Shown one piece after another: positions 1 through 64,000 of a stretch of DNA of 64,000 bases. Position numbers and translations under genes: made by a program. This stretch comes from Clostridium saccharobutylicum DSM 13864 (GTDB lineage Bacteria > Bacillota > Clostridia > Clostridiales > Clostridiaceae). Each line of letters starts with the position of its first letter. The stretch's first letter is position 1. The notes below the pieces were generated by a model, which saw only the letters and a list, made by a program, of their open reading frames with translations, was not told the origin of the DNA and ran no database searches. The DNA is taken from NCBI RefSeq assembly GCF_000473995.1, contig NC_022571.1:2945416-3009415 (forward strand). The letters are read 5' to 3'.

Positions 1-13
1 AACTTACTTGTAT

Positions 14-190
14 TTAAGTATCTTTAAAATCTCCAGTGAGTTTTACCCTATTGCCATCAAAATTAGTTGCAACTGGTTTTATATCTAATGAACCTATTGT
101 AGTGCTCCCTGAAACTTTAATTTCTGTTGGTATAGATGTTGATACTTCTAATTTATTTATCTTTAAATCCTCAAAATTCATTGTTCTCAT
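14..190 (-). CDS. Small hypothetical protein (58 aa)
   Basis: Complete short reading frame on the minus strand, starting MRTMNFEDLK and ending GDFKDT before a TAA. A GGTGATGG ribosome binding site lies four bases before the ATG. The protein is polar, with alternating beta-type residues, no signal peptide, no cysteine and no membrane segment. I do not recognise a family. It sits at the window edge, so its downstream neighbour is not visible. The good ribosome binding site and continuous frame favour a real gene, but the short length leaves doubt. Confidence 0.5.
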   Translation of the reverse strand: MRTMNFEDLKINKLEVSTSIPTEIKVSGSTTIGSLDIKPVATNFDGNRVKLTGDFKDT

Positions 191-495
191 ATTACCATCA
201 CCACACTCTTAATATATGAATAACATTACATAAATGTACATATTTTTATTATTTAAAATATATTTTTTAAGAGAGTTAGAAATAAATATTAATAAAACAA
301 TAAAACTACTTTTTCATATTTATCAATTTACTAAAATTAATTTTTATATTTTACCTACTATAATCTATCAATTTAATATTTTAGTATTATTATTGGTAAA
401 TTATATATACTAATATATAAATAAATATTTTATGTTTTTAATATATGTATAAATAACATATTAATATATATGTTAAAATTAAAGGAGGTAAATTA
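191..495. other. AT-rich intergenic region
   Basis: Spacer between two divergent genes, extremely AT-rich. It must hold the promoters of both the small protein and the hydrogenase-like gene, but the many A/T runs make any -10/-35 choice arbitrary. I see no convincing hairpin or small reading frame. Confidence 0.4.
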
Positions 496-1845
496 ATGAA
501 TAGTAAATATAATGATTTATTTGATGAATTAGTTAAATCATATTATGAAGGTAATTTTGATGAAACTCTTTCTAGTATTATGGTTTGTCATGAAAAATCT
601 CCACAAGAAACTTTTGAAATTATTACTTCATTATGTGGTGTTAATATTAAATTTGATAATAACTATATATATAACATAAAAAAAGCAATAACAAATTACG
701 CAGTCAATAAAAGAATAGTAAAAAAACTTGAAGACTGCTCAGCTAATTGTTCTAAAGATGGCAATGAAAAATTTAAGTGCGAAGCAGCATGCCCATTTAA
801 TGCTATAAGTTACGATAGCAAAAAGAAAAATACATACATAGATTCTAATCTATGTGTTAATTGTGGTTTATGTGTAGACTCTTGCCCTAATGGACGTATT
901 TTAGATAAAGTTGAATTTATTCCTGTTATGAATTTAATACATGATAGTAAAACAGTAATTGCCGCTGTTGCTCCTGCAATTGCCGGACAATTTGGAGATG
1001 ATGTAACTTTAGATATGTTAAGAGCTGCATTTATTAAATTAGGTTTCACTGATATGATAGAAGTAGCATTTGCTGCTGATATACTCTCAATTAAAGAAGC
1101 TGTTGAGTTTGATAAGCATGTAAATGGACCTAAAGATTTAATGATAACATCTTGTTGCTGTCCTATATGGGTTGGAATGCTTAAAAAGGTTTATACTGAG
1201 CTTGTTCCTGATCTTTCACCTTCTGTATCTCCTATGATTGCTGCTGGCCGTATTATTAAAAAGCTTAATAAAGATGCCAAAGTAGTATTTGTAGGGCCAT
1301 GTATTGCTAAAAAGGCAGAAGCTAAGGAAAAAGACATAGCTGGTGCTATAGATTTCGTATTAACTTTCCAAGAACTTGATGAAATATTTAAAGCTTTAAA
1401 CATTGAACCTAATAAAATGAAAGGTATTCCTTCAATCGAATATGCATCAAGAGGCGGTCGTTTATACGCTCGTAGTGGTGGTGTCTCAATTGCAATATCG
1501 GAAGTTATAGAAGAACTTTATCCAGAAAAATTCAAACATTTTAAATCAGCTCAAGTTTCTGACGTTAAAGATTGCAAGGAGATGTTAGAAAATGCATTGC
1601 AAGGAAAAATCGATGCTAATTTTATCGAAGGTATGGGATGTCCTGGTGGCTGTGTTGGCGGTCCAAAAAGAATTATTCCTACTGATAAAGGAAAAATTTG
1701 CGTTGATAATACTGCATATGATTCACCTATAAAAGTTCCTCTTCATAGCGATGTCCTTGATGATGTTTTAAATAATATCAATATAACTTCTTTAGAAGAT
1801 TTTAAAGATGAAGAAAAAGTTAGCATTCTAGAACGTACATTTTAA
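496..1845 (+). CDS. [FeFe]-hydrogenase family protein with 2[4Fe-4S] domain
   Basis: A 449-residue iron-sulfur protein of the [FeFe]-hydrogenase family, predicted cytoplasmic. Residues 81-99 (CX3CX9CX3C) and 120-130 (CX2CX2CX3C) form a two-cluster ferredoxin domain. The H-cluster domain follows. Motif L1 is TSCCCPIW (218-225), with one cysteine more than the usual TSCCPxW. L2 is VGPCIAKKAEA around C269, where the usual methionine before Pro-Cys is replaced by Gly. L3 is EGMGCPGGCVGG (C382, C386). The overall cysteine ligand set for an H-cluster is present, so hydrogen turnover or sensing is possible, but the changed residues set it apart from the main fermentative HydA. There is no N-terminal 2Fe-2S domain. 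AAAGGAGG precedes the ATG. It stands alone with no maturase nearby. Family is sure; catalytic role is not. Confidence 0.85.
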   Translation: MNSKYNDLFDELVKSYYEGNFDETLSSIMVCHEKSPQETFEIITSLCGVNIKFDNNYIYNIKKAITNYAVNKRIVKKLEDCSANCSKDGNEKFKCEAACPFNAISYDSKKKNTYIDSNLCVNCGLCVDSCPNGRILDKVEFIPVMNLIHDSKTVIAAVAPAIAGQFGDDVTLDMLRAAFIKLGFTDMIEVAFAADILSIKEAVEFDKHVNGPKDLMITSCCCPIWVGMLKKVYTELVPDLSPSVSPMIAAGRIIKKLNKDAKVVFVGPCIAKKAEAKEKDIAGAIDFVLTFQELDEIFKALNIEPNKMKGIPSIEYASRGGRLYARSGGVSIAISEVIEELYPEKFKHFKSAQVSDVKDCKEMLENALQGKIDANFIEGMGCPGGCVGGPKRIIPTDKGKICVDNTAYDSPIKVPLHSDVLDDVLNNINITSLEDFKDEEKVSILERTF

Positions 1846-2012
1846 ATCAATTACTTTTTTAATAAATTAAATATAATTCTTTTATCTTTAATGTTTTTAA
1901 TAATTTTAAATTTTTTAAATTTAATATACCCAATTTTTATGATATACTTATAAAAAGCATAAGCAGACTTGATTTAAATCCAAATCAAATGAAATTAATT
2001 GGGGGAATTAAA

Positions 2013-2195
2013 ATGCAAACATTTTGTAAAATTCAGGGCTATAAACTTTTAGTAGAAGAAAAAAATGAAGAAAATTTAAAAATCATATCTTCAGATTACA
2101 ATGCTTTTAGAAACTTAGATATGGGTTTTTCATATAATGGGCTATATGAAAAATGGGTAACATCATCAGAAGTAGATTTAATCTTTAAAGAATAA
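2013..2195 (+). CDS. Small hypothetical protein (60 aa)
   Basis: Short soluble protein beginning MQTFCKIQGYKLLVEEKNEE. An in-frame ATG exists 24 bases upstream, but GGGGG lies seven bases before this second ATG, so I chose it. The middle (YNAFRNLDMGFSYNGLYEKW) is rich in aromatic residues. No known domain is recognised, and there is no signal or membrane segment. It is monocistronic, with a shared stem-loop downstream. Confidence 0.6.
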   Translation: MQTFCKIQGYKLLVEEKNEENLKIISSDYNAFRNLDMGFSYNGLYEKWVTSSEVDLIFKE

Positions 2196-2250
2196 ACTAT
2201 TCTTTTTTACTACTTGAATAATTTTTTATGTTACACCTATGCAAATAAGC

Positions 2251-2287
2251 AAAAATAACCAGAAGAGCAGTCTACTGGTTATTTTTT
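2251..2287. terminator. Bidirectional stem-loop terminator
   Basis: Inverted repeat AAAAATAACCAG ... CTGGTTATTTTT (12-bp stem) with T runs on both sides, placed between two convergent genes. Confidence 0.85.
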
Positions 2288-2305
2288 ATTATATTGATTA
2301 TAACA

Positions 2306-4339
2306 TTATTTAACTGTTTCCAATGCAGTTTTTACTTTAGGAACTACATAATGACTACTACCTCTATCTTTAACATCTTCTACCATCATTACTACTAATA
2401 AATTATTGGGTGCTTTATTCGTAGTCATACCCACAAACCAACCTAACTCTGTTCCACTCTTATCCTTTTGAGTTGATTTTATTTCCGCAGTTCCAGTTTT
2501 TCCCGCTATAGTTAGACCTGGAGTATACGCTTGGTGTCCTGTCCCATTTGGATTTTGAACTACCTGAACTAAATCTTGTAAAACTGTATTAGCAGATTCT
2601 TTTGATATAAGATTAGCTTTCCATGGTTTTGGCTGTGGGGTATCTTGATATAAAAGATACGGAGTTAAAATTGTACCATCATTTTGAAACAATGTATATA
2701 TCGAAGCTAAATGAACTGGATTTAATAATATTTCTCCTTGTCCATATCCACTATCTGCCAACTGAACTTCTGTTTTAAAATCACCCTCTTTAGCAAATTG
2801 TGAATTATATAAAGGATATTCAAATGGAATTTTATCTCCAAATCCAAAATTATTTAACTTATCTTTAAAAATATCTTTTCCTATATCTAAAGCTGCTTGA
2901 GCAAAATATATATTATCTGAATAAACAAGACCATTTAACAGATTAGATTCTCCAGAATAATCACTTACTCTTGTAACATAATAATCACCCCAACTACTAT
3001 CTTTTCTCCAACTAAGTCCAGTTATATTTTTATTAGTACTAGGATTAATTTTTCCACTATCAACCCCAATAGCAGCAGTTATTGGCTTAAACGTTGAACC
3101 AGGTGTAAATGTTCCTTGAAATCTATTATATAGTGGTTGATTTGGATCATTATTTAAACTATTCCACTTGTTATTATCCATTCCAAGTACAAAATCATTT
3201 GGATTATATGATGGAGTACTAACAAGTGCTAAAACCTCTCCGGTATTTGGATTCATTGCCACTGAAGTTCCTTTATCATTTCCAAGTTGTCCATATAACA
3301 AGTTTTGCATATTGTTGTCAATTGTTAGTTTTAAATCCGTACCATTTTTCACTGGCTTGCTAATTATAGAAGTTTTTTTCTCGCCTTCTCTGTTTTGTAT
3401 ATATATTTCTATACCATCTATACCTCTCAAGGTATTTTCATAAGCTTTTTCAATTCCACTTTTTCCTATTATAGATTTTTCAGTATATTCTTTATCTTTA
3501 TTTTCTTCTAATTCATCTTTACTTATTGTTTGCACATACCCTGTCAAATGTGCAGCTTTTTCGCCCAATGGATAGATTCTTGAATCCTGTTGAGTTATCA
3601 TAATACCAGGTATTTGTGCTAAACTTGCAACTCTATCATCTCCATATTGAATTGTTTTAATAGGAATAAGCATGTCTAGTTTGACATATGATGAATTTAA
3701 TTGATTATTTATATAATCTATGGATACTCCTAAGATTGAAGAAATCTTTTTAACGGATTCATCTCTATTATCGCCTAATTTTCCCGGTATAATTCCTATA
3801 TTAGATGCATAAGAATCTGTTGCGAGTTTTTCTCCACTTCTGTCTAAAATATCCCCTCTTCTAGACTTTGTTGCACTTATTCTAATCTTGTCATAGTCAG
3901 TTAAATCTGGATATATATCTTTTGAATTCCACTTTAAAGTATATCCTTTTCTTGATTCCTTTTCCATTGTTGCAGTATTTAAAAATTCTAGTTCTCCACA
4001 TATGGTATTCATGTGTATATCATATTGTATCGTTGATTTATTTCCACTTGTTTCTACATTTTTAACTTGTATTTGAATATCTTTCGCTTCAATTCCGTCA
4101 TATATATTTTTATTTCTTGCAACGAATTCTTCTTCAGATACTTTATCTTTTGTCGCTGCATCAACTAAATCATACATTTTTTCATATTCTTTTTCATTAA
4201 GTAATTGAATATATTGTTCTAATATATATTCAGGTTTATGTGCTTTACTATATATAAACCATGCCACAGTGCATAGAATAACAGGAATAATGACTACTCC
4301 AATACCAATTATTATGTAAATGTTTTTATTTTTTTTCAA
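2306..4339 (-). CDS. Class B penicillin-binding protein with MecA-like N-terminal domain
   Basis: Membrane-anchored D,D-transpeptidase that cross-links peptidoglycan. An N-terminal membrane segment (about residues 7-30) is followed by an NTF2-like/MecA-N type region (34-145), a PBP dimerisation region (about 150-310) and the transpeptidase domain. Catalytic motifs are all present: STFK at 415-418, SDN at 474-476 and KTG at 614-616. The layout matches the low-affinity PBP3/PBP2a-like group of Firmicutes. The start is TTG, seven bases after AAGGAGG. It is monocistronic, with convergent terminators downstream. No regulator gene lies beside it, so inducible beta-lactam resistance is not suggested by context. 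Confidence 0.9.
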   Translation of the reverse strand: MKKNKNIYIIIGIGVVIIPVILCTVAWFIYSKAHKPEYILEQYIQLLNEKEYEKMYDLVDAATKDKVSEEEFVARNKNIYDGIEAKDIQIQVKNVETSGNKSTIQYDIHMNTICGELEFLNTATMEKESRKGYTLKWNSKDIYPDLTDYDKIRISATKSRRGDILDRSGEKLATDSYASNIGIIPGKLGDNRDESVKKISSILGVSIDYINNQLNSSYVKLDMLIPIKTIQYGDDRVASLAQIPGIMITQQDSRIYPLGEKAAHLTGYVQTISKDELEENKDKEYTEKSIIGKSGIEKAYENTLRGIDGIEIYIQNREGEKKTSIISKPVKNGTDLKLTIDNNMQNLLYGQLGNDKGTSVAMNPNTGEVLALVSTPSYNPNDFVLGMDNNKWNSLNNDPNQPLYNRFQGTFTPGSTFKPITAAIGVDSGKINPSTNKNITGLSWRKDSSWGDYYVTRVSDYSGESNLLNGLVYSDNIYFAQAALDIGKDIFKDKLNNFGFGDKIPFEYPLYNSQFAKEGDFKTEVQLADSGYGQGEILLNPVHLASIYTLFQNDGTILTPYLLYQDTPQPKPWKANLISKESANTVLQDLVQVVQNPNGTGHQAYTPGLTIAGKTGTAEIKSTQKDKSGTELGWFVGMTTNKAPNNLLVVMMVEDVKDRGSSHYVVPKVKTALETVK

Positions 4340-4506
4340 AAATAATCCTCCTTTTTACCTTATTATGATACTTAATATAATATATCTGCTAATTAGATAC
4401 TTATTTTATAATAAGCAATATTAACCAGTTTTCTTTTCTTAATTATAACTCTTTTTTATGTATTTCATATATATTTTTTTAATTCACATAATATTTTTAT
4501 ATAACA

Positions 4507-4567
4507 AAAATCACCATATTTTAGTAGGCATAGCAAGTTTGCCATGTCTACTAAAATATGGTGAATA
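4507..4567 (-). terminator. Long inverted repeat, likely terminator of glyoxalase gene
   Basis: Near-perfect arms CACCATATTTTAGTAG and CTACTAAAATATGGTG, with further pairing inward (GGCATAGCAA/TTGCCATG), give a stem of over 20 bp. On the minus strand the stem is followed by TTTTTG, as expected for termination of the adjacent gene. Confidence 0.7.
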
Positions 4568-4585
4568 ACAAATCACTTATAATAC

Positions 4586-4966
4586 TTATCTTCTTATAAC
4601 CTCTATTTTATATCCATCTGGATCAGTTACAAAGTAATAATCTGGCTTTGATCCTGGTAATCCTTTCAAATCAGTAACTTCATATCCTAATGATATATGT
4701 TTATTTCTCATTTCTTCTAAGTTCTTTACTCCAATTGCAGTATGACTAAATCCATTTCCTAGCTCATAAGGCTTCTCGACATCATAATTGTAAGTAAGTT
4801 CAATCTCATATCCTCCAAGTTCATTTGATAAATAAACAAGTGTAAACTTATATTCTGGGAAATCCTTTCTCCTAGTTTCAATAAGCCCTAGTGCATCTTC
4901 ATAAAATCTTAAAGATTTTTCTAAGTTCTTAACTCTTATGCATGTATGTAACATTTGTACTTCCAT
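4586..4966 (-). CDS. gloA: Glyoxalase I / VOC-family lyase
   Basis: Lactoylglutathione lyase-type protein of the vicinal oxygen chelate superfamily (126 aa). It begins MEVQMLHTCIRVKNLEKS, and shows the two beta-alpha-beta-beta-beta modules typical of the family: H in LHTCIRV, E in YEIELTY, H in GFSHTAIGV and E in GYKIEVIRR are the expected metal ligands. Detoxifying methylglyoxal is the family role; the thiol cofactor in a clostridium is uncertain. A longer start exists upstream, but AAGGGG sits eight bases before this ATG. Monocistronic. Confidence 0.85.
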   Translation of the reverse strand: MEVQMLHTCIRVKNLEKSLRFYEDALGLIETRRKDFPEYKFTLVYLSNELGGYEIELTYNYDVEKPYELGNGFSHTAIGVKNLEEMRNKHISLGYEVTDLKGLPGSKPDYYFVTDPDGYKIEVIRR

Positions 4967-5046
4967 ATATTCGTACCCCTTATTTTTCATATTTCTTTAC
5001 TTTAGCATACCATATAATCTAAGATAAACAAAGTATCTTCCTAATA

Positions 5047-5325
5047 TTATAGTATGGTTACATTATGAGCAGGATTGTTTTTAACTTGTTCAATTGCTCG
5101 TGTGACTTCAATAGTTATATCTGTATCAAATTGTTGTTCAGTCATTTGTAGCTTTGTCATTACTCTTCCTCTTTGTGTAACCACATAATAAGGTTTTAAA
5201 TTATTTAATGCAAGGGCAAAAATGTCGCTCTTACATCTATCACACGTACAACTATTGCTCTCTTTCAATAATATTTCCATGTGCTCTTCCACTAATACTT
5301 CCATGTAATTAATTACACCATTCAT
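5047..5325 (-). CDS. ComFB-like protein
   Basis: A 92-residue protein resembling the late competence protein ComFB family (PF10719). It begins MNGVINYMEVLVEEHMEILL and has a compact cysteine set CTCDRCKSD (about residues 27-35) that could bind a metal, followed by LNNLKPYYVV and a helical C terminus. The molecular function of ComFB is not established. No other com genes lie nearby. AAAGGAG precedes the ATG. It lies just downstream of cca in the same direction and could share its transcript. Confidence 0.75.
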   Translation of the reverse strand: MNGVINYMEVLVEEHMEILLKESNSCTCDRCKSDIFALALNNLKPYYVVTQRGRVMTKLQMTEQQFDTDITIEVTRAIEQVKNNPAHNVTIL

Positions 5326-5386
5326 ATTATTTTCTCCTTTATTTTAATTTATAAATGCTTATGCTACTATTGTTTCTAATAAAAAA

Positions 5387-6724
5387 TTAGTTGTTTTTAT
5401 TTCTTACTTTAACTATTTCTAGTAATGTTTCCTTTCGATTTAATTCTGGATTTTCTATAACTAATTTTAATAGATAATTCAATGTATCTCCTATTTCTTT
5501 TCCCTTACTAAAACCTATATCCATCAAATTCTGTCCATTAATCTTTAATTTTTTTAAATTAAAACATTCATCTTTTTCTAATATATGATTTAATTTGTTT
5601 TCTATTAAATCAAGTTCCATTAATTTATCTTTAGCATAAGTTTCATTCTCAGCTTTTATGTCAGCTCTTTGTACTTTTATTAAATCTAAAAATAAGCTCT
5701 CACCTATTTTATTTAACATCCATTTTATTGATACATTAGTTTTTAATGTATCATCATGATATTCAATTAATGACTTCACTTTATTTATAGTATCATTATC
5801 ATATTTTAAATTTTTAAGTATCTTTTCAGATATTTTTTTAGATACCTTAGAATGACAATAATAATGTGAAACTCCATTTCCATCAGTAGTCTTAGTTTCT
5901 ATTTTCCCTAAATCATGCAACAGCATAGTCAATCTTAAATGAAGTATAGGCTCTATCATTTCTGTAGCTGCAATTGAATGCTCATATAAGTTATATATAT
6001 GACAAGTATTATTTTGATTAAAATTATACGTTTTTATCATTTCAGGTATAATATATTCTAATAATCCACATTCTTTTAAAAGGTTTATATTATTAGGTTT
6101 ATAAATTAATATTTTATTAAATTCTTCTCTTATCCGTTCTTTAGATATATTTTCTATATTATTTCTAAGATGTTTTATTGCATCAATTGTACTTTCTTCA
6201 ATTTCAAAATCCAATTGAGCTGAAAACCTGATTGCCCTTAGCATCCTTAATGCATCTTCATTAAATCTTTTATTCGGATTACCTACAGTTTTTATTATTT
6301 TTTTACTTAAATCTTCTATTCCTTCAAAATAATCAATCAAGCCATTTTCTTCATTATAAGCCATTGCATTAATTGTAAAATCTCTTCTTGATAAGTCTTC
6401 TTTTAAACTAGTTACAAATTTCACTTCCTTTGGATGTCTATTATCTTCATACTGTCCATCAGTTCTATATGTTGTAACTTCGTAGCCTTCTTTATTTATA
6501 ACAACTGTAACTGTTCCATGTTTAATTCCAGTCAAAATAACCTTTTCAAATAGTCCTATAACCTGTTCCGGTCTAGCTTTAGTTGTTATATCCCAATCTT
6601 TAGGGTTCTTCTTTAAAAGGCTATCCCGAACGCATCCTCCAACTATATATGCTTCATATCCACTGCTGTTTAATTTATTTAAAATATATTTAACGTCTTC
6701 GGGCATATTCAATTTAACATTCAT
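5387..6724 (-). CDS. cca: CCA tRNA nucleotidyltransferase with HD domain
   Basis: Class II tRNA nucleotidyltransferase/poly(A) polymerase family enzyme (445 aa), which adds or repairs the 3' CCA end of tRNAs. The N terminus has the nucleotidyltransferase signature GGCVRDSLL and DWDI, then the RNA- and nucleotide-binding motifs RRDFTINAMAY and EDALRMLRAIRFSAQL. A C-terminal HD domain shows HDLGK and HYYCHSKVS, a common fusion in Firmicutes that may give phosphohydrolase activity. Start supported by AAAAGGAG. It lies upstream of the ComFB-like gene with a short gap. Confidence 0.92.
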   Translation of the reverse strand: MNVKLNMPEDVKYILNKLNSSGYEAYIVGGCVRDSLLKKNPKDWDITTKARPEQVIGLFEKVILTGIKHGTVTVVINKEGYEVTTYRTDGQYEDNRHPKEVKFVTSLKEDLSRRDFTINAMAYNEENGLIDYFEGIEDLSKKIIKTVGNPNKRFNEDALRMLRAIRFSAQLDFEIEESTIDAIKHLRNNIENISKERIREEFNKILIYKPNNINLLKECGLLEYIIPEMIKTYNFNQNNTCHIYNLYEHSIAATEMIEPILHLRLTMLLHDLGKIETKTTDGNGVSHYYCHSKVSKKISEKILKNLKYDNDTINKVKSLIEYHDDTLKTNVSIKWMLNKIGESLFLDLIKVQRADIKAENETYAKDKLMELDLIENKLNHILEKDECFNLKKLKINGQNLMDIGFSKGKEIGDTLNYLLKLVIENPELNRKETLLEIVKVRNKNN

Positions 6725-6972
6725 TTCCTCGTCTCCTTTTAATATCTTAAATAATAGATATTAAATGTCTTTTTAATATAAAAAATTATTATTATATTCA
6801 CATTTAATTATTGTTCACATAATAACATAATACTAGATGTCAATAATTAAAAATTCAAATTGATTTATTTTAATTATACTATATTGTTCATTACTTACAA
6901 AAAGGCTCTAAAGACAACTTATTTACAAGTATCTTTAAAACCTTTCTATCACTTAAATATATCACTATATTT

Positions 6973-7869
6973 TTAATCATCCGCTACATTTCTATTATTA
7001 ATTGAATATACGTTATAATTCTTCCATATTTGTTCTAAATCGCCAAATATGTCAGATATATTTTCTTTTTCTCTCATTCCAACAGCAATAATTAATGCAT
7101 TTATTACTGATAAAGGTGCAACTAATGAATCTACAAAAGATGCCATATTACTTTGTGCAATTAATGTATAATCTGCTTTAGATGCTAATGGCGATAATAA
7201 ACTATCTGTAAGTGCAACTACCTTTGCAGATCTATCTTGTGAAAATTCAAGTGCATCAATTGTTTTAGCTGCATACCTTGGAAATCCGATTCCTATAACT
7301 AAATCACCTTCGCCAACATTAATCATTTGTTCAAAAACATCAGATATACCATAACTTACAACTTTAACATTTTGAAGAATTATATTTAAGTAAAACCCTA
7401 AAAATTCTGCAAGTGCTGTTGAACTTCTAAGACCTATTATGTATATTCTCTTTGCTTCAAATATACATTTAACAACATCCTCAAAAGTATTTTGATTTAT
7501 TTTTTCTAATGTCGCTCTAATATTTTCCATATCCGCCTTAAGAACACCTTTTAAAGCGTCCCCATCTGAAAAATAATCATTTCTAAGTTCCAGTCTTTGA
7601 ACTGTAGTAAGCTTATTTTTTATAAGCTCTTGTAATGCCTTTTGAAGCTTTGGATAACCTGAAAATCCCAATTCATTTGCAAATCTTACAACTGTAGATT
7701 CTGATACTCCAACCGATATACCAAGCTTTGCTGCTGTCATGAATGCTGCCTTATCATAATTTTTTAATATATATTCAGCTATCAATTTTTGACCTTTGCT
7801 TAATCTTATAAATTTCCCCTGAATCAATCTCATTAAATCTTTATTATTTTCATTCTTTAATTCATCCAT
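6973..7869 (-). CDS. RpiR/MurR-family transcriptional regulator
   Basis: A 298-residue regulator with an N-terminal HTH_6 domain (recognition region VSESTVVRFANELGFSGYPKLQ) and a C-terminal SIS sugar-phosphate-binding domain (IYIIGLRSSTALAEFLG ... VIGIGFPRYAAKTIDAL). Members of this family sense phosphosugars and control sugar or cell wall amino sugar use. No sugar gene is adjacent, so the target is unknown. AGGAAGG precedes the ATG. Confidence 0.88.
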   Translation of the reverse strand: MDELKNENNKDLMRLIQGKFIRLSKGQKLIAEYILKNYDKAAFMTAAKLGISVGVSESTVVRFANELGFSGYPKLQKALQELIKNKLTTVQRLELRNDYFSDGDALKGVLKADMENIRATLEKINQNTFEDVVKCIFEAKRIYIIGLRSSTALAEFLGFYLNIILQNVKVVSYGISDVFEQMINVGEGDLVIGIGFPRYAAKTIDALEFSQDRSAKVVALTDSLLSPLASKADYTLIAQSNMASFVDSLVAPLSVINALIIAVGMREKENISDIFGDLEQIWKNYNVYSINNRNVADD

Positions 7870-8037
7870 CTTTTGCCTTCCTGTTACTACTATATTGAAT
7901 AATTCTACTCTAATTCTATCATCTTAACTTGAAATATTCAATAAATAACTCATTTTTAGCTTCAACTATTAAAAGTTTGCAAGTTTTTTTCGAAAAAAAT
8001 TCATTGTAATATGTTTATTAGCTTTGTAACTACAATA

Positions 8038-8748
8038 TTATAAATCATTTAAATAACTTATTTCTTCTTTATTTAATTCTCGCCATTCTCCGCGTTTTAA
8101 ATATCCAAGTTTTATATTTCCTATTGATATTCGCTTTAAAGATAATACTTCATGATTTAATACAGCACACATTTTTCTTATTTGTCTGTTTTTACCTTCA
8201 TGTATGCCAACTTCTAGTGTCGATATATCTTTATCAAAACTTATAACTTTAATGTGTGCTGGTGCTGTTACATAACCACCTATATCTATTCCGCTTTCAA
8301 ACTTTTTAATATCTTTTTGCGTAAATTCTCCCTTGATTACAACTATATATTTTTTAATAAGTTCTACTCTAGGATGAATTATTTTATTATATATTTCTCC
8401 ATCATTAGTTAATAATAAAAGACCCGAACTATCATAATCAAGCCTTCCAATTGGATATATTCTTTCTTCTACCTTAACTATATCTAAAATAGTAGCTCTA
8501 CCCTTTTCATCTTTTACAGAGCTTATATATCCTTCTGGCTTATTAAGCATTATATATACTTTTTTTTGTTCCTTGGTTATTATTGTACCTTCATATTCAA
8601 CTTTATCCTTTAAAGGATCCACTTTAATTCCCAATTCTTTCACTAAAACACCATTAACCTTGACTTTGCCTTCAGATATTATCTCTTCACATTTTCTCCT
8701 TGAAGCGATACCACAACTGGCCATATATTTTTGTAATCTTTCTTCCAT
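8038..8748 (-). CDS. rluB: 23S rRNA pseudouridine synthase RluB-type
   Basis: RsuA/RluB-family pseudouridine synthase (236 aa). It has an N-terminal S4 RNA-binding domain (ERLQKYMASCGIASRRKCEE) and the catalytic motif GRLDYDSSGLLLLTNDG with the nucleophilic Asp. It modifies ribosomal RNA; RluB (23S) is likelier than RsuA (16S) by analogy to Firmicutes, where this gene often follows scpAB. Here scpAB is about 11 kb away, so that link is broken. TGGAGTG precedes the ATG. Confidence 0.88.
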   Translation of the reverse strand: MEERLQKYMASCGIASRRKCEEIISEGKVKVNGVLVKELGIKVDPLKDKVEYEGTIITKEQKKVYIMLNKPEGYISSVKDEKGRATILDIVKVEERIYPIGRLDYDSSGLLLLTNDGEIYNKIIHPRVELIKKYIVVIKGEFTQKDIKKFESGIDIGGYVTAPAHIKVISFDKDISTLEVGIHEGKNRQIRKMCAVLNHEVLSLKRISIGNIKLGYLKRGEWRELNKEEISYLNDL

Positions 8749-9084
8749 AATTTATTCACTCCATATTTTGTACCTATAATTTATGATACATTTTTCATCT
8801 TTTGACATTTTAGATTATATCTTTTTCAATGCTATAATACAACAATTCATGTACCAATAATTGTTTAAATATTTAAAAATATCTTATCATAATATCAATT
8901 AATGCATATAATTATGTTTATTATGCTAATGGTATATCTTATTTAGTATTATTTTAACCTTTTTTCTTATGGTACTATATAATTATTGTTATCACTTAAT
9001 TACAACCATATGTTATATGTTTATAAAAATTCCAAGTAGATATCTATTAAATTTTTAACACTAAAATACTATAATACTGAAAAT
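8749..9084. other. Intergenic region without visible features
   Basis: AT-rich spacer upstream of rluB. I see no supported reading frame, hairpin or repeat before the terminator at its far end. Confidence 0.4.
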
Positions 9085-9132
9085 AATAGAGACGCTTTCA
9101 TAAGCGTCTCTATTATCTCATAATGAGATTAT
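9085..9132. terminator. Stem-loop terminator plus second hairpin
   Basis: AATAGAGACGCTT ... AAGCGTCTCTATT forms a 13-bp stem. It is followed directly by a second short palindrome, TAATCTCATAATGAGATTA. It terminates the Cys/Gly-rich gene on the minus strand. Confidence 0.75.
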
Positions 9133-9167
9133 TTTATAATTACTTTGTCTCATTAAGCGTAGCAATC

Positions 9168-9434
9168 TTACAAGAAGAATCCACCACAGCCTCCACATCC
9201 TCCACCGAGGAATAATATTAATAAGATCCAAAGCCAGCTTCCTCCACAGCCTCCAAATCCGCCGCAGCCTCCGCCGAAACCACCGCATCCTCCAAAGCCA
9301 CCGCCAAATCCATTGCCGCAGCCTCCAAATCCGCCACAGCCTCTATTACAACAAGAAAAATTATTGTTACAGCAACAAGAAGGTTGACAGCAACATCTAT
9401 TACAACAGCAGCAATCACTTGAACATTTTGACAT
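9168..9434 (-). CDS. Cys/Gly-rich small protein (88 aa)
   Basis: Begins MSKCSSDCCCCNRCCCQPSC. The N-terminal 35 residues are very rich in cysteine, the middle is GGFGG/GGCGG repeats, and a hydrophobic segment WLWILLILFL precedes a Gly/Cys tail. Similar clostridial proteins are annotated as chorion class high-cysteine proteins, and the shape (Gly-rich plus short membrane segment) recalls small spore coat or spore membrane proteins. A role in the spore coat is an inference. AGGAG lies nine bases before this ATG; a TTG nine bases upstream is less likely. Base use is locally GC-rich because of the Gly and Cys codons. Confidence 0.8.
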   Translation of the reverse strand: MSKCSSDCCCCNRCCCQPSCCCNNNFSCCNRGCGGFGGCGNGFGGGFGGCGGFGGGCGGFGGCGGSWLWILLILFLGGGCGGCGGFFL

Positions 9435-9613
9435 GTTTATCAACTCCTATTCTTTTGTTAATATATCTTATTCAAATTTTGCATTTTTTGTTCTTTATGA
9501 TTAAAAAATAAATATAACTAATATTTTATTTACATAAAGACTATAATCTACACTAATTATGCAAAATAAAATATAATATGATAATATAGTATTGACTAAA
9601 AGGAGGAGACACA

Positions 9614-10321
9614 ATGTTTTTTAAAATTATTATCTATGTAATTTATATGATATTTATGAGAATGAAAGGTCTAAAATATAATTATCTTAAAAAAATTAAA
9701 GGTCAAGACTTGGCTTCTAAGTATGTGCAAAAAGTTGCCTATCTATGGAGTGAATTTACGCTAAATATAATAGGCATAGATTTAGACGTAACTGGTAAAG
9801 AGAATATTCCTAATGAACCATGTGTATTTATAGGAAATCATTCTAGTATACTAGACATTCCAATAATACTTTATTCATCAAATAAAAAAATGGGATTTAT
9901 AGCAAAAAAAGAACTTTTAAAAACACCATTTATAGGTTATTGGATAAAAAGAAGTGGTAGTGTACCAATCGACAGAGAAAACCCAAAAAGCGCTATTAAA
10001 TCAATAAATGATGGAGTTGAAAACTTAAAGAATGGTTATTGTCTTGGAATATTTCCAGAGGGAACTCGAAATAAGGAAGGAAAGGTTGGTGAATTTAAAA
10101 GAGGCAGTTTAAAACTTGCTACAAAATCTCAAGTACCTATAGTTCCTGTGAGCATAGATAGAGCTTCCAGATCATTTGAAGATAATAAAAAATTTAAACC
10201 AAATAAGATAAAAGTAGTTTACGGAAAGCCAATATATACAAATTCTCTCTCAAAAGAAGATGAAAAATTATTAATGAACAATATTAGAAATACTATAATA
10301 TCCAATTTGAATATGTCTTAA
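9614..10321 (+). CDS. plsC: 1-acyl-sn-glycerol-3-phosphate acyltransferase
   Basis: PlsC-family lysophosphatidic acid acyltransferase (235 aa), making phosphatidic acid for membrane phospholipids at the inner face of the membrane. A hydrophobic N terminus is followed by motif I NHSSILDIP (HX4D), motif II region GSVPIDRE, motif III FPEGTRNKEG and motif IV VPIVPVSI. AAGGAGGAG precedes the ATG. It is monocistronic, with a terminator shared with the convergent antiporter gene. Confidence 0.92.
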   Translation: MFFKIIIYVIYMIFMRMKGLKYNYLKKIKGQDLASKYVQKVAYLWSEFTLNIIGIDLDVTGKENIPNEPCVFIGNHSSILDIPIILYSSNKKMGFIAKKELLKTPFIGYWIKRSGSVPIDRENPKSAIKSINDGVENLKNGYCLGIFPEGTRNKEGKVGEFKRGSLKLATKSQVPIVPVSIDRASRSFEDNKKFKPNKIKVVYGKPIYTNSLSKEDEKLLMNNIRNTIISNLNMS

Positions 10322-10397
10322 CTATAAATAATATATAAAGTTAATATACTTTGATAATTAGAATTTAATTAAAATTATCTTATTTTGAACAAAAAAA

Positions 10398-10442
10398 TTA
10401 GCTGTTACAAAACTAACATAGTCAGTTTTGTAACAGCTTGTT
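10398..10442. terminator. Bidirectional terminator
   Basis: Inverted repeat AGCTGTTACAAAACT ... AGTTTTGTAACAGCT (15-bp stem) with A and T runs on either side, between the convergent plsC and antiporter genes. Confidence 0.85.
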
Positions 10443-10470
10443 TATTATTTATAGAAATTTATGTTATATA

Positions 10471-11958
10471 CTATTTTTTTGATCCAATATAATGAATTAT
10501 TAATGCTAAAATTGTAAATACTACAGGTCCTGCAATCATTACAATCGTTGATGTATAATCACCTTTAAGTGACGGTTCTATAATTGTAAATATATTAGCA
10601 AATCCAACCGTAGCAGTAACTATAACAGCCACAATTACTGCTATGTTCTTATTTTTAAAAACTACAAATGGTTTTAATATACTATCTTTCTTCTTAAATG
10701 AAATAAAGGCTGTTGATAAAAATAGATATGGTAATGTCATAGCAACATTTGTCATTAAAATTAACATTTCAAAAAATGCTTTAGCATTTTTTCCACCCAT
10801 TGATATAAGTAATACCATAACTACAACTATTATTGTTTGAATAATCATAGCATTTATTGGCATTCCACTTTCATCTATTTCAGCCATTTTTCCTGGCCAT
10901 AACTTAGCTGGTGTTCCTTCTATTAATTGCTTAAGTGGTGCATATGACAACGTAAAAAATGCACCTGTTAAGGATAAAAACATTGATAAACCTACGAATC
11001 TAGCAACCCAATTACCCATTTGAATGCATATTGAATTACTCAAACCAAGTGAATTTCCTAGTGTAAATCCTAAATTATTCATAACAACATAAGCTACATT
11101 AGCCATGTTTACATTATCTCCTACTAATACACTGCTCCACTTTGTAAATACACCTACACAGAAAATTCCAAGTGAATAACCAATAGATATAACTACTGCT
11201 GCAATTGTTATTCCTTTCGGAAATGTCTTTTCAGCATTTTCAGTTTGATCAACAAGTCCCCCAACTGCTTCAATACCTCCAAATGCAAAAATTGCAAAAA
11301 CCAAGAATGAAAGCATGGAACTAGTACTAGAATATGCTGGATTTGGTGAATTAACAAATGACATTGTTGATGTAATTTGCTCTGCAAGTTGTCCTTTATT
11401 TAAAATAAGTACTATACATGCTCCAACTATTAATACTACATTCAATAATGCACATGCAATTCCACCTATTGATGTAAATTTAGTAATTTTGCTCATCCCT
11501 TTTTTTGAGATTAAAAATACTACCGTTACCCAAATAGATCCTAATATTCCAATAGTTTTTGTAGAACTTAATCCGAGCAGACTCCAAGTTGATGTTATAT
11601 CAACTCCAAAAATTGTATTTGATAATGGAATCCAAATAGTTGAACATATGTTAGTCATCCAAATTATATAAGATGCATACCACATAAATATTCCCACAAA
11701 TGCAAATTTAGGCCCTACTGATTTCTCCATCCAAGAATATATACCTCCCTTTTCATCTTTGAAGGCTGCGCCATATTCCGCCATCATAAAAGCATAAGGT
11801 ATAAAAAATGTTATAGCTCCTAGTATAAACCAAGGAATTGCCCCATATCCCATAAGGTAATATGATCTTGGCATATTAGCGAACCCAAATACTGATGTGA
11901 AAATCATAAGAATTAATGTCAATAGTGTCAGCTTTTTCTGTTTTTCAGTGTTTTCCAT
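10471..11958 (-). CDS. yjeM: YjeM-like amino acid antiporter (APC superfamily)
   Basis: A 495-residue membrane transporter with about 12 hydrophobic segments. The N terminus (LTLILMIFTSVFGFANMPRS) and MMAEYGAAFKDEKGGIYSWM fit the glutamate/GABA antiporter family, and the sequence most resembles YjeM. The substrate is likely an amino acid exchanged for its metabolite, but nothing in the context says which. No decarboxylase gene is adjacent. AAGGAG precedes the ATG. Monocistronic. Confidence 0.85.
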   Translation of the reverse strand: MENTEKQKKLTLLTLILMIFTSVFGFANMPRSYYLMGYGAIPWFILGAITFFIPYAFMMAEYGAAFKDEKGGIYSWMEKSVGPKFAFVGIFMWYASYIIWMTNICSTIWIPLSNTIFGVDITSTWSLLGLSSTKTIGILGSIWVTVVFLISKKGMSKITKFTSIGGIACALLNVVLIVGACIVLILNKGQLAEQITSTMSFVNSPNPAYSSTSSMLSFLVFAIFAFGGIEAVGGLVDQTENAEKTFPKGITIAAVVISIGYSLGIFCVGVFTKWSSVLVGDNVNMANVAYVVMNNLGFTLGNSLGLSNSICIQMGNWVARFVGLSMFLSLTGAFFTLSYAPLKQLIEGTPAKLWPGKMAEIDESGMPINAMIIQTIIVVVMVLLISMGGKNAKAFFEMLILMTNVAMTLPYLFLSTAFISFKKKDSILKPFVVFKNKNIAVIVAVIVTATVGFANIFTIIEPSLKGDYTSTIVMIAGPVVFTILALIIHYIGSKK

Positions 11959-12043
11959 ATTTGTTTTACTCCTTACTTTTTAAATTTTTCATGTGTTAAA
12001 ATGAAGTTTGAGTCTTATCTAATTATCACATTTATGATTTGTT

Positions 12044-12100
12044 TTAGGCATATGAAAGAAAATAGCAAGTCCAACATGCCTTAATTGCAAGGTGTAAATT
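12044..12100. repeat. Dispersed inverted-repeat element, remnant (copy A)
   Basis: TTTAGGCATATGAAAGAAAA followed by TAGCAAGTCC matches the terminal repeat of the complete copy at 21068-21229. No second end is found nearby, so this is a remnant or a strongly diverged copy. Confidence 0.45.
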
Positions 12101-12445
12101 ACTTCTTCTTATGTTAGTCTAATTTAAGCTTAATCCTTATTGCTAGAATTTTATAATCACAACTTTATTTTTTCCCCAATCGTGCATTATAATTTTTTAA
12201 ATAAATGTAACTTAATCTAAAGAAATAACTCTTAAAATTATTCTCTTTAACTTATTTACTCACACGAATATATACTTCTAAATATTACTATTAATTTTTT
12301 TCTAAATCAAACATACCATTTATATACATTGATAATTAATTATCATTTTCTTTGTTATTTACTCAAAATTCATTATATATTTTAAACAATATATAATTTA
12401 TAACTCAACTCATTAATTTGTTTATATTAAATCAATGTAAAAATA

Positions 12446-12487
12446 AAGAGAGTAGCAAATAATATTTCTACTATTTGTTACTCTCTC
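12446..12487. terminator. Stem-loop terminator
   Basis: AGAGAGTAGCAAATA ... TATTTGTTACTCTCT gives a 15-bp stem downstream of the minus-strand small membrane protein. Confidence 0.75.
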
Positions 12488-12576
12488 AAAGTTATAATTG
12501 TAAAGCAGTTATTTATATTATAATATAGTTTCCTTGACATTAGCTGAACATGTATAAAATCAATTTTTTTATAACT

Positions 12577-12819
12577 CTATTCATTGATTAGTTTTATAAA
12601 ATTTTCATTTTTCATTAATATTGAAACATATGCAATTGAAATTGCAAGTACTATGTTTAATATAGGTATTAGTCCAATTATAATTAAAGTCATAAACACT
12701 TTCCAACTATATTTTCCACCCATTGATTTTATATTATTCTTATTTACTAATACTCTAATAAATAAAAATATTAAAGATATGCAGCTTAATACTATTGATA
12801 TTGAATATAGATATAACAC
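12577..12819 (-). CDS. Small membrane protein (80 aa)
   Basis: Two clear hydrophobic segments, YSISIVLSCISLIFLFIRVL and VFMTLIIIGLIPILNIVLAI, joined by a basic loop (NKNNIKSMGGKYSWK) that is probably cytoplasmic. The best start is GTG, ten bases after AAAGGAG; a TTG nine bases upstream is too close to that site. Family unknown. It lies downstream of a lipoprotein gene with a short gap, but I see nothing that ties their functions. Confidence 0.6.
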   Translation of the reverse strand: MLYLYSISIVLSCISLIFLFIRVLVNKNNIKSMGGKYSWKVFMTLIIIGLIPILNIVLAISIAYVSILMKNENFIKLINE

Positions 12820-12928
12820 GTTATGCAACTCCTTTGAGTATAAATTTCGTTTTTCTCATTTTACATATTATACCATAATTTGGTTATATTATGTATTGAT
12901 TATAAATGTAAAATAAAATTAGAATTAT

Positions 12929-13537
12929 TCAACTTTTCGTTTTATAAGAAATCAATAAATTAGTGTCTCCATCTATCTGACTTAATTTATAAGTCCATTC
13001 TTTTATGTTTTCATCTATATTCCCAGCGGCATTAGATTTTATTACCTCACCTGGAACTTTAACTTCATTAATAAATTTAATATTTTTTATATAATTATAT
13101 ATTATTTCATCATTGTTAGTTTTATCTTTAATTAACTTATCAATAGATTGCTTATTTACTTTTAGATTAATATTATATGTAGTTTCTCCAATTCCTGATC
13201 TTTTTAAATAAGTCATTGTAGCTAATCCGCTAGAATTTATTTTTTGTTGCAAATCCTCAATAGATTTAAAATTATATGTAATTTCCTCAACATTTATATT
13301 ATTTTTTAAATATCTATTGAAACTATAACCATTTTCTTTGGCCCACTTATGATCAATTATATCATTTCCTAATTTTGAACTTATAAAATTGTCATATAAT
13401 ATTTGTAATTTTACCGTTCCATATCCATTTTCATTTATTACAGTAAAACTTTTAAGATTAATATTTCCACATCCTAATAACATCATGGAAATAATTAAAG
13501 CTATCATAAATAATATTGATCTTTTAAATTTAATCAT
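12929..13537 (-). CDS. Lipoprotein, possibly LppM/DUF3153-like
   Basis: A 202-residue exported lipoprotein. The signal peptide ends in the lipobox MLLGC (about residues 19-23), after which the protein is anchored by its Cys outside the membrane. The next stretch, NINLKSFTVINENGYGTVKL, and the later NVEEITYNFKSIEDLQQKI resemble the beta-rich LppM/DUF3153 family, but this is a weak match by eye. GGAGG lies seven bases before the chosen ATG; the upstream in-frame ATG has no such site. Function unknown. Confidence 0.7.
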   Translation of the reverse strand: MIKFKRSILFMIALIISMMLLGCGNINLKSFTVINENGYGTVKLQILYDNFISSKLGNDIIDHKWAKENGYSFNRYLKNNINVEEITYNFKSIEDLQQKINSSGLATMTYLKRSGIGETTYNINLKVNKQSIDKLIKDKTNNDEIIYNYIKNIKFINEVKVPGEVIKSNAAGNIDENIKEWTYKLSQIDGDTNLLISYKTKS

Positions 13538-13641
13538 TTGTATTCCTCCAAGCACATCCTATTGTTTATTAATATAATGCCCAAAGATAACTTGTATATA
13601 CGAAATAAGAACTAGGATATCCCCATAGTTCCTATAAAATA

Positions 13642-13839
13642 TCATTCAATTATTTCTAGTTGTTCCTCACTTATGCAATATAAACCGCCTCTTGCCAATC
13701 CTGTTTTTAATACTATATTAACCATTCCATATTCGAAACTTTCTATTTCACCTTCATCTCCTATTTGAATGGCTCTTAACCTATCTATATTATCAATTGA
13801 TTTTATTTTTACTTTTTTACCTTCATATAAATTTTTCAT
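13642..13839 (-). CDS. Small SH3/KOW-like protein (65 aa)
   Basis: Sequence MKNLYEGKKVKIKSIDNIDR ... GDEGEIESFEYGMVNIVLKT has the basic, Gly-turn pattern of a small SH3-like or KOW beta-barrel that could bind nucleic acid or a protein. AGGCGA precedes the ATG. No other domain. It lies upstream of the lipoprotein in the same direction. The fold guess rests on residue pattern only. Confidence 0.6.
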   Translation of the reverse strand: MKNLYEGKKVKIKSIDNIDRLRAIQIGDEGEIESFEYGMVNIVLKTGLARGGLYCISEEQLEIIE

Positions 13840-14218
13840 AATTGTTCGCCTACTTTTTTATACAAATATTTTGCTATATTACTTAAATTTCATTTATCTA
13901 AGAATTATTAACACAATATGCATTTAATATTCAAGTATTATAAATTAGTAAGTATAAAAAACTTTATCCATAAATATATACTTTCCTTTAGCATTAATAC
14001 TAGTCAATAACTATACTAGCGCTTAATTTAAATTAGCTCTTTTTTTCCTATCTTAACTGTTAAACCACATCACCCTACATTTTTCAAACATATTCTGAAG
14101 AATATATATTCTTCAGAATATACATGGTTAAGAGCTTATTTGCTTTAAAATTCTATTATTTAAAAACATTTTAATACTCATAATAGTTAAAATAACAAAG
14201 CCTAGCGTTTTTTTAACT
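13840..14218. other. Intergenic region with a perfect 30-bp palindrome
   Basis: 379 bases without a gene. A perfect palindrome occupies 14091-14120. No other hairpin, repeat or reading frame is convincing. Confidence 0.5.
14091..14120. repeat. Perfect 30-bp palindrome
   Basis: Arm TATTCTGAAGAATAT is followed at once by its exact complement, with no loop. It lies about 100 bases downstream of the secreted protein gene. It could be a protein binding site, a cruciform or a weak terminator, but lacks a T run. Confidence 0.6.
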
Positions 14219-14878
14219 TTAAGGTCTATACTCTTGATGCAATTCTGTTACCATGCCATCTTTAATAGTTATTTCAAAAATTGGCCTATCCTTATATTTA
14301 CCAACAATTATACTGTTAAAATCTTTATTAACAATCAGAACTTGTCCTTTACTATTAAAATCAATTTCACTAATATTCACATTATCCGCAACTTCTAATA
14401 CTGTAGTATTACTAATAGGCATATCAAAACCATCATCTGGTATATAATCTCCAGTATCATCATGGACAATTACTTGATCTCCAGTTCTTCTTTCATAATC
14501 CCTAGCTTCATCTAAATCAGTAACAAACCTATCAAAATATCCCTCTATATATTTTTTATTATTCTTTTCATATCCTCTGTTTATATAAAACAATGTTTTT
14601 CCTTTGCTAGTACCAACATATGCATTAGGAACCCAAGCTCCACTAGAATTTAAATAGTAACCATCAATTGCTGTATTACTAGCCATATACCCATTAGAAT
14701 AGAAATAGTACCAATTTCCACCAATTGATTTCCACCCTGTAGCATATGAATTGCCATCTTCATACCACCAGCCTGTACTATTTTGTTTCCACTCTGCATT
14801 TACCCCCACTGGTAACACCAATGTACTTAAACCTGTAAACATTATTGCTATAACCGCCTTTAACAATTTATTCTTCAT
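14219..14878 (-). CDS. Secreted cell wall-binding repeat protein
   Basis: A 219-residue exported protein. The signal peptide (MKNKLLKAVIAIMF ... VNA) is followed by two choline-/glucan-binding type repeats, WWYEDGNSYATGWKSIGGNW and WYYFYSNGYMASNTAIDGYY, which usually tether proteins to the cell surface. The C-terminal 110 residues (from TSKGKTLFYINRGYEKN) are a unique region with no domain I recognise. AAAGGGG precedes the ATG. A second protein of the same build but with a different C-terminal half lies at 51615-52358. Confidence 0.8.
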   Translation of the reverse strand: MKNKLLKAVIAIMFTGLSTLVLPVGVNAEWKQNSTGWWYEDGNSYATGWKSIGGNWYYFYSNGYMASNTAIDGYYLNSSGAWVPNAYVGTSKGKTLFYINRGYEKNNKKYIEGYFDRFVTDLDEARDYERRTGDQVIVHDDTGDYIPDDGFDMPISNTTVLEVADNVNISEIDFNSKGQVLIVNKDFNSIIVGKYKDRPIFEITIKDGMVTELHQEYRP

Positions 14879-15079
14879 ATTATTTCATCCCCTTTATATA
14901 ATATTTTATTTTTTTAAGAACAATTTGATTACTTATATGAAAGATATTATATATATAAAAACAATCACAAAATGTTAAGGCCAATAAAAAAGATATTATC
15001 TTTTGTAAATATAATAGTAGCAATTTATAACTTTTTAAATAATCTATTATGAGGAGCAATTTTATCTAAAGGAGATACA

Positions 15080-16069
15080 ATGATAAAGGAAACTGTTGAT
15101 TGTATAGATGCTGGAACTGAATACTGCCCTTGCAAACTGGCAGAATCTGGGCAATGTTTGATTTGTTCTCAATGCCAAGGTGAATGTTTTTGCGATTGCT
15201 TAAACTGGAAGGGGGTTTGTATATATCAAGAACTTAACAATAATGGTTATAAGGCAAAAGAAGGACGTAAGACTTATGACTGTAATGTAGAAAATGTAAT
15301 TAAATATGATGATAATATAGTTATTATTAAATTCAAAGCCCCACATAAATTGGCTTTAGATTTAGTCAAACCTGGAAGTTACATTTTTATAAAGACAGAT
15401 GAAAATAAGTATTTTGATGTTCCAATTTCAATTATGAACTCAGATATAGATAATGATATCATTACAGTTGCTGTGGAAATCAGAGGAATAAAAACCACTA
15501 AATTAAAAAATATAAACGCAAACGAAAACATATCAATTAGAGGACCATATTGGAATGGTGTATTTGGACTCAAAAATATATTAGCTCAAAATAATAATAA
15601 ATGTCTAATTCTTGCTAGAGGCATTGGGCTAGCTCCTATGATGCCTGTAATAAGAAAATTGATTTATCAAAATAACGAGATTAATATTGTTATAGATAAA
15701 AGTCCATTTGAAACTAATATTGCAAAAGAACTTTTGAATGATTACTCAACAAAATATACAGAAAAAATATTATTGGATAAAGGAAACTTATCCGATTATG
15801 CTAAAGTTGTAATAAAAGATGCCCTTAATGATGGTGTAAATTACATTCATGTAGCTGGTGCTGATATATTAACTTATAATATTATAAATTATTTAAATGA
15901 CATTGATAGAAATGATGTTATGCTTTCTTGTTGTAATAATTTCAAAATGTGTTGTGGCGAAGGAATTTGCGGAGCTTGCACTGCAAGATTTGCTGGGCAC
16001 AAAGTAAGGCGATTCTGTAAAGAGCAAGCTGATCCAAGAAGTATATTTGAAGGGAGAAGATTTATATGA
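15080..16069 (+). CDS. PyrK-like FAD/NAD(P)/2Fe-2S electron-transfer subunit with Cys-rich N terminus
   Basis: A 329-residue flavoprotein of the ferredoxin reductase-like family (dihydroorotate dehydrogenase electron-transfer type). The N-terminal 50 residues carry nine cysteines (CPCKLAESGQCLICSQCQGE then CFCDC) that could bind an extra iron-sulfur centre. Then come an FAD-binding barrel (RGPYWNGVFG), a nucleotide-binding region (ARGIGLAPMMPVIRK) and a C-terminal 2Fe-2S motif, CCGEGICGACTAR plus a distal Cys. AAAGGAG precedes the ATG. The stop overlaps the start of the next gene in ATGA, so the two are translationally coupled and probably form one complex. No pyrD or glutamate synthase is nearby. 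Confidence 0.82.
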   Translation: MIKETVDCIDAGTEYCPCKLAESGQCLICSQCQGECFCDCLNWKGVCIYQELNNNGYKAKEGRKTYDCNVENVIKYDDNIVIIKFKAPHKLALDLVKPGSYIFIKTDENKYFDVPISIMNSDIDNDIITVAVEIRGIKTTKLKNINANENISIRGPYWNGVFGLKNILAQNNNKCLILARGIGLAPMMPVIRKLIYQNNEINIVIDKSPFETNIAKELLNDYSTKYTEKILLDKGNLSDYAKVVIKDALNDGVNYIHVAGADILTYNIINYLNDIDRNDVMLSCCNNFKMCCGEGICGACTARFAGHKVRRFCKEQADPRSIFEGRRFI

Positions 16070-17343
16070 AAGTTGTTATTATTGGTGGCGGCTGGGCTGG
16101 TTGTGCCGCAGCTTTAAGTGCCAAAAAAGCTGGTGCGGATGTTACTATAATAGAAAAGACTGATCTTTTACTTGGTCTTGGTAACGTTGGCGGTATAATG
16201 AGAAACAATGGAAGATTCACAGCATCAGAAGAACTTATTGCTCTTGGCTGTGGAGACTTGATACAAATTACTGATAAAGTTTCTACTCACACCAATATAG
16301 ATTTTCCAGGTCACAAGCATGCTACTTTATACAATGTTAATATGATTGAAGGTGAAGTTCGTAAATACTTAACTTCATTTAATATTAATCTTTTAATGGA
16401 AAGCCGTGTTACTGATATTAATTTAGATAATAAAAAAATTAATGGAGTATATCTTAGCGATGGAACTTATATAGATGGCGATGTTTTTATTGAAACTACT
16501 GGTACAACTGGACCTATGGGAAATTGTTTACGATATGGAAATGGTTGTTCTATGTGTGTCTTAAGGTGCCCTGCTTTTGGTCCAAGAATTAGTATAAGCC
16601 AAAGATGTGGTGTTGCTGATCTTCAAGGTGAGAGAGGCGATGATATACTTGGTGCCTTCTCAGGTTCATGTAAATTAGCTAAAGAAAGCTTATCAGAAGA
16701 AATAAGAAATGAACTTGATTCTAAAGGCGTTGTAATATTAAAAGTTCCAGAAGAAGATGTTAATTATGGTAAATTAAGTACAAAAGTTTGCCAGCAATAT
16801 GCATTAAAGGAATTTGCAGAAAATATAATACTTTTAGATACAGGTCATGCTAAACTTATGACTACTTATTATCCTTTGCATAAACTCAGAAAAATTAAAG
16901 GTTTAGAAAATGCCAAATATGTTGATCCTTATGCAGGCAGTAAGGGTAATTCAATAAGATATTTATCCGTTGCTCCTAGAACAAATGATTTAAAAGTTAC
17001 TGGTGTAGATAATTTATTCTGTGCCGGAGAAAAAAGTGGATTATTTGTTGGACATACCGAAGCAATCTGCACAGGAACTTTAGCTGGTCACAATGCTGTA
17101 AAATTAGTTATGGGTATGCCACTATTAATCCTTCCTTCTTCTATTGCTATTGGTGATTTAATATCATATGCCAATGAAAAAGCAGCAACAAGGGAAGGTA
17201 GAAAAGACAGGTATACTTTCGCAGGAGCTAGCTATTTCAAGAGAATGCAGAAATTAGGTCTTTATACTACTGATATAGCTGAAATTCAATCAAGAATTGA
17301 TAAGATTAATCTTACTAATATTTTCAATCAAAAACTATGTTAA
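16066..17343 (+). CDS. TrmFO/GidA-like FAD-dependent oxidoreductase
   Basis: A 425-residue flavoprotein. The N terminus MKVVIIGGGWAGCAAALSAK is a GXGXXG FAD fold. The central part (GPMGNCLRYGNGCSMCVLRC) has five cysteines and could bind iron-sulfur or substrate. DNLFCAGEKSGLFVGHTEAI resembles the C-terminal FAD motif of TrmFO/GidA proteins, but the tRNA-binding extension is missing and it is paired with an electron-transfer subunit. I infer a flavin/iron-sulfur reductase of unknown substrate. It overlaps its upstream partner by four bases. Confidence 0.75.
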   Translation: MKVVIIGGGWAGCAAALSAKKAGADVTIIEKTDLLLGLGNVGGIMRNNGRFTASEELIALGCGDLIQITDKVSTHTNIDFPGHKHATLYNVNMIEGEVRKYLTSFNINLLMESRVTDINLDNKKINGVYLSDGTYIDGDVFIETTGTTGPMGNCLRYGNGCSMCVLRCPAFGPRISISQRCGVADLQGERGDDILGAFSGSCKLAKESLSEEIRNELDSKGVVILKVPEEDVNYGKLSTKVCQQYALKEFAENIILLDTGHAKLMTTYYPLHKLRKIKGLENAKYVDPYAGSKGNSIRYLSVAPRTNDLKVTGVDNLFCAGEKSGLFVGHTEAICTGTLAGHNAVKLVMGMPLLILPSSIAIGDLISYANEKAATREGRKDRYTFAGASYFKRMQKLGLYTTDIAEIQSRIDKINLTNIFNQKLC

Positions 17344-17499
17344 CTTCAGATGCATCAACAATAGCATTAGCCAAAAATATACTATATATTTTAATAAATA
17401 ATTAAAATACTACTGTTTTATGATAAAATTTTAGCTAAAAAATTTAAATATTACAACTTATAGAAAATACTCATTATACAATTTTTTATATATTAAAAA

Positions 17500-17545
17500 A
17501 ACGAGACTATGTTATTTTAACTAAGATAACATAGTCTCATTTTAA
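17500..17545. terminator. Bidirectional terminator
   Basis: GAGACTATGTTATTTTA ... GATAACATAGTCTC forms a stem of about 14 bp with flanking A and T runs, between the convergent oxidoreductase and carboxypeptidase genes. Confidence 0.85.
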
Positions 17546-17547
17546 TA

Positions 17548-18390
17548 TTATATTAATTCTTTAACATTTTGATTTTCAAAAGCAACTGTTTCTGATACAT
17601 GTTTATATATTTTATCAGTTACGTTCCATCTATCAGGACAATTCAATACTACAATTATTATATCTTTTCCATTTTTATTAACTGATGAAACCAAACACTT
17701 TCCTGCTTGGCCAGTAGTACCTGTCTTTACTCCATTTGCACCTGGAATCTTCCAAAGAATTTTGTTTATATTATTATAATCTCTAGTAAAATTATATTTA
17801 TCTTTAGAAATTTCCTTCGAACCTACAACTTCTCTAAACAAATCATAGTCCATTCCTTTTGATGTAAGTATTGCTAAATCATAAGCAGAAGAATAATGTT
17901 CACTGCTATCTAAACCATGAGGTGATTCAAAATGTGAATCTAATATTCCAATTCCTCTAGCATAATGGTTCATTATTTCTGAAAAACCTTCTACTGAACC
18001 TCCTAATCCTTCAGCTATTGCTATAGCTGCATCATTTCCTGACCTAAACATAAGTCCATAAATTAATTCTCTTAAAGTAATTTCTTCATCTGCTTTATAT
18101 CCAACAGTAGACCCTCTAATACTAGCTGCTTTCTTACTTATAGTTAGTTTTCTATCTAAATCACCTTGTTCAATAGCAATAAGAGCTGTAAGTATTTTGG
18201 TTGTACTAGCCATTGGCACTAACTCATATGCATTTTGTTCAAATAATACTGTACCACTTTCTTTATCCATAGCAATTGCACATCTCGCATTTACTCTAAA
18301 TTTTGTATCAGCACTTACATTTATACATAAAATTTGAGCAAATATAAAACTCAGTAATATTATAGTAATACTTTTTATACTCTTCCTCAT
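17548..18390 (-). CDS. D-alanyl-D-alanine carboxypeptidase (PBP5 family, short form)
   Basis: Exported peptidoglycan-trimming enzyme of 280 residues. It has a signal peptide (to about residue 27), then STTK at 62-65, SGN in FRSGNDAAIAIAEGLGG and KTGTTG. It lacks the C-terminal beta domain and amphipathic anchor of full PBP5/DacF, ending soon after the catalytic domain. This short form is typical of sporulation DacB/DacF-like enzymes; its position divergent from DUF2953-gerW fits a sporulation role, but that is inference. Confidence 0.88.
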   Translation of the reverse strand: MRKSIKSITIILLSFIFAQILCINVSADTKFRVNARCAIAMDKESGTVLFEQNAYELVPMASTTKILTALIAIEQGDLDRKLTISKKAASIRGSTVGYKADEEITLRELIYGLMFRSGNDAAIAIAEGLGGSVEGFSEIMNHYARGIGILDSHFESPHGLDSSEHYSSAYDLAILTSKGMDYDLFREVVGSKEISKDKYNFTRDYNNINKILWKIPGANGVKTGTTGQAGKCLVSSVNKNGKDIIIVVLNCPDRWNVTDKIYKHVSETVAFENQNVKELI

Positions 18391-18531
18391 AATTAATCAC
18401 CCTCTATATTTACTATTTGATTCTAGTTTCTCTTTAAAATCATTTTTTAAACCTAGTTTAGTGATTTTTTAGGTTTATTTTTTTTATAAATAGTAAATAC
18501 TTATGTAGTATACAAATTTTGGAGGGATTTT

Positions 18532-19083
18532 ATGAAATTATTTCTCATTATCTTTATAATTTTCCTAATATTTTTTATGCCTATTCCATTAAAAATTACT
18601 GCTTATTATACTACAAACAACTATTATATTAAATTATACAACTTTACTATTTTCTCTAACAAAAATAAAAAAGAAATTGTAAAAGAAAAAACGCCTTATG
18701 ATAAAAAAGCAAAAACAATATTTTCTAAATATAATTTTAAAAATATAAATTATAAATCTTTGATAAAAAAACTATATAACTCGAAGTTTAAACCTTTTTT
18801 AAGAATAAGTTTTAAATTAGATTATTCTCTTAGCGATGCTGCTAAAACAGGATTTTTTTATGGTATATTATATCAATTAATACCTTTAATTTACATTATC
18901 ATTAATATTCCATTTAAAAGCACTAAATTCAAATATGATATAAATCCTATATTTGAAGATAATCCTTTACTAAAATTTGAAACTTCAAGTATATTTTTCT
19001 TTTCAATTGCAAATATTATATATGTATTATTCATTTTGTTTAAATTTATAATAAAAACAAGGGAGGTGCCCCCTTTAAAATAG
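18532..19083 (+). CDS. DUF2953 membrane protein
   Basis: A 183-residue protein with an N-terminal membrane segment (LFLIIFIIFLIFFMPIPLK), a basic middle and two hydrophobic C-terminal stretches. The family, DUF2953, is found next to gerW/ytfJ in many spore-formers, as here (nine bases between genes). Function unknown; a role in the forespore is inferred from the neighbour. TTGGAGGG precedes the ATG. Confidence 0.75.
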   Translation: MKLFLIIFIIFLIFFMPIPLKITAYYTTNNYYIKLYNFTIFSNKNKKEIVKEKTPYDKKAKTIFSKYNFKNINYKSLIKKLYNSKFKPFLRISFKLDYSLSDAAKTGFFYGILYQLIPLIYIIINIPFKSTKFKYDINPIFEDNPLLKFETSSIFFFSIANIIYVLFILFKFIIKTREVPPLK

Positions 19084-19092
19084 GGGATAATT

Positions 19093-19599
19093 ATGGCAAA
19101 TGAACAACCAGTTGAAAATTTAATGAAAAACACCATAGAGAATCTTAGAAACATGATTGATGTAAATACAGTAATTGGAGATGCTGTTGAAACAAAAGAT
19201 GGAACTTACATAATACCAGTTTCAAGATTATCATTTGGTTTTGCATCTGGCGGTAGTGAATATTCAAAGCCAAATGCTGATAATTCAATCTTTCCATTTG
19301 GCGGTGGCTCCGGCGCTGGTGCATCTGTAAGACCAGTTGCATTTTTAGTAGTTAAAGAAGATAGCGTTAGAATGTTACCTGTTGATGCCGATACTACTTA
19401 TGATAGAATTGTTGATACTGTTCCTCAAATTTTAGATATGATAAAAAGTCTAGTTAAAGATTTAAGCTGTAAGAATAAAAATAGCAGCAAAGATAATAAA
19501 AATTGTGATGATAAGAATAAAAATTCTGATAATGGAAATAATACTAATGTTGACAGTTATGCTCAAAATAATAACTGTTGTGATAATCATAATATTTAA
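19093..19599 (+). CDS. gerW: GerW-family sporulation protein (YtfJ)
   Basis: A 168-residue GerW/YtfJ protein. The family core is clear: VIGDAVETKDGTYIIPVSRL followed by SFGFASGGSEY and a Gly-rich loop (FPFGGGSGAGASV), then RPVAFLVVKEDSVRMLPVD. In B. subtilis the family member is made in the forespore and is needed for germination with some germinants. The C terminus here is an Asn/Lys/Asp-rich tail of about 45 residues, unlike the core. Cotranscribed with the DUF2953 gene. Confidence 0.9.
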   Translation: MANEQPVENLMKNTIENLRNMIDVNTVIGDAVETKDGTYIIPVSRLSFGFASGGSEYSKPNADNSIFPFGGGSGAGASVRPVAFLVVKEDSVRMLPVDADTTYDRIVDTVPQILDMIKSLVKDLSCKNKNSSKDNKNCDDKNKNSDNGNNTNVDSYAQNNNCCDNHNI

Positions 19600-19631
19600 A
19601 TAGCTCCTAATTTTTTAATTTTGTAAATGAA

Positions 19632-19666
19632 ATAGGTGTACTGAAAATTCAGTACACCTATTTCTA
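19632..19666. terminator. Bidirectional terminator
   Basis: AATAGGTGTACTGAA ... TTCAGTACACCTATT (15-bp stem) between convergent gerW and scpB. Confidence 0.85.
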
Positions 19667-19681
19667 TTTTTTCAATCTACC

Positions 19682-20296
19682 TTACTCTAATTGACTCGAA
19701 TTATTTTCATTTATATCTATTTCTTCTTGAATATCCTCGTGCCCAAATAAGTCCAATGAAGGAAGTTCTTCTAAATCTCTTAATTCAAATTGTCTTAAAA
19801 ATTCCTCCGTAGTCCCATATAAAATTGGTCTTCCTGGAACTTCTAATCTACCAACTTCTTTTATCAATTCTTTTTCTACTAACCTTTGAATAGCACTCTC
19901 AGATTTTACACCTCTTATTTCGTCTATATCAATTCTAGTTATTGGTTGTTTGTATGCTATTATAGCCAAACTTTCTATTGATGCTTGAGATAAAGATTGT
20001 CTTTTATTTTTCTTCAAAAGTTTTTGAATATAATCTGCATTTTCTGATTTAGTAACTAGTTGATAGCCTCCTTTTATGCATATTATCTTTATTCCCCTAA
20101 TTGGTTTATCATATTCCTCCATCATCTCTTGAATAAGAATTTCGATAAGTTTAGATTTTTCTTCAAGATGATTTGCTAAATCATTTAAACTTAAAGGTTC
20201 ACCACTGGCAAATAATAAAGATTCTATAGCTGATTTTAAAGAATTTTTTCTCATATCATCTATAAAAGGAATTTGAATTGCTTTACTATTAGACAT
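19682..20296 (-). CDS. scpB: Segregation and condensation protein B
   Basis: ScpB, 204 residues, the winged-helix subunit of the SMC-ScpAB condensin that compacts and separates chromosomes. Family stretches include SAIESLLFASGEPLSLNDLA, SLAIIAYKQPITRIDIDEIR and GRPILYGTTEEFL. I chose the ATG after GAGGAGAGAAGAAG; it overlaps the scpA stop by eight bases (ATGTCTAA), giving translational coupling. The usual downstream gene rluB is not here. Confidence 0.93.
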   Translation of the reverse strand: MSNSKAIQIPFIDDMRKNSLKSAIESLLFASGEPLSLNDLANHLEEKSKLIEILIQEMMEEYDKPIRGIKIICIKGGYQLVTKSENADYIQKLLKKNKRQSLSQASIESLAIIAYKQPITRIDIDEIRGVKSESAIQRLVEKELIKEVGRLEVPGRPILYGTTEEFLRQFELRDLEELPSLDLFGHEDIQEEIDINENNSSQLE

Positions 20297-21035
20297 CTTC
20301 TTCTCTCCTCTCAATTATTATCTTCATAAAACTATCGCTTTGATAAACCTTAACCATCCTTTGTTTAATCATTTCAAGTAATGCTAAAAAGGTTACAATT
20401 CGCTCTAATTTGCATTCGCAATCTCTTGCAAGATCTTCAAAATCATTAACATCTCCTTTTTTTAATCTCTCTAGGATTATCTGCTGCTTGTCTTCTATTT
20501 TATATTTATCAACATAAATTTTCTTTTGTATAACATTATTTCTATTCTGTTTATTATTATAAATCTCTAGCAGATTGTTATATATATTATATAATTCTAA
20601 AAGACTTGTATTTTTGAATAAATCCTCTTTGGCATTACTTTGTTTCCTTTCTTCTATTATTTCTGGTTTTTTTCCATATACTTCTCCTGCACTAATATAT
20701 CTATCCTTAAAAAATTGTGATACACCTTTTATTTTCTTATAAACTATAAGCTTTTCAAGAAGGTTCTTTTCTTCATCCTCTTCGTTTTCCTCTTCTTTTT
20801 TTGGCTTAGGTAATAGATACTTAGATTTTATTTCTATTAATGTAGCTGCAACTACAATAAATTCAGATGTAATTTCTAAATCCATCTCTTTCATAGTATT
20901 AAGATAATTTAGATATTGATTAGTTATCTCATATATTTTTACATTATATATACTCATTTGATTTTTCTTTATTAAATGTAATAATAAATCAAAAGGACCT
21001 TCAAAGTCATTAATTTTAATTTTCGGAAGTTCCAT
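20289..21035 (-). CDS. scpA: Segregation and condensation protein A
   Basis: ScpA kleisin, 248 residues, bridging the SMC heads with ScpB. The N terminus PKIKINDFEGPFDLLLHLIK is the family signature, followed by a helical region and a C-terminal winged helix (CKLERIVTFLALLEMIKQRM). GGAGGAGG precedes the ATG. First gene of the scpAB pair. Confidence 0.93.
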   Translation of the reverse strand: MELPKIKINDFEGPFDLLLHLIKKNQMSIYNVKIYEITNQYLNYLNTMKEMDLEITSEFIVVAATLIEIKSKYLLPKPKKEEENEEDEEKNLLEKLIVYKKIKGVSQFFKDRYISAGEVYGKKPEIIEERKQSNAKEDLFKNTSLLELYNIYNNLLEIYNNKQNRNNVIQKKIYVDKYKIEDKQQIILERLKKGDVNDFEDLARDCECKLERIVTFLALLEMIKQRMVKVYQSDSFMKIIIERREEDV

Positions 21036-21067
21036 ATAATACCTCCTCCATCATAGGTTTCCAAAGC

Positions 21068-21229
21068 TAAGGCACATGAAAATAAATAACAATTCCAAAG
21101 TACCATTGATATTTTTCATTAGGCAAGGATGGAAATTCTCCCCACAGCGGACTATTAGGTCAATTTGCCGATGCAGGACGATGAAAAATAGGCTGGCAAA
21201 TGAACTTGCTATTTTTTGAATGTGTCTAA
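21068..21229. repeat. Dispersed inverted-repeat element, complete (copy B)
   Basis: 162-bp element. The left end TAAGGCACATGAAAATAAAT plus AACAA is the imperfect inverted repeat of the right end, which reads TTAGACACATTCAAAAAATA on the other strand. Internal ATTTTTCATTAGG and CGATGAAAAATA are a second complementary pair. It has no reading frame. The shape is that of a miniature transposable element. Confidence 0.65.
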
Positions 21230-21289
21230 AGTTTAGTCATAATTACTTCACAATATATAATAACAATTTATATTGTTCAAAACAAGAAA

Positions 21290-21336
21290 AATAACCTTAT
21301 ATAGTATAACTAAACATTCTACTATAAAGGTTATTC
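21290..21336 (-). terminator. Stem-loop terminator
   Basis: AATAACCTTATATAGTA ... TACTATAAAGGTTATT, downstream of the minus-strand carboxypeptidase gene. Confidence 0.8.
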
Positions 21337-21368
21337 ATTCTTTTATAATCTAAATTAAATTTATAACA

Positions 21369-22562
21369 TTATACACCCTTTTTAAATAAATTTTTAATGT
21401 TATATTTTATGTTATCTAAGAAGTTACCCTTCTTTATATTTCTATCAGAATATACTTCTACTTCTCCTACTTTTTCATCATTTAAATAAACTTCACATTT
21501 ACCAATAACTTCTCCAGCTTTGTATTCTTTCTTAGTTTCATCTAGAATTATTTTCTTTACTAAATTATTACTTGCTCCTTTTGGTACTACTACAGTCAAA
21601 TCATCCTTTGCCATAGCTATAAAGAATTTATCTGTTTGTTCATCCATACATACTTTTTGCAATTCTTCATCTTTAGCCACAATCTTTTTACCCTCATATT
21701 TTGAAAAACCATAATTGAGCAATACTCCTGCATCACGATTTCTTATTTTATAGGTTGGTGCTCCCATAATTACAGATAACATTCTTACACCATTTCTTGT
21801 TGCTGTTGCACTTATACAATATTTAGCCTCATTTGTAAATCCTGTTTTTAGTCCATCGCAACCATCAAAAAACCTAACTAATTTATTATGATTTACTAGT
21901 TCTATTGGTGATTTTCTTCCCTCTGATATAGAATCCATGTATGTTCCTGTATATTTTAATACTTTAGGATGTTTTAATAATTCCATAGACATTTTTGCTA
22001 TATCATTTGCAGTTGATAAGTGACCATCTGCTGGTAACCCATTACAATTTTTAAATGTTGTATTCTTCATACCAATCTCTTGTGCTCTTTTGTTCATCAT
22101 AGCAACAAAGTCTGGTTCTGTTCCTCCGAGATATTCTGCAAGTGCAACAGCCGCATCATTTCCTGACGCTATTGCAACACCTTTTAGAAGTTCCTCTACG
22201 GTTCTTATTTCACCAGTTTCTAAAAGCATTGTGCTTCCACCCATCTTTTTAGCATTTTCACTGCATGTTACTTTATCATCTAAGCTAATTTTCCCATTAT
22301 CTACAGCTTCCATAGTAAGCAACATAGTCATTATTTTTGTTACAGATGCTGGAGCAAATTTTTCATCTGCATTTTTTTCATAAAGTATCTTTCCAGTTGT
22401 AGGTTCCATTAATAAAGCCGATTTAGCTTCTATTTGAGTTCCATCAGATTTTTCTTCATCTTTTAAAGTTGCAGCATTTACTAAATTACTAATTGGTAAA
22501 AGCAATATTGTAAAAATAAATATCAAAGTAAAAGATATGATTCTTTTAATGTTATTTTTCAT
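21369..22562 (-). CDS. dacF: D-alanyl-D-alanine carboxypeptidase (PBP5/DacF family, full length)
   Basis: Exported PBP5-type enzyme of 397 residues that removes the terminal D-Ala of peptidoglycan stems. Signal peptide to about residue 31; catalytic SVTK at 73-76, SGNDAAVALAEYLGG near 133 and KTGFTNEA near 239. The C-terminal PBP5_C beta domain (KDDLTVVVPKGASNNLVKKI) and a basic amphipathic tail that could bind the membrane are present. GGGAGG precedes the ATG. DacF is likely by length and clostridial context; other paralogues cannot be excluded. Confidence 0.88.
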   Translation of the reverse strand: MKNNIKRIISFTLIFIFTILLLPISNLVNAATLKDEEKSDGTQIEAKSALLMEPTTGKILYEKNADEKFAPASVTKIMTMLLTMEAVDNGKISLDDKVTCSENAKKMGGSTMLLETGEIRTVEELLKGVAIASGNDAAVALAEYLGGTEPDFVAMMNKRAQEIGMKNTTFKNCNGLPADGHLSTANDIAKMSMELLKHPKVLKYTGTYMDSISEGRKSPIELVNHNKLVRFFDGCDGLKTGFTNEAKYCISATATRNGVRMLSVIMGAPTYKIRNRDAGVLLNYGFSKYEGKKIVAKDEELQKVCMDEQTDKFFIAMAKDDLTVVVPKGASNNLVKKIILDETKKEYKAGEVIGKCEVYLNDEKVGEVEVYSDRNIKKGNFLDNIKYNIKNLFKKGV

Positions 22563-22726
22563 TTTTACTTCCTCCCTTCAAAATTAGTGTTACCATGTGA
22601 AGAAAATAATATCACAAGTAACTCTAATTTCTTCTAAAAATTCTACAGGAAATTTTTATTATTTTTTGATTTATGAACCATATAATAATTTCTTTTACAC
22701 AATATAAATACACTCTTAATAAATGC

Positions 22727-22762
22727 AAAAAAGATGTAGCAAATTATCTACATCTTTATATA
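22727..22762 (-). terminator. Stem-loop terminator
   Basis: AAAGATGTAG ... CTACATCTTT with an AAATTAT loop, downstream of the minus-strand regulator. Confidence 0.8.
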
Positions 22763-22801
22763 TTAAAAACATTATATTAATTTTGTATATTGAAACATAA
22801 T

Positions 22802-23767
22802 TTATGTTTTCGCAAGTATTTTACCAATATCTTTTAAATCATATCCTCCTAAACTTTCGACTTCCTTTTTAAATTCCTCACTTCGAACTGTGCTTAGTAT
22901 CAATTTATATATTGGATATTTTAAATCAGATTCTCTAATTACTAAATCGTATCTTTCTTCTTGAAGTGGAATAAAATCAATTCCATCAACTGTATTTGCT
23001 ATATTTTCATTTCCAATTCCAACATTTCCTTCGCCTCTAGCTATACTTCTAGCCACTGCAAAATGAGATTGTTTTTCTATATCATATCCATTAACTTGTT
23101 CCTTACTTATATTGTTTAATCTCAACTTTTCATCTAACAAAATTCTAATTCCAGAACCTTTTTCTCTATTAATCATAGAGATATTTGATTTAGTTAGGTC
23201 CTTCCATTTATTGATCTTATAAGGATTTCCTTTTGTTACATAAAACCCAACATTCCTATATGCTAAATTTATAATAAAACAAGATACTCCAGGAAGCATT
23301 TTTCTGACAAAAGCAGTATTGTATTCATCAGTATCACCATCCCATAAATGTACCGATGAAACAGAAATTTTATCGTTATACAAATCATAAAGGCTTGCAT
23401 AACTTCCTGTATTTGATCTAAGCACTCTCATATCATTAACTTTTTCTCTAATATGTTCTGCCAAAACATCTAATATTACATCTTGCCCAGATATTATAAT
23501 ATCATTTGGATTTTCTAAATTTAAAACATTATTAGTATATGTTTGCTTAGTTAATTCACTATTTAAAATAATGTTTTTATTTCTATTGCTTTTAGAAATC
23601 TTTTGATTATTTATATAATTTTCAACATCATCTCTATCTATTCTTAATTTTTTTCCTACTTTATAGCCAGGCAACTCCCCACGCTTAACTAATTCGTACA
23701 CAGTATTTTTAGTTATTTTAAGTAATTCAGCAACATCCACTGCTGTTAGGGATTTCTCTGAATCCAT
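22802..23767 (-). CDS. HTH regulator with periplasmic-binding-like ligand domain (molybdate/tungstate-type)
   Basis: A 321-residue one-component regulator. The N terminus is an excisionase/MerR-like helix-turn-helix (SLTAVDVAELLKITKNTVYE LVKRG). From about residue 80 it is a substrate-binding-protein-like domain (SNTGSYASLYDLY, EKGSGIRILLDEKLR, VARSIARGEGNVGIGNENIA). This build is found next to molybdate or tungstate transporters in anaerobes, and here it is divergent from modA. It probably senses the oxyanion or its cofactor and controls the mod genes. GGAGGG precedes the chosen ATG; the longer upstream frame has no such site. Confidence 0.8.
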   Translation of the reverse strand: MDSEKSLTAVDVAELLKITKNTVYELVKRGELPGYKVGKKLRIDRDDVENYINNQKISKSNRNKNIILNSELTKQTYTNNVLNLENPNDIIISGQDVILDVLAEHIREKVNDMRVLRSNTGSYASLYDLYNDKISVSSVHLWDGDTDEYNTAFVRKMLPGVSCFIINLAYRNVGFYVTKGNPYKINKWKDLTKSNISMINREKGSGIRILLDEKLRLNNISKEQVNGYDIEKQSHFAVARSIARGEGNVGIGNENIANTVDGIDFIPLQEERYDLVIRESDLKYPIYKLILSTVRSEEFKKEVESLGGYDLKDIGKILAKT

Positions 23768-23972
23768 AGAATTCCCTCCTTCTTCAATAATATATAATTC
23801 TAACATTTAAAAGATAAAATTTCTAGCAATAATATCAAACTAATAACAAAATAAGTTAATATATTGAATTTTATTATAATTAATGCTAGTATTATAAAAG
23901 CAAACCAAACATGATAAAACATAACAAAACAGAACTATATTAATTTTAAATAATGAATGCGAGGTTTTACTT

Positions 23973-24776
23973 ATGAAAAAGAAAATAGGTGCTATTACCA
24001 TATTAACTTTAATGATAACATCATTACTTATAGGTTGTGGTGCCCCAAATACTTCATCAACCAAATCTAACGATACTACTACTGAAAATTCTATACAATT
24101 AAATATTTCTGCTGCTGCCAGTTTAAAAGAAGCAATGACAGATATACAAGCTGAATTCAAAAAGACTAAACCTAATGTTACTTTAACTGTTAATTATGGA
24201 GCTTCTGGATCTCTTCAACAACAAATAGAACAAGGTGCTCCTTGTGATGTATTTATTTCTGCTGGTCAAAGTCAAATGGAAGCATTAGATAAAAAATCAT
24301 TAATCCTTGAAAATACTAAAAAAGATTTAGTTAAAAATGATTTAGTCTTAGTTGGTCCAAAAGATACAACTTTAACAAATCTTTCTGACTTAACAAGTGA
24401 CAAAGTTAAAAAGATTGCAGTTGGAGAACCTAAAAGTGTACCGGCTGGACAATATGCGGATGAAGTTTTTACTAAACTTGGTATTAAAGATTCTGTATCG
24501 TCAAAACTTGTTTTTGCTAAGGATGTAAAAGAGGTTCTTGCTTGGTCAACATCTGGAAATACTGAAGTAGGATTTGTTTATAAAAGTGATGCTTTAAGTA
24601 GTAATTCTTGTAAAATAATCGAAACAGTTCCTGAAGACAAGCATTCTCCTATAACTTATCCAATTGGGGTAATAAAGTCTAGCAAAAATTCTGAAGATGC
24701 AAAAGCCTTTGAAGATTTCTTATTTACTGATACATGTAAGAAAATCTTTGAAAAATATGGTTATGGATTAGCATAA
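23973..24776 (+). CDS. modA: Molybdate ABC transporter substrate-binding lipoprotein
   Basis: ModA, 267 residues, the extracellular molybdate (or tungstate) binding protein. It has a signal peptide with lipobox LLIGC (Cys about 23), then ISAAASLKEAMTDIQAEFKK, NYGASGSLQQQIEQGAPCDV, PAGQYADEVFTKLG and a C-terminal DTCKKIFEKYGYGL, all typical of the family. The ATG follows GAGG. The rest of the transporter lies 564 bases downstream; the gap is filled by two large hairpin elements. Confidence 0.92.
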   Translation: MKKKIGAITILTLMITSLLIGCGAPNTSSTKSNDTTTENSIQLNISAAASLKEAMTDIQAEFKKTKPNVTLTVNYGASGSLQQQIEQGAPCDVFISAGQSQMEALDKKSLILENTKKDLVKNDLVLVGPKDTTLTNLSDLTSDKVKKIAVGEPKSVPAGQYADEVFTKLGIKDSVSSKLVFAKDVKEVLAWSTSGNTEVGFVYKSDALSSNSCKIIETVPEDKHSPITYPIGVIKSSKNSEDAKAFEDFLFTDTCKKIFEKYGYGLA

Positions 24777-24785
24777 CAAAAAATC

Positions 24786-25030
24786 TTAAACTTATGTGGT
24801 AACTTACCGAAAGTAAGTGGATTCTTTTGCTCGATTGCTATAGAATATTGCTATGGATTTCTAACAGTAATAGTTGTTCCATTCCAGCATGCTCCCGAGA
24901 CAAGCTTGTGACAAGCAAGAATGGAACAACTATTACTGAACAAATACCTATAACAATATTCTAAACGCAATTCTACGCAAAAGAATCCACTTACTTTCTA
25001 GTATATAATATATTTCAAAGCATAAATCTA
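24786..25030 (+). repeat. Long-hairpin element, copy 1
   Basis: Starts TTAAACTTATGTGGTAACTT and ends CATAAATCTA, which form a short inverted terminal repeat. Between them, 24809-24998 is one giant palindrome. The outer 22 bp of the arms (GAAAGTAAGTGGATTCTTTTGC) pair perfectly, and the inner arm AGTAATAGTTGTTCCATTC pairs exactly with its partner. The loop holds GCTTGTGACAAGC. No reading frame. Confidence 0.8.
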
Positions 25031-25071
25031 GTTAATAAATTATTTATCTCTCTAGATATCCAATTTATGAA

Positions 25072-25321
25072 TCACACTTATGGTTTGAATATATATCCAA
25101 AACTAGAAATAGAGGTCATGCTTTTGTGTAGTGTTACCTCAGAAAATTTTGATAACTATGCTTCTTAGATTGCAAGTTGTACCCACATATGCTTGCTCAC
25201 AGCGTATCTGGGAAGCAAGCATTGTGGGTACAACTTGCAATCTTAGAAGCATCTATCAAAATTTTCAGTAACCGAAACAAATGCATGACCTCTATTTCGG
25301 TTAGCTATAACATAAGTCTAA
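25072..25321 (-). repeat. Long-hairpin element, copy 2 (inverted)
   Basis: Same architecture in the opposite orientation. The palindrome is 25106-25298, with GAAATAGAGGTCATGC at its outer end and TTGCAAGTTGTACCCACA in the inner arm. The flank CATAAGTCTAA at the right matches the left end of copy 1. It stops right before the modB ribosome binding site. Arm sequences differ from copy 1, yet each arm matches its own partner. Confidence 0.8.
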
Positions 25322-25340
25322 TTTAAAAGGAGGATTATAT

Positions 25341-26018
25341 ATGGATTTTACGCCTTTATGGATTTCTATAAAAACAGCTGTATTAGCAACAATAATAACA
25401 TTTTTTTTAGGCATTGCAATTTCTTATTGGATGGCAAATTACAAAGGAAAATGTAAAGGAATAATAGATGGTCTATTTACTTTACCTCTAATTCTTCCTC
25501 CAACTGTTGTAGGATTCTTTTTATTGCTTATCTGTGGTAAAAATGGCCCAGTTGGAAGGATATTAGAACTTTTTAATACATCATTAATCTTCACTTGGAC
25601 TGCTACAGTAATAGCAGCCATAGTAGTTTCATTTCCTATGATGTATAGAACTACTCGTTCTGCTTTTGAACAAATAGATACTAATATTTTATTTGCTGCT
25701 AGAACACTTGGTTTAAGCGAATTTAAAGTTTTTTATAAAATTGCTATTCCTTTAGCTATGCCTGGAATTATAGGCGGATTAGTATTATCTTTTGCAAGAG
25801 CTATGGGAGAATTTGGTGCAACACTTATGTTAGCTGGAAATATTCCAGGAAAAACTCAAACTATGCCTCTTGCAATATTCTTTGCTGCTGAAGGTGGAGA
25901 TATGCAAAAAGCTATACTTTGGGTTATTATAATTGTTACTTTATCATTATTTTTAATTTTAATAATGAACTATTTTTCTGAATCCCACTTAAAACTGCTT
26001 GGAAGGAGAGCTAAATAA
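25341..26018 (+). CDS. modB: Molybdate ABC transporter permease
   Basis: ModB, 225 residues, with five to six membrane segments. The cytoplasmic EAA loop that contacts the ATPase is visible: AARTLGLSEFKVFYKIAIPLAMPG. GEFGATLMLAGNIPGKTQTM is a ModB signature. AAAGGAGG precedes the ATG. It overlaps modC by one base and is separated from modA by two hairpin elements, so it may rely on readthrough or on its own promoter. Confidence 0.93.
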   Translation: MDFTPLWISIKTAVLATIITFFLGIAISYWMANYKGKCKGIIDGLFTLPLILPPTVVGFFLLLICGKNGPVGRILELFNTSLIFTWTATVIAAIVVSFPMMYRTTRSAFEQIDTNILFAARTLGLSEFKVFYKIAIPLAMPGIIGGLVLSFARAMGEFGATLMLAGNIPGKTQTMPLAIFFAAEGGDMQKAILWVIIIVTLSLFLILIMNYFSESHLKLLGRRAK

Positions 26019-27064
26019 TGTCGCTGTATGTAAACATAGAAAAGCATCTTCCCTCATTTGATTTAAAGATCAATTTTGAACATAAAAAAGGTGTATTAGG
26101 TTTTTTAGGTGCATCTGGTTCTGGAAAAAGTATAAGTCTTAAATGCATATCAGGATTAGTTTCGCCATCTAAAGGAGAAATAATTGTTAATGATAAAGTT
26201 TTTTATGATTCTGAAAATAAGATTAACTTAAACTGTCAAAATAGAAAAGTTGGTTATCTTTTTCAAAATTATGCTCTTTTCCCTAATATGAATATAATTG
26301 ATAATATTGAAGCCGGGGTTTCTAATATTAGCAGCAAAAAACGTAAATCTCTAACTAAAGAATACATTGAGAGATTTCACTTAGAAGGACTTGAAAAACA
26401 TTATCCTTGGCAATTATCAGGTGGCCAGCAGCAAAGGGTTGCTTTAGCTAGAGCACTTATAACCTCTCCTGATATTTTACTTTTAGATGAGCCATTTTCT
26501 GCTTTAGATCAGCATTTAAGAAATAATCTAGAAAAAGAGCTAATGGATATAGTAAAAAATTATAGTGGTAATGTAATCTTTGTTACCCATGATATAAATG
26601 AAGCCTATAGAGTTTGTGATGATATAATTGTTTATGAAAATGGAGTATCTCTAGAAAAAAGAGATAAAAAAGATTTATTTAACTACCCTAAGACACTTTC
26701 TGAAGCAACTTTAACTGGCTGCAAGAACATCTCAAAAGCTAGAAAAACTAGTAATAATACCATTTATGCTGAAAATTGGGGACATGAATACACTATAAAT
26801 AACGAAGTCCCTGAAAACATTGAATACATTTGTATAAGAGCTCACAATATAGAGGTATGTACATATAACAATGCGATTAACACATTTCCTTACATAGTTG
26901 ATAATATTGTAGAAAATCCATTTGAGTTTACTATTTATTTAAAAAATAGTATTAACCCTAATTCTAACTTAGTCGAGTTTAAAACAGAGAAAAAGAATAT
27001 GAGCTTTTCGCTAAATGATACAGTATATCTAAAATTTTCATCAGATCATTTATTTTATTTTTAG
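26018..27064 (+). CDS. modC: Molybdate ABC transporter ATP-binding protein
   Basis: ModC, 348 residues, the ATPase of the molybdate importer. Walker A GASGSGKS (about 32-39), Q-loop LFQNYALFPNM, signature LSGGQQQRVALARAL, Walker B ILLLDEPFSALD and switch His FVTHD are intact. The C-terminal 110 residues match the position of the oxyanion-binding MOP/TOBE domain but are poorly conserved. The start overlaps the modB stop (TAATG), so translation is coupled. Confidence 0.93.
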   Translation: MSLYVNIEKHLPSFDLKINFEHKKGVLGFLGASGSGKSISLKCISGLVSPSKGEIIVNDKVFYDSENKINLNCQNRKVGYLFQNYALFPNMNIIDNIEAGVSNISSKKRKSLTKEYIERFHLEGLEKHYPWQLSGGQQQRVALARALITSPDILLLDEPFSALDQHLRNNLEKELMDIVKNYSGNVIFVTHDINEAYRVCDDIIVYENGVSLEKRDKKDLFNYPKTLSEATLTGCKNISKARKTSNNTIYAENWGHEYTINNEVPENIEYICIRAHNIEVCTYNNAINTFPYIVDNIVENPFEFTIYLKNSINPNSNLVEFKTEKKNMSFSLNDTVYLKFSSDHLFYF

Positions 27065-27091
27065 ATTATACATAGATATCCAAATCAAGAT

Positions 27092-27290
27092 TTAGATTTA
27101 TGTAGTAACTTATCGAAAATAATGGTACTGTTTCACACAGCATTGAATTTAGAATATTGTTATAGCTATTTCTTCAGTAAAAGTTGTTTCATTCTTACTT
27201 GTCACAAGCTTGCATTTAGGAGCATGATGGAATGGTTTGACCACATTCTCCTATATGATTTTAATACAATTCTCTCTAATTCAAATTTAA
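27092..27290 (+). repeat. Long-hairpin element, degenerate copy 3
   Basis: Starts TTAGATTTATGTAGTAACTT, then ATCGAAAATAA, matching the left end of copy 1. The left arm TTTAGAATATTGTTATAG and AGTTGTTTCATTC is almost identical to the right arm of copy 1 in reverse complement, and CTTGTCACAAGCTTG is the inverted loop. The right arm has decayed, so the hairpin no longer closes well. Confidence 0.65.
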
Positions 27291-27292
27291 TA

Positions 27293-27808
27293 TTAAGATA
27301 GCCATTTACTAAATGATGCCATAAATTTATGTATGATAACTAAATTGACCACCATAATTATAAAACCTAAAATAGAATATAAAATAACTGTATTTATGGT
27401 AAATAATTTCATCATGTAGTTGATAATATAAATGCAAATAGGCAAACAAATAATGCTTGTAACAATGGCAGGAATATATTTTTTTACTATTAATGTTTGA
27501 ACGCAATGTATTATTAAGTGTAAAGTAAATGCAATAAGCAATCCCATCCATAAACTATACATATTCATTACATAAGAGAAAATTGTAATTATACTAATCA
27601 AAATAAACTCTTCCGCTACTCCAAAAGCAAAAGATGATGTTGTAATATTATCAAAATGAGGCAATAACCTTTTCGATAACATTGGAAATCTTTCATATAA
27701 ATAATGCCTATTTTTACTTATCCAATATTCTATAAAAATTATTTCTTCAAAATCATGAAAAATGAAAATGATAGGAAAAAGCCATAGAATTACCTGGATG
27801 TTATTCAT
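27293..27808 (-). CDS. HXXEE domain membrane protein
   Basis: A 171-residue integral membrane protein of the HXXEE family (PF13787). The family motif is visible as FHDFEE near the N terminus, with AFGVAEEF and LHLIIHC in later segments. About five hydrophobic helices. These His/Glu residues could form a metal site in the membrane, but the function is unknown. GAGGTG precedes the ATG. It stands between the mod and moa genes without obvious link to molybdenum. Confidence 0.75.
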   Translation of the reverse strand: MNNIQVILWLFPIIFIFHDFEEIIFIEYWISKNRHYLYERFPMLSKRLLPHFDNITTSSFAFGVAEEFILISIITIFSYVMNMYSLWMGLLIAFTLHLIIHCVQTLIVKKYIPAIVTSIICLPICIYIINYMMKLFTINTVILYSILGFIIMVVNLVIIHKFMASFSKWLS

Positions 27809-27842
27809 TTATAATCACCTCTTAATCTACTATTATACAAAA

Positions 27843-27880
27843 ATAATTATGGTATTATATACATATAACACCATAATTAT
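27843..27880. terminator. Stem-loop between mog and HXXEE genes
   Basis: ATAATTATGGTATTATAT ... ATAACACCATAATTAT, a stem of about 16 bp with few mismatches. It lies downstream of mog but lacks a clear T run. Confidence 0.55.
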
Positions 27881-27919
27881 ATTGCGTTACAAATAATTAA
27901 ACTAAAACTAAAAAATTAA

Positions 27920-28411
27920 TTATTTCCTTGCACAGTTAGTGGCTTGTCCTGTCAATATTTCTAAACCATGTTTAAGTTCAGTTATAATATATTCTAGACA
28001 TTCTGTCACTGCCTTTGGACTTCCAGGTAAATTAATTATTAATGTGTTTTTACGTATTGTTGCTACAGCACGGCTTAGCATAGCTCTTTTAGTAAATTGC
28101 AAACTATATGCTCTCATAGCTTCTGGTATACCTGGAACACTTCTTTCTCCTATTTCCATAGTTGCTTCTGGCATACAATCTCTTGGTGAAAAACCTGTAC
28201 CTCCTGTTGTTAAAATAAGGTCTGCAATATGATTATCACAAACTCGTTTCATTTCAGCACTAAGCATATTTTGCTCATCTGGCAATAATATTGTATGTAC
28301 AACTTCAAATTCATTTTCTTCAACTATTTTTTTTATAACCGGACCACTTTTATCTTCTCTAATACCTGCATATCCACTGTCACTTGAAGTGATTATAGCT
28401 ACTTTGAACAT
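27920..28411 (-). CDS. mog: Molybdopterin adenylyltransferase / MogA-MoaB type
   Basis: A 163-residue MoCF-fold protein. Motifs LTTGGTGFSPRDCMPEAT and NLPGSPKAVTECL match MogA/MoaB, which adenylates molybdopterin before Mo insertion by MoeA. TAGGAGATGA precedes the ATG. The start lies inside the end of the MOSC gene (13-base overlap), so it is the last gene of the moaA-side operon. Confidence 0.9.
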   Translation of the reverse strand: MFKVAIITSSDSGYAGIREDKSGPVIKKIVEENEFEVVHTILLPDEQNMLSAEMKRVCDNHIADLILTTGGTGFSPRDCMPEATMEIGERSVPGIPEAMRAYSLQFTKRAMLSRAVATIRKNTLIINLPGSPKAVTECLEYIITELKHGLEILTGQATNCARK

Positions 28412-28830
28412 ACTAGATCATCTCCTACTTTAATTTTTCCACCATGTATTACTCTTGCAAAGACTCCTTCTCTAGGCATAATACAATCTCCAACTCTCTT
28501 ATATATTTCACAATGCGCATGACACTCTTTACCAACTTGAGTGAGCTCTAAAACAACATCATTACATTTAAATATTGTTCCTATAGGTAAAGTTTTAAAA
28601 TCAATTCCTTCAACTAAGATATTTTCTCCAAAAGCTCCATCTTCCACATCTCCGCCTTTAGCATTAAAATCAAGTACTCTATTATAAGATAGTAGACTTA
28701 CTTGTCTATGCCAATTTCCGCCATGAGCATCATTTTCTAATCCAAATCCCTCAATAATATTACACTCACCTATATTTTTCTTTGCTGTTCCTCTCTTTTC
28801 ACTTATACAAATAGCAATAATTTTACCCAT
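28399..28830 (-). CDS. MOSC domain protein
   Basis: A 143-residue MOSC-domain protein, the fold found at the C terminus of Mo cofactor sulfurases. Visible features: GKIIAICISEKRGTAKKNIG, NDAHGGNWHRQVSLLS, the conserved region DGAFGENILVEG and the expected Cys in VGKECHAHCEIY. Stand-alone MOSC proteins in Mo cofactor operons may pass sulfur or cofactor to target enzymes. TAGGAG lies nine bases before the chosen ATG. Confidence 0.87.
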   Translation of the reverse strand: MGKIIAICISEKRGTAKKNIGECNIIEGFGLENDAHGGNWHRQVSLLSYNRVLDFNAKGGDVEDGAFGENILVEGIDFKTLPIGTIFKCNDVVLELTQVGKECHAHCEIYKRVGDCIMPREGVFARVIHGGKIKVGDDLVCSK

Positions 28831-28916
28831 TATACATTCTCCTAACTTTATGTAAATTACATCTTTAAAATTCAAATAGACATAGTCAAAAATATTATTA
28901 ACCGTATTAAAATTTA

Positions 28917-29900
28917 TCAGCCACCTATTTCTGACATTATATGTTTTTCAAAATCTTCATGAGAATTGATTTCTAAAAATCTATTCTTTCGTGGTTTATT
29001 ATAAATTGTGGTTTTAATAGCATCTATTAATTCCTCTTGATTTTCTCCGTCACTTATCATTTTTTTCAAATTTATACCTTTATCATATTGTAAGCAAGTT
29101 TTTAAAAATCCTCTTGAAGTGAGACGAACTCTATTGCATTTATCACAAAACTTATGGCTAACCGCACTAATAAATCCTATTTTTCCTTCAAAATCTTCTA
29201 AACTATAATAATGGCTTGGACCATTGCCTAATGATTTATTAAATGGAGTAAGCTCTCCAAATTCTTCTTCAATAATTTCTTTTATTTCATCTTCACCTAA
29301 GCCATTCATTTTTTTTCCAAGTCCAATAGGCATAAGCTCAATAAATCTAACATTTAATTTTTTATTTTTTGCCATCTTCGTTATATCTAATATTTGCTTA
29401 CCATTTGTCCCGTCTATAGGTACACAATTTATTTTTACAGTGAGATTCTTGTATTCTAAAGCTTTATTTATTCCTCTTATTACACTACTTACATTTCCAA
29501 TACGAGTAATATATTTATATGTACTTTCATCTAATGCATCAATGCTCACATTAACTGCATCTAATCCTGCTTTAACTAAAGAATCAATTTGTTCTTCTAA
29601 CAATATTCCATTTGTAGTTAAAGTAACATTATTAATTCCATTTATATTTTTTATTTTCTCAATAAGATATGCTAAATCGCTTCTTACTAACGGTTCTCCC
29701 CCTGTTATTTTTATTTTACTAATTCCAATCTTTGCAAAAGCTTCACATAAATGAATAATTTCTTCATATGATAATATTTCACTGTGGTTTACGCTCTTTA
29801 TTCCATCTTCTGGCATACAATAAATACATCTTAAATTACATCTATCAGTAACTGAAATTCTTATGTAATCAATCTTCCTATTATAAATGTCAATCATCAT
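28917..29900 (-). CDS. moaA: GTP 3',8-cyclase (radical SAM)
   Basis: MoaA, 327 residues, the first step of molybdopterin synthesis together with MoaC. The radical SAM cluster motif is CNLRCIYC (near residue 21), the SAM motif is KITGGEPLVR, the C-terminal cluster motif is CDKCNRVRL ... KTCLQ, and the protein ends in the catalytic Gly-Gly tail (SEIGG). GGAGGTG precedes ATGATG. It overlaps the mobB stop by four bases. Confidence 0.94.
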   Translation of the reverse strand: MMIDIYNRKIDYIRISVTDRCNLRCIYCMPEDGIKSVNHSEILSYEEIIHLCEAFAKIGISKIKITGGEPLVRSDLAYLIEKIKNINGINNVTLTTNGILLEEQIDSLVKAGLDAVNVSIDALDESTYKYITRIGNVSSVIRGINKALEYKNLTVKINCVPIDGTNGKQILDITKMAKNKKLNVRFIELMPIGLGKKMNGLGEDEIKEIIEEEFGELTPFNKSLGNGPSHYYSLEDFEGKIGFISAVSHKFCDKCNRVRLTSRGFLKTCLQYDKGINLKKMISDGENQEELIDAIKTTIYNKPRKNRFLEINSHEDFEKHIMSEIGG

Positions 29901-30403
29901 TGCACCTCCTTACACTCATTAAGTAATACTTCTATAATTTCCCCAATATTATTTATATTAATAGTTTTTATACCCTCAAACTTACATTCTAAATCAGTAA
30001 CTATTGCAATCAAACTTTCCTTTTTACCGATATAATCTTTTGATATCCCTTTTCTTACAACTTCTATTTTAGGATAATCAGAATATTTAAACCCCTCCAG
30101 TAAAATAATATCTGCCTCTGGAAAATAATTAAATAATTCATTTTCAGAAATTTGATTTTGTTCCTTTACTATCATAAATTTAGTTTTTGAAAAAATAGCA
30201 CTTCCATATGCTCCTGCTTCTTTGTGTTTATATGAATCCGTTCCCTCTATATCACTTTGAAAATCATGTCCATCATGTTTAATCGTAGCAACTTTATAGC
30301 CTAAATCTATCAATCTTGGTATTAATTTTGTTATAAGAGTTGTCTTTCCTGAATTTTTAATACCGCTTACTGCAATTAACATAGGCTTTTTATTATTTTT
30401 CAT
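29897..30403 (-). CDS. mobB: Molybdopterin-guanine dinucleotide synthesis protein B
   Basis: MobB, 168 residues, a small P-loop GTPase: Walker [16 protein letters not shown], then [20 protein letters not shown] and [17 protein letters not shown]. It assists MobA in making the MGD form of the cofactor used by the nitrate reductase in this locus. It overlaps both neighbours (moaC by 11 bases, moaA by 4), so the three are one translational unit. Confidence 0.92.
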
Positions 30404-30875
30404 TTATGAATTCTCCACTTTTTCCACCTGTTTTCCTTGTCAAATGAACTTCAGAAATCTCCATAGTTTTATCTATTGCCTTACACATATCATAAATCGT
30501 TAGAAGTGTTACATTAACTCCTGTTAAAGCTTCCATTTCCACACCTGTCTTACCTTCTACTTTAACAGTACAAATAGCCTCTATATAATTTTCTTCTTCA
30601 TTTATTTTAAAGTCTACGCTGCATTTACTAATCATTAATGGATGACACATTGGAATTAACTCTGAGGTTCTTTTTACTCCCATTATTCCAGCAACTCTAG
30701 CTACTCCAAGTACATCTCCTTTTTTAACAGTTTGATTTAAAATTGCTTCCATGACATTTTCATTCACAAAAATTTTTCCACTTGCAATCGCTGTTCTTGA
30801 TGTTATGTTTTTTTCCGAAACATCAACCATAACGGCATTTCCATTGCAATCAAAATGATTAAACTTATTTTCCAT
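30393..30875 (-). CDS. moaC: Cyclic pyranopterin monophosphate synthase
   Basis: MoaC, 160 residues. Family stretches: [63 protein letters not shown] and a C-terminal KTGGKSG. It converts the MoaA product into cyclic pyranopterin monophosphate. AAGGATG precedes the ATG. A repeat element lies in the 181 bases between it and moeA. Confidence 0.94.
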
Positions 30876-30945
30876 ATATTACACATCCTTAAAATTCACT
30901 TTTTCATTTTAAAATATACTTTTATGTTTTAAATAAACACCTAAA

Positions 30946-31042
30946 TAAGACATATAAAAATAAATAACAAGGCCTAATTTGCCATAGATATTTTTCATTG
31001 GACAAAAAGATAAATAGAATTGCTATTTTTGAACATATCTAA
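30946..31042. repeat. Dispersed inverted-repeat element (copy C)
   Basis: 97 bp. The left end TAAGACATATAAAAATAAAT plus AACAAGG and the right end, read on the other strand, TTAGATATGTTCAAAAATAG, are imperfect inverted repeats of the family defined by copy B. Internal TTGCCATAGATATTTTTCAT is shared with copy B. It lies inside the moeA-moaC gap. Confidence 0.6.
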
Positions 31043-31056
31043 TATGTACAGTTTCT

Positions 31057-32262
31057 TTACAATAAAATAACTTCTACTTTATCACCTTTATTTAATTTTA
31101 GTGTTCCCTCACTCACATCTATTAAACAATTACATCCAACCATAGATGCAAGCATTCCTGAAGAATGTTTATTTTCAACAAATCTAACTTTTCCATCATT
31201 AAAATAAGCTCTTATAAATCTTCTTCTAACACTTGGTTTATTAAATTCATCTTCCATAATTCCTATGACTTTTTTAGTATACAAATTTTTATTTTGTGTT
31301 ATTTTACCCAATATAGGTCTTGCTAGAAGTTCAAATGTTGTTAGTGCTGCAAAAGGATTACCCGATAAAGATAATATTGGCTTATTCTTATATAACGAAT
31401 ACATTGCTGGAGTTCCAGGCTTTAAATTAACTTTCCAAAACAATCTTTTAGCTCCTATTAAAGGCAATGCATCATGCAAAATGTCTTTTTGTCCCACCGA
31501 TACTCCGCCTGTGGTAATTATAAGATCTACGTTGTCAACAATTTCACAAATCCTTTTACTAACCTTTTCACCAGAATCTCCAATTATTTCATAAATAATT
31601 GGCTTTAATCCAAACTCATTTAATCTAGAATATAACAAGTGTAAATTGCTATCATATATTTTACCTTCTTTTAATGATTCTCCTGGAATTCCAACCTCAT
31701 CTCCAGTAACAAGTAAAGCAATTCTAGGTTTAGATTTTACTTTAATCTTTGTAATTCCCATACTTGAAAGGATACCAATATGAACATAAGTAATTAGTTC
31801 ACCTTTTTTTATTAATAAATCTTCCTCTTTTATATCTTCACCCGCGAAACAATAATTATCATACTCAGAAAGTTCTTTATAAATCTCAACTTTATCTTCT
31901 CCATAATTGGTTTGTTCCTGCCTTATTACACAATTAGCACCTTTAGGCATTTTAGCACCTGTCATAATCCTTATTGCTTCACCTTTTTTAATAGTTCTTT
32001 TACTATCTCCACCTGCATATATAACATCTACAACAGTTAATGTTTTAATGTTTTCTTTGCTTGCTCCCTTCGTATCATCTGCTATAAGTGCATATCCATC
32101 AAGAGGTGAACGATCAAATGGAGGATTATTCATAGGCGCATAAATATCTTCTCCACTTATTCTTCCACAAGCATCTATTAACTCAATTTCATCAAAATCT
32201 GTAGTTTCTTCTATACTTTGAGTCATTAGCTCAATAGCTTCTTCTAATTCTACATTAAGCAC
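31057..32262 (-). CDS. moeA: Molybdopterin molybdenumtransferase
   Basis: MoeA, 401 residues, inserts molybdate into adenylated molybdopterin. Features: APMNNPPFDRSPLDGYALIA, RIMTGAKMPKGANCVIRQE, ALLVTGDEV, VDLIITTGGVSVGQKD and LSLSGNPFAALTTFELL. The start is GTG after AAAGGGG. It begins three bases after the MoeA-like paralogue, so the two are cotranslated. Only one MoeA of this type is expected, so the neighbouring paralogue probably has a different substrate. Confidence 0.93.
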   Translation of the reverse strand: MLNVELEEAIELMTQSIEETTDFDEIELIDACGRISGEDIYAPMNNPPFDRSPLDGYALIADDTKGASKENIKTLTVVDVIYAGGDSKRTIKKGEAIRIMTGAKMPKGANCVIRQEQTNYGEDKVEIYKELSEYDNYCFAGEDIKEEDLLIKKGELITYVHIGILSSMGITKIKVKSKPRIALLVTGDEVGIPGESLKEGKIYDSNLHLLYSRLNEFGLKPIIYEIIGDSGEKVSKRICEIVDNVDLIITTGGVSVGQKDILHDALPLIGAKRLFWKVNLKPGTPAMYSLYKNKPILSLSGNPFAALTTFELLARPILGKITQNKNLYTKKVIGIMEDEFNKPSVRRRFIRAYFNDGKVRFVENKHSSGMLASMVGCNCLIDVSEGTLKLNKGDKVEVILL

Positions 32263-32265
32263 AAT

Positions 32266-33291
32266 CTATACCCCTTTTCCAAATCCACAGTTTGGATATT
32301 TACAAGGGGTGCAACCTAAGCATAACCCTCCATGACCCATCTTTGAAATATCCTTCTTTGTAATCTTAACTCCAGCTGCTACTCTTGGTAATACTAAATC
32401 AAATATAGTTGCTTTTGCATACATAACACAACCTGGTAATCCCATAATAGGTGTTTCATCTTCAAAATATCCTAATAAGAACATAGCTCCTGGTAAAACT
32501 GGTGCACCATATGATATAATTTTCGCCCCACTCTTTCTAATTGAACTAGGAGTCAAATCATCTGGATCAACACTCATTCCTCCTGTGCAAATAATAAGAT
32601 CTGCACCATCATTCTTTAATTCAGTGATAGCATTTACAATCATGTCACTCTCATCATTTACTATTTTATGGCCACAAACACTAATGTTATATTCATTAAG
32701 TTTGTTTATAACAACTGGTGTAAATGTATCTTTAATTATTCCTTTATAAACTTCACTTCCTGTAGTAACTATTCCAGCTTTCATATTCTTATATGGTAAT
32801 AATTCCATAAGCGGATTATTGCCTGCAATTTCTTGCGCTTTCTTTAATTTTTCTTCTTCAACAACAAGTGGTATAACTCTTGTTCCTGCAAGTTTATCAC
32901 CTTTTTTAACTGGATAATTAGTGTGCCTTGTAGCTATCATAATTTCTTCCATTTCATTAATCTTATCTAATCTATCAACATCAACTCTAAATAAACCATC
33001 TATATCTGCAATTACTTCAACTTTACCTTCTTTAACTTCTGAGGGCTTAAGATTTTCATTTTTACAGATATCATATAAAATCTCTGCCGCCTCATTTTCA
33101 TGGAGCATTCCTTCTTCTTTCTCCCAAACATAAAGGTGCTCTTTTCCAATTGATAATAATACAGGAATATCTTCTTCTCTAACTATATGTCCCTTTTTAA
33201 AAGCTCTATCTTTTACTACATCTTTTACAATTCTAGTAATATCATGACATATTACATGTCCTACTGCATCAACTGTAGCTATTTTTTTCAT
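32266..33291 (-). CDS. Molybdopterin-binding MoeA-like paralogue with Cys-rich tail
   Basis: A 341-residue protein with a C-terminal MoCF-type molybdopterin-binding domain (AGIVTTGSEVYKG, ADLIICTGGMSVDPDDLTPS, GLPGCVMYAKATIFDLVLPR) but without the full MoeA N-terminal domains. The tail GGLCLGCTPCKYPNCGFGKG has four cysteines that could hold a metal. Such proteins occur with moeA in clostridia; the exact step is unknown. TAGGAG lies nine bases before the chosen ATG; the longer frame upstream is not supported. A terminator and a riboswitch candidate lie upstream. Confidence 0.8.
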   Translation of the reverse strand: MKKIATVDAVGHVICHDITRIVKDVVKDRAFKKGHIVREEDIPVLLSIGKEHLYVWEKEEGMLHENEAAEILYDICKNENLKPSEVKEGKVEVIADIDGLFRVDVDRLDKINEMEEIMIATRHTNYPVKKGDKLAGTRVIPLVVEEEKLKKAQEIAGNNPLMELLPYKNMKAGIVTTGSEVYKGIIKDTFTPVVINKLNEYNISVCGHKIVNDESDMIVNAITELKNDGADLIICTGGMSVDPDDLTPSSIRKSGAKIISYGAPVLPGAMFLLGYFEDETPIMGLPGCVMYAKATIFDLVLPRVAAGVKITKKDISKMGHGGLCLGCTPCKYPNCGFGKGV

Positions 33292-33392
33292 AATTATGCT
33301 CCTATCTTTAAAATAAAATTTTTTCAAACAAAAATAGTTATTGTTATTTTTCAATCACTTAAAAATTTTGATTTATCATTAATTCTAATCTA

Positions 33393-33440
33393 TAAAAAAA
33401 CTGTATTATTCCACCATATAAAAAGGCGCGAACAATACAG
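33393..33440 (-). terminator. Intrinsic terminator in leader of the moeA-like operon
   Basis: On the minus strand, CTGTATT ... AATACAG (with further pairing GTTC/GAAT) is followed by TTTTTTT. It lies about 100 bases upstream of the MoeA-like start and downstream of the riboswitch candidate. It could be a regulated terminator or the end of the mobA transcript. Confidence 0.7.
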
Positions 33441-33505
33441 CTATATACTCAAAAGTAATATGCTCTAAATTCACTCATTATTTACTGAAGGATAAAGTAA
33501 TCCTT

Positions 33506-33594
33506 TAAAGACACATAAAAAAATAACAAATCCAATCTGTCATAAATATTTTTTCTTAAATAATTAGGTAGATTGGCTTTTTGATTGTGCCTAA
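33506..33594. repeat. Dispersed inverted-repeat element (copy D)
   Basis: 89 bp. Left end TAAAGACACATAAAAAAATA then ACAAATCCAATCT; right end on the other strand TTAGGCACAATCAAAAAGCC then AATCTACC. It has the same terminal pattern as copies B and C. It separates the riboswitch candidate from the downstream terminator and gene. Confidence 0.6.
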
Positions 33595-33601
33595 GTAAAT
33601 A

Positions 33602-33738
33602 ACTCTCCTTTTCAAATACGGAAGGTCAAATGGTTTCCCAAGTAACCCTGAAAGTGATTAATCATATAATTTTTCACTTTGGCGCAATATCATAGATTTA
33701 AGCATATGCCTTATTCCTTAGATATTTTTGCACGGAGA
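33602..33738 (-). promoter_or_regulatory. Candidate Moco/Tuco-type riboswitch
   Basis: A structured leader on the minus strand between mobA and the MoeA-like gene. UCUCC at its 5' end pairs with GGAGA at its 3' end (closing stem). Inside are AUAUC/GAUAU, the hairpin AAAGUGA ... UCACUUU, and a conserved-looking single-stranded stretch CAGGGUUACUUGGGAAACC followed by UGACCUUCCG. GC content is well above the surroundings. Position inside a Mo cofactor gene cluster suggests the molybdenum/tungsten cofactor motif. I recall the general layout of that family but not its exact consensus, so the identity needs a covariance search. Confidence 0.55.
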
Positions 33739-33747
33739 TTATTTAAT

Positions 33748-34326
33748 TTATTTTTTTATTTCTAGCTTGTTATATTCTTCTAAATTATTTATATTATCTA
33801 AAATGTCCTTATTAAACTTAGTATCAGACAAACAAATAATTTTAGATTTAGCTCTCTTTATTAAGTTTAAAAGCTTGTAGTCTTTTTGCTTTATCATATC
33901 TTCGATTATATAAATTATATCTTTAGAATAGATTCCTCCCAATGGATAAATTCTTCCGTCTTCATCTTGGGTTACTACACATTGAGCATCTTCTATAATA
34001 GAATTACACATAAATTGTACAAATTCTTTTGTAATCTTAGGCATATCACACGCAGTTACAAAAATATATTTTTCATCAATTGCTTTTAATGCTGAATATA
34101 TTCCACCGATTGGACCAATATCCTTACATATATCTTTTAATAAAATAAAGTTTAAATTTTTATATTTCTCTTTATCATCTACCGATATATAAATATTATG
34201 AAATTCTGTTAATTGATCAGTTATCTTTTCAATAAAGCTCTTATTCTCAAATTTAAGAAAAGCTTTATTATTTCCATTCATTCTTCTGCTTTTCCCACCA
34301 ACTAGGACTAATGCACTAATTTCCAT
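33748..34326 (-). CDS. mobA: Molybdenum cofactor guanylyltransferase
   Basis: MobA, 192 residues, attaches GMP to molybdopterin, forming the MGD cofactor. The N terminus ALVLVGGKSRRMNGNNKAFL is the nucleotide-binding signature, with KDICKDIGPIGGIYSALKAI and VTACDMPKI following. AAAGGATG precedes the ATG. It is 12 bases downstream of the channel gene, at the end of the nitrate reductase operon, which fits because the NarA enzyme needs MGD. Confidence 0.92.
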   Translation of the reverse strand: MEISALVLVGGKSRRMNGNNKAFLKFENKSFIEKITDQLTEFHNIYISVDDKEKYKNLNFILLKDICKDIGPIGGIYSALKAIDEKYIFVTACDMPKITKEFVQFMCNSIIEDAQCVVTQDEDGRIYPLGGIYSKDIIYIIEDMIKQKDYKLLNLIKRAKSKIICLSDTKFNKDILDNINNLEEYNKLEIKK

Positions 34327-34338
34327 AAAATCATCCTT

Positions 34339-35292
34339 TTATTTTTTACAACTGCAATTACCAAATAACATCTTTAAGAAATTATAAAGTATAAATCCAA
34401 AAATAGCTGTAGTTATATAAATTTGTATACCGCATATTTCCTTTACTATACCTCCAACAACTGGATAGCCTTCTGTAGTTAAGAATGCTGACATTTTAGT
34501 TGATGCAACTATTCCTATAGCCATTGGGAATGTAAGTCCTGCAAATGCTGGTGTAAATGAGTAAGAAAAAAACTTTGGTATCTTATAAAGTACAAATATC
34601 ACTGCTAATATTACAGCTGTATATAATCCATATAATAAAATTAAATTTGGTTCCTTAATGTAGTTTAAATAACCAACTACACATAAGCTTGATGGTGCAA
34701 TTAAAATTGCTTTAGTATGATACATTCCATCCTTAACTGGTGTGGTTATTAATCTGTATATCATAAATGGAATTATAAATACAAATATACAAATACCATA
34801 GTATACAATTATCTTTCCAATTATTGGTTCATTCATAACTCCACCAATAGCTGTTGACACCATTATACCATTATAAGTTACAAACCAGCTAGGAACAAAA
34901 GTATCTTTATTTACACCTTTAATTACATTTCTATATGTGAAAACCAAAATGTGTATTGCATGTATGCAAATCCCTATAAACCACATGCCTTTTCCAAGCA
35001 AAGGATTAAAGTCAAAATAATAACTTCCTAAAATCATTGTAAGCATTGTAAATCCTGAATAAATACTAGCATATATAGTATTAGAATATTCTTTCTTAAA
35101 TGTATCAAAATAAAAAATAATTTTTACTATGTAAGTTATTAAAATAATAGTTACCATCCACATAGTAATATGTCTTATGAAAGTATATCCTAAAGTTAAA
35201 TATATGTTAGAAAGTGTTGCAAGACCTACCATGGTTTGAAGAATTGGAACTGGTAAATTCTCTAATCGTTGAAAAAGCGATTTTTTCTTCAT
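34339..35292 (-). CDS. SLAC1/TehA-type (TDT family) anion channel or transporter
   Basis: A 317-residue protein with ten hydrophobic segments, of the tellurite-resistance/dicarboxylate transporter family. Typical stretches: PVPILQTMVGLATLSNIYLT, GKGMWFIGICIHAIHILVF and SYSFTPAFAGLTFPMAIGI. Relatives include the TehA and SLAC1 anion channels. Because it is inside the nitrate reductase operon (18 bases after narC, 12 before mobA), nitrate or nitrite flux is a reasonable guess. It ends in NCSCKK. Not proven. Confidence 0.78.
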   Translation of the reverse strand: MKKKSLFQRLENLPVPILQTMVGLATLSNIYLTLGYTFIRHITMWMVTIILITYIVKIIFYFDTFKKEYSNTIYASIYSGFTMLTMILGSYYFDFNPLLGKGMWFIGICIHAIHILVFTYRNVIKGVNKDTFVPSWFVTYNGIMVSTAIGGVMNEPIIGKIIVYYGICIFVFIIPFMIYRLITTPVKDGMYHTKAILIAPSSLCVVGYLNYIKEPNLILLYGLYTAVILAVIFVLYKIPKFFSYSFTPAFAGLTFPMAIGIVASTKMSAFLTTEGYPVVGGIVKEICGIQIYITTAIFGFILYNFLKMLFGNCSCKK

Positions 35293-35310
35293 ATGTAAGT
35301 GCCTCTTCTT

Positions 35311-36537
35311 CTAATACGTAAATTCAAAATTTTCTTGAATATTAAAAAAGTCTGAGTAATCAATTTTAAATATTGATTTCTTAACCTTTGATATATCTAT
35401 TTGTGCTCTAATAAGTTGAGTTAAAACTCCAGCATAAGATAAATCTCCTTGAAGAATAGCTCCGTAAATCTTACCATCCTTATGTATTATCTTTTTATAA
35501 TTTCCATTATCATCACTTTCTATTTCAACCATATAAGTTTCATCTAAAGGTTCATTAATTCCAAGAGACATTGTAGGAATTTCTAAAAAGTTCATTGTTG
35601 ATTTACTTGCAAAAAAGTCTGTCATTTCACTTTTTACTCCACACATATTATTTGCAGCAATAATTCCTTCTTTAACAGCTGTTGGCCAAATAGGATTTCT
35701 TCCTGTAACATCACCAGCACCATAGATATAATCACAATTTGTTTGTCCACCTTCATCAATAATAAGTCCAAACTTATCCGTTTCAATTCCTGAACCTTCT
35801 AAAAAACTTACATTAGCACGAACACCAGCTGCAACTATTAATAAATCACAAGGAATTTTTTCTCCACTGCTTAATAATATTTCTGTTATTTTACCAGTTT
35901 CATCAACAATCAGTTCTTTAATTCCCTTTTCATAATATTGCTTAACACCTTTGCTTTCAAAACCTTTCTCATAAGCTGAAGCTGCTTTTTTATCAAGCTG
36001 AATTGAAAGCATATGGTCCTTCATCTCAACAAGAGCTACACTTTTACCTGTATGAGTTAATCCTGAAATAACATCTATCCCTACAAGTCCTGCTCCCATA
36101 ACTACAATATTATCACAAGTTTTTGACATTTCCATTATTTTTTCACAATCATCAAAATTACGGAAACCAATAGCATTTGGTGCTTCTTTTAAATTTGGTA
36201 TAGGTGGAAAGAATGTATTAGATCCTGTTGCTATAAGCAGCTTATCAAACTCAATTTCTTCTCCATTAGAAACTATAACTTTCTTTGTTCTCACATCAAC
36301 TTTAGTAGCTTCAACGCCTTTAAGCCACTTTATATTATTTTTATTTATAAAATCATCCTCAACAAATTTAAGTTTTTTTATGTCGCGAATTCCTTCCATG
36401 TAGTGATGAAGTATACATCTAGAATAAATTTTATCATCTTTTGATATTAATGTAATTTCAGCATCTTTATCTAAGCTTCTAAGCTGCCTTACTCCATTAA
36501 TTCCTGATGCCGAAGCACCTAATACAACATATTTCAT
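35311..36537 (-). CDS. narC: NAD(P)H:acceptor FAD oxidoreductase (NarC-type)
   Basis: A 408-residue pyridine nucleotide-disulfide oxidoreductase-type flavoprotein resembling the flavin part of NirB and NADH-rubredoxin reductases. FAD fold VVLGASASGINGVRQLRSLD, NAD fold NIVVMGAGLVGIDVISGL and the second FAD motif YIYGAGDVTGRNPIWPTAVK are intact. Together with narA and narB it matches the three-gene nitrate reductase set described for C. perfringens, where it would pass electrons from NAD(P)H to the FeS subunit. CAGGGG precedes the ATG. Confidence 0.82.
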   Translation of the reverse strand: MKYVVLGASASGINGVRQLRSLDKDAEITLISKDDKIYSRCILHHYMEGIRDIKKLKFVEDDFINKNNIKWLKGVEATKVDVRTKKVIVSNGEEIEFDKLLIATGSNTFFPPIPNLKEAPNAIGFRNFDDCEKIMEMSKTCDNIVVMGAGLVGIDVISGLTHTGKSVALVEMKDHMLSIQLDKKAASAYEKGFESKGVKQYYEKGIKELIVDETGKITEILLSSGEKIPCDLLIVAAGVRANVSFLEGSGIETDKFGLIIDEGGQTNCDYIYGAGDVTGRNPIWPTAVKEGIIAANNMCGVKSEMTDFFASKSTMNFLEIPTMSLGINEPLDETYMVEIESDDNGNYKKIIHKDGKIYGAILQGDLSYAGVLTQLIRAQIDISKVKKSIFKIDYSDFFNIQENFEFTY

Positions 36538-36585
36538 AAGATTATCCCCCTGTATTCCTTGTTAGTACGTAAAGATTATTAATCT

Positions 36586-37002
36586 TTATGCCTCCTCTAA
36601 AGTTATTGCACCCATTGGACACTTTTCTACACACATAGGATTTGGTTCATTATTTTCGCTGCGATGAGTGCACATATTACATTTCATGATTTCTTTATGC
36701 TCAATTCTATCACTTTTTAGCACTCCGTATGGACATGCCATTATACACATGTAACAGCTTGCACAACGTTCTTTATTATATTCAACATAACCAGTTTCTT
36801 TATTTTCAGACATAGCTCCTGTCATGCATGTATATACACATTCTGGTTTATCGCAATGACGACAAAAAATTGGTGCTGCCTTTGTTTTACTATCGATTGT
36901 TACACGATTTCTCGAATCACAGCTTTCATGACTAACAATACAAGCTGTAACACAAGTTAAACATCCAATACATTTATTTCTATCAATTTTTATTCTTTTC
37001 AT
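36586..37002 (-). CDS. narB: Four-cluster ferredoxin-type subunit (NarB-type)
   Basis: A 138-residue iron-sulfur protein with four [4Fe-4S] motifs typical of DMSO-reductase family electron-transfer subunits: CIGCLTCVTAC near residue 12, CRHCDKPECVYTC near 48, CASCYMCIMACPYG near 81 and CNMCTHRSENNEPNPMCVEKCP at the end. It relays electrons between the flavoprotein and the molybdenum subunit. TAGGAGG precedes the ATG. It starts two bases after narA. Confidence 0.87.
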   Translation of the reverse strand: MKRIKIDRNKCIGCLTCVTACIVSHESCDSRNRVTIDSKTKAAPIFCRHCDKPECVYTCMTGAMSENKETGYVEYNKERCASCYMCIMACPYGVLKSDRIEHKEIMKCNMCTHRSENNEPNPMCVEKCPMGAITLEEA

Positions 37003-37004
37003 AA

Positions 37005-39092
37005 TTATTTGCCTCCTACTTCAATTTTACTAATATTAATTGGAGTAGTCTTATATGAAGGCTCCTTAGAATACGGATCATATAAAGATGGTGTTAAATT
37101 GTTGCATTCTAAATAATGCATTGGTACGTAAAGTTCATCATATCTAATGTTATCTGTAAGCTTAGCTATAAAGTCTGAAGAATTACCATTTATAGAAGAA
37201 ACCTTAATATTTTCATTCTCCTGAACACCTATTTCCTCTGCAAGCTTAGTATTAATGTAGATATATGCATCTTTAATGCTAACATCTTCAACAAATGCTA
37301 CTTCCCTTGTACGAGTTTGTGTATGCCATTGCCCAACGCTTCCTCTTCCTGTATTTAATGTATAAGGAAATTCCTTTGTATTTGGTAATGGATTTTCACG
37401 TACCTCTTCAAATATAAACTTAGCTTTTTTTGAAGGAGTATAGTATTTATTATCTTCAAATAAACGTCTTTGATCATCCTCAAGAACTTCCCCTTCTCTA
37501 AATGGCCATTGTATTCCCTTAGAATTTACTAATCCATCATAAGTAACTCCAGTCATATCACAAGGCATATTTCTAGAGCATTCCTTCATCAAGTTAAATG
37601 CATCTCTTGGTGTTTTCCACTTATCAAGAAGATTTCCCATTCCTAGTGCTTTTCCAATACCATAAATAACTTCATAATCACTTCGTTCATCTTCAGACTT
37701 TTCAAGTGCTGGACGCATAGCTGAAATACGTCTTTCTGTATTAATATAAGTACCTTCTTTCTTAATACCCGAAACAACTGGAAGATACATATCACAATCT
37801 TCTGAACTATCAGTATCACCATAAATATCTTGAACTACAAAAAACTCTAATTTTTTCATGGCTTCTTTGAACGTTTTATTATTTGTCCATGAATGACGTG
37901 GATTTGTACATATAACCCATAATCCTTTTATTTCTCCAGAGATTATTTTTTCAATAATTCCGTTATAAGTTAAAGTTGGCTTAGTTGCAAGTACAGATTC
38001 ATCTACTCCAAGAACTTCTGATACTCTTTCACGTCTAGCTGCATTATCAAAATCTCCACCACCATAAAGTACAGACGTATTACTATATGCACGAGATCCC
38101 ATCGCATTACATTGCCCAGTTAGAGAATTAGCCCCTGTACCTGGTTTACCAATGTTACCAGTCATTAATGCTAAATTAATAATAGCTTGCGCAGTTCTAA
38201 CAGCTTCATATCCTTGATTAACTCCCATTGTCCACCAGAAAGAAACTCTTTTACCACTGTGAATTAATTCTACAAGTTCTAAAATTGAAACTTCACTAAG
38301 ACCTGTTGCTTTTGCTGCTTTTCCTACAGTGTATTGTTTAACAAATTCCTTAAAGTCTTCAAATCCTTCTGTATAATTATTTATGTATTCATTATCTAAA
38401 TATCCATTTTCTATAATCTTATTAGCTATAGCATAAAGTAATATTAAATCTGTTTTTCCTTTAAGGTCATACCAATAATCAGCATTTTGAGCTGTTTCTG
38501 ATTTTCTTGGATCTATAACTATTAATTTTTTATTTTTATTACTTCTGATTCTATCCCATAATATAGGATGTGCCAGAACTGGATTAGCACCAATTAATAT
38601 AATTGTATCAGAAAGTTCTATGTCCTTTAGCGTGTAAGGTGGCGCATCAAATCCAAAGCTCTGCTTATGTGCAACTACTGCTGTTGCCATGCACAGTCTA
38701 GTATTACCATCAACATTAGTCTTTAAATGATTTCTCATCACATGCCCAAATATAGAAAACTCTTCCATTGTTAACTGTCCAGTGCTTAAACCTGCAATAC
38801 TTTCAGTTCCATACTTTTGTTGAAGTTCTATAAATTTGTCTGCAACAATTTTGTATGCATCATCCCATGGAATTCTTTTAACTGAACCATCTTCTTGTTT
38901 AAATCTAGGCAATGTTGACTCTCTTACTATTGTCTGCTGTTTATCTAACGAGAGTCCTTTAATGCATGAAAATCCATTATTAACCGGATAACCCTTTGTT
39001 GGTACAACTTTAATTATTTTATTGCCTTCAACATAAAAGTCTAAATTACAATCTAAAGCACAATAATTGCAAGTGGATTGAACTTTCTTCAT
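37005..39092 (-). CDS. narA: Molybdopterin nitrate reductase catalytic subunit (NapA/NasA-type)
   Basis: A 695-residue DMSO-reductase family enzyme. The N-terminal cluster is bound by C8, C11, C15 and C43 (CNYCALDC ... CIKG). The likely Mo ligand is C134 in NTRLCMATAV, as in periplasmic/assimilatory nitrate reductases and unlike the Ser or SeCys of other members. MGD-binding regions include MGVNQGYEAVRTAQAIINLA, TGNIGKPGTGANSLTGQCN AMGSR and a C-terminal NTGRGSVGQWHTQTRTR. There is no Tat signal, so it is cytoplasmic. Nitrate is the best substrate assignment given narK, mobA and the NarB/NarC partners. Confidence 0.87.
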   Translation of the reverse strand: MKKVQSTCNYCALDCNLDFYVEGNKIIKVVPTKGYPVNNGFSCIKGLSLDKQQTIVRESTLPRFKQEDGSVKRIPWDDAYKIVADKFIELQQKYGTESIAGLSTGQLTMEEFSIFGHVMRNHLKTNVDGNTRLCMATAVVAHKQSFGFDAPPYTLKDIELSDTIILIGANPVLAHPILWDRIRSNKNKKLIVIDPRKSETAQNADYWYDLKGKTDLILLYAIANKIIENGYLDNEYINNYTEGFEDFKEFVKQYTVGKAAKATGLSEVSILELVELIHSGKRVSFWWTMGVNQGYEAVRTAQAIINLALMTGNIGKPGTGANSLTGQCNAMGSRAYSNTSVLYGGGDFDNAARRERVSEVLGVDESVLATKPTLTYNGIIEKIISGEIKGLWVICTNPRHSWTNNKTFKEAMKKLEFFVVQDIYGDTDSSEDCDMYLPVVSGIKKEGTYINTERRISAMRPALEKSEDERSDYEVIYGIGKALGMGNLLDKWKTPRDAFNLMKECSRNMPCDMTGVTYDGLVNSKGIQWPFREGEVLEDDQRRLFEDNKYYTPSKKAKFIFEEVRENPLPNTKEFPYTLNTGRGSVGQWHTQTRTREVAFVEDVSIKDAYIYINTKLAEEIGVQENENIKVSSINGNSSDFIAKLTDNIRYDELYVPMHYLECNNLTPSLYDPYSKEPSYKTTPINISKIEVGGK

Positions 39093-39235
39093 AAATTATT
39101 CCTCTTTTCACAAATTAGTTTTTAAGTATTTCAAAGAAATAAGGAATTAATTTTAACTTATTCCTTATTTCCTAATAACTTATAGTTTATTTCATCACTT
39201 TTTATGAACATTATGATGTTTTTATTATTTAATAA

Positions 39236-40216
39236 TTATATATTGTCGTTTGAATTAAAGTGTATTCCACTCCAATATACACAATCTTTCTTTATTACCT
39301 TTGGTCCTAACTCAACACCATCTAATGCCCATTTCTTATATTCTTCAAAACCAACTCTGTCAATTATATATCCTATATGTTCTTTTCTAGCTGGAGCATC
39401 TGGTGATATATATTTATCAGCAAATTTATATGTGTTTAAAATTATTTTTGTAATGCTTTCTTCATCCGCCCAAATTAAGAAATCTTGTGCAAGTCTTGGA
39501 TTTTTCTTTCCTGTTCTCCCCATTATAGCTAGCTTATAATATTTCTCTTTGCTTCTAGTCCAAGCTCTTGTTGGACATTTAGTAACACAAACTCCACAAC
39601 CTATACATTTTTCTGTATTTCTTACAACTTTGTAGTTATCAAATGATAAGGCTCCTACAGATAATTTTTTACAAGCTTTAACGCAGGCTCCACAACTTAT
39701 ACAACGATCTGCTTCATATTGTGGTTCTGTCATACCTATTATTCCAAAATCCTGCATTCTTGCTTTTGCACAATCATTAGAACATCCAGTAAGAGCAACT
39801 TTAACATGTAAATCATTAGGAAAAATGGCTTTATCTATTCTCTTTGCAAATTCTGCAGTATTGTAATTTGCAAAAGGACAAACATTGTTACCAATACATG
39901 CTGAAACATTTCTAGTACCAGAGGCTTGGTATCCATTTTCACTATCTACTTGGTTTATTTCTAATCCTTCAATAATAGGTTTAAGCATAACATTTACTGC
40001 TTCCATGTCTTCATATTTTATGCCTTCAATTTCAAATCCTTGTCTTGAAGTTAAATGAACAATCCCATTACCATACTTTTCTGCTATTTCCTGCACCATT
40101 CCTAAAATTTCAGACTTCAAGTATCCACCTGGTACTCTAATTCTTGAAGCACCAATACCTCTAACCTTAGAAACTCTAAAGGCATTTTTTTTAAGTTTCT
40201 TTGTATTTATATCCAT
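39236..40216 (-). CDS. asrC: Anaerobic sulfite reductase subunit C (siroheme)
   Basis: A 326-residue siroheme/[4Fe-4S] reductase. The siroheme-cluster Cys motifs are CIGNNVCPFANYN and LTGCSNDCAKARMQ (CX5C and CX3C). A two-cluster ferredoxin insertion follows (CISCGACVKACKKL, CIGCGVCVTKCPTR). Siroheme reductases of this type reduce sulfite, and often nitrite, by six electrons. TAGGAGG precedes the ATG, 11 bases after asrB. There is a 143-base gap to narA downstream. Confidence 0.9.
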   Translation of the reverse strand: MDINTKKLKKNAFRVSKVRGIGASRIRVPGGYLKSEILGMVQEIAEKYGNGIVHLTSRQGFEIEGIKYEDMEAVNVMLKPIIEGLEINQVDSENGYQASGTRNVSACIGNNVCPFANYNTAEFAKRIDKAIFPNDLHVKVALTGCSNDCAKARMQDFGIIGMTEPQYEADRCISCGACVKACKKLSVGALSFDNYKVVRNTEKCIGCGVCVTKCPTRAWTRSKEKYYKLAIMGRTGKKNPRLAQDFLIWADEESITKIILNTYKFADKYISPDAPARKEHIGYIIDRVGFEEYKKWALDGVELGPKVIKKDCVYWSGIHFNSNDNI

Positions 40217-40227
40217 TACTATACCTC

Positions 40228-41019
40228 CTAATCTATTAATTGTTTTCCCTTAGTGTAGTTAAATACTGGACCATCTAAACATATGTACGTATCATCCATC
40301 TTACAATGTCCACATTTACCAAGACCACAGCACATTTTTCTTTCTTGAGATATCCATATATTTTCTTCTGGAACTCCCCTCTTTAAAATTTCTGCCACTG
40401 TAAATTTCATCATAATAGGAGGTCCAACAACTACAAAAGCTGTATTTTTAACATCTTTTATCTCCAAATTTGGAATAAAAGTAGTAACTAATCCAGTTTT
40501 ACCTTCATAACCTTCTTCTGCTTTGTCAACTGTTAAGATTAGGTTTATATTTTTTTCCCACTCTTTTAAATCAGCTTTAAACAATACATCATTAGGTGAT
40601 TTAAATCCACAAATTAAATTGAAAGTTTCACACTTATCAGTGTTATTTGCAAAATAGTCTACCACACCTCTAACTGGTGAAAGTCCTGTTCCTCCTGCAA
40701 CTACTGTCACTTCTTTACCTTCATAATCTTTTACATCAAACCCATTACCATAAGGCCCTCTTAAAAATAACTTATCTCCAACATAATTTGTGAATATTTC
40801 ATTAGTAACCTTTCCAACTTTACGTATTGTTAAATCTACAGTTCCTTGACCAATACCACTTACTGAAATAGGAGCTTCTCCAAACTTAGGAAGTGAAACT
40901 TCAAAGAATTGACCAGGTTTAACTTCTCCTTCATAAGTCATTCTGAATGTATACTCTATTTCAGTATGTTTAATAACTTCTTTTATTTCTGATAAAAATG
41001 GGATATATTCATTCTTCAT
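40228..41019 (-). CDS. asrB: Anaerobic sulfite reductase subunit B (FAD/NAD, 2Fe-2S)
   Basis: A 263-residue ferredoxin-reductase-like subunit. FAD-binding RGPYGNGFDVKDYEGK, NAD-binding VVAGGTGLSPVRGVVDYFA, and the 2Fe-2S motif CCGLGKCGHCKM plus Cys of YICLDGPVF are present. It takes electrons from NAD(P)H and passes them through AsrA to AsrC. It begins directly after the asrA stop with no gap, and GAGGTGG precedes the ATG. Confidence 0.92.
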   Translation of the reverse strand: MKNEYIPFLSEIKEVIKHTEIEYTFRMTYEGEVKPGQFFEVSLPKFGEAPISVSGIGQGTVDLTIRKVGKVTNEIFTNYVGDKLFLRGPYGNGFDVKDYEGKEVTVVAGGTGLSPVRGVVDYFANNTDKCETFNLICGFKSPNDVLFKADLKEWEKNINLILTVDKAEEGYEGKTGLVTTFIPNLEIKDVKNTAFVVVGPPIMMKFTVAEILKRGVPEENIWISQERKMCCGLGKCGHCKMDDTYICLDGPVFNYTKGKQLID

Positions 41020-42027
41020 TTATTCCACCTCTTTCATAGCATTTTCAAGTTTGTTTATACAATTAGAGAAAGATATATATTCAGGACAAACATCATCACA
41101 ACGTCCACAACCTACACACATATGATATCCAAAACGCTTTTTGTAATCATAAACTTTATGCATAACTTTAAATCTCATACGTTGACCTTGTGGTTTTCTA
41201 AATGTAATTCCACCTGCCATATCTGTATATCCATCAATTTGACATGAAGCCCAAATTCTACGACGTTCACCAGCTTTTCCATTATCTTTATAAAATATGT
41301 CTTGCATGGTAAAGCATGTACAAGTTGGGCAAACAAAATTACAACGTCCACAACCTATACAACGGCTTGTATACTCATCCCATATTTTTGAATCAACAAT
41401 TTTTGTTGATAGATTATCTGATATATTTACATTAACTTTGTTTTCTGTAACAAAATCTGCCGATACTCCTTCTTCTTTAAACTTCTCCTCTTTTATAAGG
41501 TCATCTAACTTGTCCCATTTACAATCTATTAATGTAAAATCTTCACTAACTTTTATATAAGCATCATATTCATCTATCGTATTAGTTTTCATATTAACGC
41601 AGAAACAATTATCAAATGTTTCACTACAACCCATCAAAATGAATTTTGTATTTTCTCTAAGTCTTTTATAATAAAAATCTTCTGGACCATTATTTAAATA
41701 AATTTGATCCATACGTTTTAAAGCATGTAAATCACAACTTCTTAAAAATACAATAGCTCCCTTTTTAGGTGCATCTGCTACTTTTACTTCATCCTCTGTA
41801 AAATAGAATAAAGTTTGTGTTATAGGTAACAATATTTCCTTAAATGAATAATCAGATTTTCTATCAAAAACGATTTCCTCTATTGTTGATATTTCACCAT
41901 ATCTTACTGTGTCAGTATCTGAAAAACATCCATCTCCTTCAAAAACTTTTGGTGCATAAATTAAGTATTCTTTAGAAAGTTTACTTAAAAGAGAATTTAC
42001 ATCTTGGGTAATTATTTTATATCCCAT
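41020..42027 (-). CDS. asrA: Anaerobic sulfite reductase subunit A (ferredoxin-like)
   Basis: A 335-residue electron-transfer subunit with two [4Fe-4S] motifs near the C terminus, CIGCGRCNFVCPTC and CVGCGRCDDVCPEY. The N-terminal part (GYKIITQDVNSLLSKLSKEY) is the family-specific domain. I chose the ATG after AAAGGAGTG; an upstream in-frame start lies in an A-rich stretch with no binding site. First gene of asrABC. Its leader carries a structured RNA and a Crp/Fnr-type operator. Confidence 0.92.
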   Translation of the reverse strand: MGYKIITQDVNSLLSKLSKEYLIYAPKVFEGDGCFSDTDTVRYGEISTIEEIVFDRKSDYSFKEILLPITQTLFYFTEDEVKVADAPKKGAIVFLRSCDLHALKRMDQIYLNNGPEDFYYKRLRENTKFILMGCSETFDNCFCVNMKTNTIDEYDAYIKVSEDFTLIDCKWDKLDDLIKEEKFKEEGVSADFVTENKVNVNISDNLSTKIVDSKIWDEYTSRCIGCGRCNFVCPTCTCFTMQDIFYKDNGKAGERRRIWASCQIDGYTDMAGGITFRKPQGQRMRFKVMHKVYDYKKRFGYHMCVGCGRCDDVCPEYISFSNCINKLENAMKEVE

Positions 42028-42072
42028 TTTAACACTCCTTTTTTTCTTTGTTAATTTTTTCACTTTTTATCC

Positions 42073-42240
42073 TATAGCTAACATCCGTAGTGTTTCAACT
42101 TATACAAAGTAGAAATAACTGCTGTGCACTCCTAGACTAGGTACCCCTTGAGGGTATAAGCTCAACTAAGATTCAGATGGTGATCTCCTCCACCCAAATT
42201 AAGTTTCACTTGATGATATAGCACATTCTTTTAGCTATTA
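42073..42240 (-). ncRNA. Unidentified structured leader RNA upstream of asrA
   Basis: About 168 nt on the minus strand, more GC-rich than its flanks. AUAGCUAA at the 3' end and UUAGCUAU at the 5' end close the structure, as in a riboswitch P1 stem. Inside are UGUGC/GCACA, the hairpins AAGUgaaACUU, GGUGgaggagauCACC, UACCCUcaaGGGGUA and CCUAGuCUAGG. The predicted transcript start is about 14 nt before P1. No reading frame, and it fits none of the riboswitch families I know. No T-run terminator follows, so control at the level of translation or RNA stability is likelier than attenuation. Confidence 0.55.
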
Positions 42241-42258
42241 TAATTAGCCTATACTAAT

Positions 42259-42264
42259 AGAATA
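42259..42264 (-). promoter_or_regulatory. Putative -10 of asrA promoter
   Basis: TATTCT on the minus strand. A start at about 42252 would put the operator centre at -41.5, the normal spot for a class II Crp/Fnr activator. The hexamer is weak, as expected for an activated promoter. Confidence 0.4.
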
Positions 42265-42285
42265 AACAAAATAAAAAATAAACAC

Positions 42286-42301
42286 CGTGATATATATCAC
42301 G
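42286..42301. promoter_or_regulatory. Crp/Fnr-type operator upstream of asrA
   Basis: Perfect 16-bp palindrome CGTGATATATATCACG. It overlaps the last codons of the regulator gene and lies upstream of the asrA leader. A matching site lies before narK. Confidence 0.7.
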
Positions 42302-42986
42302 ATGTTTTGAAATAATCAGAAAGTTTTTGCAAATTAGGTATAAATATTTTTTTGTCTTTATAATGAATTAAATCAGCGTTTTGTAACACTTTAACAGCTC
42401 TTGAAATTGTTTCTCTTTGACTACCAAGTAAATCTGCAAGATAAGTAATACTTATGTTCATATCAACAATTATTCCTTCATTGCTGTTAATTCCATAATC
42501 TTTTCCTAACTTATATATTTTGGCTGCAAGCTTCTTTTCAATCTTTATAGAAGAGGGTGTATTTTTTAATTGTCTATACATACGCCTAACCTTACTTGCT
42601 AATGATTCTATAACTACTTTTGTAAGTTGAAAATCACCCTCCATTATCTTTAACAATTTGTATTTATTTATTGATAATATTTCTGCATCCTCAAACACTT
42701 CGCAATTAACAGAGGATGGTAATCCCTGAATTATTACCTCATTGATTATTTTTCCTTTATCTAAAATAAAAATCACTTTTTTTTGTCCATTTTCATTAAT
42801 TTTATATAATGATACAGTTCCACTAACAACTATATAAATTATATTTACCGTTTCCTTATCTGAAAATATTATATCTCCTGCTACATATTTTTTTATTTTT
42901 CCGTATTTATCAATTAAAGAAATAGACTTCTCTGATATATCAGAAAAAACCTTCAATTTTCTAAGTTCTTCTTCATTATACTGCAT
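42297..42986 (-). CDS. Crp/Fnr-family transcriptional regulator
   Basis: A 229-residue regulator. The N-terminal cyclic-nucleotide-like sensor domain (YVAGDIIFSDKETVNIIYIV ... GKIINEVIIQGLP) is followed by a long dimerisation helix and a winged helix with recognition motif LLGSQRETISRAVKVL, whose R-E-x-x-S-R pattern suits GTGA-type half sites. Only one Cys is present (NCEVF), so it is not an Fnr-type iron-sulfur sensor; a heme or small-molecule ligand such as NO is possible. It sits between asrABC and narK, each of which has a matching palindrome. AAGGAG precedes the ATG. Confidence 0.88.
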   Translation of the reverse strand: MQYNEEELRKLKVFSDISEKSISLIDKYGKIKKYVAGDIIFSDKETVNIIYIVVSGTVSLYKINENGQKKVIFILDKGKIINEVIIQGLPSSVNCEVFEDAEILSINKYKLLKIMEGDFQLTKVVIESLASKVRRMYRQLKNTPSSIKIEKKLAAKIYKLGKDYGINSNEGIIVDMNISITYLADLLGSQRETISRAVKVLQNADLIHYKDKKIFIPNLQKLSDYFKTS

Positions 42987-43148
42987 ATGTACTCCTTATT
43001 AAACATATTCAAAAATAATATTAATTTATATTGTATCATACTTCTGTGAGAAATTTAACAAAATAATATAAAACGATTTTCACCTAAAATTATTAGTTTT
43101 TTCTTTTGTAAATTTCTCCTTAAATAAACATATCTAAAAATATGTATG

Positions 43149-43164
43149 CGTGATTTATATCACG
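43149..43164. promoter_or_regulatory. Crp/Fnr-type operator upstream of narK
   Basis: Near-perfect palindrome CGTGATTTATATCACG, identical in its outer 12 bases to the asrA site. Its centre is 41.5 bases before the start predicted from the extended -10 element. Confidence 0.7.
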
Positions 43165-43182
43165 GTACTATATCTTCAAATA

Positions 43183-43191
43183 TGCTAGAAT
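43183..43191 (+). promoter_or_regulatory. Extended -10 of narK promoter
   Basis: TGCTAGAAT is a good extended -10 (TGnTAGAAT). The predicted start is about 43198. The -35 region is replaced by the Crp/Fnr-type palindrome. Confidence 0.55.
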
Positions 43192-43230
43192 GGAGAAAAT
43201 AATTATACACATATATAATGGAGGAATAAT

Positions 43231-44532
43231 ATGAATAACTTGGAACTAAGGGGTAACTCTAAACAAGGTCTTACAGGTGCTACAGTTGGTTTTTTTATTG
43301 GATTTGCAGCTGTTGCACTTTATGGATCTACAGTTACTGTATTTAAACAAAATTTTGCAGGTATAAATCCAATTTTACTTGCTTTACTAGTATCAGCACC
43401 ATCGCTATCTGGTTCACTACTAAGGATACCGTTTGCTGCTTGGGTTGATACTACTGGTGGAAGAAAACCTTTTATAGTCTTACTTATATTATCTATAATC
43501 GGAATGCTTGGACTATATATCGTAATGGCATTTTTTAAAGAAAACTTAAGTCAATATTATTGGATATTATTTATTCTTGCACTATTATCCGGCTGTGGTA
43601 TAGCTACATTTTCTGTCGGCGTTAGCCAAACATCATACTGGTTCCCTCAAAACAAGCAAGGAGTTGCTTTAGGTCTTTATGGAGGAGTTGGTAATATAGC
43701 TCCTGGAATATTCATGGTTATAATTCCTAATATAGCACTTCCACTTTGGGGCTTATCAGGTTCATATTTAGCATGGTTAATTTTTCTAATCGTTGGTACA
43801 ATAATATATTCTTTTATTGGTCAAAATGCATGGTATTTTCAACTTATTGAAAAGGGATTAAAGAAAGAAGAAGCTAAAAAAATAGCATCACAAGATTATG
43901 GACAAGAATTATTTCCTAATAACAAAATAAGTGAAAGCTTAGGAATGTCAGCTAAATCATGGAAGACTTGGGCATTAGTTTTAATATATTTTGCAACTTT
44001 TGGAGGTTTTATGGCACTTACAAGTTGGTTTCCTACATATTGGACTAGCTTATTTAAATTATCTATAAAATCTGCTGGTTTGTTGACTGCTCTTTATTCA
44101 ATTATAACTTCCGTAACTAGAATTTATGCTGGAAAAATAGCAGATAAAAAAGGTGGAGAATCAACTGCACGTTTTTCACTTTTCATAATGCTTATTGGAG
44201 CAGTATGCATGACTCTAAGTTCATCTGTTGCATTCTCAATTGTTGGAATATTAATTCTGGCTATTGGTATGGGTGCTACTAATGCAGCTGTATTTAAGAT
44301 AGTGCCTAAGGCAGTACCTCATGCTATTGGAGGTGCATCAGGCTGGATAGGAGGAATAGGTGCACTTGGTGGTTTTGTGATACCACCATTAATGGCATCT
44401 TTTATAGATCAATCAGGTAGTAATTTGGCTGGTTATTCAATGGGATTTTTAGTATTTATAGTTTTAGCTGTAATTGCACTTATTATATTAGCATTAATCA
44501 ATAAGGCAAATAAACAAAACATACCAGCTTAA
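43231..44532 (+). CDS. narK: NarK-type nitrate/nitrite porter (MFS)
   Basis: A 433-residue major facilitator protein with 12 membrane segments. The nitrate signature motifs are present as GLYGGVGNIAPGIF in segment 5 and AIGMGATNAAVFKIVPKAVP in segment 11, matching the NNP family. GRKPF in the loop after segment 2 is the MFS motif. It would import nitrate or exchange it for nitrite. Divergent from the Crp/Fnr gene and preceded by its likely operator. ATGGAGGA precedes the start. Confidence 0.9.
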   Translation: MNNLELRGNSKQGLTGATVGFFIGFAAVALYGSTVTVFKQNFAGINPILLALLVSAPSLSGSLLRIPFAAWVDTTGGRKPFIVLLILSIIGMLGLYIVMAFFKENLSQYYWILFILALLSGCGIATFSVGVSQTSYWFPQNKQGVALGLYGGVGNIAPGIFMVIIPNIALPLWGLSGSYLAWLIFLIVGTIIYSFIGQNAWYFQLIEKGLKKEEAKKIASQDYGQELFPNNKISESLGMSAKSWKTWALVLIYFATFGGFMALTSWFPTYWTSLFKLSIKSAGLLTALYSIITSVTRIYAGKIADKKGGESTARFSLFIMLIGAVCMTLSSSVAFSIVGILILAIGMGATNAAVFKIVPKAVPHAIGGASGWIGGIGALGGFVIPPLMASFIDQSGSNLAGYSMGFLVFIVLAVIALIILALINKANKQNIPA

Positions 44533-44568
44533 AATAAATTACTAACATAAATAACAATAATTATTTTT

Positions 44569-44614
44569 ATAAAGCTGAGAATCTAAAAAAATAGAAATCT
44601 CAGCTTTATTTTTT
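44569..44614 (+). terminator. Terminator of narK
   Basis: ATAAAGCTGAGAATCT ... AGAAATCTCAGCTTTAT then TTTTTT. Confidence 0.88.
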
Positions 44615-44765
44615 ACTCATTATAAAAAAATAATTACAAAATAATGTATACATTTCATACCATGTTAATAAATTAATACTATTGAAGAGAAGAACATTCT
44701 ATTTATAATAAACAATTTCAACATACCTATAACTTCTTCCTGCGCTAAAACTATTTCTAATCAGT

Positions 44766-44800
44766 AAAAAGATAGAGATGACTAGCATTTCTATCTTTTT
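44766..44800 (-). terminator. Terminator of recombinase-like gene
   Basis: AAAAAGATAGAGATG ... CATTTCTATCTTTTT, 13-bp stem with flanking A/T runs, between the convergent narK and recombinase-like genes. Confidence 0.75.
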
Positions 44801-44823
44801 ATCTTTTTATCAAATTATTCATC

Positions 44824-45702
44824 TTAAGCTCTTGGATGTGTGTGCATATAGATATAACTAATTTTATCATTATTTATTATCTCATAATATGTGTCCATAT
44901 ATGTTAAAACTTGATTTCCAAGTAACTTTTGAACTGCTCTCACGTTTGCACCATTTTGAAGTAAGTGGACTGCAAAAGAATGTCTAAATGTATTTAAATT
45001 TACATCTTTATCAATACCAGCTTTTCTAGCATACTCTTTAACTATTCTCCAAATTCCCTGTCTTGTTAGCTTATTACCATTTAAGTTTACAAAAAGATTA
45101 GATACACCACAATCCGCAATTTTATATCTTATACTTAAATATTCTGTTAATGCTTTACAAGCACTTCTACCTATAGGTATTAATCTTTCGTAATGTTTAT
45201 TATCAGTGCATCTTACAAAATTCAAATCAAGATTAACATCTTCAACATTTAAGGCTATGAGTTCAGAAACCTTCATTCCTGTTGCATACATTAATTCCAA
45301 TAGTGCATTATCACGTATTCCCTTTGGGCAATCCTTTTCAACTATTCTAATAATTTTATCTACTTCCTCAATGGTTAAAATTTGTGGTAATTTTCTATTG
45401 TTTTTAGAGCTTTTATATTCAATTTTAGGTACTTCATTAATTAAGCCCTCATTCTTTAAATATGAGTAAAAATTCCTAAGGCTTATTACTATTCTATTAA
45501 TTGATCTTTCTGATTTGCCTTGATTCAAGAGATTTTGTATATATGACATAACTGTTAGTTTATCACTCTTGTATATATCAATCTTTTTTCTATTTAAAAA
45601 TCTTAAATATAAACTTACATCAGTTACATATGCATATATAGTATTTTCACTTTTACCACTCTCTAGCAAATAATTTTTATAATTATTTATACTATTTATC
45701 AT
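44824..45702 (-). CDS. XerD-like tyrosine recombinase homologue with altered catalytic residues
   Basis: A 292-residue protein with the SAM-like N-terminal domain and integrase fold of XerC/D. The catalytic set is largely changed: the first Arg (usual GxRxSEL) is Lys in GMKVSELIAL, the His of HxLRH is Asn in NLNTFRHSFA, the LGH His is Asn in LGNQVL, and the beta-hairpin Lys is probably lost. The second Arg and a candidate Tyr (MDTYYEI) remain. It lies 92 bases downstream of spoIIM, a neighbourhood where XerD is found in B. subtilis. It may bind DNA without cutting, or may be decaying. TAGGAGAG precedes the ATG. Confidence 0.83.
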   Translation of the reverse strand: MINSINNYKNYLLESGKSENTIYAYVTDVSLYLRFLNRKKIDIYKSDKLTVMSYIQNLLNQGKSERSINRIVISLRNFYSYLKNEGLINEVPKIEYKSSKNNRKLPQILTIEEVDKIIRIVEKDCPKGIRDNALLELMYATGMKVSELIALNVEDVNLDLNFVRCTDNKHYERLIPIGRSACKALTEYLSIRYKIADCGVSNLFVNLNGNKLTRQGIWRIVKEYARKAGIDKDVNLNTFRHSFAVHLLQNGANVRAVQKLLGNQVLTYMDTYYEIINNDKISYIYMHTHPRA

Positions 45703-45794
45703 CGTTCTCTCCTATACCCATTGATTATAATTTATATTCGACAAATTTGCCTTTTTTCCTTTTTTATTTCAAGTTTCTTACGTATTTATTTTAC

Positions 45795-46427
45795 TTATAA
45801 ATAGAATCTCTTAGCCACAAATTTTATAAGACCTGGTGATATATAAGTTTCAACTAGTATACCTGCTATAAATAATATTATAATTATAATTAACTTATTC
45901 AATGCACCATTCAAACAGGAATCTTTGCTTTGCCCGCGTTTAAAAAACCTTTCTTTGAACCTGTCTGTTGACATAGCTAAGCAAATAACACTTAGTCCTA
46001 TGAAACATGGAATGTATATTAAATTTTGAGGAATGATAGATACTAATGCTAGTCCTATTCCCTTGCCTTCAAAAGTAGTCACCATAAAAGAAAACGTATA
46101 TCCTAAAGTGAAACCCTTTATTAAATCTAATATTAATATTATAGGCGCTCCAAAAAAAGTTAATCCCAATATAAATATAGGTACAATTAGAAGCATGTTT
46201 TTCTTAATAACCTCAAACAATAAGCTTCCATAATTAACAGGTTCATTTCCTATAGAACTAGTAAAACTTAAGAAGTAGTTCATCAAATCACTTTTATCTG
46301 CGACCCCCATGTACTTGACTGTATAAAGTCCAAAGGATATTCCTAAACAAAACATTATTAATACAATAAAAAAATAGGCTTTCTTATCCTTAAATGTAGT
46401 ATTCAATTTATCAATAGCAAAATTCAT
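45795..46427 (-). CDS. spoIIM: Stage II sporulation protein M
   Basis: SpoIIM, 210 residues, an integral membrane protein needed for engulfment with SpoIID and SpoIIP. About five membrane segments. Family stretches: KAYFFIVLIMFCLGISFGLY, NMLLIVPIFILGLTFFGAPI, LIKGFTLGYTFSFM and IPQNLIYIPCFIGLSVICLA. AAGGAGGA precedes the ATG. Confidence 0.9.
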   Translation of the reverse strand: MNFAIDKLNTTFKDKKAYFFIVLIMFCLGISFGLYTVKYMGVADKSDLMNYFLSFTSSIGNEPVNYGSLLFEVIKKNMLLIVPIFILGLTFFGAPIILILDLIKGFTLGYTFSFMVTTFEGKGIGLALVSIIPQNLIYIPCFIGLSVICLAMSTDRFKERFFKRGQSKDSCLNGALNKLIIIIILFIAGILVETYISPGLIKFVAKRFYL

Positions 46428-46818
46428 CTCTTATTCCTCCTTCCGTTACTCTAATTTATACTATGTTTAATATTTACATTTTATTCATAAACCTGTCTAT
46501 AACTATGTAATATTAGTAAATAAATTATTTATTGGTTAAATTATAAACTTTAAATTTATAATTTAATAGTTTTTCATTTCTATTTTTTTTATCTATAAAA
46601 GCAAAAATACCACATATATATCTAAATTTCTACTTAAATATATATATGGACTATGAAAAGTTTAATATATAAAAATTGATAAATATCTAACTTTTATTAT
46701 TACATAATATAATTTTTCATTATATAGTCTCATATTGTTAATGATTAACTTTAAAACCAATGTAAATGCTTTAATATTAAATAATTTCTATATATTAGTT
46801 TTCAAAATTGTCATAATC
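46428..46818. other. AT-rich intergenic region
   Basis: Spacer upstream of spoIIM with no supported reading frame. It must contain the spoIIM promoter; nothing stands out from the AT background. Confidence 0.4.
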
Positions 46819-46846
46819 TTGACACATTTTAATTTTATAATAATAT
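46819..46846 (+). promoter_or_regulatory. Strong sigma-A-type promoter of candidate small RNA
   Basis: TTGACA at 46819-46824, a 16-bp spacer, then TAATAT at 46841-46846. No gene follows on this strand. Confidence 0.65.
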
Positions 46847-46852
46847 TCGTAA

Positions 46853-46945
46853 AGTAGTTAAAGCATAATTATTTATCCCTATTACAAAATATTATTTACC
46901 TATTTTGAGAATGGTTTATTACACCCTAGTAAACCATCCTTTTTT
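46853..46945 (+). ncRNA. Candidate small RNA (about 90 nt)
   Basis: Lies between a near-consensus promoter and an intrinsic terminator (ATGGTTTA ... TAAACCAT then CCTTTTTT). There is no open frame with a start and ribosome binding site. The first 55 nt are mostly unstructured and A/U-rich, which suits a trans-acting regulatory RNA. No family recognised. Confidence 0.5.
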
Positions 46946-46994
46946 ATTCTACTAATAGTTGTATAATTTAATTTCATACTATATATTAAGAGAT

Positions 46995-47030
46995 AAAAAA
47001 TACTCTACCTGCTTAGGTAGAGTATTTTTT
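46995..47030 (-). terminator. Terminator of uracil permease gene
   Basis: AAAAAATACTCTACCT ... AGGTAGAGTATTTTTT, 16-bp stem with a four-base loop. Confidence 0.9.
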
Positions 47031-47031
47031 C

Positions 47032-48330
47032 TTATTCCTCTTCGTTCATTATTCCTAATTTATCAAATATCATAAAACTTAAGCTTAACACAATTGCCAC
47101 TATAGTAGCTAATCCCATTCCTTTTAGCTCTAAATTTCCTAAAGTTAATTTTATACCACTCATTCCTACTACAAATATTATTGAAGCAAGAATTAAATTT
47201 CTTGACTTAGAAAAATCAACCTTTTCTTCAATAAAAGTTCTTAAACCAGAAGTTGCTATTGTTCCAAACAATAGAATACTTACTCCTCCTATAACTGGTG
47301 TAGGGATTGTACTAATAAGTGCTGATATTTTTCCTGAAAATCCTAAAATTATTGATACTAATCCTGCACCACTAATTACATATACACTATACACCTTTGT
47401 TAATGCTAAAACTCCTATATTCTCACCATAAGTTGTTGTAGGAACTGAACCAAACATTCCAGAGATAATAGTTGATAATCCGTCTCCAAGTAGAGATCTA
47501 TGTAACCCTGGATCAGTTGCTAAATCTTTTCCTACAATGCTGCTAGTAACTTTTAAATGTCCAACATGTTCAGCAATTACTACAAATGCAGCTGGCAGTA
47601 TTGTAAGTATTGCATTCATATCAAAATGAGCTAATTTTATATTTGGTACTACAAAAAAGCTTGCATTATTTACTGTACTAAAATCTACTAATCCCATAAA
47701 ATATGATGTAATATATCCTACTACTATACCTATAAGTATTGGTATAACTTTCAAAAATCCTTTTAGTAACACATTACATAAAATCACTGTAATTAAAGTT
47801 ACCATAGAGACAATTACCCATGTTACATTTAATGTTTGTGTATTACTTCCTCCTACTGGAAAGCCGGCCATATCAGCAGCATTACTAGCTAACTCTAAGC
47901 CTATTATTGTTATTATTGATCCCATTGCTGCTGGTGGAAATAATTTATTCACCCATCCCATTCCAGTGTAACCTACAATGATTGCTATTGCTGTAAAAGC
48001 TATTCCTACAAATACAAAACCACCTTGTATTGTTTGGAAATCATATCCTTGACTATATAATGATAATACTGGTGCTATAAAAGCAAAACTTGAACCTAAA
48101 TATGCTGGAATCTTCTTTTGAGTAATAAACGCATATAATAATGTACCTATACCATTAAAAAATAGAACTGTAGTTGGGTCAACTTTAAAAATAAGTGGAA
48201 CTAGAACTGATGATCCAAACATTGCAAACAAATGTTGAATACTTAATGGAATTGCCCTCATTAAAGGAATCTTTTCTGTAACGTCTACAAACTGATTTTC
48301 ATTATCTAATATTTTATCACTATTTATCAT
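47032..48330 (-). CDS. uraA: Uracil/xanthine permease (NCS2 family)
   Basis: A 432-residue nucleobase transporter with about 14 membrane segments. The N terminus (PLSIQHLFAMFGSSVLVPLI), the substrate-site stretch PAAFVVIAEHVGHL and GMFGSVPTTTYGENIGVLAL are typical of the uracil permease branch (UraA/PyrP) of the family. No pyrimidine gene or pyr attenuator is adjacent. GAAGGGAG precedes the ATG. Confidence 0.9.
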   Translation of the reverse strand: MINSDKILDNENQFVDVTEKIPLMRAIPLSIQHLFAMFGSSVLVPLIFKVDPTTVLFFNGIGTLLYAFITQKKIPAYLGSSFAFIAPVLSLYSQGYDFQTIQGGFVFVGIAFTAIAIIVGYTGMGWVNKLFPPAAMGSIITIIGLELASNAADMAGFPVGGSNTQTLNVTWVIVSMVTLITVILCNVLLKGFLKVIPILIGIVVGYITSYFMGLVDFSTVNNASFFVVPNIKLAHFDMNAILTILPAAFVVIAEHVGHLKVTSSIVGKDLATDPGLHRSLLGDGLSTIISGMFGSVPTTTYGENIGVLALTKVYSVYVISGAGLVSIILGFSGKISALISTIPTPVIGGVSILLFGTIATSGLRTFIEEKVDFSKSRNLILASIIFVVGMSGIKLTLGNLELKGMGLATIVAIVLSLSFMIFDKLGIMNEEE

Positions 48331-48580
48331 ACCGATCTCCCTTCTTAGTTTCTCTGAACTAAATTAAAAGTATGCTTTTCAAAAGATACCATAAATACGT
48401 ATAGTTCGTCAATAATTTTATAGTATTTTTTTTATTTTTTTCAACTAATCAATATTTTATTGTAAATAATAAAACTTAAATTTAAGCTAATGCCTTAATT
48501 CAAGTTACATATTTCCATGTGCAAATTATATGTATAACTATTATTAGAACGCTAATAATATAAAAAAGGAGATGATTAAT

Positions 48581-48724
48581 TTGTCAAAAAGCAAAAAAGA
48601 TAAGCTAATTTTAAAAACAGGCAATATGTCACAATCCAAGGTTAAATCATATATAGAAAAAGAAGATACACCGAATCAAGTTGTATCTAGAGGAAGGGAT
48701 ATTACTATAAATCAAAAACATTGA
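48581..48724 (+). CDS. Small basic protein (47 aa), TTG start
   Basis: Reads MSKSKKDKLILKTGNMSQSK, then VKSYIEKEDTPNQVVSRGRD and ITINQKH. AAGGAG lies nine bases before TTG, while the in-frame ATG nine bases upstream is too close to that site. Lys/Ser-rich and hydrophilic, possibly nucleic acid-binding, no family recognised. Its stop codon abuts a repeat element. Confidence 0.5.
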   Translation: MSKSKKDKLILKTGNMSQSKVKSYIEKEDTPNQVVSRGRDITINQKH

Positions 48725-48792
48725 GGCACATTCAAAAAACATGTTTTCCAATAAAAATACAAATATGTTCTTTTGATTTTTTAATATCAGTC
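48724..48792. repeat. Dispersed inverted-repeat element, short form (copy E)
   Basis: Starts AGGCACATTCAAAAAACATG, matching the family end. TCAAAAAACAT pairs with ATGTTCTTTTGA further on. The right end is not well preserved. It overlaps the stop of the small basic protein gene. Confidence 0.45.
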
Positions 48793-48828
48793 TTAACTAG
48801 TATTGAAATTTAATAAAAATATAGTTCA

Positions 48829-48864
48829 CTCTAATTTAACATTAAAAATTAGAGTGAATTTTTA
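48829..48864 (-). terminator. Stem-loop terminator
   Basis: TTCACTCTAATTT ... AAATTAGAGTGAA, 13-bp stem with flanking A/T runs, downstream of the thioester-domain gene. Confidence 0.8.
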
Positions 48865-48900
48865 CTTTTCAAATATATTCAACTAATTTAACTTCTTAAA

Positions 48901-49509
48901 TTAACCTTCTTGTGGAGGATACTCCATTTGTTCTGACTCTGCTTTTTCTTCAGCTGTTAAATCATCATATGATATAACTATTACTTCTTGAATTGATTCA
49001 TCATTTGTTTTATAAACTTGCGTTTGTATTTTATTATCATACTTTTTATTTATTCCCTCATTATATATACTTTTTATTGCTTCAACTATTTTAGAATTAT
49101 CACCTTTTATTTTATTGATATCATAGCCTTCATGTGCAACCCATATAGCAACTTGAGTTGCAAAATATGCATCATTTTCGTTATCTAAATTTAATTCTGC
49201 AATGGATCTATTAGGATATCCAGCTGCAATAACATTAGAAACTTTATCAGTTGGCTTTTCATTTAATGAAAAACTTTGCCCTGATGGATATTTATTATTT
49301 ATTTCTAAGCAATACACAATATCATTGCTTCCATCTATCCTTATTCTTTCTGCTTGAATATCGTAGCCATCATATTGAACTTTATTTAAAGTTCCTTTCT
49401 CTGTAATTATTTTAACAGTATCAGGCATACCAGCACCCAAAATAGTACTTCCTAGCAAATTGAAAATAATAAAGCAACATAATACCTTTATAAATTTTTT
49501 TAAATTCAC
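48901..49509 (-). CDS. Secreted thioester-domain (TQXA-type) protein
   Basis: A 202-residue exported protein. The signal peptide (VNLKKFIKVLCCFIIFNLLG) is followed by a TQXA-type thioester domain: the Cys in DIVYCLEINNKYPSG and the Gln in ATQVAIWVAHEG are spaced as for the internal Cys-Gln thioester that lets Gram-positive adhesins bond covalently to host or surface targets. There is no LPXTG anchor or repeat stalk, and it ends in an acidic tail (EQMEYPPQEG). GTG start eight bases after AGGAG; an earlier GTG is too close. No sortase nearby. Confidence 0.78.
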   Translation of the reverse strand: MNLKKFIKVLCCFIIFNLLGSTILGAGMPDTVKIITEKGTLNKVQYDGYDIQAERIRIDGSNDIVYCLEINNKYPSGQSFSLNEKPTDKVSNVIAAGYPNRSIAELNLDNENDAYFATQVAIWVAHEGYDINKIKGDNSKIVEAIKSIYNEGINKKYDNKIQTQVYKTNDESIQEVIVISYDDLTAEEKAESEQMEYPPQEG

Positions 49510-49658
49510 GCTAATCACTCCTACATTTATATTAATTTAAATATAGTTTGTGCTTGAATCATCATATATATTCATAAATTACCAAGCTATAAATTTAATT
49601 GGAATAATATTTTTTAACTAACTATTTTATTGTTAAATTCATTACTTGTAAACAAATA

Positions 49659-49690
49659 AAACCAGGGTTTAATTTTTAAACCCTGGTTTA
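49659..49690. terminator. Strong stem-loop terminator
   Basis: AAACCAGGGTTTAA ... TTAAACCCTGGTTT, 14-bp near-perfect stem. Confidence 0.85.
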
Positions 49691-49724
49691 TTCAGAAACA
49701 AGTGTACTTATGGGGACTTTAAAA

Positions 49725-49772
49725 TCATTTTCGGAGTAATCCTAAAATATTATTATTAAAATCATTATCCAT
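49725..49772 (-). CDS. Very short peptide frame, possibly frameshifted (15 aa)
   Basis: MDNDFNNNILGLLRK, preceded by AGAGGTGATTCTC, a strong ribosome binding site. In the +1 frame the reading continues YSENDFKVPISTLVSE and stops just before the terminator. This looks like a short gene of about 27 residues broken by one base, or a real peptide. Not recognised. Confidence 0.3.
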   Translation of the reverse strand: MDNDFNNNILGLLRK

Positions 49773-49880
49773 GAGAATCACCTCTTTCAAAGTTATTATG
49801 TGTAATATTAAATAAAATATACATAATAGAAACATATATATTAAATTTATTTTCTATATACAATCAATATAGTTTGTAAC

Positions 49881-50084
49881 TTATTCAATCACTAGTATCT
49901 TTTTGTTTTTATTAAATAAGATTTCCTTAATTGATCCAAAAATTATTTTTTTATTGTATTCTCCTGCCATCATATTAATTGAATTAATTTGTGAATTCAT
50001 TAATTTACTTTTAAATACCATAATGGTCTCCTGATTACTCTCAAGTATTGCCTTAATGATATCCCTTTCATATGTATTTCCCAT
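49881..50084 (-). CDS. Small hypothetical protein (67 aa)
   Basis: MGNTYERDIIKAILESNQET begins a predicted alpha/beta protein ending in NKNKKILVIE. No cysteine, no signal, no membrane segment. AAAGGAG precedes the ATG. Family unknown. The middle resembles a short Sm-like or regulator strand pattern, but too weakly to name. Confidence 0.6.
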   Translation of the reverse strand: MGNTYERDIIKAILESNQETIMVFKSKLMNSQINSINMMAGEYNKKIIFGSIKEILFNKNKKILVIE

Positions 50085-50333
50085 TTTCTTTTCTCCTTTG
50101 TTATTGCTTAACCTAAATAATTATAATAGTATTTGAATTTTATTACTTTTTACTTTGTTAAGTGTGTCCTAATTATTAATTCGTAAATTGTTTTTAAAAT
50201 CTGACACTATTTTTTTATTACTTAAAATTACTTCTAACAAATTCAATTCTAAATAAATATTAAGCTCTATCCATATATCATTTTTTAATATATGAATGTA
50301 TATGATTTATAAACACTAATTTTTAGCATAATG

Positions 50334-50362
50334 AAAGAACTCTATTTCTAGAGTCCTTTCTA
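50334..50362 (-). terminator. Stem-loop terminator
   Basis: GAAAGAACTCT ... AGAGTCCTTTC with one internal mismatch, downstream of the coiled-coil protein gene. Confidence 0.6.
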
Positions 50363-50368
50363 CTATCA

Positions 50369-50680
50369 TTATTTTGCACTAGTTAAGTTACTTGGTATAC
50401 CTAATTGATTGTAAGATATTTGTTCGGCTATATCTCTATCAATTTTCTCCAATGTTTTATCTAAAAAATCTTTCTTTACTTCATTAAATAATTCTTCCGA
50501 GATATCATTAAAGTATCCACCAAGTTTTTTAATTTTTTTACTTATGCTATTCTTTTTATATAATATATCTTTTGCCTCTTGCGTTTCTCCTTTTCCCTTA
50601 CCATATTCTACATTCAATCTAAATAATAATTCTGTTCTTTCCTTTAATAATTTCGATATCTCGTTTCTATTACTATCCAT
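50369..50680 (-). CDS. Small helical/coiled-coil protein (103 aa)
   Basis: MDSNRNEISKLLKERTELLF starts a highly charged helical protein; heptad-like spacing continues through KDILYKKNSISKKIKKLGGY and KKDFLDKTLEKIDRDIAEQI. It probably forms a coiled coil. AAGGTGGTGG precedes this ATG, so I prefer it to the upstream GTG/ATG. No family recognised. Confidence 0.6.
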   Translation of the reverse strand: MDSNRNEISKLLKERTELLFRLNVEYGKGKGETQEAKDILYKKNSISKKIKKLGGYFNDISEELFNEVKKDFLDKTLEKIDRDIAEQISYNQLGIPSNLTSAK

Positions 50681-51110
50681 ATATACCACCACCTTACATA
50701 TAACTAATTATACAAAAATTGGTATATTCCTTCTAACATTCTAATAAATGAAGTATTATTTAATTACATCTAATATTATAAAATCCAATATAATTTTTTC
50801 TAATATTATAATACTAACTTTTGACATCATTACAAGTATTGAAACTGCGTTATGATTTTACTGCTATTAATACTTATCGGTTATAAACCTTAGCAATTAG
50901 AAAAGTATACTCTTGAAAATTAGCATAAAATTATATACGTTTTCATAAAAATATGCAATTGTTTTCAATTATTTTTTACATTTTATTCATATATTATTAA
51001 CTATTTATTCATACCTTGCAACGATTTCAGTCACTTCCAACCTTTGAAATTTTCACCAAAAAAGAATATTATAATAATATAGAAAATTAAATTTCAAGGA
51101 GGAAACAATT
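50681..51110. other. Intergenic region with promoter for the next small gene
   Basis: 430 bases without a supported gene. The only clear signal is TTGAAA at 51044-51049, a 17-bp spacer and TATTAT at 51067-51072, which fits a promoter for the gene at 51111. The remainder is AT-rich without hairpins. Confidence 0.5.
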
Positions 51111-51299
51111 ATGATAAAATTTATTAAAGAAATATTTAGTACTGAAAACTTAAAGAAAGCTATGATATATAATTCATTAGCAAATCCAAATATTAGACCA
51201 TCTGAATTTGCACATTTAAGGAATGTTCTTAAAAATATGGATTCAAAAAATATTAATAAGAGCATTAATAAAGAAGTAAACATGAAAAAAATCGCATAA
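51111..51299 (+). CDS. Small hypothetical protein (62 aa)
   Basis: MIKFIKEIFSTENLKKAMIY begins a basic, mostly helical protein ending in NKEVNMKKIA. CAAGGAGG precedes the ATG and a good promoter lies upstream, so expression is likely. No family recognised. A strong terminator follows. Confidence 0.65.
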   Translation: MIKFIKEIFSTENLKKAMIYNSLANPNIRPSEFAHLRNVLKNMDSKNINKSINKEVNMKKIA

Positions 51300-51352
51300 A
51301 TTTCATACTATTTGGAGATAGATAAATATGGATAATAAAACAATATATAAAA

Positions 51353-51396
51353 AGAAGGCTTTATAGTTTTTAATAATAAAAATTATAAAGCCTTCT
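51353..51396 (+). terminator. Terminator of the small gene
   Basis: AGAAGGCTTTATA ... TATAAAGCCTTCT followed by CTTTGTATATTTT, 13-bp stem. Confidence 0.85.
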
Positions 51397-51614
51397 CTTT
51401 GTATATTTTAACATCATAAATGTTAAGTTATGAAATCAAATTATATTAAGTCATATTTATAATTATCATTCCTGTAACTACAAAGAATAATATTAAACTT
51501 AGTTGTATTTTGTATAATGTGTAGGAGGTGTAATAAACCATATTTATCATTAGAAATGTTAGGACAAAACTATACCTTTAGATAATCTTTAACTATTGAA
51601 TAACTAATCTATAT

Positions 51615-52358
51615 TTATTTCCTTATATACATGTTATTTTCTCCATACTGTTCAAAAAATTTATTTGACTGTTCTTTAGTTACAGATTCTCCATCTATAA
51701 CATAACTTTCTTTGAAGAGATTATTTATAAGTTCAAATGAATGCACTTTAATAAGTTTACCATCTTCTAGCTTATAAACGCCACCATTTTGATTCCCCTG
51801 AAACATTACGCTTCCTAAAAGAACATTTTGTTTTTCAGAATAGTATACGTCATTTCCTAAATCTCCTGCAAATTGTATATTACCATTTTTATATGTAAAA
51901 ACCGATGTTTTCGCATCAGCATGGCTCGTTTCACTACCAACTAACGCCTCATAAATTCCATCTTTATTTATATCTACAATATCAGCACTATAAGATGTGT
52001 TGCTTTTTATAAGTGAATTAGGAATAGATAAACCATATTTGTCCTTTAGCAGCCTAGGATTCGTTAATATCTTTGCGTAGGCTTGTATTTCTTCTGAACC
52101 AGTTGCCCAAGCACCATCGGAATTTAAATAATAACCATCTTCAATTCTATTTTGTACTAAATATCCATTATAACCAAAATAGTACCAATCCCCTCCAATT
52201 TGCTTCCATTGATTTTTATAATATGAATTTCCAACAGCATACCACCAGCCTTTTGAATCCTTCCGCCATTCTGCATTTGCCCTTATTGGATTCAATGCTA
52301 ATATTGAAGCTACCATTAATGTGCTAGCTATTACTTTTGTTAATTTTATTTTTTTCAT
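51615..52358 (-). CDS. Secreted cell wall-binding repeat protein
   Basis: A 247-residue exported protein. Signal peptide to about residue 29 (ANAEW), then two wall-binding repeats (GWWYAVGNSYYKNQWKQIGG and DWYYFGYNGYLVQNRIEDGY). The C-terminal 150 residues hold SADIVDINKDGIYEALVG, a pattern like FG-GAP/dockerin-type calcium loops in a beta-propeller strand. Same N-terminal plan as the protein at 14219-14878. GGGAGGA precedes the ATG. Role at the cell surface is likely; its target is unknown. Confidence 0.8.
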   Translation of the reverse strand: MKKIKLTKVIASTLMVASILALNPIRANAEWRKDSKGWWYAVGNSYYKNQWKQIGGDWYYFGYNGYLVQNRIEDGYYLNSDGAWATGSEEIQAYAKILTNPRLLKDKYGLSIPNSLIKSNTSYSADIVDINKDGIYEALVGSETSHADAKTSVFTYKNGNIQFAGDLGNDVYYSEKQNVLLGSVMFQGNQNGGVYKLEDGKLIKVHSFELINNLFKESYVIDGESVTKEQSNKFFEQYGENNMYIRK

Positions 52359-52452
52359 AATTATTCCTCCCTAAACTTACCTTTATATAATTATACATAA
52401 CTTCATACTTTGGTTAAATATCTTAATTAGATAAATTTGCACTCTAAAGAAC

Positions 52453-52495
52453 AAAGTGCCTGCGGCACGCTCCTTCGGAGAAATTACTCGGAGCT
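52453..52495. other. GC-rich hairpins at one end of the IS91-type element
   Basis: GTGCCTGCGGCAC and CTCCTTCGGAG are two short GC-rich stem-loops, unlike the AT-rich surroundings. GAAC lies just outside (52449-52452), a tetranucleotide that IS91 elements use as target. They could be the origin or terminus of rolling-circle transposition. Confidence 0.45.
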
Positions 52496-52505
52496 TAAAC
52501 AAAAA

Positions 52506-52535
52506 AACATAGAGACTTGTATTTCTCTATGGTTT
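52506..52535 (-). terminator. Stem-loop terminator
   Basis: CATAGAGA ... TCTCTATG downstream of the zinc-ribbon gene. Confidence 0.6.
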
Positions 52536-52541
52536 TCCTTA

Positions 52542-52736
52542 TTATATATTGTAATTTTTTCCATATAACCCATTGTATTCTTTAGTTCTCATAACGCCAC
52601 CACATTTTTCCCACGCGAAACAAGGCCGTTTATCTATGTTACTTTGATCCATCTCATAAAAGTATTCTACAACCTCCCTAGGTATATTTTCTGTTATTCC
52701 ACATTTTAAGCATTTATATGATATTATATCTTCCAC
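52542..52736 (-). CDS. Small zinc-ribbon-like protein (64 aa) downstream of IS91-type transposase
   Basis: GTG start seven bases after GGAGGG. It has CLKCGI near the N terminus and C-x5-C later (PCFAWEKCGG), a likely zinc site. It begins 15 bases after the stop of the broken transposase frame, so it was probably its partner in the element. No known function. Confidence 0.6.
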   Translation of the reverse strand: MEDIISYKCLKCGITENIPREVVEYFYEMDQSNIDKRPCFAWEKCGGVMRTKEYNGLYGKNYNI

Positions 52737-53322
52737 TTAATATCCCTCCAACTATGTTGTTGTCGGCTTTATTTTACCATATAGAACGCCTTTTGCAATT
52801 TCATATATTTCCAGAATATTTTCTAGCTTTTCTTTTCCTTCTTGAATATAAACCAAAGTATCTAGCCATTTTAAAGTTCTTATCTGGTATTTGTATATAA
52901 CTTTTTTTATAAACTCAAAGACTGGTACTTTTTCTATTACTTCTTTATTATCTTCATGTCTTTTATATTTAAATGTTACACTTTTACTGTCATATGCAAT
53001 TATTCTTGATTCTGCTATCGCAGGACGCCCAACATATCTACTAATATATTTTGCTGCTATCTTTGCTGATTTTATTTCATTTTTAGCATGAACATAGAAA
53101 CCATCTTTATTATTTTATATATCTTGTTCTTTAATCGTCTAAAACTATCCTTATTTCCTTCTCTTTTTATTATTTCATCTAATAATATTTTTTGCCACCT
53201 CTTTCTTAATGCTTCATATGAAAAATATTTAAAACTTCTCCATATCGTTACTTTTCCCTTTCCGCCTTCTGTAACCATCATATGTACATGAGGATTCCAT
53301 TTCAAATCTCGGCCAAAAGTAT

Positions 53323-53331
53323 GTATTACTG
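53323..53331 (+). repeat. Left target duplication of the IS4-family element
   Basis: GTATTACTG, repeated at 56102-56110 on the other side of the element. Confidence 0.85.
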
Positions 53332-54371
53332 CATAAGTGTTGATTAATCAATTTTTAACTCCAATCTATTAACTTATTTTTCATGTTGTTCAAAAATAAG
53401 TTAATAGATACATAGACTTCAACCTTATGCGTATTGTTAATAAGTTTTCTTATAAATTGAACTAATGATAATTTCACGTATTTTAAATTTTTATTCGTTT
53501 CAACGTAAGTAAAATTAAGCAAAACATATGTTATTAGTGATATAAAAAGTTGATTATATACAGCATTTTCAGTTGTTCCAAACAATCTCTTTACATTTAA
53601 ATTTTGTTTTATAAATTTAAAAAAAGTCTCAATTTTCCAACGTTCTTTATATATATTCGCGATTTTTTCTGGAGTAACATCCATTAGGTCAGTACAAACT
53701 TTTACTGATTTACCATGATAATCAGTAAATTCAACTACTCTAAATCTATTTTGAGTTTTTTTAGTTTTTGTACCTAAATAGCAAGTCATATCTTGAACTA
53801 CAGAAGAATTTTCTTCTACAAAACTTTTTAATTTTCTTGATTGTGAGAGTATTATATTATTTTTTATTCTTATAACAAAAGATTGATCTATTTCTTTGAA
53901 CATATCAAATCTTTGATGCTTTCCATAGGCTCTATCTTCAACTAAAATAGAATTTACGTCTACTAACTCTTCACCTATAGGTCCATCATGCTTTTTCGCA
54001 ATAGTTTCAACAACTTTTTGAGGTGTACAGTTACTAATATTTAGAGCTACATGAAGTTTTATTCCTGATTTTTCACCTTTAAATTTTGCCCATTTAAGAC
54101 GATTCTCACCTACGGTCACGGTAGTTGAATCAATAGCTACCAGTTGTTTTGGTAAATTTAAAATTCTTCGCATTTGACGATTACATTTAGATATAATAAT
54201 TTCAAATAAAGTTTTCGAAATTTCATAATTTACATCAGTTGCTTTTTTAGAAATAGTTGAATAATCTACAAGAGTTAGTCCATCAGCTTCCATATTTTCA
54301 ACGCCATGTCTATAACTTTTATATTCATTAGTAGCTGCTGCTATAAAAAATTTAACTAGATCATATAACGT

Positions 54372-54379
54372 GAATTTTC
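54372..54379 (+). repeat. Left target duplication of the IS256-type element
   Basis: GAATTTTC, repeated exactly at 55886-55893. Confidence 0.88.
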
Positions 54380-55885
54380 GAGAATGTAGAATAACTTGTG
54401 TAAATTGAATATTTGATATGTTATATAACTGGAAATTTTATTTCCAGTTATATTTTTATCTTTCTTTTGAAATACTAAAACTGGATATTATTATATTTTT
54501 AGTTTGTGCCAAAAAAGATAATATATGCATAATTTCATAAAATGGACAAACTATACAGCTAACGCTTCGTTGATTCTTTCTTTAAACATTATTTCAAATT
54601 TTAAAAGTGTAACACCCCAGTTTGGAAGTGGTGAAGTCCATTTTTTCATAACTTGATCTGTTGCTAAATACAATGACTTTCGTAATGAATCATCAGTTGG
54701 AAATACAGTTCTAATCTTAGTGAATTTTCTTAGTTGCCTATTAAAACCTTCAAGTGTATTGGTAGTATAAATCATCTTTCTAATTTCTTTAGTATAAGAA
54801 AAATATGTAGATAATTTATCCCAGTTTTCATACCATGAATCCACTACAGAATCATAAAGATTATCCCATTTTTTCTTCAACTCATCGAGCTGCGCTAGCG
54901 CAATTTCCTCTGTATCTGCTTTATAAACAAGCTTCAAATCTTTCATAAATTCTTTTCTGTTTTTATAAGAGACATATTTTATCGAATTTCTTATTTGATG
55001 TATTATACAATTTTGAATACATACCTTTGGAAAAACAGCTCTAATTGCGTCTGGTAAGCCTCTTAATCCATCCATACATGCAATTAAGATGTCTTTAACG
55101 CCACGATTATTTAAATCATTGCATACACTTAACCAAAATTTTGCACCTTCAGCTTCGCCTATCCAAATTCCTAAAATATCTTTATAGCCATTCATATCAA
55201 CTCCCATACAAATATATGCTGCTTTAGAAACAATTCTATGTTCATCTCTTACCTTAAAATGAACCGCATCCATATATACTATAGGATATACTGGGTCTAA
55301 CATTCTGTTTTGCCATTCTGCTGCTGCGTCCATCACTTTATCTGTTATTTTCGATATCATTGATGGAGAGACATCTATACCATAGAGCTCTTCGAGTTCG
55401 GATTGAATATCTCTTGTAGACATTCCACGTGCATACAAACCAATTATTTTTTTATCCAGTTCACTACATTCTGTTTCATACTTTCGAATTGCTCTTGGCT
55501 CAAACTCTGATTTTCTGTCTCGTGGAATATCTAAAGGTACCTTCCCGTAACTACTTCTAACATCTTTTTTAGAATAACCATTTCGATAATTCTTTTCACT
55601 TTCGTTATCGGCTCTTTCATACTTCTCTCTGCCTAAATGTTCATCCATTTCCGCTTCAAGCAATTGTTGCATAACATCTTTTAATAGCTTTTGCATCAAT
55701 CCATTCTTACCTACAACATCATCCATGCTTTTACACTTTTTAATTTCTTCTTGATAATTAATATCTGGTACTTTCATTTGGAATCCTCCCTTATTATTTT
55801 CAAGTATATTATTCCAAATCTACCATCAAACAATACAAAAAAAGAATGTAGTAGATTTGTTTTACACAAATCTAGCTACATCCCC
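54380..55885. mobile_element. IS256-family insertion sequence (1506 bp)
   Basis: Ends GAGAATGTAGAATAACTTGT (left) and, on the other strand at the right, GGGGATGTAGCTAGATTTGT are imperfect inverted repeats, both going on with G-TAAA. Flanked by the exact 8-bp duplication GAATTTTC, as usual for this family. It carries one intact transposase gene. It landed in the IS4-family transposase gene. Confidence 0.9.
54551..55777 (-). CDS. IS256-family (mutator-type) transposase
   Basis: A 408-residue DDE transposase. The three catalytic residues fit: D in VYMDAVHFKVRDE, D in IACMDGLRGLPDAI and E in TTNTLEGFNRQLRK. Also visible are the family stretches LYARGMSTRDIQ and PKVCIQNCIIHQIRNSIKYV. TAAGGGAGGA precedes the ATG. 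It is full length and apparently intact, the only intact transposase of the nest. Confidence 0.94.
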   Translation of the reverse strand: MKVPDINYQEEIKKCKSMDDVVGKNGLMQKLLKDVMQQLLEAEMDEHLGREKYERADNESEKNYRNGYSKKDVRSSYGKVPLDIPRDRKSEFEPRAIRKYETECSELDKKIIGLYARGMSTRDIQSELEELYGIDVSPSMISKITDKVMDAAAEWQNRMLDPVYPIVYMDAVHFKVRDEHRIVSKAAYICMGVDMNGYKDILGIWIGEAEGAKFWLSVCNDLNNRGVKDILIACMDGLRGLPDAIRAVFPKVCIQNCIIHQIRNSIKYVSYKNRKEFMKDLKLVYKADTEEIALAQLDELKKKWDNLYDSVVDSWYENWDKLSTYFSYTKEIRKMIYTTNTLEGFNRQLRKFTKIRTVFPTDDSLRKSLYLATDQVMKKWTSPLPNWGVTLLKFEIMFKERINEALAV

Positions 55886-55893
55886 GAATTTTC
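55886..55893 (+). repeat. Right target duplication of the IS256-type element
   Basis: GAATTTTC, copy of the left duplication. Confidence 0.88.
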
Positions 55894-56101
55894 TTGCGAT
55901 ATCTATATATCCTAAGCTTTCACTTACTTTTTTTACTTCTTCATCAGTTAAAAATGTTTGAAATATATCAAATATAGTGGTAATATTTTTCATGAGGGCA
56001 TTCTCCTTAGCATTATTTTGGTTCGCACTTTAATTTTACTATAGAATGCTCTCATTTTTTATATATTTTTATTTCTATTTTTTGGTTAATCAACACTTAT
56101 G

Positions 56102-56110
56102 GTATTACTG
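56102..56110 (+). repeat. Right target duplication of the IS4-family element
   Basis: GTATTACTG, copy of the left duplication. Confidence 0.85.
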
Positions 56111-56632
56111 ATATAATTCCAGGGCTAAATTCTTCTTTTTTATTTTGATCAAACATCCAGCTCGTAACAGCTTTAGCTGCGCATTGCGGAAGTAACTTCA
56201 ATCTATCTCTTTCTCTTCCAAAATAATTTCTAAGTTCCTCTGGAATTGTGAATACTATGTGCCTATGCTTTACATTTATTAGTTTTCCTAGCATTCCATT
56301 TACCCAATTATCAACATAAATCTTACCACATGATGTACAAAATCTACTTTTACACGTAAAACCAACTTTCTTTATTTCACCACAATCATGACATTTTAAT
56401 TCAATGTAGCCATTACTTATATCCTTGCATTTCATAACTTTTTTTACTTCTGCAATAACACTAGGTCTAATTCTATTTTTATATTTTTTATAAAATTCGT
56501 TCCAAATTTCTTCTAATATTCTTCTTAATTTACTCTTAATCATTTCATCAATTTACCACATATATTTTCCTAATGCAAGTCTACACCGCGCTTTCAGCGG
56601 TCGCAATTTTTATACTTTCCTAGACATTAAAA

Positions 56633-56667
56633 AAATCACCTAGGTTAACAAACACCTAGGTAATCTT
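56633..56667 (-). terminator. Terminator of the membrane protein gene
   Basis: ATTACCTAGGTGTT ... AACCTAGGTGATTTTTTT on the minus strand, a strong stem with T run. Confidence 0.85.
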
Positions 56668-56698
56668 TTAATATTAACATATAAGTCATATATTATCT

Positions 56699-57325
56699 TT
56701 AATCTAATACATCAAGAGTAGATAAATACTCCCTTATATTTTCATTGAGTTTTTTGAACTTTTGATTAATTTCACTTGTACGATTATAGTCATTCATAGA
56801 AAAACTTTCTTTTTCTTCTTGTGAAGCTAAATAATAAACATTCCATCTGTCTTCAAAGACATTTATTTGTATTTGGCAAAGCTTTAATATTTCATTATAT
56901 TGTTCATACATCTCACAAGAAATAAATGGAACATTTTCACTCAATGTATCTTGAGCTTTAACAATAGAACTAAAAGCTGTTTTATATAGTTTATTTTCAT
57001 ATTCTTTTCTTTTTTCCTCATCTACTGGATATTTCGCCATACCTGAAGGAATCAAAATACTAATATCTTTAACTGCTTCCGAATATGCTTTAGACAACTC
57101 TCTATATATAGAAAACTCTGTATCAAATTTAGTTTTGCTTATATATGTTTTATTATTTAATATAGACTTATATTTTTCCAGTTCTTCATTCAAAGTCAAC
57201 TTATATTTTTCTTCTAATCTTTTAGCAATAATATTAGATGAGAACTTGACAATAATAATTATTAATCCTCCAATACCACCAATACTGGTTAAAATAGCAA
57301 GTACTATCTCCCAAACCTTTGCCAT
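56699..57325 (-). CDS. Membrane-anchored helical protein (208 aa)
   Basis: One N-terminal membrane segment (WEIVLAILTSIGGIGGLIII) followed by a long, charged helical domain (SNIIAKRLEEKYKLTLNEEL ... INQKFKKLNENIREYL) that faces the cytoplasm if the N terminus is outside. Proteins of this plan occur in accessory and defence islands, but I do not recognise a named family. It lies 76 bases downstream of the nuclease-like gene in the same direction, suggesting one transcript. TTGGAGG precedes the ATG. Confidence 0.65.
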   Translation of the reverse strand: MAKVWEIVLAILTSIGGIGGLIIIIVKFSSNIIAKRLEEKYKLTLNEELEKYKSILNNKTYISKTKFDTEFSIYRELSKAYSEAVKDISILIPSGMAKYPVDEEKRKEYENKLYKTAFSSIVKAQDTLSENVPFISCEMYEQYNEILKLCQIQINVFEDRWNVYYLASQEEKESFSMNDYNRTSEINQKFKKLNENIREYLSTLDVLD

Positions 57326-57400
57326 ATACCTATCTCCTCCAAAATTACTTTGGTTACTTATACTCTATTATCAATTCAGTATTTAATTAAAATATTATTT

Positions 57401-59767
57401 TTATTTACCACAACACTTTTTATATTTTTTACCACTTCCACATGGACAAGGGTCATTTCTTCCTATTTTTTTACCTTTAACCTTTTTAAAGTTTTCTATT
57501 CTTGATAAAACAATCTTATCTCCCACTTGTTTTAATTGACCTATTTGCTCGTCTGGTATATCCTCATATTGATGAAATTTAAATTTCAAATCAATTAACA
57601 CATTATTATTATCATAAAATAAATGTAATTCTAATCTAAATTTATCTTTCGCTTTTAACATTGTTGCCATCGTATATTCCCTGCATTCTTCTTCTGGCAT
57701 ATCAGAAATACTTGGCTGATGACAAAACAAACTCATAGGAATTTCTCCCATTAAACTTAATTGTGTCATTCTATTAATTTCCTTTTGCCTTTTTAACATT
57801 CTCTTGATTCCCTCAACCAATTGGAACTTTGCATCTTCAGCAAAATTTAATAAAAACGATGATAGCTTTCTTCTTCCAACTAATTTAGATTTATCCAAGA
57901 AGTTGATAATTTCAAGAAACTCCCCTGGAATATTTTGGACAGGTTTATCTATGTGAATACTCTCATTGTCCAATGAATTAAAATACTTATCAATTTCTTC
58001 TCTATAACCATACATATTAACATAGTTATAATTTTCGTTACTATACATATCTGAATATATATTATGTTTTATATACATTCCTAAATGATCTAATTCATCA
58101 TTTAAATTTAAGGCTTTATTTCGTGTTACTAATTTCCTCTCTTTTAAATAATGTAAAAAAGTCAATGGAGAATCAAAATAATCGGTATAAACCCTAAAAT
58201 CATCTATAGATAAGGCTATTGTATTTTTATTTAAGCTCATGAAGTTTAACTTCTCAATTTTGGCTGCAAATTCATTAAAATTATCTAAAGTTACACACAT
58301 TAAGGTTACTTCTTCAAAGTCATTTATTGATATATTACACTTTTCCTTTTTTTTACTATCATATAGTTTTACATTTTCAGCAGACTTAAGATATGTTAAT
58401 GTTCTTTCTGCTTGACTATCTGCTGCACCAACTAGTGTTTCCAATGATTTTATATGAGATTCTATATCAAGTATTGGCGACCTATATGTGTAAGACCCGC
58501 CTTTAACTTCTACTATTATAATATTGTCATCATAAATAACTATTAAATCATTTTCTGCGCAATCTTTTAGTGATTTATTTTTAGGATAATAATTTGATTC
58601 ATATAGAGTACATCCTGGTAGAACTTTTTTAAATAAATCCCCAACCATACTTTCTGTTATTTCCATCTGTCTTTTATTCCATTTTTGTGCATACAAAGGG
58701 TCTACCCTTTTAATTAACTTTTGTATAACTCTATATATATTGTCAAACAGATTATAATAATCAAAACAATAAAAACTATCATTAACATTTATAAATGGTC
58801 TCTCATAAACTGGCAATTCAACTAATGGCCACCCTCCATACAAATCATCTTCATAAAATCTTTTATTTTCATTTAGTGAAAAAGATAAATCTTCAAGTAA
58901 CTTCTTGGGCCAGTTTGTTAATTTAGTTAAATCAAATAATCCATAGCCACAAAAGTTTTCAATAAACTTCTCTTTTCTTTCTGATAATTTTTCATCTGCT
59001 TCTATATGGTTATTATATTTTTCACGAATATCTCCTGTTTCTTCCCTCATCGATGTTTTAAAATCTTCATGCAACGAATTTAATATACCCATTGTATCCA
59101 TTACCCCATGAGTTAAAGACTTTTTTATGCTTTCTAATCCTTTAACAAAATCATCAACTGATATATTATATTGTTTTATAAATTCATCATTATGTGGTTG
59201 TAATAATGTTCTTATAGTTGGTATTTCGTATACAGAATACCTATCACCACGCACAAATACACTTAATTGAGCTTCTACCAAAAACTTTTCTTTTTCTAAA
59301 TCTAACTCTATATTTTTTTCTTTTTTTATTTTTGCTGTATGAAAGATACAGTATCGTTCAACTAAAGTATATAGTTTTTGTATTTTTTCAGAAATACAAT
59401 AAAATGTTTTAGAGTCGTCATTTGGAGGTACACTAAAATCATAGTAACTTTCACTTGATACTAATACACTTTGTATATATTCAATTTCTCTTCCCATATA
59501 TACTTGTTCTTTCGTTTGTTGCACTTCAGATGTAATTCCTAAAATAGACATAAAAAAATTATGATATGCATATTTTAATAATTCTAATGGATTACATTTT
59601 GAAATACACTGTTTTATTTCATTAATTAAATTATTAATTTCTTGTACATATGATTCATACCCATTTGCTAGACCATCTATAAAATTATTATATTCTTCTG
59701 CAGTAGCATTGTTTTTTATAGATATCATTCGTCCATTTCTTTCAACTTGAATAGGACCCCCTGCCAA
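57401..59767 (-). CDS. Large SEC-C protein with PD-(D/E)xK nuclease-like region
   Basis: A 788-residue soluble protein. At residues 374-424 the pattern E, then [20 protein letters not shown] (D407, E420, K422) fits a PD-(D/E)xK nuclease core. The C terminus [18 protein letters not shown] is a complete SEC-C zinc motif, often found at the end of accessory proteins. The rest is helical and not recognised. The start is uncertain: TTG at 59767 has no good binding site. A strong site (GAGGTGATATTA) precedes an in-frame TTG at 59797, but that frame is blocked by TAA at 59773-59771. ATG at 59728 is another option. Confidence 0.7.
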
Positions 59768-59854
59768 AGATTAATAATTATTTATTTTTTTAGACAATAA
59801 TATCACCTCATTTCAATCATGTCTTTTCTAATTATAACATATAATTGAAACTTA

Positions 59855-59901
59855 TAAAAAAGACATCGATAACATCATAATATTCTACCAATGTCTTTTA
59901 T
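59855..59901 (-). terminator. Stem-loop terminator
   Basis: AAAAGACATTG ... CGATGTCTTTTTT on the minus strand, after the winged-helix gene and before the SEC-C gene. Confidence 0.65.
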
Positions 59902-60021
59902 ATATTAAATCAAATACTTATAAATATTGTATTTTACTTTCCAAAATGGTACACTTTAATTGCTAGTTAGGAAGTATGCCATTTAGGTATGCTTTCTTTT
60001 CTATATAATAATCTTTTTCTT

Positions 60022-60507
60022 CTAATCCCACCCTAATAATTTCCTTTCTAAATCATCATAATCATATTCCCTTGGTTCAAAATTGTTAAATTTTAATTTT
60101 GATCTAGATGAATTAATTTTACTATTACTAAAATCCTTTATATGAGTTTGTCCCTTTAATGGAATTACTCCATTACTGTCATTTAGTAGGCTTTCTTCTT
60201 TACAATTTTTAAAAACTTTCTCTGTAATGCTATATACATTAGTTTCATTTGAAACTTTGTTATCCTCGCTAGGTGGTATTTTTCTTATTTCTTTAATAAT
60301 TAACTCCTGTTCAATTAATTGTTTTACAACATTAATTACTGTCACTCTTGTTATATTGCAGTTATCAGCAATAGTTTGATAGCTCGGAAAAGCTTTTGAA
60401 TTGTTATTAGTATGTCTTAATAAATATGCTAATACTACAAATTGATTAGGTTTTAAATTTAGAGAAAAAACATCATTAGGTATTTTAAAATAATTGTTGT
60501 TTATCAT
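60022..60507 (-). CDS. Winged-helix (HTH_36-like) DNA-binding protein
   Basis: A 161-residue protein. YFKIPNDVFSLNLKPNQFVV and the recognition region YQTIADNCNITRVTVINVVK match the winged helix of replication initiator/DnaD-like and HTH_36 proteins of plasmids and integrative elements. The C-terminal third is polar, with no second domain. AAAGGAGGTGA precedes the ATG, and a full promoter lies upstream. It is next to an integrase, consistent with a small integrated element. Confidence 0.75.
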   Translation of the reverse strand: MINNNYFKIPNDVFSLNLKPNQFVVLAYLLRHTNNNSKAFPSYQTIADNCNITRVTVINVVKQLIEQELIIKEIRKIPPSEDNKVSNETNVYSITEKVFKNCKEESLLNDSNGVIPLKGQTHIKDFSNSKINSSRSKLKFNNFEPREYDYDDLERKLLGWD

Positions 60508-60539
60508 TTTGATTTCACCTCCTTTGTTTTTGTATATTT

Positions 60540-60568
60540 ATACTAAGATGCTAATTTTTCAGTGTCAA
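60540..60568 (-). promoter_or_regulatory. Sigma-A-type promoter of the winged-helix gene
   Basis: On the minus strand TTGACA, 17-bp spacer, TAGTAT, about 30 bases before the ATG. Confidence 0.65.
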
Positions 60569-60688
60569 CTAGCAAAAAAATTTTATGCACATGAAATTGC
60601 TTTGTATGAGTTCTTTGTATATAGTTCTTTATTGGGTAAAAACTGAATACTACCCTAGTCAATCATTTATACTAAGTAAATATAATAA

Positions 60689-61702
60689 TTAATATTTATT
60701 TTTCATGTTTTCAAGTGGTGAATACTTTTGATATTTTTTTCTTAAATCTTCATCTTGTAAATCTAAATATGCTTTTTCAGTAACTGTTACACTTGAATGA
60801 CCTAAAATTTTAGACAATATTAATAAATTTCCACCATTTAAAAGAAATCTCCTTGCAAAATTATTTCTTAATCCATGTGGTGTAATTGCTTTATTAATAT
60901 TTGTTTTTTTCAAATATCCCCTAAAATTCCTTTCAAAATTAGGATTCGATATTATTCCATTAGTTCTTTGAGTTGGAAATAATAATTCATTTTCTTGCAT
61001 TGTATCTTTAAACTTGAGCCATCTTTGTAATAATTTAGTCATATTAATACTAAAGAAAACCACTCTATCTTTTCTTCCTTTCGTTATATCAGCAGGTATC
61101 AAAATTATTCTTCTTACAATATCAATATCATTAATAGTCAAATGTAATGTTTCGGATAAACGCATTCCAGTATCAAAAATCAAATTAATAACTGTATAAT
61201 CTCTAAATTCATGAAATTTACTACAATCTAAACATTTTATTAACTTCTTATATTCTTCATCAGTTAATTGTTCTTTTGCTTTTCTTTCTATTTTTACAAA
61301 TTTACATTCATGTATTCTTGTATTTTTTGAAATATTTTTTTCTTCTAAATAACTTGCAAAAGCTTTTATATTCCTCAAATAATTATTTAATGTTCCATTA
61401 GATACTTCTTTTCCTATATGAGTTCTTTTATCAATATTAGCTTTCTTTGAGCCTTCTTCCGTATAAGTAAATGAAGATTTCCCCCTATCTTTTGTAAATT
61501 GAATATATTCTTCTACAATCTCTTTAGTAATTTTCTTTATATCATCAATTTCTTTTTCTTCTTTTAAATATTGAGAAAATAACATAAGAGTTTGATGATA
61601 TGATTTTATAGTTTTTATTGTTAGATTCTTATAAGAACAAAATTCTAAATAATCTACAATAACATCATCAATTGATTTTTTATTTTTACTAATTTTGGGC
61701 AT
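60689..61702 (-). CDS. Tyrosine integrase
   Basis: A 337-residue tyrosine recombinase with an N-terminal SAM-like DNA-binding domain (VDYLEFCSYKNLTIKTIKSY) and a full catalytic set: Arg in TGMRLSETLHL, Lys in TKGRKDRVV, His-x-x-Arg in TPHGLRNNFARRF, His in ILGHSSVTVTEKAY with the Tyr following. GGAGG lies eight bases before the chosen ATG. It lies just downstream of spo0A in the same direction and is probably the integrase of a small element. I could not find its attachment repeats. Confidence 0.88.
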   Translation of the reverse strand: MPKISKNKKSIDDVIVDYLEFCSYKNLTIKTIKSYHQTLMLFSQYLKEEKEIDDIKKITKEIVEEYIQFTKDRGKSSFTYTEEGSKKANIDKRTHIGKEVSNGTLNNYLRNIKAFASYLEEKNISKNTRIHECKFVKIERKAKEQLTDEEYKKLIKCLDCSKFHEFRDYTVINLIFDTGMRLSETLHLTINDIDIVRRIILIPADITKGRKDRVVFFSINMTKLLQRWLKFKDTMQENELLFPTQRTNGIISNPNFERNFRGYLKKTNINKAITPHGLRNNFARRFLLNGGNLLILSKILGHSSVTVTEKAYLDLQDEDLRKKYQKYSPLENMKNKY

Positions 61703-61849
61703 AAAAATAACCTCCACTATATTGAAATAAACTCAATATATTAGAGGTCTTATATTCTTTATATTTATTGGCTTGAAATTATAATTCCAGGACTACTTTT
61801 GAGTAGTTTGTTGGCTTATCAAATTCAAACTTTGGCTCTATTACTGCGA

Positions 61850-62674
61850 TTAAGAAACTTTGTTCTTAAGTCTTAATTTATCAGCTATAATAGCTATAAA
61901 TTCACTATTTGTAGGCTTGCCCTTATCATTGTGAATAGTATATCCAAATAGCTTATTAATAGCTTCTATTTGACCTCTTCCCCAAGCTACTTCTATAGCA
62001 TGTCTTATTGCTCTTTCTACTCTTGAAGCTGTTGTATTGTACTTTTTAGCTATTGATGGATATAATTCCTTTGTTACTGCTGATAATAATTCCATATCGT
62101 TTACTACCATTGTAATAGCTTCTCTTAAGTACATATATCCTTTAATATGTGCAGGTACACCGATTTCATGAATGATGCTTGTAATTTCAGTTTCTAAATC
62201 TATAGGTGCCTTTGTTCTAGTTTCAGTTGAAGACATTATTGATGATGTTGGATATGATACTCTTACACTAGCTTGTGGTACTGATGTTGGAGCACTGTTA
62301 AACATCTCTCTTATTCTCTTAGTAAATACTTCCATATCAAATGGTTTAACTGTGTAATAATCAGCTCCTAATGTTATAGCTTGTTGTGTAATTTTGTCTT
62401 GACCAACTGCTGATAAAATAATTATTCTTGGAACTTTCTCCAAGTCCATTGTATTTAATTTTTCAAGAACTCCTAATCCATCTAAATGTGGCATAATAAT
62501 ATCAAGAATAACTAAATCAGGTTTTCTCTCAACTATTAAATCTAAAGCTTCTCTTCCATCCTTTGCAATCCCTGTTACAACAATATCCCTTTGGTTTAGT
62601 AAATAATCATTTAAAATGCTGCAAAATTCCTTATTGTCGTCAGCAATTAATACAGATATTTTTGAATCTTCCAT
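61850..62674 (-). CDS. spo0A: Sporulation master regulator Spo0A
   Basis: Spo0A, 274 residues. The receiver domain has the acidic pair D12-D13 and the phosphorylated D58 ([13 protein letters not shown]). After a linker rich in Ser/Thr/Ala comes the DNA-binding domain, with the family stretch [20 protein letters not shown] near the end. It controls entry into sporulation and, in solventogenic clostridia, solvent formation. I chose the ATG after AAAGGAGAG. It lies downstream of spoIVB, the usual order in Bacillus and Clostridium. Confidence 0.97.
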
Positions 62675-63130
62675 TTTTTTCTCTCCTTTATCCACTCTTG
62701 CATTATTGTATATCTACTTTTGACCCCTATAACCATATAATATCGGAAATCATATAATTAATTAATATTTTATAAGATATCTAGATTTTTATGTAAAATC
62801 TTTTTATCATTAGGGTATGTATACTTGAACTATAATCTCGTATGATATATTCTTTTGTAAAAGTATTTTATAAGTTTATTTGTTATAATGTATTTATCTT
62901 CCACTATTTGTAAATTATACACTTTTTTTTGGAATAAGTAAATACTTTATTTAAAAATACTTAAAAAGTATTTTTATGGAATAAATTGTATATTCAATTT
63001 TCCTTATTTATCAAGAATTAAGTTAATATATATTTATTATATAATTATAACTCTTTTTCTACAATATATATAATACTTTTTTAAAATATAAAAAAATAGC
63101 ATTGGAATTTCAATATAGTTTTTAAATAAA
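62675..63130. other. Spo0A upstream region
   Basis: AT-rich intergenic region between spoIVB and spo0A, where spo0A promoters are expected. I see no perfect Spo0A box or sigma-H promoter that I would defend, and no reading frame. Confidence 0.4.
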
Positions 63131-63180
63131 TAAAGAATAGAAGAATTGCTTAATTTTAAGAAGCAATTCTTCTATTCTTT
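63131..63180. terminator. Terminator of spoIVB
   Basis: AAAGAATAGAAGAATTGCTT ... AAGCAATTCTTCTATTCTTT, a 19-20 bp stem that overlaps the spoIVB stop codon. Confidence 0.9.
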
Positions 63181-64000
63181 ATTTAATTATTCCTGCATCT
63201 TGCAGCATCCATTCTATATATATTCCATATCCAGTATCCGGTTTATTTATTAAGACATGAGTTACAGCACCTATAATCTTATTGTTTTGTATAATTGGGC
63301 TTCCGCTCATACCTTGAACTATTCCTCCTGTTTTCTCTAACAATCTAGGATCTGTAATCTTTATTACCATACTTTTAGAACCAACAGAAGTTTGATTTAG
63401 AAGTTTCTCAATTTCAATATCAAATTCTTGTGGTCCACTTTCATCAATTGTAGTAATTATTTTTGCTTTTCCTGTAGTTATTTCATCTCTAAATCCTACT
63501 TTAAGAGGTTTTATTTCTTTTCTCATACTTTTAACATCATCTATATTTCCAAAAATACCGCTTTGTGTATTCTTTTGAATATTTCCTTTAGGTGTATTTT
63601 CATTTATAAAAATTCCTTTTAATTCGCCTGGATCGCCCTTTTCTCCTTTTTTAACGCTTATTATAGTAGAATCTAATACATCTCCTTTTTTGATTAAGAA
63701 GGGTTCATTTGTATCACAATCTGTAATAGGATGGCCTAATGCACCAAATTTTTTAGTTTTCTCATCAACAAATGTCATTGTTCCTACACCTGCTGTAGAA
63801 TCTCTAATCCATAATCCTATTTTATAATCTTTATCATTTTCTTTCCTTAAATGAATTACTTTAGTTAATTTTTCTCCACGTCTAAGAATATCTACTTTTA
63901 CATCCTCTTGTTGACATTCTTTTATTGTTTTTAATAAATCAGTAACATTTTCCATGTTTTCGCCATTTACTTTAAGTATTATATCACCGATTTCAAGTCC
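63179..64000 (-). CDS. spoIVB: SpoIVB peptidase, partial (5' end outside window)
   Basis: C-terminal 273 residues of the SpoIVB serine peptidase, the forespore signal protease that triggers pro-sigma-K processing. The frame is open to the window edge: GLEIGDIILKVNGENM is the PDZ domain. Then follow the S55 peptidase features, catalytic His in FGALGHPITD and Ser in GGIVQGMSGSPIIQNNKIIG, and a C-terminal GYGIYIEWMLQDAG. It is followed by a strong terminator and then spo0A. Confidence 0.95.
   Translation of the reverse strand, partial: GLEIGDIILKVNGENMENVTDLLKTIKECQQEDVKVDILRRGEKLTKVIHLRKENDKDYKIGLWIRDSTAGVGTMTFVDEKTKKFGALGHPITDCDTNEPFLIKKGDVLDSTIISVKKGEKGDPGELKGIFINENTPKGNIQKNTQSGIFGNIDDVKSMRKEIKPLKVGFRDEITTGKAKIITTIDESGPQEFDIEIEKLLNQTSVGSKSMVIKITDPRLLEKTGGIVQGMSGSPIIQNNKIIGAVTHVLINKPDTGYGIYIEWMLQDAGIIK

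What the first reader, a model, noticed from the sequence alone, without database searches (positions are those of the whole stretch)
24786..27290. Three long-hairpin elements inside the molybdate transport locus, with arms that covary
Two full copies (24786-25030, and 25072-25321 inverted) fill the whole modA-modB gap, and a decayed third copy follows modC. Each is almost wholly one palindrome of about 190 bp. The ends (TTARAYTTATG), the flank before CCGAAA, the CTAGAAA side and the loop are shared between copies. The arms differ between copies 1 and 2, yet within each copy the two arms match each other. That is unlike a simple miniature transposon and suggests either selection on the folded RNA/DNA or repair that copies one arm onto the other. 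The hairpins could also set the ratio of modA to modBC mRNA or act as RNase III sites.
Basis: partly seen in the sequence, partly recalled or inferred. Interest (0 to 1): 0.75.

Follow-up and report, generated by a model that had tools for sequence, protein, structure and literature searches.

The report
Clostridial jumping hairpins with matching arms
These long hairpins look like copies of a small, numerous jumping element of clostridia that shares its ends with a known kind of transposon; their arms match between spreading copies, while settled copies seem to drift like ordinary DNA.

Summary
They belong to a family with at least 146 places in this 5.1-Mb genome (150 candidates scored) and matches in 10 of 58 relatives searched, all in the same genus. 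Arm covariation is strong: 39 of 63 pairs change on both sides. The full ends are TATAGATAAAC or TATAGATATCC; the best match the end of an IS630/Tc1-mariner-type insertion sequence of Clostridium beijerinckii HUN142 at 30 of 31 bases. So these are IS630-type miniature transposons. Five relatives examined lack them between modA and modB. In eight hairpins shared by two sister species the arms drift about independently (12 double changes, 8.7 expected), whereas copies within the genome show 149 against 40.5. Covariation therefore seems to arise in the propagating lineage, not in resident copies. An asymmetric internal loop persists in 130 of 130 aligned copies, which argues for a kept fold rather than whole-arm copying. 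Copies tend to sit just after stop codons in one orientation. A modA/modBC regulatory role is untested. New variant of a known kind: RUP-like ends with REPIN-like hairpin covariation.

The parts
24786..25052 (+). Copy 1, plus orientation. Core hairpin 24807-25001; outer left repeat decayed beside the modA stop (24776); right outer repeat about 25037-25052.
   Evidence: CM match 226 bits; fold z -15.6; alignment; end position read
25053..25321 (-). Copy 2, inverted. Core 25103-25300; right outer end TAGATATCC starts at 25053 and abuts copy 1 tail to tail; left end lies next to the modB ribosome-binding region.
   Evidence: CM match 154.6 bits; fold z -17.0; right end read mismatches in 31 to the IS630-type end
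27073..27290 (+). Copy 3, relic. Left outer repeat TAGATATCCAAATC... starts 9 bp downstream of the modC stop (27064); interior (27138-27285) reads in the opposite sense; no fold.
   Evidence: CM 35.9 bits on minus strand; fold z 0.22; inverted match of 24901-25013 to 27100-27212; left end 6 mismatches in 31 to the IS630-type end
23973..24776 (+). modA-like solute-binding protein; its stop codon precedes copy 1
   Evidence: PF13531 E 2.2e-58
25341..26018 (+). modB-like permease
   Evidence: PF00528 E 1.1e-23
26018..27064 (+). modC-like ATPase; its stop codon precedes copy 3
   Evidence: PF00005 E 1.4e-29

Best explanation
The hairpins are resident copies of a non-autonomous IS630/Tc1-mariner-type miniature transposon. 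SHOWN: high copy number; ends shared over about 30 bp with an IS630-type element that encodes a DDE_3 transposase; presence and absence of hairpins at the same places in sister species; roughly independent drift of arms in eight orthologous copies; excess double changes between paralogous copies. INFERRED: an IS630-type transposase recognises the shared outer ends and inserts the element at a TA; one copy can join next to another at the TATA formed by two ends. Lineages that keep spreading keep a long stem with asymmetric internal loops, either because the folded form helps propagation or because some step of copying re-matches short stretches of the arms. Once settled, a copy is released from that constraint and its arms decay independently; copy 3 in the window is a late stage of this. 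Copies accumulate directly after stop codons in one orientation, through target choice or through selection against other positions.
For: At least 146 places in the own genome; 10 of 58 other genomes searched, all same genus. The IS630-type end in C. beijerinckii HUN142, TATAGATATCCAACTTAAGAATTAAACTTAT, differs at 1 of 31 bases from the best hairpin ends. In the 0.46 Mb of own-genome stretches held, which were fetched around hairpins, 24 sites have up to 4 mismatches, 19 of them within 100 bp of a hairpin core; the reversed sequence as control gives 0. Full 1.21-kb element, two copies 99.3% identical, ends TATAGATAAACCAACT and TATAGATAAGCCAACT, in Clostridium sp. OS1-26, with HTH_33, HTH_29 and DDE_3. 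No model match in the modA-modB gap of 5 of the 10 relatives, the five examined. Places filled in one sister species only, and tandem copies joined as TTATCTATATAGATAA. Orthologs: 12 both-sided, 8.7 expected, 8 pairs; paralogs: 149, 40.5 expected, 61 pairs; Fisher 0.015 (divergence under 10%) and 2.2e-6 (10-25%). Internal loop of unequal sides in 130 of 130 copies.
Against: A protein search with the HUN142 transposase end matches only 2 of 59 genomes (HUN142 itself and a 60% identical relic with three stops in the own genome), whereas hairpins were found in 11 of 59. A PF13358 search of 8 genomes found matches in 2 and none in the own genome at E 1e-5. The mover is thus inferred from ends shared with another species. 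Only one end of the HUN142 element was seen. No clean TA duplication against an exact empty site was obtained; flanks had diverged. The ortholog test rests on 8 pairs from one pair of species, chosen among 12 compared, and its 12 against 8.7 does not exclude a weak coupling. Cut-and-paste IS630 transposition gives no known reason for a long folded interior. Mismatch load rises only weakly with distance to the nearest copy (Spearman 0.20, P 0.025).
Confidence: 0.7

Rival explanations
1. In-place structural selection on the transcribed RNA: the hairpin works in the 3' untranslated region (mRNA stabiliser, RNase III site, or setting modA against modBC).
For: Nominal left end within 20 bp of a stop codon in 76 of 119 copies with a co-oriented left ORF; orientation bias 59 to 23 in co-directional regions, P 8.7e-5, and 48 of 58 in convergent ones. 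Stems 94.6% paired in 30 copies.
Against: Orthologous arms drift about independently. No G-U excess over A-C in the sense strand, 98 against 124 in well-paired columns; over all 63 columns G-U is 339 and A-C 341, with 125 of the G-U in one column. Absent from the mod locus of the five relatives examined. No terminator-like site found at 24600-25400.
Confidence: 0.13
2. Replication template switching between arms in resident copies (quasipalindrome correction) keeps arms alike without selection.
For: A described process that makes compensatory changes and spacer inversions (PMC8794818, abstract; PMC8604942, abstract start in the listing). Copy 3 has an interior inverted relative to its left end.
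Against: No clear excess of double changes in orthologs. The internal loop was unequal-sided in 130 of 130 copies. Ends and apical loop disagree in orientation in only 4 of 146 copies, with 8 more undetermined; one of the 4 is copy 2 of the window, by a small margin.
Confidence: 0.1
3. Arm matching is produced at the moment of transposition by a folded single-strand or repair-synthesis step that copies short stretches of one arm onto the other; no selection on the fold is needed.
For: The excess of double changes was seen in paralogs only. Transversions are 77 of 167 double Watson-Crick changes but 140 of 449 single ones (sums over the bins), not what stepwise wobble intermediates predict.
Against: Unequal internal loops survive in 130 of 130 copies. 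Some mismatches are shared by many copies, for example columns 68-142 and 80-130 with 41 A-C cells each of 144.
Confidence: 0.25

Closest known systems
RUP (repeat unit of pneumococcus), an IS630-Spn1 miniature transposon
   Same: Non-autonomous, 108 copies, ends matching an IS630-type element, TA in the target (PMC2229807, passages seen)
   Different: RUP is 107 bp; the passages seen name no long hairpin or arm covariation. Here the element is about 290 bp with a 195-bp hairpin core.
REPIN / RAYT system of Pseudomonas
   Same: Mobile hairpin with common compensatory changes on either side (PMC3116915, passages seen)
   Different: REPINs are short REP doublets linked to tyrosine transposases. 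Here the ends are those of a DDE-type IS630 element and the stem is much longer.
ERIC, Correia/NEMIS and Yersinia palindromic repeats
   Same: Intergenic mobile hairpin repeats; orientation matters for the ERIC effect on mRNA, RNase III is proposed to act on NEMIS (PMC2229807, passages; PMC2267715, passages; PMC2649163, abstract start in the listing)
   Different: No similarity known to me (not compared here); no RNA effect was tested here.
ISY100 (Tc1/mariner/IS630)
   Same: Belongs to the family of the inferred mover; inserts almost only at TA and duplicates it (PMC2170065, abstract)
   Different: Autonomous and cyanobacterial; no hairpin interior is mentioned in the abstract.

Membership tests
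[quoted passage not shown]
   146 places; ends TATAGATAAACAA on both sides; found within 3 mismatches on the left in 49, on the right in 83, on both sides in 29 of 146 copies, so many ends are decayed or of the other type
[quoted passage not shown]
   An ORF of 70 or more codons overlaps 10 of 146 copies; coding was not tested further
[quoted passage not shown]
   Absent from the modA-modB gap in the five relatives examined; places filled in one of two sister species
IS630/Tc1-mariner MITE | Ends shared with an IS630-type element encoding a DDE_3 transposase | tested here: met
   1 mismatch in 31 at best; 24 sites with up to 4 mismatches against 0 for the reversed control; DDE_3
IS630/Tc1-mariner MITE | TA duplicated at the target | tested here: inconclusive
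   TA precedes the ends in the consensus and tandem copies share TATA; no exact empty site with unchanged flanks
IS630/Tc1-mariner MITE | Mobilised by the IS630 transposase | not testable with these tools
   Needs a transposition assay; the own genome shows only a relic
REPIN | Compensatory changes between hairpin sides | tested here: met
REPIN | RAYT tyrosine transposase and REP-type ends | not tested
   RAYT not searched; ends are IS630-like instead
Structured regulatory RNA (Rfam) | Match to a curated family | tested here: not met
   0 of 4227 families at gathering score in 20000-32000
Structured regulatory RNA (Rfam) | Wobble-biased, in-place compensatory change | tested here: not met
   (small ortholog sample)

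The most novel reading that the evidence does not exclude
A DDE-type (IS630) miniature transposon whose spread depends on a folded form of the element: the propagating lineage is selected for a long stem with asymmetric internal loops, perhaps read by a protein on single-stranded DNA or RNA, while resident copies are free of that constraint. Copies also land, or survive, in one orientation directly behind stop codons, giving many genes the same kind of hairpin as a 3' tail.
Probability: 0.3. Interest if true: 0.72.

Novelty: new variant of a known kind. Interest (0 to 1): 0.5.

Why it matters
Arm covariation is normally read as strong evidence of a functional RNA. Here a very strong signal (39 of 63 pairs) appears to come from the history of a transposon and is not seen when orthologous copies are compared. 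That is a caution for RNA discovery by covariation among repeats, and a usable test: compare paralogs with orthologs. It also sets a puzzle: why a family with IS630-type ends should keep a structured interior, and why its copies are phased to stop codons.

Tried and rejected
Rfam: no family at gathering score in 20000-32000; two matches far below gathering score at 20950-21350. Plasmid and phage records: no match (records of this genome or near it may be left out there). G-U against A-C as a strand test: the pair types of the 30-copy alignment suggested an A-C excess by eye. The 144-copy count gave 341 A-C against 339 G-U, 125 of these in one column, and the well-paired columns 124 against 98, P 0.09, so no strand is claimed. 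The closest-pair count gives A-C 185 and G-U 121 when summed over its bins; I did not repeat that count without the columns where mismatches are shared by many copies.

Composite-transposon reading of the + - pairs (18 of 28 neighbours within 2 kb): not supported as the general case, because in 22 interiors compared only short pieces (22-83 bp) are shared between unrelated pairs. There is one real exception: in G021 two + - units (L260 about 949-1843 and 11809-12632) are 76% alike over 911 columns, interior included, ending close to the outer ends of the hairpins. A pair may thus have moved as one unit there, or the segment was duplicated. G008 and G034 share one interior because the place is orthologous.

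Whole-arm copying: disfavoured, with the limit that its alignment dropped insertions relative to the 30-copy alignment. Intrinsic terminator: none found at 24600-25400. In one search twelve hairpin pairs were compared; four with 51-64% identity (different elements at the place) were dropped. In one search, 4 of 65 closest paralog pairs, over 25% apart, were left out. The 30-copy alignment is 29 of the 30 loci (L016, with a loop deletion, left out) plus copy 2.

Full report
OBSERVATION. Copies 1 and 2 are as described: 226 and 154.6 bits with a covariance model built from 30 family members, these two included, folding at z -15.6 and -17.0. Copy 3 is a relic: 35.9 bits over 148 bases on the minus strand, with a left end in the plus sense, and no fold (z 0.22). 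Copies 1 and 2 therefore touch tail to tail at 25052/25053, much like a junction (TTATCTATATAGATAA) seen between tandem copies in a relative.

FAMILY. The model finds 146 distinct places in the own genome at E 0.01, from 150 scored rows of which 4 were the same place on the other strand. The first look gave 5994 candidates and 150 were scored, so this is a lower bound. Two sister species have 129 and 112 matches out of 150 scored each, some of these being both strands of one place. No Rfam family at gathering score and no plasmid or phage record matches.

COVARIATION. On 30 copies 94.6% of pair cells are standard; 39 of 63 pairs have both sides changed in at least one copy (20.6 in shuffles), and the score is 0.315 (0.110 in shuffles, at most 0.076 when slid). 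Of the 30, 29 were chosen by similarity to copy 1, and relatedness inflates shuffle contrasts; the slid control keeps relatedness.

WHERE COVARIATION ARISES. Two sister species, G008 and G034, are about 89-98% alike in the shared stretches. Twelve hairpin pairs at matching places were compared; four had 51-64% identity, so different elements occupy the place, and they were dropped. In the eight orthologs both-sided changes were 12 against 8.7 expected if sides change independently (six pairs under 10% divergence: 3 against 2.1; two pairs at 15%: 9 against 6.6). In 61 of 65 disjoint closest pairs of copies within the own genome they were 149 against 40.5 (41 against 10.7 in 39 pairs; 108 against 29.8 in 22 pairs; four pairs over 25% left out). 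Fisher tests of both against one side: 0.015 and 2.2e-6. Resident arms thus drift about independently, whereas lineages linked by copying keep matching arms. The ortholog sample is small, from one species pair and partly of other subfamilies; a weak coupling is not excluded.

WHAT KEEPS THE MATCH. G-U and A-C mismatches are about balanced (98 and 124 in well-paired columns, P 0.09), so there is no sign that a sense RNA strand is what is matched. The internal loop is 3x5 in 97, 4x5 in 28 and 3x4 in 5 of 130 copies scoring about 140 bits or more, never equal-sided (insertions were dropped in that alignment). Copying a whole arm would erase it. Internal-loop columns differ between distant copies as much as paired columns do (0.309 and 0.301), so it is the asymmetry rather than the letters that persists. 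I read this as a fold that is kept in the spreading lineage, or as copying of short stretches only. The two are not separated here.

PARENT. A DDE_3 (PF13358) search in 8 genomes rings in 2, G008 (with stops) and G034. The three G034 matches lie at contig ends, as expected of a repeated insertion sequence. Its right end, reversed, reads TATAGATATCCAACTTAAGAATTAAACTTAT; the best hairpin ends of the own genome read TATAGATATCCAATTTAAGAATTAAACTTAT. In the 0.46 Mb of own-genome stretches held, 24 sites have up to 4 mismatches to the IS end, 19 of them within 100 bp of one of the 146 cores, against 0 for the reversed sequence; these stretches were fetched around hairpins, so the 19 of 24 is not a genome-wide figure. 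The window's copy 2 and copy 3 ends have 5 and 6 mismatches. A search of named genomes with the 96-residue transposase end (33 loci) gave Clostridium sp. OS1-26 with two copies of a 1.21-kb element, 99.3% identical, ends TATAGATAAACCAACT and TATAGATAAGCCAACT, and two overlapping frames with HTH_33/HTH_29 and DDE_3. Against this: the same residues match only 2 of 59 genomes, HUN142 and one relic in the own genome, 60% identical with three stops, although hairpins are in 11 of 59. IS630-type elements insert at TA and duplicate it (PMC2170065, abstract).

INSERTION. The five relatives examined, of ten with mod genes found, lack the element between modA and modB; three of them carry a different AGGCACA repeat there. 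Between the sister species several hairpins are present on one side only, but flanks have changed and no clean duplication could be read.

POSITION. In element orientation the left neighbour is a plus-strand ORF in 119 of 146 copies; classes +E+ 59, +E- 58, -E- 23, -E+ 4, +E? 2. The left end lies within 20 bp of that stop in 76 of 119, the right end within 20 bp of a converging stop in 11 of 81; in convergent regions the left end is nearer its stop in 48 of 58. These use nominal ends 42 and 58 bp outside the core and mechanical ORFs of 70 codons or more. In 39 places of G008 the classes are +E+ 17, +E- 7, -E- 7, -E+ 4 and 4 incomplete, a weaker bias. In the window copy 3 starts 9 bp downstream of the modC stop. 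Target choice and selection are not separated. Of 28 neighbouring pairs within 2 kb, 18 are + -. Their interiors share only short pieces, except two units in G021 that are alike over 911 columns, so movement of a pair as one unit is possible there.

KNOWN KINDS. The nearest are RUP, a 107-bp pneumococcal repeat with IS630-Spn1 ends and TA target (PMC2229807, passages), and REPINs, mobile hairpins with common compensatory changes (PMC3116915, passages). Template switching is a described way to make such changes (PMC8794818, abstract). The present family combines RUP-like ends with REPIN-like covariation in a much longer hairpin. I found no description of it among the rows listed.

VERDICT. A numerous IS630-type miniature transposon of clostridia with an unusually long, structured interior; a new variant of a known kind.

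Noticed in passing
window 21068-21230: A second repeat of about 160 bp with AGGCACA...TGTGTCT ends; many copies at 77-85% identity, seen in eight of the ten relatives in a capped list; repeats with similar ends lie in the modA-modB gap of three relatives. No Rfam match at gathering score.
   Followed up: partly
L286 11080-11425, L285 320-660 and 9440-10194 (G008), L303 11707-11994 (G034): Hairpin copies whose apical loop holds a nested insert, itself palindromic, running from near AAAGTTCGAAGAACGAAA to near TTCGATTCTCACTTTTTGAAC.
   Followed up: no
G000 3634825, 4267691, 3492035, 4839014, 4403133, 3757828, 4131794: Seven copies are 244-252 bases long over the 195-position core, about 50 bases more than usual, as if they hold an insert.
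   Followed up: no
L260 949-1843 and 11809-12632 (G021): Two + - hairpin pairs are 76% alike over 911 columns, interior included: a pair that moved or was duplicated as one unit.
   Followed up: partly
Right flanks of the G000 copies, for example L164: Right flanks of 30-61 of 146 copies per 50-bp bin are repeated at four or more other loci from 100 out to about 550 bp; near G000 3563475 another hairpin, not among the 146, follows.
   Followed up: partly
L290 against L307 and L285 320-660 against L304: Places that carry different, non-orthologous hairpins in the two sister species (51-64% identity, four of twelve compared), as if some places are refilled.
   Followed up: no
window 22802-23806, minus strand: Divergent gene upstream of modA; the protein looks to me like an N-terminal excisionase-type helix-turn-helix followed by a solute-binding-like domain (read, no family search), perhaps a molybdate regulator.
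   Followed up: no
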